A program made the translations under genes and the position numbers. A stretch of 41,887 nucleotides of DNA from a virus. The notes under the pieces were generated by a model. It saw only the letters and a program-made list of their open reading frames with translations, was not told the origin of the DNA and did not search any database. This document shows positions 1 to 41,887 of this stretch, one piece after another (the first letter of the stretch is position 1; each line of letters starts with the position of its first letter). The stretch is taken from IMG/VR virus record IMGVR_UViG_3300009151_000009, positions 1 to 41,887 of that record; one strand, written 5' to 3'.

Positions 1-123
1 CGCAATAAAAACTTTGAAAAGCTAAACGAAGCCCGCGCTGAGGTAGAGCGATTAAAAAAGCAATTAGGTGAACGCACCGAAATGGTGCACGCTGACGAAT
101 TAAGCACTCAGATGCTAAAGCTA
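1..123 (+). repeat. 123-base terminal repeat, identical to 41765-41887
   Basis: First copy of the exact end repeat. Removing one copy gives a closed molecule of 41,764 bp. Confidence 0.95.
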
Positions 124-453
124 ATTTCTGATATGAATGCAGCCAACGCACCACAGGTCCGCCCAGAACCATCGCGGCTAGAGATCGCGGCCATGATTTA
201 TGCTGGGATTGAACATATAGATGACGACGATGCGCTTAAAGCAGCAGACAAACTCATCGCAGCAGCAGCAAGGGGGGGCGAAATGAGATTTAATCTTAAA
301 GAACTACGCGAAGCAGCATTGCCGCTCATGGAGTGGCTTGCCGAAAATTGTCACCCTCATTGCACGATAATTGTAGATAGTGAGCACATTGAGTTAGTGG
401 AAGGGCTTGCGACTGTACGCAGGCAAAAGAAAGATAAGGAGGAGGACAAATGA
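1..453 (+). CDS. coiled-coil hypothetical protein (3' part of gene spanning the circle joint)
   Basis: The reading frame is open from base 1, so the gene enters from the other side of the circular joint. The full gene starts at ATG 41468, runs to 41764, continues at base 1 and stops at 453, giving 249 residues. ATG 82 is therefore probably internal. The protein has a long charged coiled coil in the middle, with a duplicated NEARAEVER-type segment (one copy at 41641-41680, the other at 26-65 = 41790-41829), and a mixed alpha region at the C-terminus. I recognise no family. It overlaps the next gene by ATGA, so it belongs to the same translationally coupled early operon. Confidence 0.7.
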   Translation, partial: RNKNFEKLNEARAEVERLKKQLGERTEMVHADELSTQMLKLISDMNAANAPQVRPEPSRLEIAAMIYAGIEHIDDDDALKAADKLIAAAARGGEMRFNLKELREAALPLMEWLAENCHPHCTIIVDSEHIELVEGLATVRRQKKDKEEDK

Positions 454-713
454 ACAAAGTCATAATATCAAAAAAAGAATTTATTAGTTTGGTAAATCGC
501 ATCACAAAATTAGAAGTAGCATTAATTCAGATAGCAACAGGCGATGGATGCAATAAGACCGCAATAAAAACAGCAGAAGAATCGCTGAAAATTAACGTGG
601 ACTCTTTGGTAATTGGATCAACTAACAAGAAATCCTTGCCGCCTGAAACGCGCATTAGTGTAAACGGGAAAACGTTTTTGCTTAAAGATATAGACAAGGA
701 AATGACAGTATGA
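450..713 (+). CDS. hypothetical protein, 87 aa
   Basis: Starts inside the stop of the preceding gene (ATGA), with a strong ribosome-binding site (AAGGAGGAGG, about 438-447). The first 40 residues look helical; the C-terminal half contains a short beta-like segment (TRISVNGKTFLLKDID). No motif is recognised. It lies between two early genes joined by overlaps, so co-translation is likely. It is one of the nine genes between the two halves of the split helicase. Confidence 0.65.
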   Translation: MNKVIISKKEFISLVNRITKLEVALIQIATGDGCNKTAIKTAEESLKINVDSLVIGSTNKKSLPPETRISVNGKTFLLKDIDKEMTV

Positions 714-1003
714 CCGACGAACAGATCAACGCGGCAGTTGCAAAAGCAAGTGGATGGAGCAAAGAGGAAGGCTTTTATGTGTGGCACAGCAATGGCATTG
801 ACCGTACTTGCTGGGAACTATGGGATTGGTGCAACGACCTTAATGCTATGCACGAGGCCGAGGCAACGCTAACCGAGGATCAACTATGTCGCATGGCTCG
901 AAATATCGAACGCAACGACGAACAGTGGTATTTTCGAGCAACAGCCCGCCAACGCGCAGAGGCGTTTCTGCGCACGCTGGGCAAGTGGGAGGAGGCAAAA
1001 TGA
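710..1003 (+). CDS. Phage ABA-sandwich domain protein, 97 aa
   Basis: The sequence begins MTDEQINAAVAKASGW and contains WDWCNDLNAMHEAEATLTEDQ and RATARQRAEAFLRTLGKW. From memory this is the pattern of the small phage 'ABA sandwich' family (Phage_ABA_S), whose members read INxAVAxAxGW...YCNDLNAMHEAE...ATARQRAEAxLRTxGxW. The family's function is unknown; it is frequent in early regions of uncultured tailed phages. It is coupled by ATGA on both sides: stop of the previous gene at 713, start of the helicase C-half at 1000. Confidence 0.7.
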   Translation: MTDEQINAAVAKASGWSKEEGFYVWHSNGIDRTCWELWDWCNDLNAMHEAEATLTEDQLCRMARNIERNDEQWYFRATARQRAEAFLRTLGKWEEAK

Positions 1004-1584
1004 ACAAGGGAATCTTAATTTGCTCGCTTGAAATGCCTGCCCCGCAGGTCATCGACAGGCTTGTAGCCCGCCTTGGGCGCGTATGTATGCGCAGCCTTGA
1101 GGAGGGTGTAAAGACCTCCCATGACATTAATGGAGTGATGATGGCTACCCAAGCCATCTCAAAAGCAAATGTAATAATCAGAGATGATTTGCACAATATT
1201 GCCTCTATTTCAGCCACAGCACGAGCCATGGCAAAGTCTGCAATCGGACTCGGAGTCCTGTTTGTGGATTACATCCAGCTTGTGCGCTGCGACCTCGGGA
1301 AGGACTTCTCACGGGAGCGTGAGGTGGCCGAGGTTAGCAGGACACTGCGTCTCCTTGCCATGGAGCTGAAGTGCCTAGTCATAGGCATCACTCAGCTCAA
1401 TGAGCAGGGCAAGGCCAGAGAAAGCCGTGCAATCGGCCAGGATGCAACGTGCGTCATGGTTGTAAAACACGACGAAGATGATCCGGAGGTCAGGACTGTG
1501 ACGATACCCATCCAGCGGTCAGGGCCATGCGGGGTGAAGACAGAGCTAAAATTCAACGGAAGAACTGCAACATTCTCACAATGA
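1000..1584 (+). CDS. DnaB-type replicative helicase, C-terminal half (split gene)
   Basis: A 194-residue protein equal to the second half of the DnaB RecA-like ATPase domain. In order it shows SLEM (residues 9-12, motif H1a with the catalytic Glu), Walker B FVDYIQLV (88-95), the REREVAEVSRTLRLLAMEL helix, sensor ITQLN (130-134), a RESR segment, and the terminal QRSGPCG (172-178) that corresponds to DnaB K-x-R-x-G-P-x-G. Walker A and the whole N-terminal domain are absent and lie in the gene at 38617-39381. The start is clear: GGGAGGAGG ends five bases before ATG 1000, and ATGA overlaps the previous stop. It presumably acts only with the other half, together forming the ring helicase at the phage fork. 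That assembly is inference. Confidence 0.88.
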   Translation: MNKGILICSLEMPAPQVIDRLVARLGRVCMRSLEEGVKTSHDINGVMMATQAISKANVIIRDDLHNIASISATARAMAKSAIGLGVLFVDYIQLVRCDLGKDFSREREVAEVSRTLRLLAMELKCLVIGITQLNEQGKARESRAIGQDATCVMVVKHDEDDPEVRTVTIPIQRSGPCGVKTELKFNGRTATFSQ

Positions 1585-1775
1585 AAATACAAAACTGCAT
1601 CATTTGTGATGCGCTCGTGCCTGAGCTAGAGCGTCAGATAGACAGGGCAAATTGGAAATTGGAAAAGGCCATGAAACTGCTGTCAGTGGCCATAGACGAA
1701 GGAAGGACATGGAGCCAGCAAGATAGGCTGGACTTTATGAAAGAAGTAGCAGACCTAAAAAAATACATACAATGA
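1581..1775 (+). CDS. hypothetical small helical protein with CxxC, 64 aa
   Basis: Begins at ATG 1581 inside the helicase C-half stop (ATGA). Residues 6-9 are C-I-I-C, followed by a predicted helical coiled coil rich in E/R/K that ends KKYIQ. A single CxxC is not enough for a zinc ribbon by itself. The next gene starts by ATGA at 1772, so this is part of the coupled early operon. Function unknown. Confidence 0.6.
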   Translation: MKIQNCIICDALVPELERQIDRANWKLEKAMKLLSVAIDEGRTWSQQDRLDFMKEVADLKKYIQ

Positions 1776-2062
1776 AGAAATATTACTCAAAAAAAGAAGT
1801 AGCAAAACGCTGGAATTGCCATCCTACAACCATTGATTTCAGAGTAAAAAGGGGAGATTTGAAGCCAGAAATTGTGAAAAATAGAAAAAAATTCCACATT
1901 GACGATATTGTACTACTAGAGACTGTGGATCCGGTGCGTCCGCGGCCAGGCAGAGCGCCAAGAAAAAAAGCAGAGGCCAGTCAGCCAGTAGAAGTAAAAC
2001 AACCTACAACAAGTATATTCGCAAAAATCAAAAAATACATTTATGATCGCTTTAGCAAGTAA
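1772..2062 (+). CDS. HTH (MerR/excisionase-like) DNA-binding protein, 96 aa
   Basis: Residues 4-50 read YYSKKEVAKRWNCHPTTIDF followed by RVKRGDLKPEIVKN and a HIDDI segment. This is the winged-helix pattern of HTH_17/excisionase proteins (KEVAxxWxxxxxTIxxxxKRGxLxP). The remainder is basic, proline-rich and ends in a KIKKYIYDRF tail. Proteins of this type are small DNA-architectural or regulatory factors. Without an integrase in the genome an excisionase role is unlikely, so an early regulator is more plausible. Its last 20 bases overlap the next gene. Confidence 0.65.
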   Translation: MKKYYSKKEVAKRWNCHPTTIDFRVKRGDLKPEIVKNRKKFHIDDIVLLETVDPVRPRPGRAPRKKAEASQPVEVKQPTTSIFAKIKKYIYDRFSK

Positions 2063-2405
2063 TACATCTTGGTTATTGGACGCAGACAAGGGAGAAGTGC
2101 GCATGGTGGAGTACGATGGCACGCTTGAGATGCTGCGTGAGTTGCTCCCGAAAATGGATCTTTTTGACACGATCCGATTGGACAGAAACAACATCATATT
2201 TGTGGATGATGAGGGACTACTGAAACCATTTCCACAGAATGGATTTGGGATTTGCTACAAGGACAAGGCTCCGTTTCCTGTTGTTGGCTCCTGTTTAATC
2301 ACAGGAGATGATGGTTGTGGCGGGCATTGTGCGGTATCATTTGATCCGTCAGATATTCAGATCACAAAGATTTCATTTCATGGAGAAGAAGAAAAAGAAG
2401 GCTAG
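2043..2405 (+). CDS. hypothetical protein, DUF3846-like, 120 aa
   Basis: The pattern is a short N-terminal strand, an EYDGTLEMLRELL segment (about residues 21-33), an II-VDDEGLLKPFPQN segment and a VVGSCLITGDDG segment. This resembles DUF3846 proteins of phages and plasmids as I remember them (xGxLExLQ...V.Ne.g.l..lp.N..........i.G...v...d). The start at 2043 overlaps the previous gene by 20 bases; ATG 2103 (MVEYDGTLEM) is a possible alternative. Function unknown. Confidence 0.55.
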   Translation: MIALASNTSWLLDADKGEVRMVEYDGTLEMLRELLPKMDLFDTIRLDRNNIIFVDDEGLLKPFPQNGFGICYKDKAPFPVVGSCLITGDDGCGGHCAVSFDPSDIQITKISFHGEEEKEG

Positions 2406-2934
2406 GTCAAAGTACAAAAGCCCTGAATCTCGTGCTCGCCAGCTTGCTGGCCTGCGCGGGGTCAAGGTGGAGAATTACGTAGTAGGAATCACTATGGAAA
2501 AAACTCACAACAAGGGTTTATTTGCTTCTGTGCCAGAAGAAAAGCGCAAGGAGATCTTTGATCTGTATTGCCAGGGACTATCCTGCCGAGCAATTGAGGA
2601 GAAGACAGGATTCTCAAGGCAAACCATTGACGACATCAAGCGGCACTACCTTGACCATGATTCCCAGTTTCGGGATACCATGTTCAAGCAGAACATCCGC
2701 GAGAAGCTGCAGAAGGTAGCAGATCTGACTGCTGACAGGGTAGTGGAGCTTGCTCCAGAGCTGCAGGGCAGGGATGCCGTGTTTGCGCTCAATACAGCGG
2801 TGGAAAAGCTGCTTGAGTTAGACAAGAGCAAGACATCTGAGGTGGCGCACCAGCACTTGCACCTGCACGCACCCTCGGATATTAGCTCTGCTTTCCTTGA
2901 GGCCATGAAAGCCAAGAAACAAATTGGAGTATGA
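2380..2934 (+). CDS. HTH DNA-binding protein, possible small terminase subunit
   Basis: A 184-residue protein. The N-terminus is very basic (MEKKKKKARSKYKSPESRAR). Residues about 50-90 form a helix-turn-helix (KRKEIFDLYCQGLSCRAIEE, then KTGFSRQTIDDIKRHY) resembling homeodomain-like or resolvase-type HTHs. The rest is helical with a His-rich HQHLHLHAP segment near the C-terminus. No other small terminase candidate is apparent, and HTH-plus-oligomerisation helices fit that role, but the gene lies about 5 kb from the large terminase, so the assignment is tentative. ATG 2380 overlaps the previous gene by 26 bases; ATG 2494 is a possible shorter start. Confidence 0.55.
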   Translation: MEKKKKKARSKYKSPESRARQLAGLRGVKVENYVVGITMEKTHNKGLFASVPEEKRKEIFDLYCQGLSCRAIEEKTGFSRQTIDDIKRHYLDHDSQFRDTMFKQNIREKLQKVADLTADRVVELAPELQGRDAVFALNTAVEKLLELDKSKTSEVAHQHLHLHAPSDISSAFLEAMKAKKQIGV

Positions 2935-3110
2935 CCAAATCAGAAATAGCAAAACACGCAATAAAAATTGTTGAGTTTGTTGATGAGTGTAAGCAAGACA
3001 TGGCCTGCTTTGAGTTAGTCTTCAACGGAGGCAACAAAGACGGAAGAATCGCAAAAGTAATAATCCTAATAGAAAATGAGAACACAGAGATGGAACAAAC
3101 TGAAAGTTGA
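2931..3110 (+). CDS. small hypothetical protein, 59 aa
   Basis: Starts at ATG 2931 within the previous stop (ATGA) and ends at TGA 3110. It begins MTKSEIAKHAIKIVEFVDEC and ends in ENTEMEQTES; overall acidic and helical with one short FELVFNGGN turn. No family recognised. The coupled start and clean coding register support it as real. Confidence 0.55.
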   Translation: MTKSEIAKHAIKIVEFVDECKQDMACFELVFNGGNKDGRIAKVIILIENENTEMEQTES

Positions 3111-3303
3111 CAGCATAAAGATCAATTGGAAGCACAGCCATTGGTCAATCAAATGCAGGGCAGATTGGGCTGGAGCCAGCGTATGGGAGTTCCCATGAGA
3201 GATAGCACTAGACGGAAACATCATTGCCTACACGACAGGAGATGCAATGAGTGTGCTGGAAGAAATCAAAACACAAAGAGAGAAAGAAGAAAATGACAAT
3301 TAA
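3076..3303 (+). pseudogene. small gene interrupted by an in-frame TGA (75-residue frame)
   Basis: The frame starts at ATG 3076 (MRTQRWNKLKVDSIKINWKH), reads to ...ASVWEFP, meets TGA at 3196-3198, and continues in the same frame as EIALDGNIIAYTTGDAMSVL then EEIKTQREKEENDN to TAA 3301-3303. The second part reads as ordinary coding sequence and overlaps the next gene's start at 3293, as intact neighbours do. A single TGG-to-TGA change (Trp) would explain it. Possibilities are a recent nonsense mutation, a sequencing error, a host suppressor, or readthrough. TGA is used as a normal stop by many neighbours, so general recoding is unlikely. Confidence 0.5.
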
Positions 3304-3562
3304 TGAGTTTTGCGAACAGTATTCAGAGGAGCCAATCATAGTGGCGGATGGTTTTGACTCGGCATTCATGGGAATCGCTAATGTTAATGGTCACAATGTA
3401 GCCGTGTACGACGAGCTGAAGTGCATTAGGTCACTGCGAAAGGATGGCATGTCCGGATCGGAAGCGCGGGAGTATTTTGACTTCTATGTAGCTGGCTCAA
3501 ACATTGGAGAGAAAACTCCAATTTATGTGACCAAATACAGGAAGCCAAAACTTGACAAGTAA
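3293..3562 (+). CDS. conserved phage hypothetical protein, 89 aa
   Basis: Start chosen at ATG 3293, preceded by the purine-rich AGAGAAAGAAGAAA. The sequence contains PIIVADGFDSAFMGIANVNG, VAVYDELKCI, EAREYFDFYVAG and GEKTPIYV. This matches a short protein that I recall as very common in tailed phages (DGFDDAxxG..., VVYDxxKxI..., EAxEYFExNxxGxxxGExTPIFV). Function unknown. It is the last gene before a non-coding break with heptad repeats. Confidence 0.7.
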   Translation: MTINEFCEQYSEEPIIVADGFDSAFMGIANVNGHNVAVYDELKCIRSLRKDGMSGSEAREYFDFYVAGSNIGEKTPIYVTKYRKPKLDK

Positions 3563-3572
3563 CAACCAACAT

Positions 3573-3615
3573 TCAAAATCGAAAATCCCAATTAAGGGAA
3601 TCAAAATCGAAAATC
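3573..3615 (+). repeat. duplicated TCAAAATCGAAAATC heptad repeat
   Basis: TCAAAATCGAAAATC occurs at 3573-3587 and again, identical, at 3601-3615. A TCCC-AATTAA-GGGA inverted repeat lies in the gap. Each copy is two heptads of the type (T/C)(C/G)AAAAT, the same unit that reappears at 3934-3975 on the other side of the gene 3622-3864. Confidence 0.75.
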
Positions 3616-3621
3616 GCACAT

Positions 3622-3864
3622 ATGGAAACTAAAGCACCACGTAAGAAGAAGCAGTCACCCGAGCACATTGCCAACTTGAAGCAGTTGATCTCGGTGGCAC
3701 TCAAGCAAAGCTGGACAGCACAGATTGCCAGAGAGCGTCTGGAGGCATCCACGCGGAAGCACTTGTCACAGGCCGAGGAGCATACCAAGAAAGCCGCTCT
3801 GGCTTGGGAAGCTGTCTCTGTAGCTGCTTCACAAGTGCAGCTTAAATACGCCGCAAGCGTGTAA
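3622..3864 (+). CDS. small basic helical protein, 80 aa
   Basis: Starts METKAPRKKKQSPEHIANLK and is helical and lysine/arginine-rich at the N-terminus, then alanine-rich and amphipathic. No signal peptide, membrane segment or recognised family. It stands alone between two blocks of AT-rich heptad repeats and is followed by a good terminator, so it may be the last gene of the early transcript or a transcription unit of its own. DNA binding is possible from its charge but not shown. Confidence 0.55.
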   Translation: METKAPRKKKQSPEHIANLKQLISVALKQSWTAQIARERLEASTRKHLSQAEEHTKKAALAWEAVSVAASQVQLKYAASV

Positions 3865-3888
3865 ACAAATTTGGTTGGCACCAAGGGG

Positions 3889-3921
3889 AACCCGATCTGG
3901 CTTAGGCTGGGTCGGGTTTTT
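3889..3921 (+). terminator. intrinsic terminator after the early operon
   Basis: AACCCGA (3889-3895) pairs perfectly with TCGGGTT (3912-3918), followed by a T-run to 3921 and more T-rich sequence. It lies 25 bases after the stop of the gene ending at 3864 and before the next gene at 4260. Confidence 0.8.
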
Positions 3922-3933
3922 GTTTTCTGAAAT

Positions 3934-3975
3934 CCAAAATCCAAAATCCAAAATGCGAAATACAAAATCCAAAAT
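3934..3975 (+). repeat. six tandem heptanucleotides (CCAAAAT type)
   Basis: CCAAAAT, CCAAAAT, CCAAAAT, GCGAAAT, ACAAAAT, CCAAAAT run without a break from 3934 to 3975. This is a short tandem heptanucleotide repeat, not a CRISPR, since there are no spacers. The unit is related to the repeats at 3573-3615. Similar AAAAT heptads occur as dispersed intergenic repeats in several bacteria, so it may be host-derived. Confidence 0.8.
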
Positions 3976-4259
3976 GCGGATATAAGGCCCAGGCCCAGGC
4001 AGACCGAGGCCATCAGGGCCGCGCTGCCGTCCGGTCGGCTGGAGCCGCTTGGCTGACCGGCAGGCTGGGTCAGGCCGGAACACAGGGCAGACCTTTGGCT
4101 TGAGTGAATACGTTGCCGGTGCGTCATGGCGAATACACCAGCCGGTCGGCGGCCGGGCGTGCTTTGATTTCTTTTTTCAGAAAAGGTTGCTTACTTTTTG
4201 CAGATAGCGTAGAAAGCGGATGGGCAATGGTGCCCAACTAACAAACTAGACAAACAAAA
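3976..4259. other. non-coding GC-rich island and leader before the amidoligase
   Basis: No gene is seen. Bases about 3983-4165 are markedly G+C-rich and full of short inverted repeats; for example CCGGTC near 4030 can pair with GACCGG near 4055, and CCGGTCGGC recurs near 4143. The last 90 bases are AT-rich, with a CTTTT...AAAAG hairpin near 4170, and end in an A-rich, Shine-Dalgarno-less leader (ACAAACTAGACAAACAAAA) before ATG 4260. A promoter is probably here, but I cannot place it with confidence. Confidence 0.5.
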
Positions 4260-5444
4260 ATGAGAATAGAAACACTAGCAGTGAATGCCGCAAATGCCTT
4301 GGAACGTTCGATTTGCTCCGCTCCAATAGAGCAGAGAATCAGCTTGAGAACACGTCTTGAGCGCGTCGTTGATCGCTTTGAGCTAATGCACACGGAGGAA
4401 AGGGGATACATGCCCTCGGACCAGGTTAGATGGTCTGATATTCTGGACAGATATTTAGCGGAGGAAGACGCTTACGAATGTGAACACTGTAGCGGCGTCA
4501 CTATAAGCCGCAACCTATCAGGCGTTTACGTTAGGAGATTGCGCGGAGGATCCCATCAAGACGAGTGGTGCGAAACGTGTCGCCAGAATGACTCTACAAT
4601 CTGCGTAAATTGCCATGTATGTTGGCGTGACAGCGATTTAGAGAGGGACGATACCGGAGAGGCCTATTGTGCCTCCTGCTTTCAGGAGCACGAGGAAGAA
4701 GAAGAAGACAATACAGAATCACTACCGTCTTACCACGCTGGATATCGTGCCCCGTTGCCTATTGATTACATGCGGCCATTATACAGCGCTGAGCTAGAGG
4801 CGGAGGCAGGCGACCGAGACGGTCTTGTTTGTGCTCTGAGGACGCTAGCTAGCCAACAGTCCCCACGCTGGCTTGGATGGGAGAGAGACGGCAGCCTCAA
4901 TGACAACACTGGCGTCGAACTGCTTGTATCTATGCTGCCGAGCCTGAATGCTCTCAAGAATGCTCTGCAAAGTCTTACGCCTATCGTGCGTAAATACGGT
5001 GGAACCTCTTGGGACAACGGCAGGTGCGGGCTGCACATAAATTCAAACTGTTTGCACTGGAGCAAAGTACGAAAGGCGCGATTGCTCTACCTAGTGCACA
5101 AGCTCCGCCCGCTATTGGAGGAGATCAGCGGCAGGAAAAACGCCCATTGGTGCCTATGGCCTGACGTGGCGATGGTTAGGCCTCGATACGACAGCCTGTG
5201 GACGCGCGGCGCTTTGTCCAGGTGGGGTCAAGGTGAGCTAGGAAAATATCTTTGTGTACGCATGGACAGCCAAAGAATTGAATGGCGTATGTTTAGGGGA
5301 ACCCTAAGAGCCTCTCGGATAGCGCTTTATTGCGCAACGGTGGCCTATTTAGAAGACGCCTCTGGCCGGACGGTTCACGACCGTCTGCCCGAAATAACTT
5401 GCGGCCTTAAATCCCTCGCTTCCTCCCTTGGGTTCTCAATTTAA
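4260..5444 (+). CDS. amidoligase (COOH-NH2 ligase) with N-terminal zinc-ribbon region
   Basis: A 394-residue protein. Residues about 72-145 carry several CxxC pairs (C74/C77, C104/C107 and more), a zinc-ribbon-like part ending in an EEEEED stretch. Residues about 170-385 match the amidoligase fold: YSAELEAE (175-182, the GVEiE position), ERDGSLND (D210) then GVELLVS, CGLHINSN (C256-H259) and EWRMFRGTLRASRIALYCAT (from E341), as in iExRxxxGTL. The family uses ATP to join a carboxylate to an amine and is related to glutamine synthetase and glutamate-cysteine ligase. The substrate is unknown. The glutamine amidotransferase downstream suggests that ammonia released from glutamine is used. There is no Shine-Dalgarno; the leader is A-rich. 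Confidence 0.82.
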   Translation: MRIETLAVNAANALERSICSAPIEQRISLRTRLERVVDRFELMHTEERGYMPSDQVRWSDILDRYLAEEDAYECEHCSGVTISRNLSGVYVRRLRGGSHQDEWCETCRQNDSTICVNCHVCWRDSDLERDDTGEAYCASCFQEHEEEEEDNTESLPSYHAGYRAPLPIDYMRPLYSAELEAEAGDRDGLVCALRTLASQQSPRWLGWERDGSLNDNTGVELLVSMLPSLNALKNALQSLTPIVRKYGGTSWDNGRCGLHINSNCLHWSKVRKARLLYLVHKLRPLLEEISGRKNAHWCLWPDVAMVRPRYDSLWTRGALSRWGQGELGKYLCVRMDSQRIEWRMFRGTLRASRIALYCATVAYLEDASGRTVHDRLPEITCGLKSLASSLGFSI

Positions 5445-5465
5445 CCTTAACAAACAAAACACATT

Positions 5466-6188
5466 ATGTGCCTATTAGTAGCAAGAAAACAAGGTTCAAA
5501 TTGGCTTCCATCTAAGGAAGAATTTGACAACGCATGGAGCAGCAACCCTCATGGGTTTGGGTTTGCTTATCACGATGATAAACAAGGGTTGATGCAATAT
5601 AAGACCTTAGAAAAAGAGTTGGCTTGGCAAGTGGTTCAGGAGCTTCCCACCGGCAGGCCCGCTATTCTCCACTGGAGACTAGCAACTCACGGCAGCAAAA
5701 CCGTTGCTAATTGTCACCCATTCGCATTTCGCCCCTCCGGTGGTGACCTTTGGATCGGTGCGCACAATGGCATCCTAGGTGCTCAACGGTGCGTAGGTGA
5801 CAAAACAGACAGTGAATCGTTCATGTTAGGATTAAAGCGCGTCCGGCTCCCTGAAATCGAGAAACAGATTTCACGCTTAGGTTATGGCAAAATGGCGTTT
5901 TTAAGCGCCAAGGGAGCCCTGCTGATTGCGAATGAAACGCAGGGCAAATGGCGCGTCACTGGCGAGGTTTGGGAATCCAACAACGGCATGGATGATTTAT
6001 GGCCGGTTTACGATGGCGGATGGCAACCTACTCGGCGTAGCTGGCGAGGCGAGACATGGGAGCGGCTCCGGTGCGGATGGTGCCATGAGACGGCCCGAGT
6101 TGAGTGGCTGGATCAGGATGGTGACCCTGTTTGTGCCTATTGTAAGGCGGATTCTGAGAACGAAATTGAATCGGAGGTGCTCAAATGA
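5466..6188 (+). CDS. class II glutamine amidotransferase (Ntn hydrolase) with C-terminal zinc ribbon
   Basis: Starts MC, giving an N-terminal nucleophile Cys2 once Met is removed. Further GATase II signatures are HWRLATHG (69-76), NCHPF (82-86), AHNGIL (99-104) and DSESF. This domain hydrolyses glutamine to glutamate and ammonia. Residues about 200-230 add CGWCHE and CAYCK, a zinc ribbon. The family usually feeds ammonia to a synthetase partner, and here the obvious partner is the amidoligase 21 bases upstream. Bases 6059-6079 of this gene are repeated exactly in the non-coding DNA at 6365-6385. Glutaminase-type role is well supported; the target is not. Confidence 0.85.
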   Translation: MCLLVARKQGSNWLPSKEEFDNAWSSNPHGFGFAYHDDKQGLMQYKTLEKELAWQVVQELPTGRPAILHWRLATHGSKTVANCHPFAFRPSGGDLWIGAHNGILGAQRCVGDKTDSESFMLGLKRVRLPEIEKQISRLGYGKMAFLSAKGALLIANETQGKWRVTGEVWESNNGMDDLWPVYDGGWQPTRRSWRGETWERLRCGWCHETARVEWLDQDGDPVCAYCKADSENEIESEVLK

Positions 6189-6283
6189 AGGTTGTGCTGA
6201 TATCTCTATGGGTGATCGTGTTTCCGGTCGTGGGAACACTGGCCATAGGCTGGCTGCTAGGGTGGATTGACCTAGATAGATAG
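6185..6283 (+). CDS. 32-aa single-pass membrane peptide
   Basis: Starts at ATG 6185 inside the amidotransferase stop (ATGA) and ends at TAG 6283. Nearly the whole peptide is one hydrophobic segment (VVLISLWVIVFPVVGTLAIG) followed by WLLGWIDLDR. The coupled start argues that it is translated with the amidotransferase. It could anchor the amidoligase/amidotransferase pair at the inner membrane or be a small holin-like or antiholin-like protein; neither is shown. Confidence 0.5.
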   Translation: MKVVLISLWVIVFPVVGTLAIGWLLGWIDLDR

Positions 6284-6305
6284 ACAAGCGGGACAGGAAG
6301 CGACT

Positions 6306-6341
6306 AGGGCGGGCTCGGGGTAACTCGGGACTGCCCTTTTT
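6306..6341 (+). terminator. probable intrinsic terminator after the amidoligase cassette
   Basis: AGGGCGG (6306-6312) can pair with CTGCCCT (6331-6337) with one G-U pair, followed by TTTTT. The 18-base loop makes it weaker than the one at 3889, but its position just after the last gene of the cassette fits. Confidence 0.5.
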
Positions 6342-6364
6342 GCTGTCGCGATTGCTCGCGAGGT

Positions 6365-6385
6365 GGAGCGGCTCCGGTGCGGATG
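6365..6385 (+). repeat. 21-base direct repeat of 6059-6079
   Basis: GGAGCGGCTCCGGTGCGG followed by ATG at 6365-6385 is identical to 6059-6079 inside the amidotransferase gene, including a GGAGC-GGCTCC inverted core. Because one copy is coding and one is not, the non-coding copy is likely a remnant of duplication or illegitimate recombination. Confidence 0.85.
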
Positions 6386-6417
6386 ACCAGGGCGAAAGGC
6401 GGACTGTAACAGCTAGA

Positions 6418-6438
6418 GGGTGGAGGGTGGAGGGTGGA
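6418..6438 (+). repeat. three tandem GGGTGGA units
   Basis: GGGTGGA repeated three times exactly without interruption. Closely spaced G-runs give it potential to form a two-layer G-quadruplex on the + strand. No function is evident. Confidence 0.8.
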
Positions 6439-6625
6439 TGCGTCGAGGCGTCCAAACACTCTCTTGGCTGCGACTATTGTCTCACTGTTTGGCCAAGTCC
6501 ACGCACGCGCGTGAGACGGGGGGAGGGGGTCGACCGAGTTTGGCGGGGAAGATGCGCGACGAATCCACCCATCCAGATACCACAAAAACAAGTGCCGATC
6601 TCTCTGACGAGAGTCACAGTGGCAC

Positions 6626-6646
6626 AGTGTACAATTATTATACACT
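6626..6646. promoter_or_regulatory. palindromic operator-like site with a possible -10 box
   Basis: AGTGTA (6626-6631) and TACACT (6641-6646) form a perfect 6-base inverted repeat with a 9-base AT-rich centre that contains TATTAT (6636-6641). It lies 38 bases before ATG 6684, where a promoter and operator could be. No good -35 box is found at the expected distance. Confidence 0.4.
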
Positions 6647-6683
6647 TGCCCGTTTGACGTGGCTCGTATTAGTTTTCGCAGAA

Positions 6684-7067
6684 ATGAAGACTGATTTTTG
6701 TTACACGCAAGCAGAGTTGGACGCAGCAGCAGGGCACCCTGTCAGCATTGGAGATCGTGTGGAGGGACTGGACTGGGAGCGCAGGACACAGGGTAGAGGT
6801 ACCAAGGTTTGGTGGCACAAGAGCGCTTACGAGGCGTTTAAGGCGCAGGCTGGCCCAATCCAGGTTCCGCAGGAACAGCCAGAGTCACAGCCAGAGTCTG
6901 AAGTTCAGCAGCAAAAGATTGTCAGGATTTACCCGAACTTCAAGTGGGTGGAGACGAATAAGGGCCGCGTCTGGGTAGGGCTGAAGGGCGCTAATCTGAA
7001 GCGTGGTCAAATTATTGCAGTACAGTTTGGTAAGCTCTACCTCGGTAAGGTTGGGTTTAAACGCTAG
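6684..7067 (+). CDS. hypothetical protein, 127 aa
   Basis: Start chosen at ATG 6684 (MKTDFCYTQAELDAAAGHPV), because upstream in-frame sequence is low complexity. There are two conserved-looking parts: residues 1-55, and a C-terminal 50 residues (IVRIYPNFKWVETNKGRVWV, then GLKGANLKRGQIIAV) that look like a small beta domain. They are joined by a P/Q/S/E-rich linker. No family recognised. Its stop lies inside a TTTAAAC-GCTA-GTTTAAA hairpin (7056-7073). Confidence 0.6.
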   Translation: MKTDFCYTQAELDAAAGHPVSIGDRVEGLDWERRTQGRGTKVWWHKSAYEAFKAQAGPIQVPQEQPESQPESEVQQQKIVRIYPNFKWVETNKGRVWVGLKGANLKRGQIIAVQFGKLYLGKVGFKR

Positions 7068-7375
7068 TTTAAAGGAGTAGGAGCACTCTGAGTTGGCCGT
7101 CTGCTTCGCAGACTCTCGGAGCTAAAGCTCCTCACTCACTGTAGTATTTCTTTTGAGTTATTAACTCAAGGGAAGAGCATCAATCCGGAACGAATGAACC
7201 CGAGTGAGCATAGTACCCCCAAGACTCAGCATTACTGCCTATATCTTGAGATGTACTACATGCTTAAGAGCAACGATCCGTATACGTTGTCACCTTCGTG
7301 TCGCATTCACAGTGCTGGCCCATAGCTACCCGTTCAACCTGGCCTTATCCTCTATCGTGGGAGACTGTGCAGTAC

Positions 7376-7404
7376 TGACAGATTCTTGAACACCTGTCAT
7401 TTTT
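7376..7404 (+). terminator. terminator-like hairpin inside the non-coding region
   Basis: TGACAG (7376-7381) pairs with CTGTCA (7394-7399) across a 12-base loop and is followed directly by TTTTT (7400-7404). It could end a short RNA begun within 7100-7370, or attenuate transcription into the terminase. Confidence 0.4.
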
Positions 7405-7519
7405 AATCTAGGCCCAGAGGGATACCTAGAACTATGTCTTCAGTAGCGAGTCCTTCTTTCAGGTGATATCTCGGTACCTACACGGCAGATCTATCGTTGA
7501 CCTGCGCGAGTAAAGTGCC

Positions 7520-7532
7520 ACATTGGAAATGT
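7520..7532 (+). promoter_or_regulatory. hairpin holding the terminase ribosome-binding site
   Basis: ACATT (7520-7524) pairs with AATGT (7528-7532), leaving GGA as the loop, one base before ATG 7534. The GGA(AA) in this hairpin is the only Shine-Dalgarno-like sequence for the terminase gene, so the structure could tune its translation. Confidence 0.4.
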
Positions 7533-7533
7533 C

Positions 7534-9258
7534 ATGTCAACACCGACCGATAAATTAATCGAGAAAATCCTAAAATTTCAGCTTAAGGAGCATCCTTTTC
7601 TTCCCAGCCCTACAACGGAAGAGCGGCTGACAATGTGCAACAATATTGGCCCGGAGGAGACGTACAAACTTTTGCTGGTACGTGAGCATCGGGCCAAGGC
7701 CGAAGAGGAAGATCCTTACCGCTATGGAATCGAGCTGGAAAGCTGGCCTACCGCAGACAAAATGCTCAACAAATTCAATGAAACTCTCATCCTGGGAGGC
7801 AACCGGTCAGGAAAGACTAACTACGCAGCAAAACGTGCTGCCCAGGTCTTTGTAGGTCACGACATCAACAATGACTCCCCTGAGTGGGTCAGGGAACGGC
7901 AGAAAAAGCGCGGCATGAACATTTGGTGCTTTCATAGCAACAACATGAACAGCATCGCCATGCAGCAGAGCGTTTTTTACAATTACCTTCCAAGGGAACT
8001 AAAGGACGCAAAACGCAACAGTCACACTCAATTGAGTTGGACTCAGAAAAACGGTTTTACAGATAACACTGCCGTTTACATGAAAAACCAGATTTGGTTT
8101 CTTAATTACGAGCAAAAGATCACTGTCATTGAAGGTGGTGAAGTTGATTTTATTTGGTGTGACGAGTTGATCCCCAAAGATTGGCTGGAGACGATTCGCT
8201 ACCGCTTGGTTACCAGAAACGGGAAACTGCTAGTCACGTTTACGCCGGTACAAGGCTACACTCCTGTTGTTAAGGAGTACGTTTCCGGCTCCAAGGTGAC
8301 GTCTTGGAAGGAATCTGAGCTGCTTCAGGGCCAGAACATAATTGGCGTGCCAAAGGGACATATGCCGTACACTGCCGAGCATCCCATGGGCAGGCATGGT
8401 GTAGTCTGGTTTCACTCCAAGCTGAACCCATACAACAACTGGGATCGCATGAAGAGTGAGCTTAAGGGACGCTCCACCTATGACATCAAGATCCGCGCTT
8501 ACGGATGGGCAGAGCAGACAGCAGGCAGCCAGTTTCCGATGTTTGGTGAGCACAACGTATTTCAGGGTGACATCGACACTATTTGCCCGTCAGGGACAAA
8601 CTACATGGTCGCTGACCCTGCCGGAGCGCGAAACTGGTTTATGCTTTGGGCTAGAGTAGACGAGGAAGGTATCATCTGGGTCTACAGGGAGTGGCCCGAC
8701 AGGTCATATGGCGAGTGGGCAATGCCAGGTGAAAAAGCGGACGGCAAACCAGGCCCAGCACAGAAAGCTGGAGCAGGAAGAGGCATTGACGAGTATACCA
8801 ATCTGATCTGGGCACTGGAAACAGAGCGTCGAGACGCAAACAGGGAAGAAATTGAAGAACGATACATTGACCCTAGAAGCGCAGGCACACAATCTATCAC
8901 CAACGATGGGGGTGTCACACTTCTTGACCTGCTCAGTCAGGCTGAAAACGCACTTTATTTCACTCCAGCAGTATCCGTAAACGTGGAAGAACGTGTGTTA
9001 ATTATCAATGATTTGCTCAGTTGGAATAGAGAAGAAGCAATGGAAAAAGGTGTAAACCACCCAAAACTTATGATACATGAAGACTGTCAGAATCTTATAT
9101 TTAGCATGACAGAGTGGACTGGACTTGATGGCCAAAAGGGCGCCAGCAAAGACCCTATTGATGCTTTAGGTTACATGGTTGTGATGCAGCCAAAGCACAT
9201 AAATAGTGAAAAGTGGAAAAAGCACTGGCAATCTGCAGCAAAGTGTGGGACTTATTAA
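7534..9258 (+). CDS. terL: terminase large subunit (packaging ATPase/nuclease)
   Basis: A 574-residue protein. Walker A GGNRSGKT at 88-95, Walker B VDFIWCDE at 204-211 and a coupling motif LLVTFTPVQGY near 231-241 mark the packaging ATPase. The RNase H-like nuclease follows, with candidate metal-binding acidic residues D361 (VADPAG), D446 (YIDPRS) and D540/D543 (DPIDALGYM). It powers DNA translocation into the prohead and cuts the concatemer. It is followed after 10 bases by the portal gene, as usual. Upstream lies the structured non-coding region, which could be the packaging recognition site. Confidence 0.93.
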   Translation: MSTPTDKLIEKILKFQLKEHPFLPSPTTEERLTMCNNIGPEETYKLLLVREHRAKAEEEDPYRYGIELESWPTADKMLNKFNETLILGGNRSGKTNYAAKRAAQVFVGHDINNDSPEWVRERQKKRGMNIWCFHSNNMNSIAMQQSVFYNYLPRELKDAKRNSHTQLSWTQKNGFTDNTAVYMKNQIWFLNYEQKITVIEGGEVDFIWCDELIPKDWLETIRYRLVTRNGKLLVTFTPVQGYTPVVKEYVSGSKVTSWKESELLQGQNIIGVPKGHMPYTAEHPMGRHGVVWFHSKLNPYNNWDRMKSELKGRSTYDIKIRAYGWAEQTAGSQFPMFGEHNVFQGDIDTICPSGTNYMVADPAGARNWFMLWARVDEEGIIWVYREWPDRSYGEWAMPGEKADGKPGPAQKAGAGRGIDEYTNLIWALETERRDANREEIEERYIDPRSAGTQSITNDGGVTLLDLLSQAENALYFTPAVSVNVEERVLIINDLLSWNREEAMEKGVNHPKLMIHEDCQNLIFSMTEWTGLDGQKGASKDPIDALGYMVVMQPKHINSEKWKKHWQSAAKCGTY

Positions 9259-9268
9259 TTAAACGATT

Positions 9269-11389
9269 ATGCCCAATACTAAGACAGACCCATTGGCATT
9301 TGCCTCGGCCAATCCGCATGTTGGAGATTTGCTAAGCGAATACAATCGTGCAATGGTCAATTCCAGTCAGGGCAATCTCGTTACAAAATTTGATAATATC
9401 CGTTTTGCTCGCTGGACTGGACAGACAGATGACGGCAAGAAACACAGCGAAAACCGTCCTGAAAACAGTCCCGCTTGGCCTTTTGAGGGTGCTTCTGACG
9501 TTCGCAATCGTTTGATCGACTCAAGCTGCAACGAGTTAACCTACCTACTCACAGGAGCTTTTGAGAAGGCCGAAATCCGTTCTGCAGGTACAGAACTGAC
9601 CGACATGCCACTGTCCAGCATCGGCACAACGCTGCTCAAGTGGATTCGTGACAGTAAAATGTCTCAGCAGCTCCGCAAAGAGGCAGAATTGGGCGCTCAG
9701 TACGCCTTGCAGTATGGTTGGAGCGCGTTCTTTGTAGGCTGGCAGCAGAACATCTCTAAGCGTTCTCAGCCGATCTCCATGCAGGAGATCATGCAGATGG
9801 CCCAGCAATCTGGCAGCGAAACGCTGATGCAGTTGCCACAGATGATTATGCAACAGCCTGAAATGGCTGCTGATATCATCCAGACTGCCATTCCGAACGC
9901 CACAAAGTCAGAGGCAAAACGGATGGTTAAGGAACTGGCAGAGACAGGCCAGACCACTTACGACGAAGAATATGTCAGCAAAAACCTTCCTGAAGTCGTT
10001 GCTCTCAAGCCTTGGGATGAGATTATCTTTCCGCCAGAGGCAGCAGACCTCCAGCGGGCGCGTGTTATTTTCCGTAGGACTTGGATGTCTGAAGTTGAGT
10101 TGCGTGAAAAAATCGCGACCGAAGGCTGGAACGCAGACTGGGTAGACCTCGCCCTGCAACAGCTCGGCAAAAGCAGCACGTTTTACAACATTAACCTGCT
10201 GCCTACGACCACGATGCTAGCCTACAATGGCACAAATTACAGCAACATGGTGGAGGTAGTCTATTGCTACACCAAAAGCATGGATGGGGACGCCCCCGCC
10301 ATCTTCTACACTGTGATTTGCCCGCAGGCAGCCAGCAACATGCCCAGGTTCACTGACTCTTGGGCCATTCACGAGCGGCTTGATTACGCACATGGAGAAT
10401 ACCCTTTTGTTGAGTTTAGACGTGAACAGCTTCGTCGTGCTGTGGTCGATACTCGCGGCATTCCTGAACTTGCGGCGACTGATCAGGATGAGATCAAAGC
10501 CCAGCACGACTCGATCCGTGACCACACTGCGTTCTCCACGCTTCCTCCGATCAAGGTGGTAAAGCGTATCGGCACGATCAACAAGATTGGCCCTGGAGTT
10601 GCGCTTCCTGTGACAAATCAGAACGACTACACGTTCATGGATCCACCTGCGCGTGAACCCACTGTAGCGTTTAATCTAATTAACCGTGTTGAAGCAAATC
10701 ACGCTGCTTACTTTGGCACTATCAACGTTGCCGTTGCACCACTTAAGACGCAGTTGATTCAGCAGGCACTAGTGAACTCATGGCTAACAACATGGCGTTC
10801 CGTGTTCCGACAAATGTTCTCGTTGTGCTGCCAGTACATGTCTCCAGAAGAGATTCAGCGCATTACTGGAGGCGTGTTGCCTCATAACTTGTCAGATATA
10901 CACAACGAATTTGACATTAACGTTCGGTTTGACGTGGCTAATTTGGACAGGGAATACGTTTCACAGAAAATCCAGTTCCTTACGCAGATCTCACAACTTG
11001 ACGTTGGTGGAGTGCTAAACCGGAATCGCCTCACAGAGATGATGATCCAGGCTATCGCTCCAGAGATGGCATCTGAGCTGATTATGAATCCGCAGCAGGC
11101 TTCCCAGAAGATGTACAAAGACGTGCAGTCTGACATCGGGAACATGCTATTGGGCAACGAGGCCATCTACCAAGAAAACGATCCGGCTGCTCAGACAAAG
11201 TTGCAGTATGCACAGCAGATCCTGCAGTCAAACCAAAAGGCGCAGGCTGCTTTGCAGCAGGATCAGAACTTTCAGGCGTTGTTCCAGAACTACGTTAAGA
11301 GTCTGCAAATGTCGATAACGCAGCATCAAAACGCTCAAATTGGGCGCATTGGCGTTAATCCAGTTCAGCCTCAACCAGGACAACAATGA
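9269..11389 (+). CDS. portal protein
   Basis: A 706-residue protein directly after the terminase. It has the podovirus-type portal layout: an N-terminal wing with a PAWPFEGASDVRNRLID segment, a middle region with VALKPWDEIIFPPEA and DYAHGEYPFVEFRRE, an ADQDEIKAQHDSIRDHTAF-like stem region (actual start ATDQDE) and a glutamine-rich C-terminal tail. The portal forms the dodecameric DNA channel and the terminase docking site. There is no clear Shine-Dalgarno (AATTAAACGATT precedes ATG). The family assignment rests on position, length and overall pattern. Confidence 0.85.
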   Translation: MPNTKTDPLAFASANPHVGDLLSEYNRAMVNSSQGNLVTKFDNIRFARWTGQTDDGKKHSENRPENSPAWPFEGASDVRNRLIDSSCNELTYLLTGAFEKAEIRSAGTELTDMPLSSIGTTLLKWIRDSKMSQQLRKEAELGAQYALQYGWSAFFVGWQQNISKRSQPISMQEIMQMAQQSGSETLMQLPQMIMQQPEMAADIIQTAIPNATKSEAKRMVKELAETGQTTYDEEYVSKNLPEVVALKPWDEIIFPPEAADLQRARVIFRRTWMSEVELREKIATEGWNADWVDLALQQLGKSSTFYNINLLPTTTMLAYNGTNYSNMVEVVYCYTKSMDGDAPAIFYTVICPQAASNMPRFTDSWAIHERLDYAHGEYPFVEFRREQLRRAVVDTRGIPELAATDQDEIKAQHDSIRDHTAFSTLPPIKVVKRIGTINKIGPGVALPVTNQNDYTFMDPPAREPTVAFNLINRVEANHAAYFGTINVAVAPLKTQLIQQALVNSWLTTWRSVFRQMFSLCCQYMSPEEIQRITGGVLPHNLSDIHNEFDINVRFDVANLDREYVSQKIQFLTQISQLDVGGVLNRNRLTEMMIQAIAPEMASELIMNPQQASQKMYKDVQSDIGNMLLGNEAIYQENDPAAQTKLQYAQQILQSNQKAQAALQQDQNFQALFQNYVKSLQMSITQHQNAQIGRIGVNPVQPQPGQQ

Positions 11390-11634
11390 CAGACGACCAG
11401 CGTAACGCTTTTGGTTTTACGGGAAAGAATGTTTTATGGGATCAAATCCTTAAAGCCATTCAGGAAAGCCAGGAAACCCTTTGGATGCACGCAATTAGCG
11501 GCAACGTAAAGGGCGAAGATCGCACTCATGCTTGCGGACAAGCTGATGGTGCTAATATGATATTTTCAATGTTAATAGCATTAAGACAACAAGCCAGATT
11601 ATTAAATGGTTTGACTTCTGAAGAAGATTTGTAA
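11386..11634 (+). CDS. small hypothetical protein between portal and scaffold, 82 aa
   Basis: Starts by ATGA overlap with the portal stop. It is helical; the central HACGQADGANMIFSMLIALR resembles small phage proteins found beside the portal gene. No membrane segment or known motif. A 69-base gap follows before the scaffold gene. A role in head assembly is only inferred from position. Confidence 0.6.
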   Translation: MTDDQRNAFGFTGKNVLWDQILKAIQESQETLWMHAISGNVKGEDRTHACGQADGANMIFSMLIALRQQARLLNGLTSEEDL

Positions 11635-11703
11635 TAAATACAAACAACGGGCCTTCCAGCGTTACTGGATTGATTAAATAAAGGGTCTTGCAACCTTAAC
11701 TGC

Positions 11704-12687
11704 ATGAACGAAGAAAACACACAGCCTGATTCTGCGGGTCAGGAGGCAGCAAATAATCCCGTTGACAATAAACTCGGTCATTTGGACGTAAACAGTCTTA
11801 CAGACTTGTTGAAATCCGGCTTCCTTTCCGAGGAGGAAACTGCGCCCGCCAAAGCGGAGCAAGAGGGTACGCCCGAGGAAACCGATACCTCTGAAGAGGA
11901 TGTCGATCAGTCCGAAGATGCGCCCGATCAATCCGAACCTGAAGTTGACGAAAGTACGTTAAGCAAGGGAGTCCAGAAACGCATCAACAAATTAGTTGCT
12001 GCAAAGAAGGCCGCTCAAGCTGAACTAGATGCCCAAAAGACTAGGTTGTCCCAATTAGAGGGAGAACTGCAGTCTGCAAAGGCATCAACTCCGGTACGAA
12101 AACCAGACGTTTCAGAATTTGTTGCAACTTTGGACACTCCTAAACGAGTGGAAGAAGAGTACAGCAAAGCATTGGAAGTTATTTTGTGGTGCGAAGACAA
12201 TGCAGATGGTGGAGTCATTCCATTGCCAAATGGCGATGAGCATGAACTCACTGCAGCAGAAGTTCGAGCCATGAAACGGACGGCCATGAAACGGAAAGAA
12301 ATCGAACTTCCTCAAAGAATGCAGTACTTGCAGACGCAAGCCGCTGCTGATTCTCAGGTAACTAAAGATTTTCCTTGGTACTCAAACCCTGCAAGCGAGG
12401 AATACCAATTCACGCAACAGGTCTTGAGAGAGTTTCCGGAGATTAAACGCCGCCCTGATCACAAGCATGTCCTTGGTCTACTGGCGTTGGGTGCAAAAGC
12501 ATACAACGACCAAAAGGCAAAGAAAACAGCTCCAGTAATCAAGCGTGCGCAAGTTCAGCCTGGAGTTAAATCTTCTCCTGCACCCAAGCAAGACGGAGAC
12601 ATCGCCACTTTAAAGAGGAATTTCGCAAGAAATTCTTCTGATCAGAAAGGATTGACTGACTTGGTTAAAGCAATGGGGTTTGTGTAA
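11704..12687 (+). CDS. scaffolding-like protein
   Basis: A 327-residue protein placed between portal and capsid. The first 80 residues are very acidic and low in complexity (EEDVDQSEDAPDQSEPEVDE), followed by a helical coiled coil (about 85-125) and a lysine-rich C-terminus. This is the usual make-up of internal scaffolds, which guide coat assembly and then leave. There is no protease gene nearby. The assignment rests on position and composition, not on a sequence motif. Confidence 0.7.
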   Translation: MNEENTQPDSAGQEAANNPVDNKLGHLDVNSLTDLLKSGFLSEEETAPAKAEQEGTPEETDTSEEDVDQSEDAPDQSEPEVDESTLSKGVQKRINKLVAAKKAAQAELDAQKTRLSQLEGELQSAKASTPVRKPDVSEFVATLDTPKRVEEEYSKALEVILWCEDNADGGVIPLPNGDEHELTAAEVRAMKRTAMKRKEIELPQRMQYLQTQAAADSQVTKDFPWYSNPASEEYQFTQQVLREFPEIKRRPDHKHVLGLLALGAKAYNDQKAKKTAPVIKRAQVQPGVKSSPAPKQDGDIATLKRNFARNSSDQKGLTDLVKAMGFV

Positions 12688-12716
12688 ACCCTTTCATTTA
12701 GTAACTCATTATTTTT

Positions 12717-13781
12717 ATGGCACTTCTTACTGAACCTAATCTCTCCGGTCGCGGTAAACGCGAAGACCTCGCAGACATGATCGCCCTTGTGGATGCTCGT
12801 GACACTCCTTTTGTGTCCATGGCCCGCAAAGGCAGCAAGCCAGGGAATATGAAATTCCAGTGGCAGGCAGACCAGAACCCAACTCCTCAAGTTGGTGGTG
12901 TTGTTGACGGCACGGACGTTAGCTCCTACAACAATTATGTTGTTGGTTACCGCAAGCAGCTCGCAAACTATGCGCAGATTTTCCGCCGCACTGTTCGCGT
13001 GTCTAAGCTTGCGCAGGATCTGGCTGATGTTGCTGGCGTGCGTGACTCGCTTTCTGACAACGTAGCTAAGGCTATCGTTGGCCTTAAGCGTGACATGGAA
13101 GTGACTTTCACCTCCAATCAGCTTGGTCAGATTGATGACGGCACAAACCCTTATCTCACGGCTGGCGTTCAATCTTGGATTGGCGGCGACGACATTGGGA
13201 CGGGAATCAACATTGGTTCTGGAACCACAGCTCCTTCGTTCATTACGCCTGGTGGCTCGATTGTGTCTGGTTCCAATGCCTCCGCATTGAGCGATGTGAC
13301 GGTACAGGGTTTACTTAAATCCATCTTTGATGTGACTGGTCAGTACAAGTCCTTTGATTGTATCGTTGGAACGGATCTTAAGCGCGCCTTCACTGGCCTG
13401 CTTGGAACGACTGCACTGACGACCACGAGCACTGTTGGTGTGACTGGTGCTGGGGCAACAAAGATCCAGACATTCCAGCGTGACGCTGCTGCTGACACAT
13501 ACATCCAGTCCATGGACGTATTCCAAGGCGATTTCGGTACGGTGCGCTTGCATCCTACCACATTCCTTGGGACGATCTCCAGCAACACTTACACCGCAAA
13601 GACTGCTTACGGCCTGGTTCTGGATATGAGCTTAATTGAAGTTCGTTACGGTGGCAACGTGGCCCAGGTCACGGCACTGCCTGACTACGGTGGCGGCCCT
13701 GCTCGTTTGATCGAGGCTGTTGCTGGTCTTGTAGTTGGCAACCCGCTCGGCCTTGGCAAGTTCACCTACGCTGCTGCTTAG
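12717..13781 (+). CDS. major capsid protein (SU10 / DUF5309-like)
   Basis: A 354-residue protein with N-terminal DLADMIALVDARDTPFVSMA and then a MKFQWQADQ segment. These match my recollection of the SU10-type coat family (DUF5309), in which xIxxxxPxDTPFxSxxxKG and an FEWxxD segment are typical. The middle contains VRVSKLAQDLADVAGV; the rest is rich in T/G/A beta structure. It builds the icosahedral shell. The leader is AT-rich (CATTATTTTT) without a Shine-Dalgarno, unusual for so abundant a protein. Confidence 0.85.
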   Translation: MALLTEPNLSGRGKREDLADMIALVDARDTPFVSMARKGSKPGNMKFQWQADQNPTPQVGGVVDGTDVSSYNNYVVGYRKQLANYAQIFRRTVRVSKLAQDLADVAGVRDSLSDNVAKAIVGLKRDMEVTFTSNQLGQIDDGTNPYLTAGVQSWIGGDDIGTGINIGSGTTAPSFITPGGSIVSGSNASALSDVTVQGLLKSIFDVTGQYKSFDCIVGTDLKRAFTGLLGTTALTTTSTVGVTGAGATKIQTFQRDAAADTYIQSMDVFQGDFGTVRLHPTTFLGTISSNTYTAKTAYGLVLDMSLIEVRYGGNVAQVTALPDYGGGPARLIEAVAGLVVGNPLGLGKFTYAAA

Positions 13782-13868
13782 TAGCCTTCTGAGCGACACC
13801 TGCCAGTACGCGATCACGGTTGCGTTTCTAGAAGTGGTGTGACAGCGTGGAGAGACACGCACCATTTT

Positions 13869-14195
13869 ATGATTGAAAGCATTGACCCTTCACTTCATGG
13901 ACAGCTTGAAAAAGAGCTTCGTTCCGGCTGGCAACGTAATCAAATTCAAGCGGCTGTAGAAGCCCGCAAATTTGGCAAAGAGAACGCTAAAAGACACAAA
14001 TCCATTGAAGGACTAGGGCAACTCGTAGCTCGTATTCCAACGACAGCTTATCATTTTTGGGGACAAAAACTTGGTTATGGCTGCTGGAATGACAAAGAGT
14101 TTATGGATGAATTTTTGCGTGACAATCCAGAGCTTCGAGTCAATAGTGGGGGGACTAAAGAAATTCAAGTTGGTTGGACTCCATCAGCTAAATGA
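13869..14195 (+). CDS. hypothetical protein downstream of capsid, 108 aa
   Basis: Start at ATG 13869 (MIESIDPSLHGQLEKELRSG). A helical basic first half, then RIPTTAYHFWGQKLGYGCWN and an FLRDNPELRV segment. Similar small proteins sit after the capsid gene in related podoviruses as I remember them; the role is unknown. The 87 bases before it are non-coding and can form a GCGTG/CACGC hairpin (13845-13860) just before the start. It overlaps the next gene by ATGA. Confidence 0.65.
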   Translation: MIESIDPSLHGQLEKELRSGWQRNQIQAAVEARKFGKENAKRHKSIEGLGQLVARIPTTAYHFWGQKLGYGCWNDKEFMDEFLRDNPELRVNSGGTKEIQVGWTPSAK

Positions 14196-15346
14196 AGACC
14201 GTAAAGTTCAGTGACATCTTAACGCAGACATGTCAGCTAATTGGGCTGGACATAGATACACTGAATACAAAGTCGTTCAACGTCATCCGCGACCTTGCAA
14301 CACGCAGGATGACGCAAATATGGGACAGGGAAGAGTGGCCGGATACACAACGGCACATGAATACGTTCCCTGGATTACCCATTCAAAGCGTTTCGCTTTC
14401 AAGCGATGCTATTGCAACTGAAGACGGCTATTTATTGATTACTCAAGATGACTATTTCTTGGCCTGGACGCCTGATTGGAAGTCATATTTAATACTTGAT
14501 TTAGATCAATCGTTTCCTCCGGTTTATTTAAAAGATTTTTCGGATAATCTGTACAATCTTGGAACAATAGAAACGTCACAAATTACCATTCTTAATCCAT
14601 TTTACATTGATGGAAAAAATGTTAATGATTTAAACTATGCATTTGCAATTGAAAGCAAAGATAACAATGACGGAAATGGGCCATTTGTTTTTGCTGTAAG
14701 TTTTGCGTTTGATCAAAATGAAGACATTCCTTCTGTTTCGTATCCATCTACACAATCTGCAAATCAAAAATTAACAGCAACTCTTGTATTTAATTCAAAT
14801 AAACAATTTTTAATTAAACTTGATGATGCGGAGCTTCAAGGAATTGAAATTTTTAATAACGATCCAAGGGCAACAACACGCTGCATAAGAGAGAATTTTG
14901 TAATTGAAGATTTTGATCACAGGCAATCTTTGTTAAATGTTTTATCTGAAAATTCTTCATTTATAAGAGTTTACAATACTGGAGAAAAGTTTGTCAGATA
15001 TAGGATACCGGCAACAAGGTTATTTGGAGCTGCATTTGATCCGTTAAAAGCCTACGCGATTGGAGAGCAAGTGTATTACAACGGAGAGTTTTGGAACTGC
15101 ATTTCAGGCACAACCGCAAACATTCCTCAAAGCTCAAGTCAATATTGGGAAAGCGCTGACATTCCATATCGCTTTAGGGACTTTCTTGTAAACGCAGTTT
15201 CTTGTGATTTCTTAAGATCTGAAGCACGTTTTGAAGAAGCCGAGGTACTTAACAACATGTCAGAGGTTGCAATTCAACAGCAGATTGATGTGCTGTTGCG
15301 CCAGCAGGGCCAGGTTCAGCGCATGAACATGGCGTACACCTACTAA
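14192..15346 (+). CDS. head-tail connector (adaptor) protein with inserted domain
   Basis: A 384-residue protein. The ends fit a podovirus head-tail adaptor: N-terminal FSDILTQTCQLIGLD and AVRDLATRR-type helices (here NVIRDLATRRMTQIWDREEW), and a C-terminal DFLVNAVSCDFLRSEARFEE helix pair ending in a Q/R-rich tail. Between them residues about 75-280 are a beta-rich insert whose DNA is much more AT-rich than the flanks (about 14430-14990). A YAIGEQVYYNGEFWNC motif (near 290) resembles a small carbohydrate-binding fold. The adaptor joins the portal to the tail nozzle. Confidence 0.7.
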   Translation: MKTVKFSDILTQTCQLIGLDIDTLNTKSFNVIRDLATRRMTQIWDREEWPDTQRHMNTFPGLPIQSVSLSSDAIATEDGYLLITQDDYFLAWTPDWKSYLILDLDQSFPPVYLKDFSDNLYNLGTIETSQITILNPFYIDGKNVNDLNYAFAIESKDNNDGNGPFVFAVSFAFDQNEDIPSVSYPSTQSANQKLTATLVFNSNKQFLIKLDDAELQGIEIFNNDPRATTRCIRENFVIEDFDHRQSLLNVLSENSSFIRVYNTGEKFVRYRIPATRLFGAAFDPLKAYAIGEQVYYNGEFWNCISGTTANIPQSSSQYWESADIPYRFRDFLVNAVSCDFLRSEARFEEAEVLNNMSEVAIQQQIDVLLRQQGQVQRMNMAYTY

Positions 15347-15347
15347 T

Positions 15348-15554
15348 ATGATCACTAAATATTTACGCAAACGGAATCCGCGCACGTCAAACAACTTTGA
15401 CAAGCCGTCTGCTCGCATCCAAGTTCATGCAAACGGCAGTCAGACTTTTTTGTTTAAAAAAATACAAACTGGCTCTAGTCTTGGAGATATAATAAATACC
15501 GAAACAGGATTTCGTCTTACATCAGAACTTTCAGAGCATTTAATTACAGGTTAA
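15348..15554 (+). CDS. small hypothetical protein, 68 aa
   Basis: Begins one base after the previous stop (TAA-T-ATG). Basic N-terminus, then a beta-like SARIQVHANGSQTFLFKKIQ and a short C-terminal helix. No family recognised. Its place between the connector and the fibre genes suggests a virion or assembly part. Confidence 0.6.
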   Translation: MITKYLRKRNPRTSNNFDKPSARIQVHANGSQTFLFKKIQTGSSLGDIINTETGFRLTSELSEHLITG

Positions 15555-15555
15555 T

Positions 15556-16020
15556 ATGGCCACAAAACTAATTTCAGAACTTCCTGCTGTATCTAGCTTA
15601 ACTGGAACTGAGTCTATTCCACTTATGCAAAATGGAATTACGGCTCAAGTTACGCCAAATCAAATTTTAAACGCATTTGCACCATCGTTTTTACCAATTG
15701 GTGGTGGCACGCTTTCTGGAGGATTAACTGTAAATGCCGGAGGAGTACAGGTTAATGGAGATTCTGCAATTGCTGGAACAGTATCGCTTGTTGGAAATAC
15801 CACTGTAACTGGAACACTTAAAGCATCCGGCAACATTTCAGGTAGCGTGCCGCCAAGCACAACAATGACAACTGGATTTGTGCATATTCCAAAAGCTGCT
15901 GGCATTCCTACTGGAGTTCCCACAGCAATCACTGGATACGCTCCAATGTATTTGGACACCGCAAATAACAGACTTTACGTTTACAACGGATCTGCATGGA
16001 AGTACGCAACGCTTGCTTAA
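15556..16020 (+). CDS. tail-fibre-like or fibre attachment protein, 154 aa
   Basis: Starts MATKLISELPAVSSLTGTES, the same opening style as the long fibre at 16031 (MADIKISQLPVASSVSDADI), so both probably share an attachment domain. The rest is a short G/T/N-rich shaft (TLSGGLTVNAGGVQVNGDSA) and a terminal NRLYVYNGSAWKYATLA, the common end of many tail fibres and head decorations. Start is one base after the previous stop (TAA-T-ATG). Confidence 0.7.
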   Translation: MATKLISELPAVSSLTGTESIPLMQNGITAQVTPNQILNAFAPSFLPIGGGTLSGGLTVNAGGVQVNGDSAIAGTVSLVGNTTVTGTLKASGNISGSVPPSTTMTTGFVHIPKAAGIPTGVPTAITGYAPMYLDTANNRLYVYNGSAWKYATLA

Positions 16021-16030
16021 TTATTAATTT

Positions 16031-19000
16031 ATGGCCGACATCAAGATTTCTCAACTTCCAGTAGCATCAAGCGTTTCTGATGCTGACATCGTTGTTATTA
16101 ACCAAGGAGGCTCTACAAAAACTGCTACGCGCTCTTTGATTCGAGGCACGCAGAACGCAGGCACTGTAACTAGCATTACAGCAGGAACTGGCCTTACCGG
16201 AGGAACAATCACTGAAAGCGGCACGATTGCGCTTTCATCTCCAGTTGCCGTTTCCAATGGTGGAACTGGAGTGGCCATATCATCTGGCGCAAACTCTGTA
16301 GTATTGCGTGATGCAAGTCAGAATATTTCAGTTAATTCTGTAATTGAAAGTTTTTCAACAATTACTGCGTCTGGAACTCAGGTTGTTTTGACTGTAGAAT
16401 CTGCTCCCAATTATTTAGTGACAGGTTCTGGCGGCCAAACAATCAAACTTCCTGACGCAACAACATTGCAAAATGGCGTTGTTTTTTTGTTTAACAACAA
16501 CCAAAGCAGCGGAGCAATTAGCGTTAATAACAACTCCAGCACGCTTGTTGCGTCTATTCCATCTGGAGGATTTTCAGCAGTTTCCCTTTTGTCAAATGCT
16601 GTTGCTGCTGGGTCTTGGGAGCGTCACGAACAGGCTCCTTCCAATGTAAGCTGGAGCACAAACACACTTGATTACCCTGGCTCAATCACAAGCGCAACAT
16701 GGAATGGGAATGCTGTTGCAGTCAATCGAGGTGGGACTGGAGCTGCCACTTTAACGGGAATTGTTAAAGGCAATGGAACGGCAACCATGACGGCTGCAAC
16801 TCCAGGCACGGATTATGTGGTTCCAAGTGGCAACATTACCGGAACAGCAGGAAACATCACTGGAATTGCAGCAATTGCAAACGGTGGTACTGGGGCCACA
16901 AGCGCACCAACCGCGCGTACCGCTCTTGGCGCAGCAGCATCTGGCGTAAATACAGACATTACTTCTGTAGCACTTACAACTGGAACAGTGTCTACAACGC
17001 CTAGTGCTGCAACAGATATTGCAAACAAAGCTTACGCTGACTCAATTGGGTCTGGAATTAACTTTCATGATGCGGCAGATTACGCAACTCTTGCTGTTCT
17101 TTCTCCAGCAGCAACATACAACCAGCCAGGTGGGGCTGGCGTGGGCGTAAATGCGACTCTTACCGGCAGCACAAATGTGCCGCTAGTTGTAGATGGCATT
17201 ACGGTTGCCACAGGAAAGCGTATTTTGGTAAAAAACCAAGGAAGCGCTTTTCAAAACGGGATTTACACCGTCACACAACAAGGCGACAATGCGACCGTTC
17301 CGTACATTCTGACTCGCGCTTCGGACTACGACACAAGCGGCACTGGTATCAACGAAGTGCAGGCTGGGGACTTTGTGTTGGTGCTTAATAGCACGCTTGC
17401 AAACACGGCTTGGGTGCAACAGACCCCCGCTCCAATTAACTTTGGAGTCACTGCCATTAATTTCACACAGTTTGCGGCAGCAGCTTCTGGAGTTGCTACT
17501 TTTAGCGCAGATAACACTGGGTTTACTCCAGCAACGGCCACAAACGGCACTGTGACCCTTGGCGGCACGCTTAATGTGGCTCACGGCGGCACAAATCAGA
17601 CTTCTTTTACAGACGGCCAGATTCTTATTGGCAACACAACAGGCAATACGCTTGCTAAGTCTACATTGACAGCAGGCACTGGCATGACCGTTACAAACGG
17701 TTCTGGTGCCATTACGCTAACCGCAAATGGGCTTGGAACTCAGGTAAAAACAGTTGGAATTGATGCTTCCACAATCCAAGGGTGCATTGATCTTTGCACA
17801 AGTGCATCTGCCGGCAATCCATTTACAGTGTTAATTCCGCCAAAAGCGGGCAATTACGTCGAAAACTTGACGCTAAAGGGCAGTGTGGCGCTAGTGGGGC
17901 TTACAAACGCGCTCAACTCTGACGCAATTCAAATTGAAGGCTCGCACACATACACGCCAGATGCGGCGTTGGCGGCAAATAGCAACCGCATTGGTTTTCA
18001 GAATTTTACGTTTATTTCAGCATCTTTAACCGCGAACACGATCTCGGTTGTCGCTGGCTCTGGTGGTCTTAAATACGCTTCGCAATTGCGATTTGTTGGG
18101 TGCGTATTTTCGGGAGGCAAAAACAGCGGAGTGAGCCACATAAGCACATGTGACAACGTCTCGCTTTACATCGATAATTGCCGCTTTGAAAGCACCACCG
18201 GCAACGCTGCTTCAAACGGAATTTTGCAAGGCAACGGGCCGTTGTATCTGTCTAACAATGTGCTTTTTGACGTGTTCGGCAGGGCAATTGATGTGCCTAC
18301 GTCAACGACACTTACAAAAACAGCAACGTCAACACTTGGATCATTTTTGCTTACGGTAAGCGACACGACAGGACTATCTGTTGGGCAAAAGATCTCTGGC
18401 ACAGGGCTTTACTCAACGACGACGATCACCGCTATCGGATCCGGCACAGTCACGATGTCATCGACTCCGCAGACGCCTGCGGCTGGCTTCACGGCAACCT
18501 TTGGCCAGACACCATACGTAGAAATTCACGATTCGGTTTTGATCGGCAAGGGTGCTGAGGTTGTGCGCCTTGGAAACGGTTTGCTGACATGTAACGGATC
18601 AAATTTTACCAACACAGCATCCGGCGGCAGTGGCATCAATATGCTGACTGGCTACGCTGCGGCAGTTGGAGGCATCCCCGCCAAATCGACAACGGTGGGC
18701 ATTGTTAATTCGTCGTTCGCAATTTCGGACACTTCGGCATATACAATCACGGGCGCTGTCCCGCTTGTTTTTGCCGCGCTCAACGGAATTTCGTATTCCA
18801 ACGGCGTCTCAGGAGTTTCATTTAGCATTTTAATTAACTCAAATGTAACCGTTTACGACTATACCGCACGCGCAACATCTATTGAAAACGGTGGCACCGG
18901 GGCGACAACGCAACAGGCGGCTATCAATGCGCTTTCCGGTGCAGTGACTGCCAACCAGGTGCTGGCTGGGAATGGCACAAACATCACGTTGCGTGCACTG

Positions 19001-20218
19001 GCGGCGGCGGATATTCCAAATTTGGACACTGGCAAATTGACAACCGGCACGCTGCCGGTGACGCGCGGTGGAACAGGAGCGGCAACGCTGACTGGACTCG
19101 TTAAAGGCACAGGGACAACCGCAATGGTGGCGGCCGTGGCCGGTACTGATTACCAAGCTCCCATTGGCACAATAAGCGGTATTGCAAAAGGCAACGGCGC
19201 TAACGCATTAACAGCAGCTGTTGCAGGTACTGACTATCAAGCGCCGATTGGAACAATTAGCGGCATTGCCAAGGGTAACGGAGCAAATGCGCTGACAGCA
19301 GCGGCAGCGGCAGACGTTGCCACTGTTCTGGGAAGCCAGACAGCGGCGACTGTTTACGCGGCACCTGCGGGTGCGGCAGGTACGGCCCAATTTAGGGCGC
19401 TGACGACAACGGACATCCCTGGCCTTGATGCTGCCAAGATTACCAGCGGCACATTGGCAACTTTGCGCGGCGGAACTGGGACGACTGCCGGTATCACCGG
19501 CATCAATACCACGCAAATTGCATCTCTGACGACTGCGCAGACGGCTAGCTTTATCCCGCAGTTGACGACGGCCGGGTTGCTGTCGCTGGCGCAAATGCCT
19601 GTGATTCCTGCGGTTAATGGCGGCACAGGCACGACGGCTGGTATCACTGCAATTACCACAACGCAACTCGGATGTTTGACAACCGGCCAGGTGGCAAACT
19701 TGGTGCCGCAACTCAACTCGAGCGGGCAGATTTACACCTCGCAGATAGCGACGCTCAACCAAAATACCACTGGGACTGCCGCGAATTTAAGCGGCTCTCA
19801 AACTGCTGCGACTGTTTATGCAGCACCGGCGGCGAGCGCAGGCACGGCCCAGTTTAGGACGCTTGTGGCTGGTGATATTCCAGCGCTTAATAACACAAAT
19901 ATTACAACTACTGTTTCAACCGCAAAAACAGCGGCATACACACTAGTTCTTACTGACGTAAATACGTTCATTCCAATGAACTTATCTGCTGCCGCAAACC
20001 TTACTATTCCTTTAAATTCTTCAGTTGCGTTTCCGATAGGGACTCAGGTTTTAGTGCAGCAAACTGGATCTGCCGCAAACCAAGTAACTGTTGTTGCTAC
20101 TAGCGGCGTAACCCTTCAGTCTGCTGGAGCAAAGGTAAAAACCAACACTCAATACTCTGTAATAACTCTTATCAAAGTTGCCACAGACACCTGGACATTA
20201 GCTGGCGATATTGTTTAA
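16031..20218 (+). CDS. long tail fibre / tailspike with beta-helix domain
   Basis: A 1395-residue protein. Residues 1-60 are an attachment-type domain (DIKISQLPVAS), followed by shaft repeats of the GTGATTLTG, KGNGTATMTAATPGTDY kind. Residues about 575-900 form a right-handed beta-helix (pectin-lyase-like) with TLKGSVALVGLTN, IGFQNFTF and YIDNCRFES rungs, the region most likely to bind or cleave surface polysaccharide. A second repeat shaft follows, and a C-terminal LIKVATDTWTLAGDI end. It recognises the host surface. Codon usage is more GC-rich in the beta-helix and second shaft than at both ends, suggesting a mosaic gene. Confidence 0.88.
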   Translation: MADIKISQLPVASSVSDADIVVINQGGSTKTATRSLIRGTQNAGTVTSITAGTGLTGGTITESGTIALSSPVAVSNGGTGVAISSGANSVVLRDASQNISVNSVIESFSTITASGTQVVLTVESAPNYLVTGSGGQTIKLPDATTLQNGVVFLFNNNQSSGAISVNNNSSTLVASIPSGGFSAVSLLSNAVAAGSWERHEQAPSNVSWSTNTLDYPGSITSATWNGNAVAVNRGGTGAATLTGIVKGNGTATMTAATPGTDYVVPSGNITGTAGNITGIAAIANGGTGATSAPTARTALGAAASGVNTDITSVALTTGTVSTTPSAATDIANKAYADSIGSGINFHDAADYATLAVLSPAATYNQPGGAGVGVNATLTGSTNVPLVVDGITVATGKRILVKNQGSAFQNGIYTVTQQGDNATVPYILTRASDYDTSGTGINEVQAGDFVLVLNSTLANTAWVQQTPAPINFGVTAINFTQFAAAASGVATFSADNTGFTPATATNGTVTLGGTLNVAHGGTNQTSFTDGQILIGNTTGNTLAKSTLTAGTGMTVTNGSGAITLTANGLGTQVKTVGIDASTIQGCIDLCTSASAGNPFTVLIPPKAGNYVENLTLKGSVALVGLTNALNSDAIQIEGSHTYTPDAALAANSNRIGFQNFTFISASLTANTISVVAGSGGLKYASQLRFVGCVFSGGKNSGVSHISTCDNVSLYIDNCRFESTTGNAASNGILQGNGPLYLSNNVLFDVFGRAIDVPTSTTLTKTATSTLGSFLLTVSDTTGLSVGQKISGTGLYSTTTITAIGSGTVTMSSTPQTPAAGFTATFGQTPYVEIHDSVLIGKGAEVVRLGNGLLTCNGSNFTNTASGGSGINMLTGYAAAVGGIPAKSTTVGIVNSSFAISDTSAYTITGAVPLVFAALNGISYSNGVSGVSFSILINSNVTVYDYTARATSIENGGTGATTQQAAINALSGAVTANQVLAGNGTNITLRALAAADIPNLDTGKLTTGTLPVTRGGTGAATLTGLVKGTGTTAMVAAVAGTDYQAPIGTISGIAKGNGANALTAAVAGTDYQAPIGTISGIAKGNGANALTAAAAADVATVLGSQTAATVYAAPAGAAGTAQFRALTTTDIPGLDAAKITSGTLATLRGGTGTTAGITGINTTQIASLTTAQTASFIPQLTTAGLLSLAQMPVIPAVNGGTGTTAGITAITTTQLGCLTTGQVANLVPQLNSSGQIYTSQIATLNQNTTGTAANLSGSQTAATVYAAPAASAGTAQFRTLVAGDIPALNNTNITTTVSTAKTAAYTLVLTDVNTFIPMNLSAAANLTIPLNSSVAFPIGTQVLVQQTGSAANQVTVVATSGVTLQSAGAKVKTNTQYSVITLIKVATDTWTLAGDIV
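19136..19303 (+). repeat. 84-base repeat unit in tail fibre, same protein with different codons
   Basis: Unit 19160-19243 encodes PIGTISGIAKGNGANALTAA plus VAGTDYQA (28 residues). The copy at 19244-19303 encodes the same first 20 residues, and VAGTDYQA also precedes the first unit (19136-19159). Of the 20 shared codons, 13 differ and all differences are synonymous. Confidence 0.85.
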
Positions 20219-20219
20219 T

Positions 20220-20972
20220 ATGATTATTTCTTCTGGAATAACACGATCACTGTCGCAAGTAATCGCAAGCGGGTTTGTTGAGTTTACTACTGTAGGAACA
20301 AACCAGTCGATTACATCTGGCATGATTCCTGCCGGAGTAACCAGAGTTCGAGTCCATTTGATTGGAGGTGGCGGCGGGGCAGGAAGCGGTACTAATGGAG
20401 GATCTTCAGCATTCTCTGCCGGAGGAGTGTCTGTGATTGCAAGTGGAGGAGGAGCAACAGGACAGCCGTTTGGGTCTTCTCCACAAACTGGAGGAAGCGG
20501 AGGTGGAGTTAGTGCAGTTGCGGGAGTTGTTGGTTCTGCTGTTGGAGGAAATGGCGGAGATTATAATACCAATGCAGATGGAAGCCAGGGAGGCATAGGA
20601 ATTGATGTTGGAATTGGCATGGGAGGTGGAGGAGGTGGAGGAGGATACAGGATTATATGCTGTGGTACTACCAATTACATTGGCACTGGCGGGCAAGTTG
20701 GGTTAAACCCAAGTATAGGCCCATATGGAAAAGGTGGAGCAGGCGGCGGCTATGGTTCTGGTCAATCCCTTCCTGTTTATGGCAGCTTGGGAGGAGCTGG
20801 ATCTGATGGCACTGCCTTTAACCTTGGTGGAGGTGGAGGAGGTGGCTATGCAATGTTTTATGCAAACATAAACGGAGCTACGACATATACAAATGCAGTA
20901 ACTATTGGCAATAAAGGATCAACAAATTCTCAGTCTGGTTATTGCAGGATTCAATGGGGATCAGGAATATGA
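20220..20972 (+). CDS. glycine-rich tail tip / receptor-binding protein
   Basis: Start at ATG 20220, one base after the fibre stop (TAA-T-ATG). 250 residues. After a short beta N-terminus with TRVRVHLIGGGGGAG, many Gly runs (GGGGGGGG, GGAGGGYGSG) alternate with variable loops, ending in a YTNAVTIGNKGS...GYCRIQWG beta part. Polyglycine-type lattices of this kind are known at the tips of phage adhesins, where the loops between the glycine strands contact the receptor. A host-recognition role following the long fibre is likely. Confidence 0.72.
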   Translation: MIISSGITRSLSQVIASGFVEFTTVGTNQSITSGMIPAGVTRVRVHLIGGGGGAGSGTNGGSSAFSAGGVSVIASGGGATGQPFGSSPQTGGSGGGVSAVAGVVGSAVGGNGGDYNTNADGSQGGIGIDVGIGMGGGGGGGGYRIICCGTTNYIGTGGQVGLNPSIGPYGKGGAGGGYGSGQSLPVYGSLGGAGSDGTAFNLGGGGGGGYAMFYANINGATTYTNAVTIGNKGSTNSQSGYCRIQWGSGI

Positions 20973-21223
20973 AATACGCACTAATTACAACTTTTGACAT
21001 TGAGCAACCCTATAGTTTTAGGGAAGTGCTTTTAGAAAAAATTGAAGGTGATTTTAATGGTGTAATTTGGGTTGAGTTGCCTGATGATTCTGAAATTACA
21101 CCTGACAGCCATAGATACACTGAAAATGGATTTGAAAAGCTGCCTGAGCCTTCTCCTAGCGTAATTTCAATTTCTATTGACCCTTCCGAATGCACAAACA
21201 CTGAGCAACCTACCGTCCTGTAA
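20969..21223 (+). CDS. hypothetical protein, possible fibre chaperone, 84 aa
   Basis: ATG 20969 overlaps the previous stop (ATGA). Acidic, with GVIWVELPDDSEITPDSHRY in the middle and a Ser/Thr/Pro-rich tail. The position between an adhesin and the lysis genes, and the small size, fit tail-fibre assembly factors, but no family is recognised. Confidence 0.55.
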   Translation: MKYALITTFDIEQPYSFREVLLEKIEGDFNGVIWVELPDDSEITPDSHRYTENGFEKLPEPSPSVISISIDPSECTNTEQPTVL

Positions 21224-21224
21224 T

Positions 21225-21494
21225 ATGGTAGTTACTCCAAAGCCTTTTAAATTTGGAATTATCGTTGGGTCAATTTATGACTTTCCAAAAGTTGACGATG
21301 TGTTACCAATACATGGACACAACGAAGCAACACAGCACATTACCATTGTAGCCAAAGGAGCCATCAGAGTGGTTACTCCAGTTATGAACAAGGTATTTGA
21401 GTCCGGTGCTGTGATTGATCTTCCAGCGTTTCAAATGCACGAATTTACGGCCACTCAAGACAACAGCAGAATCATCAATATTCAGAAGCAATAA
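21225..21494 (+). CDS. small cupin-fold protein, 89 aa
   Basis: Starts one base after the previous stop (TAA-T-ATG). The sequence shows a cupin pattern: PIHGHNEATQHITIVAKGAI (His residues near 31-39), GAVIDLPAFQMHEFTATQDN and a terminal RIINIQ strand. Cupin barrels bind metals or sugars through such His residues. What a single-domain cupin does in a phage tail/lysis neighbourhood is not known; a virion decoration or fibre cap is possible. Confidence 0.65.
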   Translation: MVVTPKPFKFGIIVGSIYDFPKVDDVLPIHGHNEATQHITIVAKGAIRVVTPVMNKVFESGAVIDLPAFQMHEFTATQDNSRIINIQKQ

Positions 21495-21496
21495 CT

Positions 21497-21691
21497 ATGA
21501 AGACTATTCTTGCACGGCTCCGTGAGCCATCGACATACGCTGGCTTAGCGGCTCTTCTTGCGCTTGGCGGCGTTCACATTCCTGAAGCCAAGTTCCAGGC
21601 CATTGCAAATGCGCTTGCTGCGATTGCTGGAGCTGCCGCAATGTTTATGGGAGAAAACACCAATGTTCCTCCTGCTTCTCCAAACGCTTAG
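21497..21691 (+). CDS. holin-like small membrane protein, 64 aa
   Basis: Starts MKTILARLREPSTYAGLAAL; two hydrophobic stretches (about 14-26, LAALLALGGVHIP; and 37-52, ANALAAIAGAAAMFMG) and a short polar tail. This matches the common phage family with REPSTYAGLAALLA...AIAGxxAMFMxE that is often annotated as holin. It is at the head of the lysis cassette, and its 3' end overlaps the i-spanin start. Confidence 0.65.
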   Translation: MKTILARLREPSTYAGLAALLALGGVHIPEAKFQAIANALAAIAGAAAMFMGENTNVPPASPNA

Positions 21692-21920
21692 TTCTTGGTT
21701 GCAACTGCGAGTGGTTTCAGCGCATTGGGAGCTAACTCGCGAAATCGAGAAATATTGCGATGAAATTGAAAACGCCATTCTTGAAGCCCGCAATGCTGGC
21801 AATGATGCTTTGGCCGATAGGCTGCGCTCGCGTTTCGCCCGCGCCAGCGGCATTGCTATACCCAGCATCGGGAGTTCTGCGCCTGTACAAGGGGCAAACG
21901 TATCAAGCGCAGGAAAATGA
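21663..21920 (+). CDS. i-spanin-like (Rz-type) lysis protein
   Basis: Start chosen at ATG 21663, overlapping the previous gene by 29 bases. 85 residues: hydrophobic N-terminus (MFLLLLQTLSSWLQL), then a charged helical segment (ELTREIEKYCDEIENAILEA), then a Ser/Pro tail. A membrane anchor plus periplasmic helix, with a lipoprotein gene nested out of frame, is the classic Rz/Rz1 layout. The membrane segment is somewhat polar, so the call rests mostly on the pairing. Together with the o-spanin it would span the periplasm and fuse the two membranes. Confidence 0.6.
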   Translation: MFLLLLQTLSSWLQLRVVSAHWELTREIEKYCDEIENAILEARNAGNDALADRLRSRFARASGIAIPSIGSSAPVQGANVSSAGK

Positions 21921-22008
21921 AGTGTGGCACTCCGGTGCGCGTTATCAACAACTGGAACTGTCCTACATGGATGCCATCTCGGCACTTAAACAAATCCAAA
22001 ATAGATGA
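21760..22008 (+). CDS. o-spanin-like (Rz1-type) lipoprotein
   Basis: 82 residues beginning MKLKTPFLKPAMLAMMLWPI-GC: positive N-terminus, hydrophobic core and a lipobox ending at Cys22. The mature part is about 61 residues. It overlaps the i-spanin by 161 bases in another frame, the usual nested arrangement. A lipid-anchored outer-membrane spanin implies a diderm host. Confidence 0.68.
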   Translation: MKLKTPFLKPAMLAMMLWPIGCARVSPAPAALLYPASGVLRLYKGQTYQAQENEVWHSGARYQQLELSYMDAISALKQIQNR

Positions 22009-22277
22009 CTCCAAAAATGGTCATCTTTGTCAATCTATTGTCACTAATTGCACCCACAATTTGGGTGGTAGTTGCCGGTGCGCTTGGGTTTAGTCTTGGA
22101 AAATTTGGGCCTTCACTCTTAAAGAAATTCAAAAATGACAGTCTTGCCAATACCATCAATTCCAGAAATGCAAAAGCGCTACCTCGGAGGCGTGCCGCCA
22201 GCAGGCCTTCAAGTGCTGGCAAGGTTACAAAGAATCCTGCCACCAGCAGGGCAAGACGGAAACGGCCTTCCGCCTGA
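22005..22277 (+). CDS. small membrane protein in lysis cassette, 90 aa
   Basis: ATG 22005 overlaps the o-spanin stop (ATGA). Residues about 6-28 are one membrane segment (VIFVNLLSLIAPTIWVVVAG), followed by GFSLGKFGPSLLKKFK. The last 45 residues are R/P/S-rich and overlap another gene from 22135, so they may be a by-product of the second frame. A holin or antiholin role is possible. Confidence 0.5.
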   Translation: MTPKMVIFVNLLSLIAPTIWVVVAGALGFSLGKFGPSLLKKFKNDSLANTINSRNAKALPRRRAASRPSSAGKVTKNPATSRARRKRPSA

Positions 22278-22365
22278 CACAATTACACCGTATTCTGGAA
22301 TATACGATGAACACGGAAAACTCCCAACACCGGCATCAAACCTTACATTCATCGCTCATGCTTGA
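22135..22365 (+). CDS. hypothetical protein in lysis cassette, 76 aa
   Basis: ATG 22135 begins MTVLPIPSIPEMQKRYLGGV; proline- and glycine-rich, no membrane segment, ending NLTFIAHA. It overlaps the previous gene by 143 bases and the next by 8 bases (ATGCTTGA). The composition looks more natural in this frame than in the competing one. Function unknown. Confidence 0.5.
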   Translation: MTVLPIPSIPEMQKRYLGGVPPAGLQVLARLQRILPPAGQDGNGLPPDTITPYSGIYDEHGKLPTPASNLTFIAHA

Positions 22366-22537
22366 CCGAAACATAGAAGAGATGCTGAGAGTTAATTTTG
22401 TAAATCTGGCGGCATTTGTCGTTAGTATCTCAGATTTTTCTGAAGTAATTAAGCTGCTTGTTATGGTAGCATCTCTTGTGTACACGGTTGTAAAGATTGT
22501 TCAGACAGTTCAAGAAATCAAAGACCGAAAAAAATGA
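22358..22537 (+). CDS. single-pass membrane protein, holin candidate, 59 aa
   Basis: Start chosen at ATG 22358 (MLDRNIEEMLRVNFVNLAAF), because it overlaps the previous stop by eight bases and the longer alternative from 22307 adds a His/Gln-rich stretch. It has a hydrophobic VIKLLVMVASLVYTVVKIV segment and a charged EIKDRKK tail. It sits directly before, and overlaps by ATGA, the endolysin gene. That position and shape suggest a pinholin or holin. Confidence 0.55.
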   Translation: MLDRNIEEMLRVNFVNLAAFVVSISDFSEVIKLLVMVASLVYTVVKIVQTVQEIKDRKK

Positions 22538-23079
22538 GTGACTTTGATAAATGTGTGCAGTTTATCTTTGAGCGTGAGTGCGTCTATAAAAAGGGGCATT
22601 ACGGCAAGATCGACGACGAGCATGTGATCTCGGAGAATGTTAGCAAAGACCCAGGAGGACTGACAAAGTGGGGCATAGACCAGCGCAGCCATCCAAGGGT
22701 AGACATTGAAAGCCTTACCGAAGATCAAGCTGTTGAGATCTACCGCAAAGAGTACTGGGAAAAATATCATTGCGACAAGCTGGAGTGGCCCCTCAATGCC
22801 GTTCACTTTGATGGGTGTGTAAACATAGGGGCAGGACAAGCTGTAAAGCTGCTTCAGCGGGTCTGTGGGGCCAAAGACGATGGAGCATGGGGGCCAAACA
22901 CGCAAGCGGCTGTAGAAAACGCCTGTAAACTTAGAAGCGCAGATGTCGTGGCAATGCAGCTCATTGTAAAAAAGCGTGACTTCTATAAGGCTCTTGTTAA
23001 GAACAAGCCAGAGCAATACGCAGAATTTGAAGAGGGTTGGCTAAACAGAACAAATTACTTGGAGAAATTTATTGTATGA
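22534..23079 (+). CDS. endolysin, glycoside hydrolase 108 family with peptidoglycan-binding part
   Basis: 181 residues. N-terminal catalytic region with FERECVY (E15 at the position of E-G-G-Y in the family), then KDPGGLTKWGID (39-49), the family's DPGGxTxxGI signature; a 20-residue insert separates the two compared with the typical enzyme. From about residue 85, GCVNIGAGQAVKLLQRVCGA and DGAWGPNTQAAVENA match the C-terminal peptidoglycan-binding domain of these lysozymes. It cleaves the glycan chain in the periplasm. No signal peptide is seen, so it needs a holin for release. Confidence 0.85.
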   Translation: MSDFDKCVQFIFERECVYKKGHYGKIDDEHVISENVSKDPGGLTKWGIDQRSHPRVDIESLTEDQAVEIYRKEYWEKYHCDKLEWPLNAVHFDGCVNIGAGQAVKLLQRVCGAKDDGAWGPNTQAAVENACKLRSADVVAMQLIVKKRDFYKALVKNKPEQYAEFEEGWLNRTNYLEKFIV

Positions 23080-23381
23080 GTTTAATGAACGCACTTGGTT
23101 CAATGTTGGGGTCAAAGAGCAACTATTGCCCTGACTGTGGAATGGAGATGAAATCCAACGGTTGCTGCGATGAATGCGGCTACGGTGAAGAAGATGACAT
23201 GATGGAGGAAGAAGATGAGCAGATGGAGACGCAATCCTTGCTAGATCTTCGTGACACACTTCAGAATGCCCTTAAACAAATTGATCGCATGATCGTCAAC
23301 AACTGCGATGATGGCAGTGATTCTGAGCCGAAGATGCAGCCACAGAGCACCATCTTTGTAAGGCAGATTTCCAAGAAATAA
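23076..23381 (+). CDS. small zinc-ribbon acidic protein, 101 aa
   Basis: Start at ATG 23076 (ATGA with the endolysin stop). N-terminal MSLMNALGSMLGSKSN, then two close Cys pairs (CPDCG and CCDECG, residues about 18-36) that suggest a zinc ribbon, a very acidic EEDDMMEEEDEQME run, then a helix and a basic end. Function unknown; it lies between lysis and nozzle genes. Confidence 0.6.
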   Translation: MSLMNALGSMLGSKSNYCPDCGMEMKSNGCCDECGYGEEDDMMEEEDEQMETQSLLDLRDTLQNALKQIDRMIVNNCDDGSDSEPKMQPQSTIFVRQISKK

Positions 23382-23382
23382 T

Positions 23383-25356
23383 ATGCCGTCACAGCCGTCA
23401 CAGCAGGTCTTACAAGACACTGACTCAAATTACATCGGGCTGAATTCTCGGCTTGATCCTAGTAATTTGCAGCCTGGCTTTGCCCAAGAGGCTCACAATG
23501 TAAGAATGCAACGCGGCACTGCACAGCCCAGGAAGGGCTGCAAGAGGCTTACGGACTCTACCATGAATAGCCAGTACATGGTTGGGTCTAGCACGTATAC
23601 CAACGCTCTTGGTCAAGACAACATTGTGCTGGTGTATAGGGATGGCATTCAGCTTTACAACACTGAGACAACAACAGTTGGATCAAAGATATTGTTTCCA
23701 ACTGGCAGAGATATTGACGAAGGCGGCGCAGTAGATGTTGTTCAAGCCTTGGACAAACTGTACATCTTTCGCGGACAGGAGACTGAAACGCGATATGGAA
23801 CCGGAGGAACAAGCACAACGTCAGCGATTGATATAGCCCATGCTTCAGTAACTGTGGGAAATTCAGTAACAGTTACAGCTACATGGATAAACTCTTTATC
23901 AACAACGTATGTAGTTGGAGATGAAGTAACAATATTTAATATAACCGATGCTCAGCATGCAAGTATTAATAATTCGTATTTAGTAACTTCAGTAAATTCA
24001 ACATCATTTACTTTTGTTTACACAAACAATACAGGAGCAAATGTAAATGCAGCAAATCATGTTTATGCTTGCGTTGTTAAAGTTAAGCCTCCTTTAATTT
24101 GGGATGGAGTATCTGCAGCAGTTGGGTACGCGCCTCAAACGTCTATTATTGACAATGCGCAGGGGACACTTGCAAGTGGCTCTGTTCCTCCTGCTGATTT
24201 TGGATTTTATTTTCAAAGCAGATTAGTTTGCAAAGTCACTGATGACCGGCTTGTTGTCAGTGACATTTTTAGTGATTTGTTTGATTTTCAGATCAACAAC
24301 TTTAAAATTAACCAAGGTGGCAATGATGCAATTGTAGGTGTATTGCCTTGGATCGAAAATCAATTCCTCGTGTTTATGAAGCGTTCCATCTGGATCGCTT
24401 ACGTTGAGACGACTGCGTATGGCGGAACTGGAGACACGTCTCCTGGGGCCAATAGCAGCGTCACTGTTGTGACCACGCAGGTAGGCTGTTTGTCACGCAA
24501 GAGCATTGTTGCTGCCGGTCAATTTGTGTTCTTCCTATCTGGAAAAGGTGTGCACGTTTTAACTCCTCAGCTTGACCTTAAGCTTCTTGGAAACACAATT
24601 CCGCTCAGTGAGCCAATTGACGACTTTTTTGACAGCGTAAACTACGCAGCAGCATCAAGCGTTGTTTCCAATTACTACGACAATAGGTTCTTTATTGCGC
24701 TTCCAGTTGGGGATGCTACACGCCCAAACAGAGTACTTGTTTATAACACGTTGAACCAAAGCTGGGAATCTGTTGACACTTACCCTGTAACGTCAACTGG
24801 ATCGCTGTTCATAGACGGATACGCAGTGTGTCAGTACGGTAATCAGCGTAGACAATTTATTTTGACAAACTTTTTGGGGCCAACTCAATTTGGTGGGATT
24901 TTTCTTACTGAAGAATACCCAAACGACACAGTGTCTGGGTATGGTGATCAATTTAACACATCAAGCGGATCTCCAACTTTACCATTTTTTCTTCCAGCAA
25001 CATTAAATTCTGGTGCGCCAGTTTTGTTTGCAATTGATGCTAGAATAAGATCAAGACAATATACTTTTAATAATACAAATCAAAAGCGGTTTAGCCGTGG
25101 AGAGTATCAATTTAATAACTCGCCAGGAGATATTGTTTGGATTGTAGCAAGAACACATGATCCAGACATTCAAGAGACTGTCATGGAATACACCTTTTCA
25201 GGATCTAACATTGGGGATTCTACACTTCGCCCAAGAATAGCGCTTCGTGGCGCGTGCATGGACATGGAGGTGCAGTTTAAATCAGGAAGACCAGCATTGA
25301 AGTCTGGAGTAATCTATGCCATTGTCGCCAATAGGAACATGGTTTCAAACGAATAA
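23383..25356 (+). CDS. tail nozzle / tubular protein B-like
   Basis: 657 residues. Starts with NSRLDPSNLQPGFAQEAHNV-like text and an RMQRGTAQPRKGCKRL segment, typical of the podovirus nozzle proteins that read 'N.r..p..l..g......N......G...prkG...l'. The rest is beta-rich and propeller-like, with VFMKRSIWIAYVET, VGCLSRKSIVAAGQFVFFLS and FFIALPVGD segments. Residues about 148-225 are an inserted AT-rich beta domain. It forms the distal tube of a short tail. Start one base after the previous stop (TAA-T-ATG). Confidence 0.78.
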   Translation: MPSQPSQQVLQDTDSNYIGLNSRLDPSNLQPGFAQEAHNVRMQRGTAQPRKGCKRLTDSTMNSQYMVGSSTYTNALGQDNIVLVYRDGIQLYNTETTTVGSKILFPTGRDIDEGGAVDVVQALDKLYIFRGQETETRYGTGGTSTTSAIDIAHASVTVGNSVTVTATWINSLSTTYVVGDEVTIFNITDAQHASINNSYLVTSVNSTSFTFVYTNNTGANVNAANHVYACVVKVKPPLIWDGVSAAVGYAPQTSIIDNAQGTLASGSVPPADFGFYFQSRLVCKVTDDRLVVSDIFSDLFDFQINNFKINQGGNDAIVGVLPWIENQFLVFMKRSIWIAYVETTAYGGTGDTSPGANSSVTVVTTQVGCLSRKSIVAAGQFVFFLSGKGVHVLTPQLDLKLLGNTIPLSEPIDDFFDSVNYAAASSVVSNYYDNRFFIALPVGDATRPNRVLVYNTLNQSWESVDTYPVTSTGSLFIDGYAVCQYGNQRRQFILTNFLGPTQFGGIFLTEEYPNDTVSGYGDQFNTSSGSPTLPFFLPATLNSGAPVLFAIDARIRSRQYTFNNTNQKRFSRGEYQFNNSPGDIVWIVARTHDPDIQETVMEYTFSGSNIGDSTLRPRIALRGACMDMEVQFKSGRPALKSGVIYAIVANRNMVSNE

Positions 25357-25359
25357 TTT

Positions 25360-26553
25360 ATGCCAGATCAACAGATACAAAAAGGCACTACTTACGCTAA
25401 TGGGAATTCAGTAGATGCAACAAATTTAAATGCGCACGTTGATAATGCAATTTTGCTACCTGGGGCCATTACTGCACAACCAGCACTTGCATCAGTTTCG
25501 TTGTCTGATAGTTTGCTGGTCAAACAAGGCGCAGGGCTTGGACAAGCTACTTTCACTCAAGTAAAGCAAGCATTTGGACTTAATGCTGATTATTTAAAAG
25601 TAGATGGAAGCAATGGCTTAACAACAGGCCAACTTAACTTGTATGCTACAACTCAAGTTTCGGCTTTAAATGCCGTTTCTCTTGCGCATCTTAACGCAAA
25701 TTTTCTTAAGAATAGCTCTCCGTTACAAACGCTTACTGGTTCTCTTGCGCTTACGGACTATCTGACTGCTTCAAATTCGATAAGGGCCGGAACCACGTCT
25801 GAGGCAGTAAATCTGACAACAACAGGAATTAGCTTCCTGACGACAAATCAGATAATGCTACTCAAGCAGGATCCAGTTAATGCGCTTGAAGCTGCCCCAA
25901 AGCAATACGTTGATGCTACTGCACCAAGGTGTAAGGCTCAATTTAACGGCAGATATACAAGCACAACGGTCTTAACCGGAACCTACAACGCAACTACAAC
26001 TTTTGTTACGTTTACCACATCTCAACCGCATGGATTTTTAGTTGGACATAAATTTCAAGCTGAACTTACAAAAGTATCGGGAGGAGCAGCTCCATTAATT
26101 ACAACATTGTTTCAAGTGTCATCAGTCACTGATGTAAATACATTTGTTGGAATTCCTGCAATTACTCCAGTAGCTTCAACTGGAAACATAACTGCAATTA
26201 GAAAATGTGTAATTAATAATCAATCTGGAACAAATTTAATTACTAGCATTGTTTATCTTGGGGCATCTGGAGCTGCGGCATATGCTGTAAATTTAACAAG
26301 TGATGTGGATATAAATAAAATGTGTCCAATTGTGACTTCTTCTGGATTAAACGCTCCAGAAACATACGTTGCATCTACTGTTTTTGGTTATTTAATAGCA
26401 CTTGATTATTTGGAATCTGGGGGCAAGCAAGTTCCAAGAAATAACACACATAACGGAAATGTTGGATTAACAAATTCATTTGTTTTTACATCGTTCAATC
26501 CAATTCCAACCAGTTATGATGTTGGAGCCAGATCTTCAATTGTGATTTACTAA
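25360..26553 (+). CDS. tail appendage protein, 397 aa
   Basis: Starts MPDQQIQKGTTYANGNSVDA; residues 1-120 resemble the attachment and shaft parts of tail fibres (NGNSVDATNLNAHVDNAILL), and 200-300 form a beta domain (FVTFTTSQPHGFLVGHKFQA) of the same kind as the insert in the nozzle gene. The C-terminus is beta-rich and ends SSIVIY. Likely a second fibre or nozzle plug. Three bases separate it from the nozzle stop (TAA-TTT-ATG). Confidence 0.6.
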   Translation: MPDQQIQKGTTYANGNSVDATNLNAHVDNAILLPGAITAQPALASVSLSDSLLVKQGAGLGQATFTQVKQAFGLNADYLKVDGSNGLTTGQLNLYATTQVSALNAVSLAHLNANFLKNSSPLQTLTGSLALTDYLTASNSIRAGTTSEAVNLTTTGISFLTTNQIMLLKQDPVNALEAAPKQYVDATAPRCKAQFNGRYTSTTVLTGTYNATTTFVTFTTSQPHGFLVGHKFQAELTKVSGGAAPLITTLFQVSSVTDVNTFVGIPAITPVASTGNITAIRKCVINNQSGTNLITSIVYLGASGAAAYAVNLTSDVDINKMCPIVTSSGLNAPETYVASTVFGYLIALDYLESGGKQVPRNNTHNGNVGLTNSFVFTSFNPIPTSYDVGARSSIVIY

Positions 26554-26979
26554 GTGAAAACACTTACACTTGAAACGTATGAGCGCATCATTGATTCGGT
26601 TTACGAGAAAAACAAAGACCACACCAACATGCTTGGCATGGTTGATAAGGACACTGTTGCTGAATACATTGGCTTCTATGCGCACCACAATGGCTTGTTT
26701 TGGAACGAGCAAGATGGCAAAATTTGCGGAGTATCTACAGCGCACCCAGGCAAGAAAGATTTTGACTGGACTTGGGGAAACGCTGACGGAATTTGGACGG
26801 CTCACCTTGTCTGGGCCGAAAACCACAAAGCGCATGAAGATGTGCTTCGCCAATTTCTTAAACAACAAACTGAGCCAGTCAGGGAACTTTGGACTTGGCG
26901 TAAAGGTGGCGCAGTAGCGCTCACAGCAAAGAAGCTAGAAAGGATTTTATCTTATGGGCGGCGGAAACACAACAATTAA
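26554..26979 (+). CDS. possible GNAT-like virion or assembly protein, 141 aa
   Basis: GTG start immediately after the previous TAA. The order of strands and helices (YIGFYAHHNGLFWNEQDGKI, CGVSTAHPG, WTAHLVWAENHKAHEDVLRQ FLKQ) resembles an acyltransferase core, and phage homologues are often placed at this spot between tail and internal virion proteins. I see no clear acetyl-CoA-binding R/Q-x-x-G-x-G/A loop, so activity is doubtful. The end overlaps the next gene by 26 bases. Confidence 0.45.
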   Translation: MKTLTLETYERIIDSVYEKNKDHTNMLGMVDKDTVAEYIGFYAHHNGLFWNEQDGKICGVSTAHPGKKDFDWTWGNADGIWTAHLVWAENHKAHEDVLRQFLKQQTEPVRELWTWRKGGAVALTAKKLERILSYGRRKHNN

Positions 26980-28009
26980 GGCACCGGCAGCGCCTCAGTA
27001 CAATGAGTCGATGCGGAGCATCTTGCAGGCTCAGATTGATCTTGCTCCTCAGCTCTACGCTCAGGAGGCCAAGTATCAGCCTCAGTACGCTGATCTACAA
27101 AACCAGATTCAAGCTAGGAATGCACAAGCCCAGATGGACTTGTATGGCAAGCTCCAGCCTCAGTACTCTCAGCTTGAAAACGCCTACACGACACAGCAAC
27201 AGAAGGATCAGCTTCAGGGGTTGCAAGAGCGTGCCCCTGGGTACATTCAAGCTTTCCAGCAGGCTCAAGGCACTGCTGGCATCAATAGCGCGCTCAAAGG
27301 ATATGCCGAGAATGATCTTGGCAAACAAATGCAAGCTGGGTTTCAGCTTTCTCCCGAAGAGCAACGTGCAATTAACCAGCAGTCCATGCAGCCGTTTGCG
27401 CAACGAGGCACAGCCTTGGGGGGGCAGGCTGACCTTGCTAGCGTATTGAATCGTTATCAGTACACTCAAGGCCGGAAACAGCAGGCCATTCAGCAGGCTA
27501 GTGGCATTGGCTCTTATTTGACGCAACAGTCTGCTCCTGCGCTAGCTTCATTCTACCAACAGCCAATGTATGCTGGAGCCTTTGGAGGCCAGGCCGTAGG
27601 CAACGCTCTCGCTAGCCAAGGTGCCGCTGGCCCTGCGCTGTTTAACCCTGAGTCACAGACTGGCATGGGGAGTATTTTTGGAGCCTACAACGCCAAGATG
27701 GGCCTTGCTGGCGCTCAGGCTCAGGCTGATGCTGCTAGGTCTGCCGGAAAGATGGGCATGATTGGAGCTATTGGCGGCGGATTGTTAGGTGGCGCAGGTG
27801 CAGCCATTGGGTGCTGGGTAGCTAGAGAAGTATATGGAGAACACAACCTGTCATGGGTGATGTTTAGGGAGTGGTTGATTGAAGAAGCTCCAAGCTGGCT
27901 TCGCAATGCGTACATTAAGTACGGAGAAAGATTTGCTAAGTTTATCAAAAATAAACCTCTGCTAAAGTCGTTTGTCCGTAAGTGGATGGATTCCAAAATT
28001 TCTGTTTAA
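26954..28009 (+). CDS. internal virion / DNA-ejection protein with conserved CWVAREVYG tail
   Basis: 351 residues. Gln/Ala-rich helical first 240 residues, a Gly/Ala-rich membrane-prone segment (MGMIGAIGGGLLGGAGAAIG, about 270-290), then CWVAREVYGEHN, WVMFREWLIEEAPSWLRNAY and a WMDS end. That last part is a C-terminal module that I recall from many phage virion proteins. It is probably ejected and inserted in the host membrane at infection. Start ATG 26954 is preceded by AAAGGA. Confidence 0.65.
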   Translation: MGGGNTTIKAPAAPQYNESMRSILQAQIDLAPQLYAQEAKYQPQYADLQNQIQARNAQAQMDLYGKLQPQYSQLENAYTTQQQKDQLQGLQERAPGYIQAFQQAQGTAGINSALKGYAENDLGKQMQAGFQLSPEEQRAINQQSMQPFAQRGTALGGQADLASVLNRYQYTQGRKQQAIQQASGIGSYLTQQSAPALASFYQQPMYAGAFGGQAVGNALASQGAAGPALFNPESQTGMGSIFGAYNAKMGLAGAQAQADAARSAGKMGMIGAIGGGLLGGAGAAIGCWVAREVYGEHNLSWVMFREWLIEEAPSWLRNAYIKYGERFAKFIKNKPLLKSFVRKWMDSKISV

Positions 28010-28012
28010 CAC

Positions 28013-28903
28013 ATGAAACCTAGAGAACTTTATAGCGGAAATGCACCTCAAGCGATGGCCATGATGGGCCAGGGGCTTCCAGAGGTTGGAGCCAACATTG
28101 CTAGAAGCATTCAGTCTGGGTACTCCGCGCTTGGGCAGAGCATTGGCCAGGGACTTCAATCTGTTGGAGAGGCGTATGGGGACTACAAGCAGGCTAAAAC
28201 ATCCAACGACATCACTAGGCTTGTGATTAATGACACAGAACACGGAAAAATGCTTGGACTTAATCCCGATGCTCCGGATTACGAGGAGAGAAAAAAATCC
28301 ATGCTTGGGATGCTTGATAAAACCATTAAAGAGCATGGTCAGTTTGGTGGCGCTCAATTCTCAAAACAGGTTCTTTCGCCAATTTACGAAAACTATCGTC
28401 TTGGTCAGGAGTACGCCCAGAAAATTAAAGTTGCCACTGCTCTCTCTGACCCAGAAGTCCTACTTAAAGGCGCTCAGACACAGGAAGCCGCAGCCAGAGC
28501 AGCACAGCTTAATAGAAAGGCAAATCCATCTCCAGCATTAGATTTCTCAAAAGGAGTTGACTTAAATGCACCTGCGACACCATCAGCGCCCGCTGAGGCT
28601 GTGCGACCACCAGCCGCAAGGCAGCTATCTGGCGGTGCCATCACGCCATATGGTGACAATCTTCCAACTCCAGTTACAGCGGCAGTTCAAGAGGCCGCAA
28701 AAGGCGCATCGCCGCTTTTCCCTGAAAGTGAAATAGTCCCAAGAAGATTTGATTACGAAAATTTGCGTCCAGAGCACCAAGCTTACGTTGATGCTAGTAC
28801 ATTTGGAAAAGAGCACTGGAATGTTCTTGGAGAAGAACAGCAAATTAAAAACCTAATGAACATTGATAAGCCAAATTTTGGATTAACAAGATCTAGAAGG
28901 TAA
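28013..28903 (+). CDS. internal virion / ejection protein, 296 aa
   Basis: Helical; starts MKPRELYSGNAPQAMAMMGQ with a Gly/Gln/Ser-rich amphipathic region (GYSALGQSIGQGLQSVGEAY), then a charged middle and a Pro/Ala-rich linker (about 180-220). No enzyme motif. Four bases after the preceding stop, in the block of large, low-complexity virion genes. An ejectosome part by analogy with other podoviruses. Confidence 0.55.
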   Translation: MKPRELYSGNAPQAMAMMGQGLPEVGANIARSIQSGYSALGQSIGQGLQSVGEAYGDYKQAKTSNDITRLVINDTEHGKMLGLNPDAPDYEERKKSMLGMLDKTIKEHGQFGGAQFSKQVLSPIYENYRLGQEYAQKIKVATALSDPEVLLKGAQTQEAAARAAQLNRKANPSPALDFSKGVDLNAPATPSAPAEAVRPPAARQLSGGAITPYGDNLPTPVTAAVQEAAKGASPLFPESEIVPRRFDYENLRPEHQAYVDASTFGKEHWNVLGEEQQIKNLMNIDKPNFGLTRSRR

Positions 28904-28906
28904 TTT

Positions 28907-30244
28907 ATGGGATATTTATCTGAATTTCTTGATTCCGCAAAATATGGGGCCGCTCAATCTACGGCTGAAAATGCCAAGCGTGATCTTGAGAATATGGACA
29001 AGCTTCTGTCCAAGCGTGCAATTACAGAGCAAACTTACGAGGAAGAAGCTGCAAAAAAGAGAGCTATATATGACACAGCTTCCGAAAACGCATTGAAATA
29101 CGCTGAAAGTTTAAACACATCAAAGCTGCAACAAAGCGGCCTTCCGCAAGAAACAATTGATTCTTTAACGCGAGCACAAAAAACACAGCTTTCATACTTT
29201 CCGGAGCCTCCAAAAGTCGAGGCCACAGGCCGCCGCTGGGACATGTCTGGGCCTACACCAACGCTGATTGAAGCTCCCGCCGAGGTTGCTGCACAAGCTG
29301 CTCCTGAGCCTGTCTCAAGAGGCAGGCAGATGGTTCAAGAGCAGGAGTCTCGTCCAAAGACTCACAATGAAATTATGGCAGCACTCCCGACTGAAGGAGA
29401 CAGGGAAGAGTACAAGCGCGTCATCATTGAGAAAGACAAGGCAGCAAAGCTTAACAAGGCCATCCAGTACGTCATGCAGGCGTATCCTCCTGAAGAGCAG
29501 AAGAACGCTCTTGAGATGTACAAGGAACAGATCAATTTGCCATACGCTGGCATGGACATCAGGAGGATGGAAGAGCGTCCAATATTTAAGACTGCTGTTG
29601 AGACATTTGGTCAGAATTATCAAAAGAATCTGTCTGTTCTTGCAAGCCTTCGTGGTCAGCTTGAGCGGGCAAAGATGATTGCGGATCCAGGGGAAAAGAA
29701 GTTATTCCTCCAGACTGAAATTCCAAAGATGCTCAACACAATTGCTGTCTCTGCCCCTGATGCTGTTGGTGTTGAGGAAGGCAGGCGAATCATGGCGGAG
29801 CTTCAAAAGTACACATCTACCCCAATTTGGGAATGGGCATCACTTGCCCAAGACAGAGGATTCATATCTGCATTTACAGCAGATCCAGATGCTTTCTTAA
29901 ATAAAGTTGAAGCTCTTTACAAGGTTTCTGCAAAGATAAACAACGAAAAAACCAATGCTTATTACCAAAAGCTTGGCGGAAAGGGCCTACAGGATGCTGG
30001 AGGTTTCTTTTTGGATACAAATATCGGCAAAGGCAAAGATAGCCCTGCTGCCATTGAAGGCTTTAGAACTGGTGAAATTAAAACAACTCCAGCTCTCATT
30101 AAGAGATTTCCTGAAGATACTTCAATTTCAGCTCCTGCGCCAAATCAATCTATGTCAAGGCCGTTAAAGAATGGTACAGTCGCTCCAACTGGAGTAAGGT
30201 TATTTGGCCCAGCGCCAAATCCATTCTTGTTGTCAGGAGATTAA
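28907..30244 (+). CDS. internal virion / ejection protein, 445 aa
   Basis: Start follows TAA-TTT and has an upstream AGAAGG. Long helical stretches (AKRDLENMDKLLSKRAITEQ), a Pro/Ala hinge near 120-150 and a helical core 150-370; a flexible P/S/G tail. No catalytic motif recognised. The position between two other ejection-like proteins supports the virion role. Confidence 0.55.
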   Translation: MGYLSEFLDSAKYGAAQSTAENAKRDLENMDKLLSKRAITEQTYEEEAAKKRAIYDTASENALKYAESLNTSKLQQSGLPQETIDSLTRAQKTQLSYFPEPPKVEATGRRWDMSGPTPTLIEAPAEVAAQAAPEPVSRGRQMVQEQESRPKTHNEIMAALPTEGDREEYKRVIIEKDKAAKLNKAIQYVMQAYPPEEQKNALEMYKEQINLPYAGMDIRRMEERPIFKTAVETFGQNYQKNLSVLASLRGQLERAKMIADPGEKKLFLQTEIPKMLNTIAVSAPDAVGVEEGRRIMAELQKYTSTPIWEWASLAQDRGFISAFTADPDAFLNKVEALYKVSAKINNEKTNAYYQKLGGKGLQDAGGFFLDTNIGKGKDSPAAIEGFRTGEIKTTPALIKRFPEDTSISAPAPNQSMSRPLKNGTVAPTGVRLFGPAPNPFLLSGD

Positions 30245-30245
30245 A

Positions 30246-33200
30246 ATGCCCGAATACACAGATATTCCAATCGTAGAAGGCCCGACAAATCAGCAAACTG
30301 GCGAGTACAGTTTTGTTCTTCCAACGCGCTTCAATGATGACGAATCCAACGTAACTGTGGTGTTCCCGTCCTCAGTCTCAAAGGTTGATGCGCTGGCAGA
30401 GGTCAGGGAAAGCTTCCCGAGGAACTCTGCTGATACTCAGGTGCAGAAGATGACTGATCCTGAGTGGTACACCAAGATCAACAAGGATGACTACTTCCAA
30501 CTCAAAGCAGATGAGCACAAGTACCCAGGACAAGACGTAGGTCTTGGCACGATTGCTTACCATGCTGCAAAGGATGCCTTGGCTGGCATTGGCTACCTTG
30601 GCAAAGAGCTTGGCACTGCTGCTGTTCAGGCTGTTGTTCCTGGGGTTGGAGATCAGCGCATGGCTGCCAGACACGCTTGGAATGTCGTGGAAGGGTTCAT
30701 GCAGGGCAACGAGCGTCTATCCATGCTGGCTGGCCTTCTGGAGATGAAGATTGGTGACGTTGCCATGTCTCCATTGCGTGACTCTGAGTCCAATACGGAT
30801 GCAGACTTTCAGCGTTTTATCTACACTCAGGAGATGGGCAAGACTATGGCTGCTCGTACTCAGGGGCAGATGATTGCCGAAGGCGGCGGACAGTCTCCTG
30901 TGTTTGGAGATGCCAACTTCAAGCCACAGTTTGTTCCTAGTGCTACTGAGGCAGACGTTGCTGCTGCCAACTCGATTGGTAACGTGCTTGATGTTCTTGC
31001 TGTCACTCCTGTTGGTGGTGCGCTTGAGAAAGCAGGAGCCGCAGCAGGTGGCACGATGTTCAAATACGTCATGCCAACAGCCTTGGCTGACACTGCGATC
31101 AAGGCAGGTTTCACTGGCGCAAGAATAGCTGGCACAGCCCTTGATGAGGCTTCCAAGATGGCCTTCAACCAGATCACAAGGCTTACTGAAGCTGTAGGTG
31201 AAGGTGCAGTTACCGATGCCGGTAAGGCTGTAGCCAACTACACTGCTAAAGCAGCCATGTATGGCGGCCTGTTCACTGGCCCAGGAGGAACGTTGATTGG
31301 AGCGTCTCTTGCCGGTAAAGCGTTGCGATCCGTGGGTGAAGTTGGTGGCGCAGTTATGGCTGGCCTTGAGGAAGGTGGAGTGCGCGCTTCGCTTCAGGCT
31401 TTGTCTGAAAATGAGCTGAAAGCCTCCACGGTCAGGTGGGCAGCTAAGAAAGCACTTGCCATTGCTCCTCCAGATATTGCCTTCAACGCCATGAAAGGCA
31501 TTGTGGACTCCATGGCAACCACAGGAGCTACCATGGGGACGCTTAACGCGATGAGCGCTTGGGCATCAAACGATGACCCAGTGAAAGCATTTGCTGAAGG
31601 TATGGCAAGTGGAGCTGGCTTTGGCTTGTCCTTCGGAGCCATGCACGCTCCCTTTGGCATGACAGGCCAGGACAAGGTAAGGCTTGCCAACATGTTTGAT
31701 AACGACATTCGCGGCAGAGAGCTTACGAAGTCCTTCAGTGTCACCCAGCCCAGCGGCCACACTGAGACTGTTTCATTTAACGACCTTCAGGGGCGTATAG
31801 ATCTCTTTAATCGTGAAGACCTGTCTGCCCGTCAAAAGGCCATGATTCTTGCTATGACGCAGGGTCACGAGCGTGGCGGAGGAACATCAATCTTCGTTGA
31901 TGGCTCTCCAGAGAGCGCTGCCCTGATGGAGAAGATTGGCTTTGGTGGAACTAAGGGAGTCCATTACTTTGATGGCGCTGACGGCAAGAGCACGATCATT
32001 ATCGACCCCAAGTACATTGATCCTGCCACTGCTGCTGAAGAGGTCATGCACAGCTTGTTCACGGAAAACATTCGCAAGGAAGTTGTGCAGGGTGTACAGG
32101 CTGGACTCAAGTCTGAGAATCCTGTGCAGGCAGTAGATGAGATCAGCAAGTTTGGAATGCGCTACGCCGCAGAGATGGAGGCTGCCGGACATCCTGAGCG
32201 TGCCGCAGAGATGCGCGACAACATCACCCAGGCTCTTGATCCTGCTGTTCCAATGGAAACCAAGCTGAAGATGCTTGATGGTGTTATCAACGAGTATACC
32301 AGCAACTATGTTGGTGCTGCCGTACACGGCATGAAGCCTGACATCTTCCTAGAGGGCAACATCAGAAACATCTGGGACAAAGTTTGGGACAAAACCGTTT
32401 CCAACGTGCTGTCTACTTTTGACTTCACTAAAAACGGACTCACCAAAGATCCGATCAAGGGGCACTTCTTTGATGAGAAGGGCAAACGTGTCATCATGCC
32501 CGAGATGGAAGGCCTTGTAGGCCGCTTTGTGGATGCTGTGCGCGAGGGTCGTGGAGAGATCGCATCCAAGGATACTGTCGATGGTGCTCACTACGTTGAT
32601 GTCCGCACAAGTAAGCCGTACTCGTCTCCGGAAGATTTCGTGGACGGCAGGCCTACAACACTCAAGCAAAAGAAGGAGATCCTAAAGAGCATCTACGAGC
32701 AGAACATTGCTGCTGCATCTGCGATTGATCCTAGCCTGATCGTCATCGCTGATCCTGCTACTGTTGAGTCCGGAATGCTTGGCGGGAATGTCGCTGGACT
32801 CAAGAACAAGCAGGTGCTGTTTTCGAGAGGCCTTCCTGACTCATTCTTTACGCACTTGTCGGCTCAGGAGTCTGCTGGAAAGCGTGTGTACACATCTGAA
32901 CAGATCGAGGCTCTCAAAGGCCTAAATGAGGCCATGAAAGCCGGACACATCGTAATGAGCGATGCTTGGCATGACATTCGTCGTACAAAAGGCGACCGCA
33001 GTGAAGTTTACTACGGACGCACTAATCGCCCAGCATTGCCTGTCTCCTGGCAACAAACCGAAACTGGAGGGTTGCTTCTAAATCAAATTGATGTTGGTCG
33101 CGTCTGGAATCAGATGCGCTACTTCGCCAAGTATGAGCCGAAGCTGCGGGCAGAGCTTGCAAGTAAGGACATCCGCACGTTTTCTGATGTCATTCCGTAC

Positions 33201-36200
33201 ATTCAGCGGTACTTTGACAACTATTCTTCTGGCTCACCAAAGCCTGCTGCCAAACTCAAAGGCTTTAGTGAAGTGTTGCGTGATGGCATCAGCCGCGCTT
33301 TGGACATCAAAAACCGCAAGGCATTTGCGGCTGAAGACGCGGCTCGATTTGCTAACGAGCACACATTTGATTCTGAAGGCTTCCCATCGCAGCCGCAGCC
33401 GAAGGTTACAGTCAATGGCATCGAGCGTGAGGTGAACCGTGACCGCGTCAGTATGCAGGCCATACGTTCAGATCGTATTCTTGGCCTGAATGACTTCACG
33501 GTTGACGGCTTTAACGTGCCGATCAAGTACGACCCAGGACTTGCGATGAATCTGATTCGCGCCAACTTTGCTCCTGGCTCAACGACACGCGAGAAGATGC
33601 CCAACGGTGAAGTGCTCACTGACAAGGTGACAGGCAACCGGATCATCGTCAGCAAAACCGGCAAAGCATCGCTCTACGAGGGTGATCGCCGCAGCATCTA
33701 CGGAAGTGTGGACGAGGCTATTGCTGCCGCAGACAAGCGTTCTGTAGCTGCTACAAAGCAACGTGCATCATTCTCTCCAAGCTCAAGGGATGACATGCCG
33801 GAAGGCCCAGTGTACACAAGGGAGCAGGCATTGCAAAGAATCAATAGTGCGCCTGACTGGGACTTAGCATCAATGCTTAAAGATGAGCAGGGAAATGCAA
33901 AAAGAATTGAAAGAACTTACAATAGGTTCCTGATGCAAGATCCTTCTCAAAAAAGGGTAAAGGCGCTCGACGATGCCATTGAAACAATTTCAAGCAGTGT
34001 TGGTGTAAACATTGACAAATCCAAGTTTCCATTTTTTACGGAAAAAGGAGAAGTGCCTTATTTTTACAAAGAAAGAGGACAGCTCATAGGCAACGCTTAT
34101 CCAGAACTTGCTGATCTATTTGCCCTTGGAGACATGGAGGCACAGATAGAGTCAAAGAAGATGATGGGCATGTCTTGGGATGCTCTGCGGTGGAACGAAG
34201 CTCCTGGAGAAATCGCAGCCAAACATGGGCAGAAAATGTCAGATCTTACTGACAAGATTTACAATCAATTTAAAGGCTCCTTTTCTAAATCTGAAATATT
34301 AAATAAGGCATTAGAAGTTCACGATGCAATTTCAAATGTATACTCAAAAACATCGGATGATATAGGCACAAACAAGCTCAAGAACGAGTTTATTTCCCTG
34401 CGTGATGCAACTCGTTCCAGCTTTGCGCCCAGAAAAAAATCGGCTGAGGAGTATTCCAAGTTTGTGGAATCATTTCCTCAGACATCCAAAATGTCATCTA
34501 TCGAAAGGGATGTTGCGCTGCGGAATTGGATGAGGGAAAACTCACAAGCAACGTCATTTAACCTTAGAGGACTTGGTAAGAAAAACCTTCTCGATCTTGA
34601 AGAGGCAATTCGCAAAGCAAAGCCATCTACAGTAAACCAAACTGTTAAATCTAGTGAAGAGTTCAGGGCCAAGGTCAAGGCGCATGATAGCCTGATGGCC
34701 AAGATTCGTTCTGCTTACAAAAATGCTGGAGAGTTTCCTGCGCAAACAGAGGCCGCGCAAAACATTCCATATTATTCCTCTGGGTCTGGAGAAACATACA
34801 AGCAATTCAGGGATAGAGCTTTTGCTAAAGAAAAAGATGACCTGATGAAGGAAAGTAGTAAGGACAGAGAAGAGATGCTTGATATTATGGCATCAAAAGA
34901 CGCTTGGTCATCTGCAATCGAGCAGCGAGCGCTTTCTGGAGAACGTATTCCAGATGCAGTATTGGACAGCTACAGGAAGGAGATGGGAGCTGCCAATTTT
35001 GACAGAACCTTTAGAGGACAGGCCGAGCAAAAGGGGTACGTCCCATCTGATGTTATTGCGCGCTCAAATAAGGAAGCTGCTGATTTTCGTGCGGCGAAAG
35101 CGGAGATTAGAGGAGGGCGCAAGATTGCAGACACCATGGAGTCCCTGGCTCACAAGCCAGAGGCTAGCAACCAGTCTATTGCTCTTGCTGTAGACAAGGC
35201 CTACCAGGCTGGAGAGATTCCGCTGGAAACTCTTCACGCTACCAAGGCCAAACTAGCTGAGGCTGTTGACGAGGACTACGTTGCCAAGCGGTATGAGGCT
35301 ATGGATACCGCCAAAGGAGCGGAGCCTGCAATGACTCAGGAGGAGATCAATAAGCAGATTGAGGGTGAGTTGCGGGCTGCAGGAATGCGGGTTCCAAATT
35401 GGGGGCCAACGGAAGATGAAATATCGGCAGTTGATGCCAAGCGTCACGACACGGAAGTCATTCTGCGCGACAAGGAGCTGAAGCAGAATCGTGGCCTTAC
35501 CGAGAAGCAGAAGGCCATGTATGCCGAGCGAGCAGACAAGCAGATGGTTCGCATGGATGAGCAAACCAACCGGATGCTTAACAATGCCCGAGCTGAAGCC
35601 TTAGCTCAAGGCAAGCAGGCCATGCAACGCACCGAGCAGGAGCGTATTGTCTCTCGTCGTGAGTCGTTCATTGAGGCCTTCAAGACTCAGGCTGAGGCAA
35701 AGGCTGAAGCTAAGAAATATCTTGAAGAAGAAGCTTCCGCAGAACGCAAAAAGCTTGCAGCACAGCGTGAGTCTGACACAGCAGCCCGCCAAGAGTCCAA
35801 AAAGAAACAGGCGCAATCTATTGAGGAGCGTAAGCAGGGCTTCAAGGAGGCCTTGACTGAACGCGATACAGCAAAGGCAGAGGCCAAGAAATATTTTGCG
35901 GAAGAACGTGCTGCTGAACGCGCAAGGATTGCTCAAGAAAAAGAAGCCGCAGACAAACTTGCCGCAGAAAACAAGGCAAAGCGCAACGCTGCTCTTGAAG
36001 ACCGCAGGCTTGGGTTTGAAGAACTTCTAAAAGAGAAAGCCAAGTCTGAGCGCGAGTATCAACGTGACCTTAAGAAGAACCTTGATCGCTCAGAAAAAGC
36101 TCAGAAGTTCCATGCCGAGGAACGTGCAGCTCGTGCTGCGGAAAATGCCAAACTGGCCGAGAAGGAAGCTCTGCGTGTCAAGCTCCGCACCATTGAGAAC

Positions 36201-36449
36201 GAGAAGCATGTCAGAGCCATGGAGGAACTTCTCAAGGCACATGACACTGCGTCTCTTGGCGAAACAACAGCCAAAGGAACAGAAGTTGTAGACGCAAAGA
36301 TTCCGCACAACATCAGAATCATCATCACTCCAGCCCGCAGGTTCCGTGTGTATATGCCTACTGGATCACTAGTTGGAGTAAGTGACACTTACAAAGAAGC
36401 CCTCAAAACAGCACAACGCAATGCCCCTAAAAAAGTCTCCGTCCGATAA
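30246..36449 (+). CDS. giant internal virion protein, 2067 aa
   Basis: Start chosen at ATG 30246, with CAGGAG 8-13 bases upstream; it overlaps the previous stop by none. N-terminal beta part (residues 1-70), then an Ala/Gly-rich membrane-prone region (about 120-480), then a TAAEEVMHSLF segment (E598-E599-V-M-H602) at the position where zincin-like domains have HExxH, here with the first His replaced. C-terminal 1750-2000 is a long coiled coil with two clear EAKAEAKKYLEEE / TAKAEAKKYFAEE repeats, and the end is a small beta domain (IIITPARRFRVYMPTGSLVG). Likely ejected with the DNA; might carry enzymatic domains that I cannot identify. Confidence 0.7.
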   Translation: MPEYTDIPIVEGPTNQQTGEYSFVLPTRFNDDESNVTVVFPSSVSKVDALAEVRESFPRNSADTQVQKMTDPEWYTKINKDDYFQLKADEHKYPGQDVGLGTIAYHAAKDALAGIGYLGKELGTAAVQAVVPGVGDQRMAARHAWNVVEGFMQGNERLSMLAGLLEMKIGDVAMSPLRDSESNTDADFQRFIYTQEMGKTMAARTQGQMIAEGGGQSPVFGDANFKPQFVPSATEADVAAANSIGNVLDVLAVTPVGGALEKAGAAAGGTMFKYVMPTALADTAIKAGFTGARIAGTALDEASKMAFNQITRLTEAVGEGAVTDAGKAVANYTAKAAMYGGLFTGPGGTLIGASLAGKALRSVGEVGGAVMAGLEEGGVRASLQALSENELKASTVRWAAKKALAIAPPDIAFNAMKGIVDSMATTGATMGTLNAMSAWASNDDPVKAFAEGMASGAGFGLSFGAMHAPFGMTGQDKVRLANMFDNDIRGRELTKSFSVTQPSGHTETVSFNDLQGRIDLFNREDLSARQKAMILAMTQGHERGGGTSIFVDGSPESAALMEKIGFGGTKGVHYFDGADGKSTIIIDPKYIDPATAAEEVMHSLFTENIRKEVVQGVQAGLKSENPVQAVDEISKFGMRYAAEMEAAGHPERAAEMRDNITQALDPAVPMETKLKMLDGVINEYTSNYVGAAVHGMKPDIFLEGNIRNIWDKVWDKTVSNVLSTFDFTKNGLTKDPIKGHFFDEKGKRVIMPEMEGLVGRFVDAVREGRGEIASKDTVDGAHYVDVRTSKPYSSPEDFVDGRPTTLKQKKEILKSIYEQNIAAASAIDPSLIVIADPATVESGMLGGNVAGLKNKQVLFSRGLPDSFFTHLSAQESAGKRVYTSEQIEALKGLNEAMKAGHIVMSDAWHDIRRTKGDRSEVYYGRTNRPALPVSWQQTETGGLLLNQIDVGRVWNQMRYFAKYEPKLRAELASKDIRTFSDVIPYIQRYFDNYSSGSPKPAAKLKGFSEVLRDGISRALDIKNRKAFAAEDAARFANEHTFDSEGFPSQPQPKVTVNGIEREVNRDRVSMQAIRSDRILGLNDFTVDGFNVPIKYDPGLAMNLIRANFAPGSTTREKMPNGEVLTDKVTGNRIIVSKTGKASLYEGDRRSIYGSVDEAIAAADKRSVAATKQRASFSPSSRDDMPEGPVYTREQALQRINSAPDWDLASMLKDEQGNAKRIERTYNRFLMQDPSQKRVKALDDAIETISSSVGVNIDKSKFPFFTEKGEVPYFYKERGQLIGNAYPELADLFALGDMEAQIESKKMMGMSWDALRWNEAPGEIAAKHGQKMSDLTDKIYNQFKGSFSKSEILNKALEVHDAISNVYSKTSDDIGTNKLKNEFISLRDATRSSFAPRKKSAEEYSKFVESFPQTSKMSSIERDVALRNWMRENSQATSFNLRGLGKKNLLDLEEAIRKAKPSTVNQTVKSSEEFRAKVKAHDSLMAKIRSAYKNAGEFPAQTEAAQNIPYYSSGSGETYKQFRDRAFAKEKDDLMKESSKDREEMLDIMASKDAWSSAIEQRALSGERIPDAVLDSYRKEMGAANFDRTFRGQAEQKGYVPSDVIARSNKEAADFRAAKAEIRGGRKIADTMESLAHKPEASNQSIALAVDKAYQAGEIPLETLHATKAKLAEAVDEDYVAKRYEAMDTAKGAEPAMTQEEINKQIEGELRAAGMRVPNWGPTEDEISAVDAKRHDTEVILRDKELKQNRGLTEKQKAMYAERADKQMVRMDEQTNRMLNNARAEALAQGKQAMQRTEQERIVSRRESFIEAFKTQAEAKAEAKKYLEEEASAERKKLAAQRESDTAARQESKKKQAQSIEERKQGFKEALTERDTAKAEAKKYFAEERAAERARIAQEKEAADKLAAENKAKRNAALEDRRLGFEELLKEKAKSEREYQRDLKKNLDRSEKAQKFHAEERAARAAENAKLAEKEALRVKLRTIENEKHVRAMEELLKAHDTASLGETTAKGTEVVDAKIPHNIRIIITPARRFRVYMPTGSLVGVSDTYKEALKTAQRNAPKKVSVR

Positions 36450-36576
36450 GGCTTTCACCTCGAATTTGAAAGCAGAACTGCAAGCAGGCAAGCCGCAGAA
36501 GCAAGCTCTTGCCATTGCGTATAGCGTTCAGAAAGAAGCTGCTAAGAAAGAGAGCGCAACTAAAATGAAAAAATAA
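36421..36576 (+). CDS. small basic protein, 51 aa
   Basis: ATG 36421 begins MPLKKSPSDKAFTSNLKAEL; then AGKPQKQALAIAYSVQKEAA and a Lys-rich tail. From memory this matches a common family of tiny phage/bacterial proteins of the form MPLxxGxSxxxxxxNxxxLxxxGxPxxQAxAIAxxxxxK. It overlaps the giant gene by 29 bases. Function unknown. Confidence 0.6.
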   Translation: MPLKKSPSDKAFTSNLKAELQAGKPQKQALAIAYSVQKEAAKKESATKMKK

Positions 36577-36641
36577 CTTGCTGTTTCTGCTTAAAAGTTC
36601 TGTCTTGTTGCAACGGCACACGCCGCCCAATACCAACAAAC

Positions 36642-37280
36642 ATGAAAACAGCAAAAATAGCACAGTTAGCAGACCTCGCAGACGGACAGCTCATCGGCGA
36701 GATGACCTTCAAAATCAAGAAGGCGTTTCCAGCCAGAACAGGCGAAGGTCAGTATGGCCCTTGGAGCGTACAGAACGCAATCGTGGTTGATGACACTGGA
36801 GAGATCCGCGCCAGCTTCTGGGGTGATGGTAGTGAGCCATTGCGTGGCCTTGAAGGGCACAACGTGCAGGTCAAGTCCGTTGCAGGCAAGCGTGGGCTTA
36901 CCGGCCTGTCTGCCAAGGCCAATAAGAAGGACAGCACAATTGAACTGGATGTAAAAGCATCTGCTGCCATTCGTTCGCTCACTCAAGATCCTGGCAGTAC
37001 AATTCCAGTGACTCACGCTCCTGCAACTGTTGTTCCAAAGAACCCACAGGTTGCCATTGATCGCATCAAGCAGTCTGCTGCGCTGTATGAGACATGCCTG
37101 AATCAAGCAAGCAAGCTCAAGGAAGGACACGATCTTTCCGATGAGCACTTCCAAGCCATCTGCGCCTCACTGTACATCAGTGCAGACCGTGCAGGTTTGT
37201 CTGCCTGCTTTCCTATAGAGGCTCCTGCTGCAACTCCTGCTGCACCCAAGGATGAATTTGAAGCCGAGGCAGGCTGGTAA
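36642..37280 (+). CDS. OB-fold single-stranded DNA-binding protein
   Basis: 212 residues. Residues about 15-100 have an OB-fold pattern (GEMTFKIKKAFPARTGEGQY, AIVVDDTGEIRASFWGD, HNVQVKSVAGKRGL) as in RPA/SSB-type nucleic acid-binding proteins; residues 135-190 are helical, and the end DEFEAEAGW is acidic with a terminal aromatic residue, as in SSB tails that recruit partners. It presumably coats ssDNA in replication and recombination. No Shine-Dalgarno; leader ACCAACAAAC. Followed by TAATG overlap. Confidence 0.7.
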   Translation: MKTAKIAQLADLADGQLIGEMTFKIKKAFPARTGEGQYGPWSVQNAIVVDDTGEIRASFWGDGSEPLRGLEGHNVQVKSVAGKRGLTGLSAKANKKDSTIELDVKASAAIRSLTQDPGSTIPVTHAPATVVPKNPQVAIDRIKQSAALYETCLNQASKLKEGHDLSDEHFQAICASLYISADRAGLSACFPIEAPAATPAAPKDEFEAEAGW

Positions 37281-37363
37281 TGAAAGTGCTAGCTGCAATT
37301 GTGGTGGTTTTACTACTGCTATTCATGCTGGCATTTGATGACCACCATCACGACAACTACTAA
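37280..37363 (+). CDS. 27-aa membrane peptide with His-rich tail
   Basis: ATG 37280 lies in TAATG with the previous stop, and its own TAA (37361-37363) overlaps the next ATG the same way. Residues 2-19 are hydrophobic; the tail is FDDHHHDNY. The perfect fit between two coupled genes supports it as real, though it is very short. Confidence 0.5.
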   Translation: MKVLAAIVVVLLLLFMLAFDDHHHDNY

Positions 37364-37695
37364 TGAATCAACGGCAAAAGGGAGCACGAGGAGAACGTAT
37401 GTGGCGTGATGAGTTGCGTGCGGCTGGCTTCACCGCAAGGCGGGGCCAGCAGTTCGCAGGTGGCACAGACAGTCCTGATGTCATCTGCGAGGAGCTAAAA
37501 AACCTTCATATGGAGGTGAAGTTCGTAGAGGCTCTCAACCTTCAGAAGGCTACAGAACAGGCCATCAGAGATGCTGGCCCTCGCAAGGAATGGATGGTTG
37601 CACATAAACGCAATCACACTCCTTGGCTTGTGACAATGAGCAGCGAGCTGTTCTTCAAACTTCTCAAGGACGGCATGGATTGCCTTCCGAAATAA
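37363..37695 (+). CDS. PD-(D/E)XK nuclease, Holliday-junction-resolvase-like
   Basis: 110 residues. KGARGER (E11), a GGTDSPDVIC segment (D39) and LHMEVKF (E51-V-K53) form the E...D...ExK active site of the restriction-endonuclease-like fold, and the size and the start 'GxxxERxxRxxL' fit archaeal/phage Hjc-type resolvases or VRR-NUC. The end KNHTPWLVTMS-like segment (NHTPWLVTMS) is a typical last strand. It probably resolves branched DNA before packaging. Overlaps the peptide gene upstream by TAATG. Confidence 0.7.
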   Translation: MNQRQKGARGERMWRDELRAAGFTARRGQQFAGGTDSPDVICEELKNLHMEVKFVEALNLQKATEQAIRDAGPRKEWMVAHKRNHTPWLVTMSSELFFKLLKDGMDCLPK

Positions 37696-37744
37696 TTACA
37701 ACTTAGCAGGGGCGCGACTGTGGCAACGCGCACTTTAATGATAT

Positions 37745-38071
37745 ATGAGAAAACGAGTACCTAAATTTAAATATACAAGATCAGATGTTGAGAGTGTTGA
37801 GTTAATCAATAAACTCCCAAAGGCACATCGGCCTATTGTAGGAAGAATTGTTTGGTGGGATGGCTTTGGTCATCGCTTGGTAAGTAAAAGATCAACAGCA
37901 TTTGATCATTGGTTAGTCTATGCTCCGGAACCCGAGCATGTATGGCAAGAGGTTGTGCAATCCCTTGTAAAGATGGGATACCCTGAAGACATCGCCACCC
38001 GGAAGATGCGTCCCAAGCTTCAACAACCAAAGAATGCTGATTTACAGAAGGGAGCTGCCAATGCGAATTGA
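37745..38071 (+). CDS. hypothetical basic protein, 108 aa
   Basis: Starts MRKRVPKFKYTRSDVESVEL; a middle AFDHWLVYAPEPEHVWQEVV, then MGYPEDIATRKMRPKLQQPK. No family recognised. The 49-base gap upstream holds a GCGCG/CGCGC inverted repeat (37712-37731). Overlaps the replication gene by 11 bases. Confidence 0.55.
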   Translation: MRKRVPKFKYTRSDVESVELINKLPKAHRPIVGRIVWWDGFGHRLVSKRSTAFDHWLVYAPEPEHVWQEVVQSLVKMGYPEDIATRKMRPKLQQPKNADLQKGAANAN

Positions 38072-38672
38072 AGCGTCTTTGCTTATCGAGGGAGGCCCGA
38101 GCTTTAACGCAGCCATTTCCTGCGAGAAAAACATGCTGTTCGCTGTGGTCATACCGGAAGGTGTAGACATCCGTGTAGAAAGGGCAATAGCGCGCTCACA
38201 AACAGGGGATGAGGTTTTGCTTGATACTCGTCTTTCCAAGAATCCGACAATAGATAGAAAGGATGATGGGGATTGTGAGGGGGAGAAAGAGGGAGTAGGT
38301 AGGATAGGGGGTGTGGGGGAAAGGAAGGACGAGGGAGATGAGGGGGAGGAAAGGGGAAGAAACCTAGACCTATCCTCCATGCAATTTCCCTGCATCGACG
38401 GTACTGACTGGCAGTGCGATTCGGAAACAGTTGTTGGCCTGGTTATGGCCTACGGAGAGACTGCCGTGAGAGCTGCCTTTCCAAAAGCAAGGATGTGGCT
38501 GATAGCTAACCCTGAGCGCAGGAAGACCCAAAAGGGAATGCTTCGCTTCCTTAATAGATGGCTGGCAACCCCTTCAACGCCAGGCTACATGCACAACTCT
38601 AACTCACTTACAAGAAATGTCACAAGCACAGCAAAAATTGTCAAAGGCCGCCCAACGATTCAAGGGTGGTGA
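38061..38672 (+). CDS. replication initiator / helicase-loader-like protein
   Basis: Start at ATG 38061 (GGAG at 38051-38054). 203 residues. The last 60 residues contain NPERRKTQKGMLRFLNRWL, a motif of phage replication initiators and helicase loaders (W..NP.RRKT..G..RFL..WL) as I recall it. Residues about 65-100 are a low-complexity G/E/D/R stretch encoded by a purine-rich tract (38252-38362). It stands right before the DnaB N-half, the usual place for the protein that brings the helicase to the origin. Overlaps it by 56 bases. Confidence 0.65.
   Translation: MRIEASLLIEGGPSFNAAISCEKNMLFAVVIPEGVDIRVERAIARSQTGDEVLLDTRLSKNPTIDRKDDGDCEGEKEGVGRIGGVGERKDEGDEGEERGRNLDLSSMQFPCIDGTDWQCDSETVVGLVMAYGETAVRAAFPKARMWLIANPERRKTQKGMLRFLNRWLATPSTPGYMHNSNSLTRNVTSTAKIVKGRPTIQGW
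38252..38362 (+). other. G-rich polypurine tract inside the initiator gene (possible origin)
   Basis: About 110 bases almost without C and with few T on the + strand, with G-runs at 38268-38271, 38279-38283, 38291-38293, 38307-38311, 38315-38319, 38333-38335, 38342-38346 and 38353-38356. In lambda-type phages the origin lies inside the initiator gene, so the same may apply here. The tract could form G-quadruplex or triplex structures. Confidence 0.4.
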
Positions 38673-39381
38673 ACCCATGCTTCCAGCAACGGCAGCAGTG
38701 CCTACAGCTACGGAAGCAGAGCGCGGGGTTGCGAGTATAGCGCTTAACCATCCAGCACGATTTGTAGCGTTATGTGCTGATGAGATTTTTGATATTAACG
38801 ATATCTTTAATCCAACAGCAAAACGCATATGCCAAACTGTATTTGAGTTATCTGCTACAAACAGCACTTGCGACATTCGTGTTGTATTTGAAAAGTGCCG
38901 TGAGCATTTGCCTGATTTTCAGTTTCACGAATTGAGTGATATTTATACATTGTGTGGCGTATTTTCAGCGCTTCCAGAGTTTATAAAAATCGTATGTTCT
39001 ACTGCGCGGAGGCGGGCGCTTCAGCAGATGCTTACACAAGCGTCTCACGACATTGGGTCGGCAGACATTGATACGGCTGAGCTGGTAGCTGGAGTTGCTA
39101 TGCAAGCTGAAGAGATTGGCAGGAAAATGAGTCCGCCAAAGCAAATGGACACCAAGTCCATGCTGCTTGATGCCATTGGCCGCTATGAGCGCGGGCAGGA
39201 CAAATCAAATATTATCAAGACAGGATACCCAAATCTGGACAACATCACGCCAATCCGTGCAGGTGACTTCCTTGTCATCGGCGGAGAAACCAAAGCTGGC
39301 AAGACCATGCTGGCGCTCAACATCATCGCAAATCTAATTATTGAAAATGAACCTAGTAAATCTGACAGCACACACAATTAA
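38617..39381 (+). CDS. DnaB-type replicative helicase, N-terminal half (split gene)
   Basis: 254 residues. Residues about 30-125 are the DnaB N-terminal helical domain (EAERGVASIALNHPARFV, FNPTAKRICQTVFEL); 175-230 are the linker helix and start of the RecA fold, with TGYPNLDNITPIRAGDFLVI and Walker A GGETKAGKT (222-230). The protein stops 24 residues after Walker A, before the SLEM strand. All later motifs are absent here and present in 1000-1584. The start is either ATG 38617 or ATG 38677 (MLPATAAVP), both in frame. The last 11 residues are encoded within the overlap with the next gene. Confidence 0.86.
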   Translation: MSQAQQKLSKAAQRFKGGEPMLPATAAVPTATEAERGVASIALNHPARFVALCADEIFDINDIFNPTAKRICQTVFELSATNSTCDIRVVFEKCREHLPDFQFHELSDIYTLCGVFSALPEFIKIVCSTARRRALQQMLTQASHDIGSADIDTAELVAGVAMQAEEIGRKMSPPKQMDTKSMLLDAIGRYERGQDKSNIIKTGYPNLDNITPIRAGDFLVIGGETKAGKTMLALNIIANLIIENEPSKSDSTHN

Positions 39382-39658
39382 CGTACAGGGACTGCAGCCC
39401 ATTGAAACCAGTGGCTACATTGCTCGGGTGCATACCAACCTGCATCAAGACGGAGAGGTCAACGGAGTGCCTATCTTCGTGCGCTCTGGAGAGACTGTAG
39501 TCAACCTGCCGCAGCCAAAGGAAGGGGTCATGTTTATTGTTACCAGCTACGTCCGTGAGGCCTTGCCTGAGCGCAAGGATCTCCTGAGTCCCACTAAGTT
39601 TACTCGCGACAAGAGTGGCACAGTCATCGGTTGTGCAGCCTTCGAGATCAACAAATGA
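39347..39658 (+). CDS. conserved hypothetical protein, 103 aa
   Basis: ATG 39347 (MNLVNLTAHTINVQGLQPIE) lies within the end of the helicase N-half. The pattern NLTxHxINxxG...SGxxARV...VxNLPxPxxGxxxIVSxxVxxAxxxRxDLxxP...RDxxGxxxGCxxFxI is one that I recall as common in phages and actinobacteria. It is beta-rich and of unknown function. The next gene follows by ATGA. Confidence 0.68.
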   Translation: MNLVNLTAHTINVQGLQPIETSGYIARVHTNLHQDGEVNGVPIFVRSGETVVNLPQPKEGVMFIVTSYVREALPERKDLLSPTKFTRDKSGTVIGCAAFEINK

Positions 39659-40143
39659 AATACATCGACGTTGGCTTAATCGGGCTTGCTGGCTCTGGAA
39701 AAGACACTGCTGCTGCTGCTTTACTTGCCGTTGGCTGGCGCAGAATGGCGTTTGCTGACAGGCTTAAATCTTTGGCAATGGCATTTGGATGGGATGGGTA
39801 CAAAGACCCGAAGGGACGAAGGCTTTTGCAAGACCTGGGCATGGCAGCTAGAAACTACAATCAGGATTTTTGGATCACGAATGCAGAAGCGCACATAGAT
39901 AACATTTGTCAGCACCATTGCTGGAAAGTGCCCTATGTCTGGACGGATGTGCGTTTCCAAAATGAAGCAGACTTTGTGCGCAAGCGCAGGGGAATTATCA
40001 TCCGGATTAAGCGGCCAGAACAAATTTCTTCAGATCAGCATGAATCAGAGCTAAACCAGTTTGATGTTCGTGCCGATTATGAGGTGGTCAACGGAGGCAC
40101 CATTGAAGACCTCCATGCTAAAATACTAGAAATACTGAAATGA
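39655..40143 (+). CDS. deoxynucleoside monophosphate kinase
   Basis: 162 residues. P-loop GLAGSGKDT (10-18), then RMAFADRLKSLAMAFGW (the substrate side), RRLLQDLGMAARNYNQDFWI and VWTDVRFQNEADFVRKRRG. The pattern GxxGSGKDT...AFAxxLK...LLQxxG...R...W...DVRFxNEAxxI is that of T4 gp1-like dNMP kinases. It phosphorylates dNMPs to dNDPs and so feeds nucleotide pools from degraded DNA. Coupled by ATGA at both ends. Confidence 0.85.
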   Translation: MKYIDVGLIGLAGSGKDTAAAALLAVGWRRMAFADRLKSLAMAFGWDGYKDPKGRRLLQDLGMAARNYNQDFWITNAEAHIDNICQHHCWKVPYVWTDVRFQNEADFVRKRRGIIIRIKRPEQISSDQHESELNQFDVRADYEVVNGGTIEDLHAKILEILK

Positions 40144-40898
40144 GAACTGAAATCGTAAACAACTTATCCTTCGAGAATTACAGAGCATCTGAAGGCTTGA
40201 GCAAGCACGCGCTAGATACCTTTGCTGTGGCTCCAGCCATGTACCTGCACAAGCAAGCCAACCACACCTCGCCCTCACGAGCGATGGTGATGGGCACTCT
40301 CATCCATGCTGCGGCACTTGAAGGTGAAATCCTGTACGCTGCTGGCCCAAAGGTGGATAGGCGCACCAAGGCTGGAAAGGAAGAGTGGGAAAACTTCTGT
40401 ATTGAGAATGCCGGTAAAGAAATCGTCACCCAGGAAGAGGCCGAAATTATTGTAGGTGTACGGAAGGCTGTACAGCCGCTGCTTGAGAGACACTGCAAAG
40501 GCAGTAAGCTCGTGGAGCAGTCCATGTATTGGGAACGCGGCGGCGTGCAATGCAAAGGCAGGCCTGATCTCATCTGCACGATCAATGGTGAACCTGCGAT
40601 TGTGGATCTCAAGACTACTCAGGATATCACGTCCTTTGACAAAAAGTTCTACCACTTCAAGTACGACATTCAGGCTGCTTGGTATGCCCATGGAGCAGGC
40701 AAGGTTCTGGGAGTGTTCCCTGAGTTTTACTTCCTTGTCGTAGACACCGAGGCTCCCTATCTATCGCAGCTCATCCACACGAGTGACCGCGTGATGGAGC
40801 AGGCTGACATGCGCATTGATGACCTGCTCGTCAAATACGCCCAGTGCCAGGTCACTGGCAACTTCACAGAAGGCCTTCCTGAACTTCGCTCCATATGA
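40140..40898 (+). CDS. RecE/RecB-type PD-(D/E)XK exonuclease
   Basis: 252 residues. N-terminal YRASEGLSKHALDTFAVAPA, then MVMGTLIHAAALEGEI, and the active site GRPDLIC (D143) and VDLKTT (D156-L-K158), followed by a KYDIQAAWYAHG helix. This is the RecE-like (DUF3799) architecture: GxxxHxxxL...E...GRxDL...VDxKT...xQxxxY. It chews 5' ends to give 3' overhangs. No RecT-type annealase is seen; the OB protein at 36642 may serve as the partner. Confidence 0.85.
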   Translation: MRTEIVNNLSFENYRASEGLSKHALDTFAVAPAMYLHKQANHTSPSRAMVMGTLIHAAALEGEILYAAGPKVDRRTKAGKEEWENFCIENAGKEIVTQEEAEIIVGVRKAVQPLLERHCKGSKLVEQSMYWERGGVQCKGRPDLICTINGEPAIVDLKTTQDITSFDKKFYHFKYDIQAAWYAHGAGKVLGVFPEFYFLVVDTEAPYLSQLIHTSDRVMEQADMRIDDLLVKYAQCQVTGNFTEGLPELRSI

Positions 40899-41131
40899 GA
40901 CTGCATTGTGTTATCCGCCGCAGCACTGTGCTTAACGACAGCCTGAAGCTGCCCAGGCCGAAAATCGTTAACAAGGTTGTACTGATTGGGAGTAAGGAAG
41001 AGTGTGAGCAAAAATTAGATCAAGAATTCCTAAAGCCCGAGAACAGATCAACCGAAGACATACAGGTAGACCTAATGATGCAGATCTACAAAAACCAAAA
41101 AGACAATACATCCTACAGACCACACAAATGA
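40895..41131 (+). CDS. hypothetical basic protein, 78 aa
   Basis: ATGA start at 40895. Basic N-terminus (MRLHCVIRRSTVLNDSLKLP), a KVVLIGSKEECEQKLDQEFL helix and a polar end. No motif recognised. Linked to both neighbours by overlaps, between the exonuclease and a 49-residue gene. Confidence 0.55.
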   Translation: MRLHCVIRRSTVLNDSLKLPRPKIVNKVVLIGSKEECEQKLDQEFLKPENRSTEDIQVDLMMQIYKNQKDNTSYRPHK

Positions 41132-41277
41132 ACTGGATACGCACCTACCGCTGCACCGCTGATTACCGGCCATACCTGCACTGGCTCATCGAGGCCGAGT
41201 CGCCATGTGTGGCCAGACTGGCACTGGCGCAGATGCTGGGCATTCCGTACGAGCAGACGGAGGCGCAAGCAGAATGA
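41128..41277 (+). CDS. small hypothetical protein, 49 aa
   Basis: ATG 41128 in the stop of the previous gene (ATGA), ending at TGA 41277, where the next gene also begins. Contains YRPYLHWLIEAESPCVARLA and LAQMLGIPYEQTEAQ. Helical; no family known. The coupled ends support it. Confidence 0.55.
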   Translation: MNWIRTYRCTADYRPYLHWLIEAESPCVARLALAQMLGIPYEQTEAQAE

Positions 41278-41459
41278 CACACACAGTATCAGACGCCACC
41301 CTGCGGCAGATTCGCATAGCACTGGCAGCAATGCTATGCGCTGACGAGGAACACTGTCCGACACTGCGAGAGGCGCGGTTGCTTTGCGTGGAGGCGATGC
41401 GCTTAATAAACACAGAATTAAACACGAAAAACGCTGATGCGTTTAAACCAACAGAGTAA
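41274..41459 (+). CDS. small hypothetical protein, 61 aa
   Basis: ATG 41274 (MTHTVSDATLRQIRIALAAM) inside the previous stop. Two helices, with CADEEHCPTLREARLLCVEA between. Weak resemblance to the beginning of the next gene (ISALRILVNDIQ... AADRLEEL) suggests that the two could be related, but I cannot confirm it. Eight bases separate the two. Confidence 0.55.
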   Translation: MTHTVSDATLRQIRIALAAMLCADEEHCPTLREARLLCVEAMRLINTELNTKNADAFKPTE

Positions 41460-41467
41460 AATTGAAC

Positions 41468-41887
41468 ATGAATACACCAACGGACATAATAATATCGGCA
41501 CTGCGTATTTTGGTTAATGACATACAGTCGCCGGATGGCGTGCCTAATGCCTGTGTGGCTCAAGCCGCCGACAGGCTGGAGGAGTTGCAACAAAAATGCA
41601 ATATTCACTACGAGACGATCTGCGATCTTACCAAAGAACGCAACGAAGCCCGCGCTGAGGTGGAGCGTGTCAAAAAACAAATAGAGGACGAGACGGCTTA
41701 CTCTGTAACAATTCAGAGCCAAATGGAGAAAATAAAGCGGTCATTACGAGATTCAATTGAAACACGCAATAAAAACTTTGAAAAGCTAAACGAAGCCCGC
41801 GCTGAGGTAGAGCGATTAAAAAAGCAATTAGGTGAACGCACCGAAATGGTGCACGCTGACGAATTAAGCACTCAGATGCTAAAGCTA
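41468..41887 (+). CDS. coiled-coil hypothetical protein (5' part of gene spanning the joint)
   Basis: ATG 41468 (MNTPTDIIISALRILVNDIQ). The frame is open to the end of the window and continues at base 124 of the start, because 41765-41887 equals 1-123. The joined gene is 249 residues. Residues about 40-125 are a coiled coil with a 50-residue-spaced duplication (ERNEARAEVERVKKQ and KLNEARAEVERLKKQ). The first 45 residues resemble small helical phage proteins. Function unknown. Confidence 0.7.
   Translation, partial: MNTPTDIIISALRILVNDIQSPDGVPNACVAQAADRLEELQQKCNIHYETICDLTKERNEARAEVERVKKQIEDETAYSVTIQSQMEKIKRSLRDSIETRNKNFEKLNEARAEVERLKKQLGERTEMVHADELSTQMLKL
41765..41887 (+). repeat. 123-base terminal repeat, identical to 1-123
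   Basis: The last 123 bases equal the first 123 exactly, and the coding frame is continuous through them. This is the signature of an assembly of a circular or circularly permuted molecule; an exact short physical terminal repeat is the alternative. Confidence 0.95.

What the first reader, a model, noticed from the sequence alone, without database searches (positions are those of the whole stretch)
38617..39381. Replicative helicase split into two separate genes
Seen: the gene at 38617 has the DnaB N-terminal domain and Walker A (GGETKAGKT, residues 222-230) and stops 24 residues later. The missing SLEM, Walker B, sensor and C-terminal motifs are all in 1000-1584. Known: DnaB helicases are normally one chain with all motifs in one RecA domain. 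Inference: the two proteins assemble in trans into one hexameric motor, a split not within a linker but inside the RecA fold, between the Walker A helix and the next strand. On the circle nine genes (39347 to 1003) lie between, all co-oriented, and most are coupled by ATGA, so this is not a recent ragged insertion.
Basis: partly seen in the sequence, partly recalled or inferred. Interest (0 to 1): 0.9.

Follow-up and report, generated by a model that had tools for sequence, protein, structure and literature searches.

The report
Phage helicase split into two genes
A whole group of uncultured phages makes its ring-shaped DNA-unwinding motor from two separate proteins, cut inside the ATP-binding fold itself, which suggests that the motor only works when both pieces assemble.

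Summary
The window, a circular phage genome of 41,764 bp, encodes a DnaB-family helicase as two ORFs. The 254-aa N-half (38617-39381) has the N-terminal domain, linker helix, Walker A loop and first helix. The 194-aa C-half (1000-1584) has everything from SLEM to the arginine finger. Together they tile DnaB profiles without loss, for example TIGR00665 positions 3-223 plus 225-431.

I found 113 IMG/VR and GTDB contigs of the same phage group, the window included. Of these, 92 carry both halves, always separate (1.3-3.8 kb apart), always cut at the same place, and never fused. The window and 16 long relatives hold no other DnaB-type helicase. Catalytic residues are invariant and shared between the two chains; dN/dS is about 0.05 for both. 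The two halves co-evolve with each other more tightly than with the genes between them. No intein, intron or conserved flank can rejoin them. The split arose once, on a long branch.

Best reading: an obligate two-chain (6+6) DnaB motor whose ATP site is completed in trans. Assembly is inferred, because I could not model the complex. I found no published intein-free split of a replicative helicase.

The parts
38617..39381 (+). N-half of the DnaB-type helicase (254 aa): N-terminal helical domain, linker helix, first strand, Walker A, first helix; followed by a non-conserved tail
39280..39306 (+). Walker A / P-loop GGETKAGKT (residues 222-230); the checked G, K, G, K, T positions invariant in 121/121 rows
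39307..39345 (+). Last conserved stretch of the N-half, ..MLALNIIANLIIE; in relatives the chain ends within 0-30 residues of this point
1000..1584 (+). C-half of the DnaB-type helicase (194 aa): the rest of the RecA domain without the P-loop; starts M-x-x-G-[IV]-[LM] in the relatives inspected
1024..1035 (+). SLEM motif with the catalytic glutamate (E11), invariant 105/105
1255..1278 (+). Walker B strand VLFVDYIQ (D90 invariant 105/105)
1390..1401 (+). Sensor motif TQLN (Q132 invariant 105/105)
1513..1527 (+). QRSGP with the putative arginine finger R173 (invariant 105/105); the lysine that precedes it by two residues in DnaB is I, F or Y here
39347..39658 (+). Intervening gene 1 (103 aa, unknown function), overlaps the end of the N-half; its homologue directly follows the N-half in the relatives
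39655..40143 (+). Intervening gene 2: deoxynucleoside monophosphate kinase
40140..40898 (+). Intervening gene 3: exonuclease VIII / PDDEXK (DUF3799) nuclease
40895..41131 (+). Intervening gene 4 (78 aa, unknown); in many relatives its homologue ends about 15-20 nt before the C-half
41128..41887 (+). Intervening genes 5-7 (41128-41277, 41274-41459, 41468 running through the contig end to 453): variable small genes
1..1003 (+). End of intervening gene 7 (to 453) and genes 8-9 (450-713, 710-1003); the last overlaps the C-half start by ATGA
41765..41887 (.). Terminal repeat identical to 1-123 that closes the circle

Best explanation
It is the phage's replicative helicase of the DnaB family, encoded as two proteins. 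SHOWN by sequence: the N-half carries the N-terminal collar domain, the linker helix and the beta1-P-loop-alphaA segment of the RecA fold. The C-half carries the remaining RecA fold with the catalytic glutamate, Walker B, sensor and arginine finger. The split has one position, one origin, and is fixed in a diverse clade. INFERRED: the two chains bind non-covalently, the beta1-P-loop-alphaA segment completing the C-half's sheet, and the pairs form a DnaB-like hexamer (6 N-halves plus 6 C-halves). Each ATP site would take its P-loop from an N-half, its glutamate, Walker B and sensor from a C-half, and its arginine finger from the neighbouring C-half. The motor would then be inactive until both proteins are made.
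For: The halves are complementary with no lost positions: DnaB_C 2-48 plus 47-254 in the window, PHROG_19 149-381 plus 381-578, TIGR00665 3-223 plus 225-431. Joined at the cut, the spacing from the P-loop lysine to SLEM is 22 residues, as I count in E. coli DnaB. In 92 contigs both halves are present and separate, with 0 fusions. Sixteen long relatives each have exactly two complementary pieces and no other DnaB_C match. Catalytic residues are invariant in 121 N rows and 105 C rows. dN/dS is 0.052 (N) and 0.040 (C), like the neighbouring exonuclease at 0.047. N-C distance correlation is 0.87, against at most 0.61 for N with any gene in between; partial r 0.75 after removing the genome signal, Mantel p 0.0002; N-exo and N-g39347 controls near zero. 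AlphaFold gives the C-half pLDDT 81.7, matching DnaB in the PDB at E 3e-13. The N-half's N-terminal domain is confident and matches DnaB, but its P-loop segment is below 50 alone, consistent with a segment that needs its partner. The split rows form one side of a 100/100 branch.
Against: No complex was modelled or measured. The Lys two before the arginine finger in DnaB is I, F or Y in the split family, and the loop between QLN and RES is about nine residues shorter, so it is not a standard DnaB in every detail. The low confidence of the P-loop segment may partly reflect a shallow alignment (24 rows). Correlated rates can arise from shared pathway rather than contact.
Confidence: 0.85

Rival explanations
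1. The two chains are ligated into one polypeptide after translation (an unrecognised split intein or a ligase), so the working helicase is one chain.
For: Split inteins in the gp41 helicase (DnaB family) are known from ocean metagenomes, with trans-splicing (PMC10882715; Dassa et al. 2009 is cited there but not held).
Against: No room for intein halves: the N-half ends 0-30 residues after the conserved helix with unrelated tails, and the C-half starts 8 residues before SLEM with Met, with no Cys/Ser/Thr at +1.
Confidence: 0.05
2. The halves do separate jobs: the N-half acts on the host helicase or primase, and the C-half lacks ATPase activity and modulates host DnaB rings.
For: The phage lacks a recognisable primase or DNA polymerase, so it probably works with host proteins; the C-half is predicted to fold on its own.
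Against: Selection keeps a full P-loop on the N-half (121/121) and the glutamate, Walker B Asp, sensor Gln and Arg on the C-half (105/105), which only make sense in one ATP site; N and C co-evolve with each other specifically.
Confidence: 0.06
3. The halves are rejoined at the RNA level (trans-splicing) or at the DNA level (excision of the intervening genes).
For: A 9-bp word AAAATGAAC occurs at both junctions of the window.
Against: Joining at that word is out of frame, and the word is missing at the C-half of the near-identical L001. The flanks are coding sequence of other genes and not conserved; no Rfam intron in the window or six related loci; the intervening length varies 1.3-3.8 kb with no recombinase gene recognised.
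Confidence: 0.02
4. Artefact or decay: misassembly, or a broken helicase gene replaced by the host's DnaB.
For: The contig start lies between the halves; phage genes do get broken.
Against: 92 independent contigs with the same cut, an unbroken contig L001, dN/dS about 0.05, invariant motifs.
Confidence: 0.01

Closest known systems
DnaB replicative helicases (PF03796/PF00772; TIGR00665; phage PHROG_19; P1 Ban, G40P)
   Same: Domain order, motifs, predicted fold of both pieces and spacing across the cut
   Different: One chain in all of these. Here the chain is cut between the Walker A helix and the strand before SLEM; the Lys of the K-x-R finger is replaced and the loop before RES is about 9 residues shorter
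Phage C75C1 (OQ984151): the named phage with the best-matching portal and head proteins found here
   Same: Portal 28% and major head protein 25% identical; also an amidoligase, an exonuclease and a DnaB-like helicase
   Different: Its DnaB-like helicase is one 441-aa chain
Split-intein ('fractured') gp41 helicases of ocean phage metagenomes (gp41-1, gp41-8)
   Same: A DnaB-family phage helicase coded in two genes
   Different: Those halves carry split inteins and are spliced into one chain; here there is no intein sequence in either half
Split DNA polymerase of OM43 phages MEP401/MEP402 (PMC10580990)
   Same: A core replication enzyme in two ORFs, fixed in most group I members
   Different: A different enzyme, with one small ORF between the parts; its authors leave open whether that ORF is an intron

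Membership tests
DnaB-family replicative helicase | N-terminal helical domain joined to a RecA-type ATPase by a linker helix | tested here: met
   N-half: Foldseek match to DnaB and to isolated DnaB N-terminal domains (TMt 0.78-0.81); hmm match to DnaB 2r6a residues 10-230
DnaB-family replicative helicase | Walker A, catalytic Glu (SLEM), Walker B Asp, sensor Gln, arginine finger | tested here: met
   All present and invariant, but distributed over two proteins
DnaB-family replicative helicase | Whole ATPase domain on one polypeptide | tested here: not met
   92/92 contigs with both halves have them separate, 0 fused
DnaB-family replicative helicase | K-x-R pair contacting the neighbour's nucleotide | tested here: not met
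   R173 kept in 105/105; the Lys position is I, F or Y
DnaB-family replicative helicase | Hexameric ring with helicase activity | not testable with these tools
   Needs purified proteins or complex modelling
Split-intein (fractured) helicase | IntN after the N-half and IntC before the C-half, nucleophile at +1 | tested here: not met
   Tails of 0-30 unrelated residues; C-half begins M-x-x-G-[IV]-[LM]
Gene interrupted by a group I or II intron | Conserved ribozyme core between the exons | tested here: not met
   No Rfam match in the window or six related loci; nine protein genes in between

The most novel reading that the evidence does not exclude
The split is used for ring loading: N-halves form a collar and C-halves then close the RecA ring directly around single-stranded DNA, so that the phage needs no helicase loader and the motor is switched on only when the second gene of the early operon is expressed.
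Probability: 0.12. Interest if true: 0.92.

Novelty: new variant of a known kind. Interest (0 to 1): 0.75.

Why it matters
The RecA-type ATPase of a replicative helicase is among the most constrained folds in biology. A lineage in which the P-loop and the catalytic residues of one ATP site lie on two separately translated proteins, stably across widely sampled phages, would show that the fold can be a permanent two-chain assembly. It would give a ready-made system for testing how hexameric helicases assemble and load, and a natural split site for engineering switchable helicases. It also warns annotation pipelines, since the N-half alone misses Pfam's cut-off.

Tried and rejected
(1) A fused relative: none among 92 contigs with both halves, from three productive viral-contig scans and one genome-contig scan. 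A scan for P0001 alone found only L001, and a scan with an intact Verrucomicrobiota DnaB found nothing. (2) Excision or insertion by the 9-bp repeat AAAATGAAC: out of frame and not conserved at the C-half of L001. (3) Intron: no Rfam match. (4) Intein: no sequence to hold it. (5) A second helicase: none by DnaB_C search of the window and 16 relatives. PHROGs gave no primase or polymerase among the ORFs scanned, but several genes stay unassigned. (6) Structure of the complex: the tool takes single chains of natural sequences only. (7) Host: one relative sits on a contig binned with a Pedosphaera MAG, but three other genomes of that family have no copy; host unknown. (8) The gene upstream of the N-half (38034-38672) as a replication initiator: no family match, no similarity to the C75C1 initiator. 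(9) Literature: ten searches, no intein-free split of a replicative helicase found in the open-licence library. Subscription papers are not covered and Dassa 2009 is not held.

Full report
WHAT IS THERE. The window is a virus record whose ends repeat exactly over 123 bp, giving a circle of 41,764 bp. The ORF at 38617-39381 codes 254 aa with GGETKAGKT at residues 222-230 and a stop 24 residues on. The ORF at 1000-1584 codes 194 aa beginning MNKGILICSLEM and holding FVDYIQ, TQLN and QRSGP. Against DnaB profiles the two are exactly complementary: PHROG_19 149-381 and 381-578; TIGR00665 3-223 and 225-431 of 435; DnaB_C 2-48 and 47-254. In the PDB, the N profile matches DnaB 2r6a residues 10-230 and the C profile matches DnaB 9dls residues 251-459. 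The cut lies after the helix that follows the P-loop and before the strand that leads to SLEM. Joining INE to MNKGILVISLEM, as read in the relatives, restores 22 residues between the P-loop lysine and SLEM, which I count also in E. coli DnaB (from memory).

NOT AN ARTEFACT. L001, a separate 4.2-kb contig, contains the N-half (96% identical), the neighbours and the C-half (100%) in one piece. The genes just before its C-half are only 49-55% identical to the window's, so it is a different virus. Scans with the C-half and with alignments of both halves gave relatives at 64-73% identity (C) and 36-57% (N). Counting one locus per contig and the window itself, 113 contigs were analysed: 92 hold both halves and all are separate, 0 are fused, and N-end to C-start is 1,288-3,789 nt with median 2,041. 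Twelve hold only the N-half and nine only the C-half. Most of these contigs end close to the half they carry, and for one (L052) the missing half lies elsewhere on its contig. Sixteen long relatives (34-44 kb) searched whole have exactly two DnaB_C pieces each and no third. Every intact DnaB met in the scans is at most about 35% identical.

ONE OLD SPLIT. In the relatives inspected the N-half ends after ..LALNIIANLI(NE), with 0 to 30 further residues that are unrelated between lineages, and the C-half starts M-x-x-G-[IV]-[LM]. In a tree with 18 intact DnaBs the 15 split rows form one side of a 100/100 branch of length 3.2. The place where that branch joins the intact ones is unsure (the tool warns of long branches). 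The nearest named phage by head genes, C75C1, has an ordinary one-chain helicase of 441 aa. So the cut probably happened once in the stem of this group and was never undone.

IT IS KEPT BY SELECTION. dN/dS medians are 0.052 (N) and 0.040 (C), against 0.047 for the exonuclease between them. The Walker A positions tested are invariant in 121 rows; S9 L10 E11 M12, D90, Q93, Q132, R140, E141 and R173 are invariant in 105 rows (some rows are the same contig fetched twice). Pairwise distances of N and C correlate at 0.87 in 25 dereplicated genomes. N correlates with the intervening genes at only 0.57-0.61 and C at 0.69-0.71. The N-C margin held in all 2,000 random subsets. After removing the mean signal of three intervening genes the partial correlation is 0.75 (Mantel p 0.0002), with N-exo and N-g39347 controls near zero (full set). 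This is striking because the genes used as controls lie physically between the two halves. A shared functional pathway could contribute to it.

STRUCTURE. AlphaFold gives the C-half a mean pLDDT of 81.7 and it matches DnaB chains at E about 3e-13, TM about 0.8. The N-half folds well over residues 30-170, matching DnaB N-terminal domains, and has a linker helix at 179-192. Residues 193-254 with the P-loop stay mostly below 50. That is consistent with a segment that needs the C-half as partner, though the alignment is shallow. A complex could not be modelled.

HOW IT MOST LIKELY WORKS. N and C bind each other as one RecA fold and the pairs form a DnaB ring. The ATP site would use the N-half's P-loop, the C-half's glutamate, Walker B and sensor, and the neighbour's arginine finger. 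This is inference from the DnaB family; what is shown is the distribution, conservation and co-evolution of the parts. The C-half's start is coupled by ATGA to the gene before it, and most genes of the cluster are linked in the same way, so both would be made from one early operon.

ALTERNATIVES. Protein splicing lacks any intein sequence; RNA splicing lacks an intron and conserved flanks; DNA excision lacks conserved repeats, and the only shared 9-bp word joins out of frame. Separate functions are unlikely given the shared active site. Decay is excluded by selection.

KNOWN OR NEW. Split phage genes are known, such as the split DNA polymerase of MEP401 phages (PMC10580990) and split-intein gp41 helicases (PMC10882715). 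I found no report of a replicative helicase permanently divided inside the ATPase fold without an intein, within a library that lacks most subscription papers. I therefore call it a new variant of a known kind. Open questions: the host, the stoichiometry, and why the split is useful.

Noticed in passing
window 1513-1527 and 1390-1425: Across the split family the Lys of the DnaB K-x-R finger is replaced by I, F or Y, and the loop between QLN and RES is about nine residues shorter than in DnaB.
   Followed up: partly
window 40895-41131 and 39347-39658: Two small unknown genes between the halves are conserved in position in the relatives: one right after the N-half, the other often right before the C-half. 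They could be helicase partners; the first has distant relatives in Paenibacillus and archaeal viruses.
   Followed up: partly
window 38034-38672: The gene just before the N-half, overlapping it by 56 nt, is conserved across the group and has no family match; its conserved part is the C-terminal third. Possible replication initiator or helicase partner.
   Followed up: partly
window 4260-6188: Amidoligase-like gene next to a class-II glutamine amidotransferase-like gene; PMC10580990 discusses this pair in phiEco32 and OM43 phages as a possible cell-wall modifier.
   Followed up: no
window 30204-36449: 2,081-aa protein with no PHROG or Pfam match; phage C75C1 also has a giant unknown protein.
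   Followed up: no
window 1-123, 41642-41684 and 41765-41887: Repeat units in a coiled-coil-like gene (41468 through 453) sit at the contig ends; the gene and the 710-1003 gene occur in variable copies in relatives.
   Followed up: no
L083 (JAFMIZ010000069.1): A relative with both halves on a contig binned into a Pedosphaera (Verrucomicrobiota) MAG; the same bin has an ordinary intact DnaB.
   Followed up: partly
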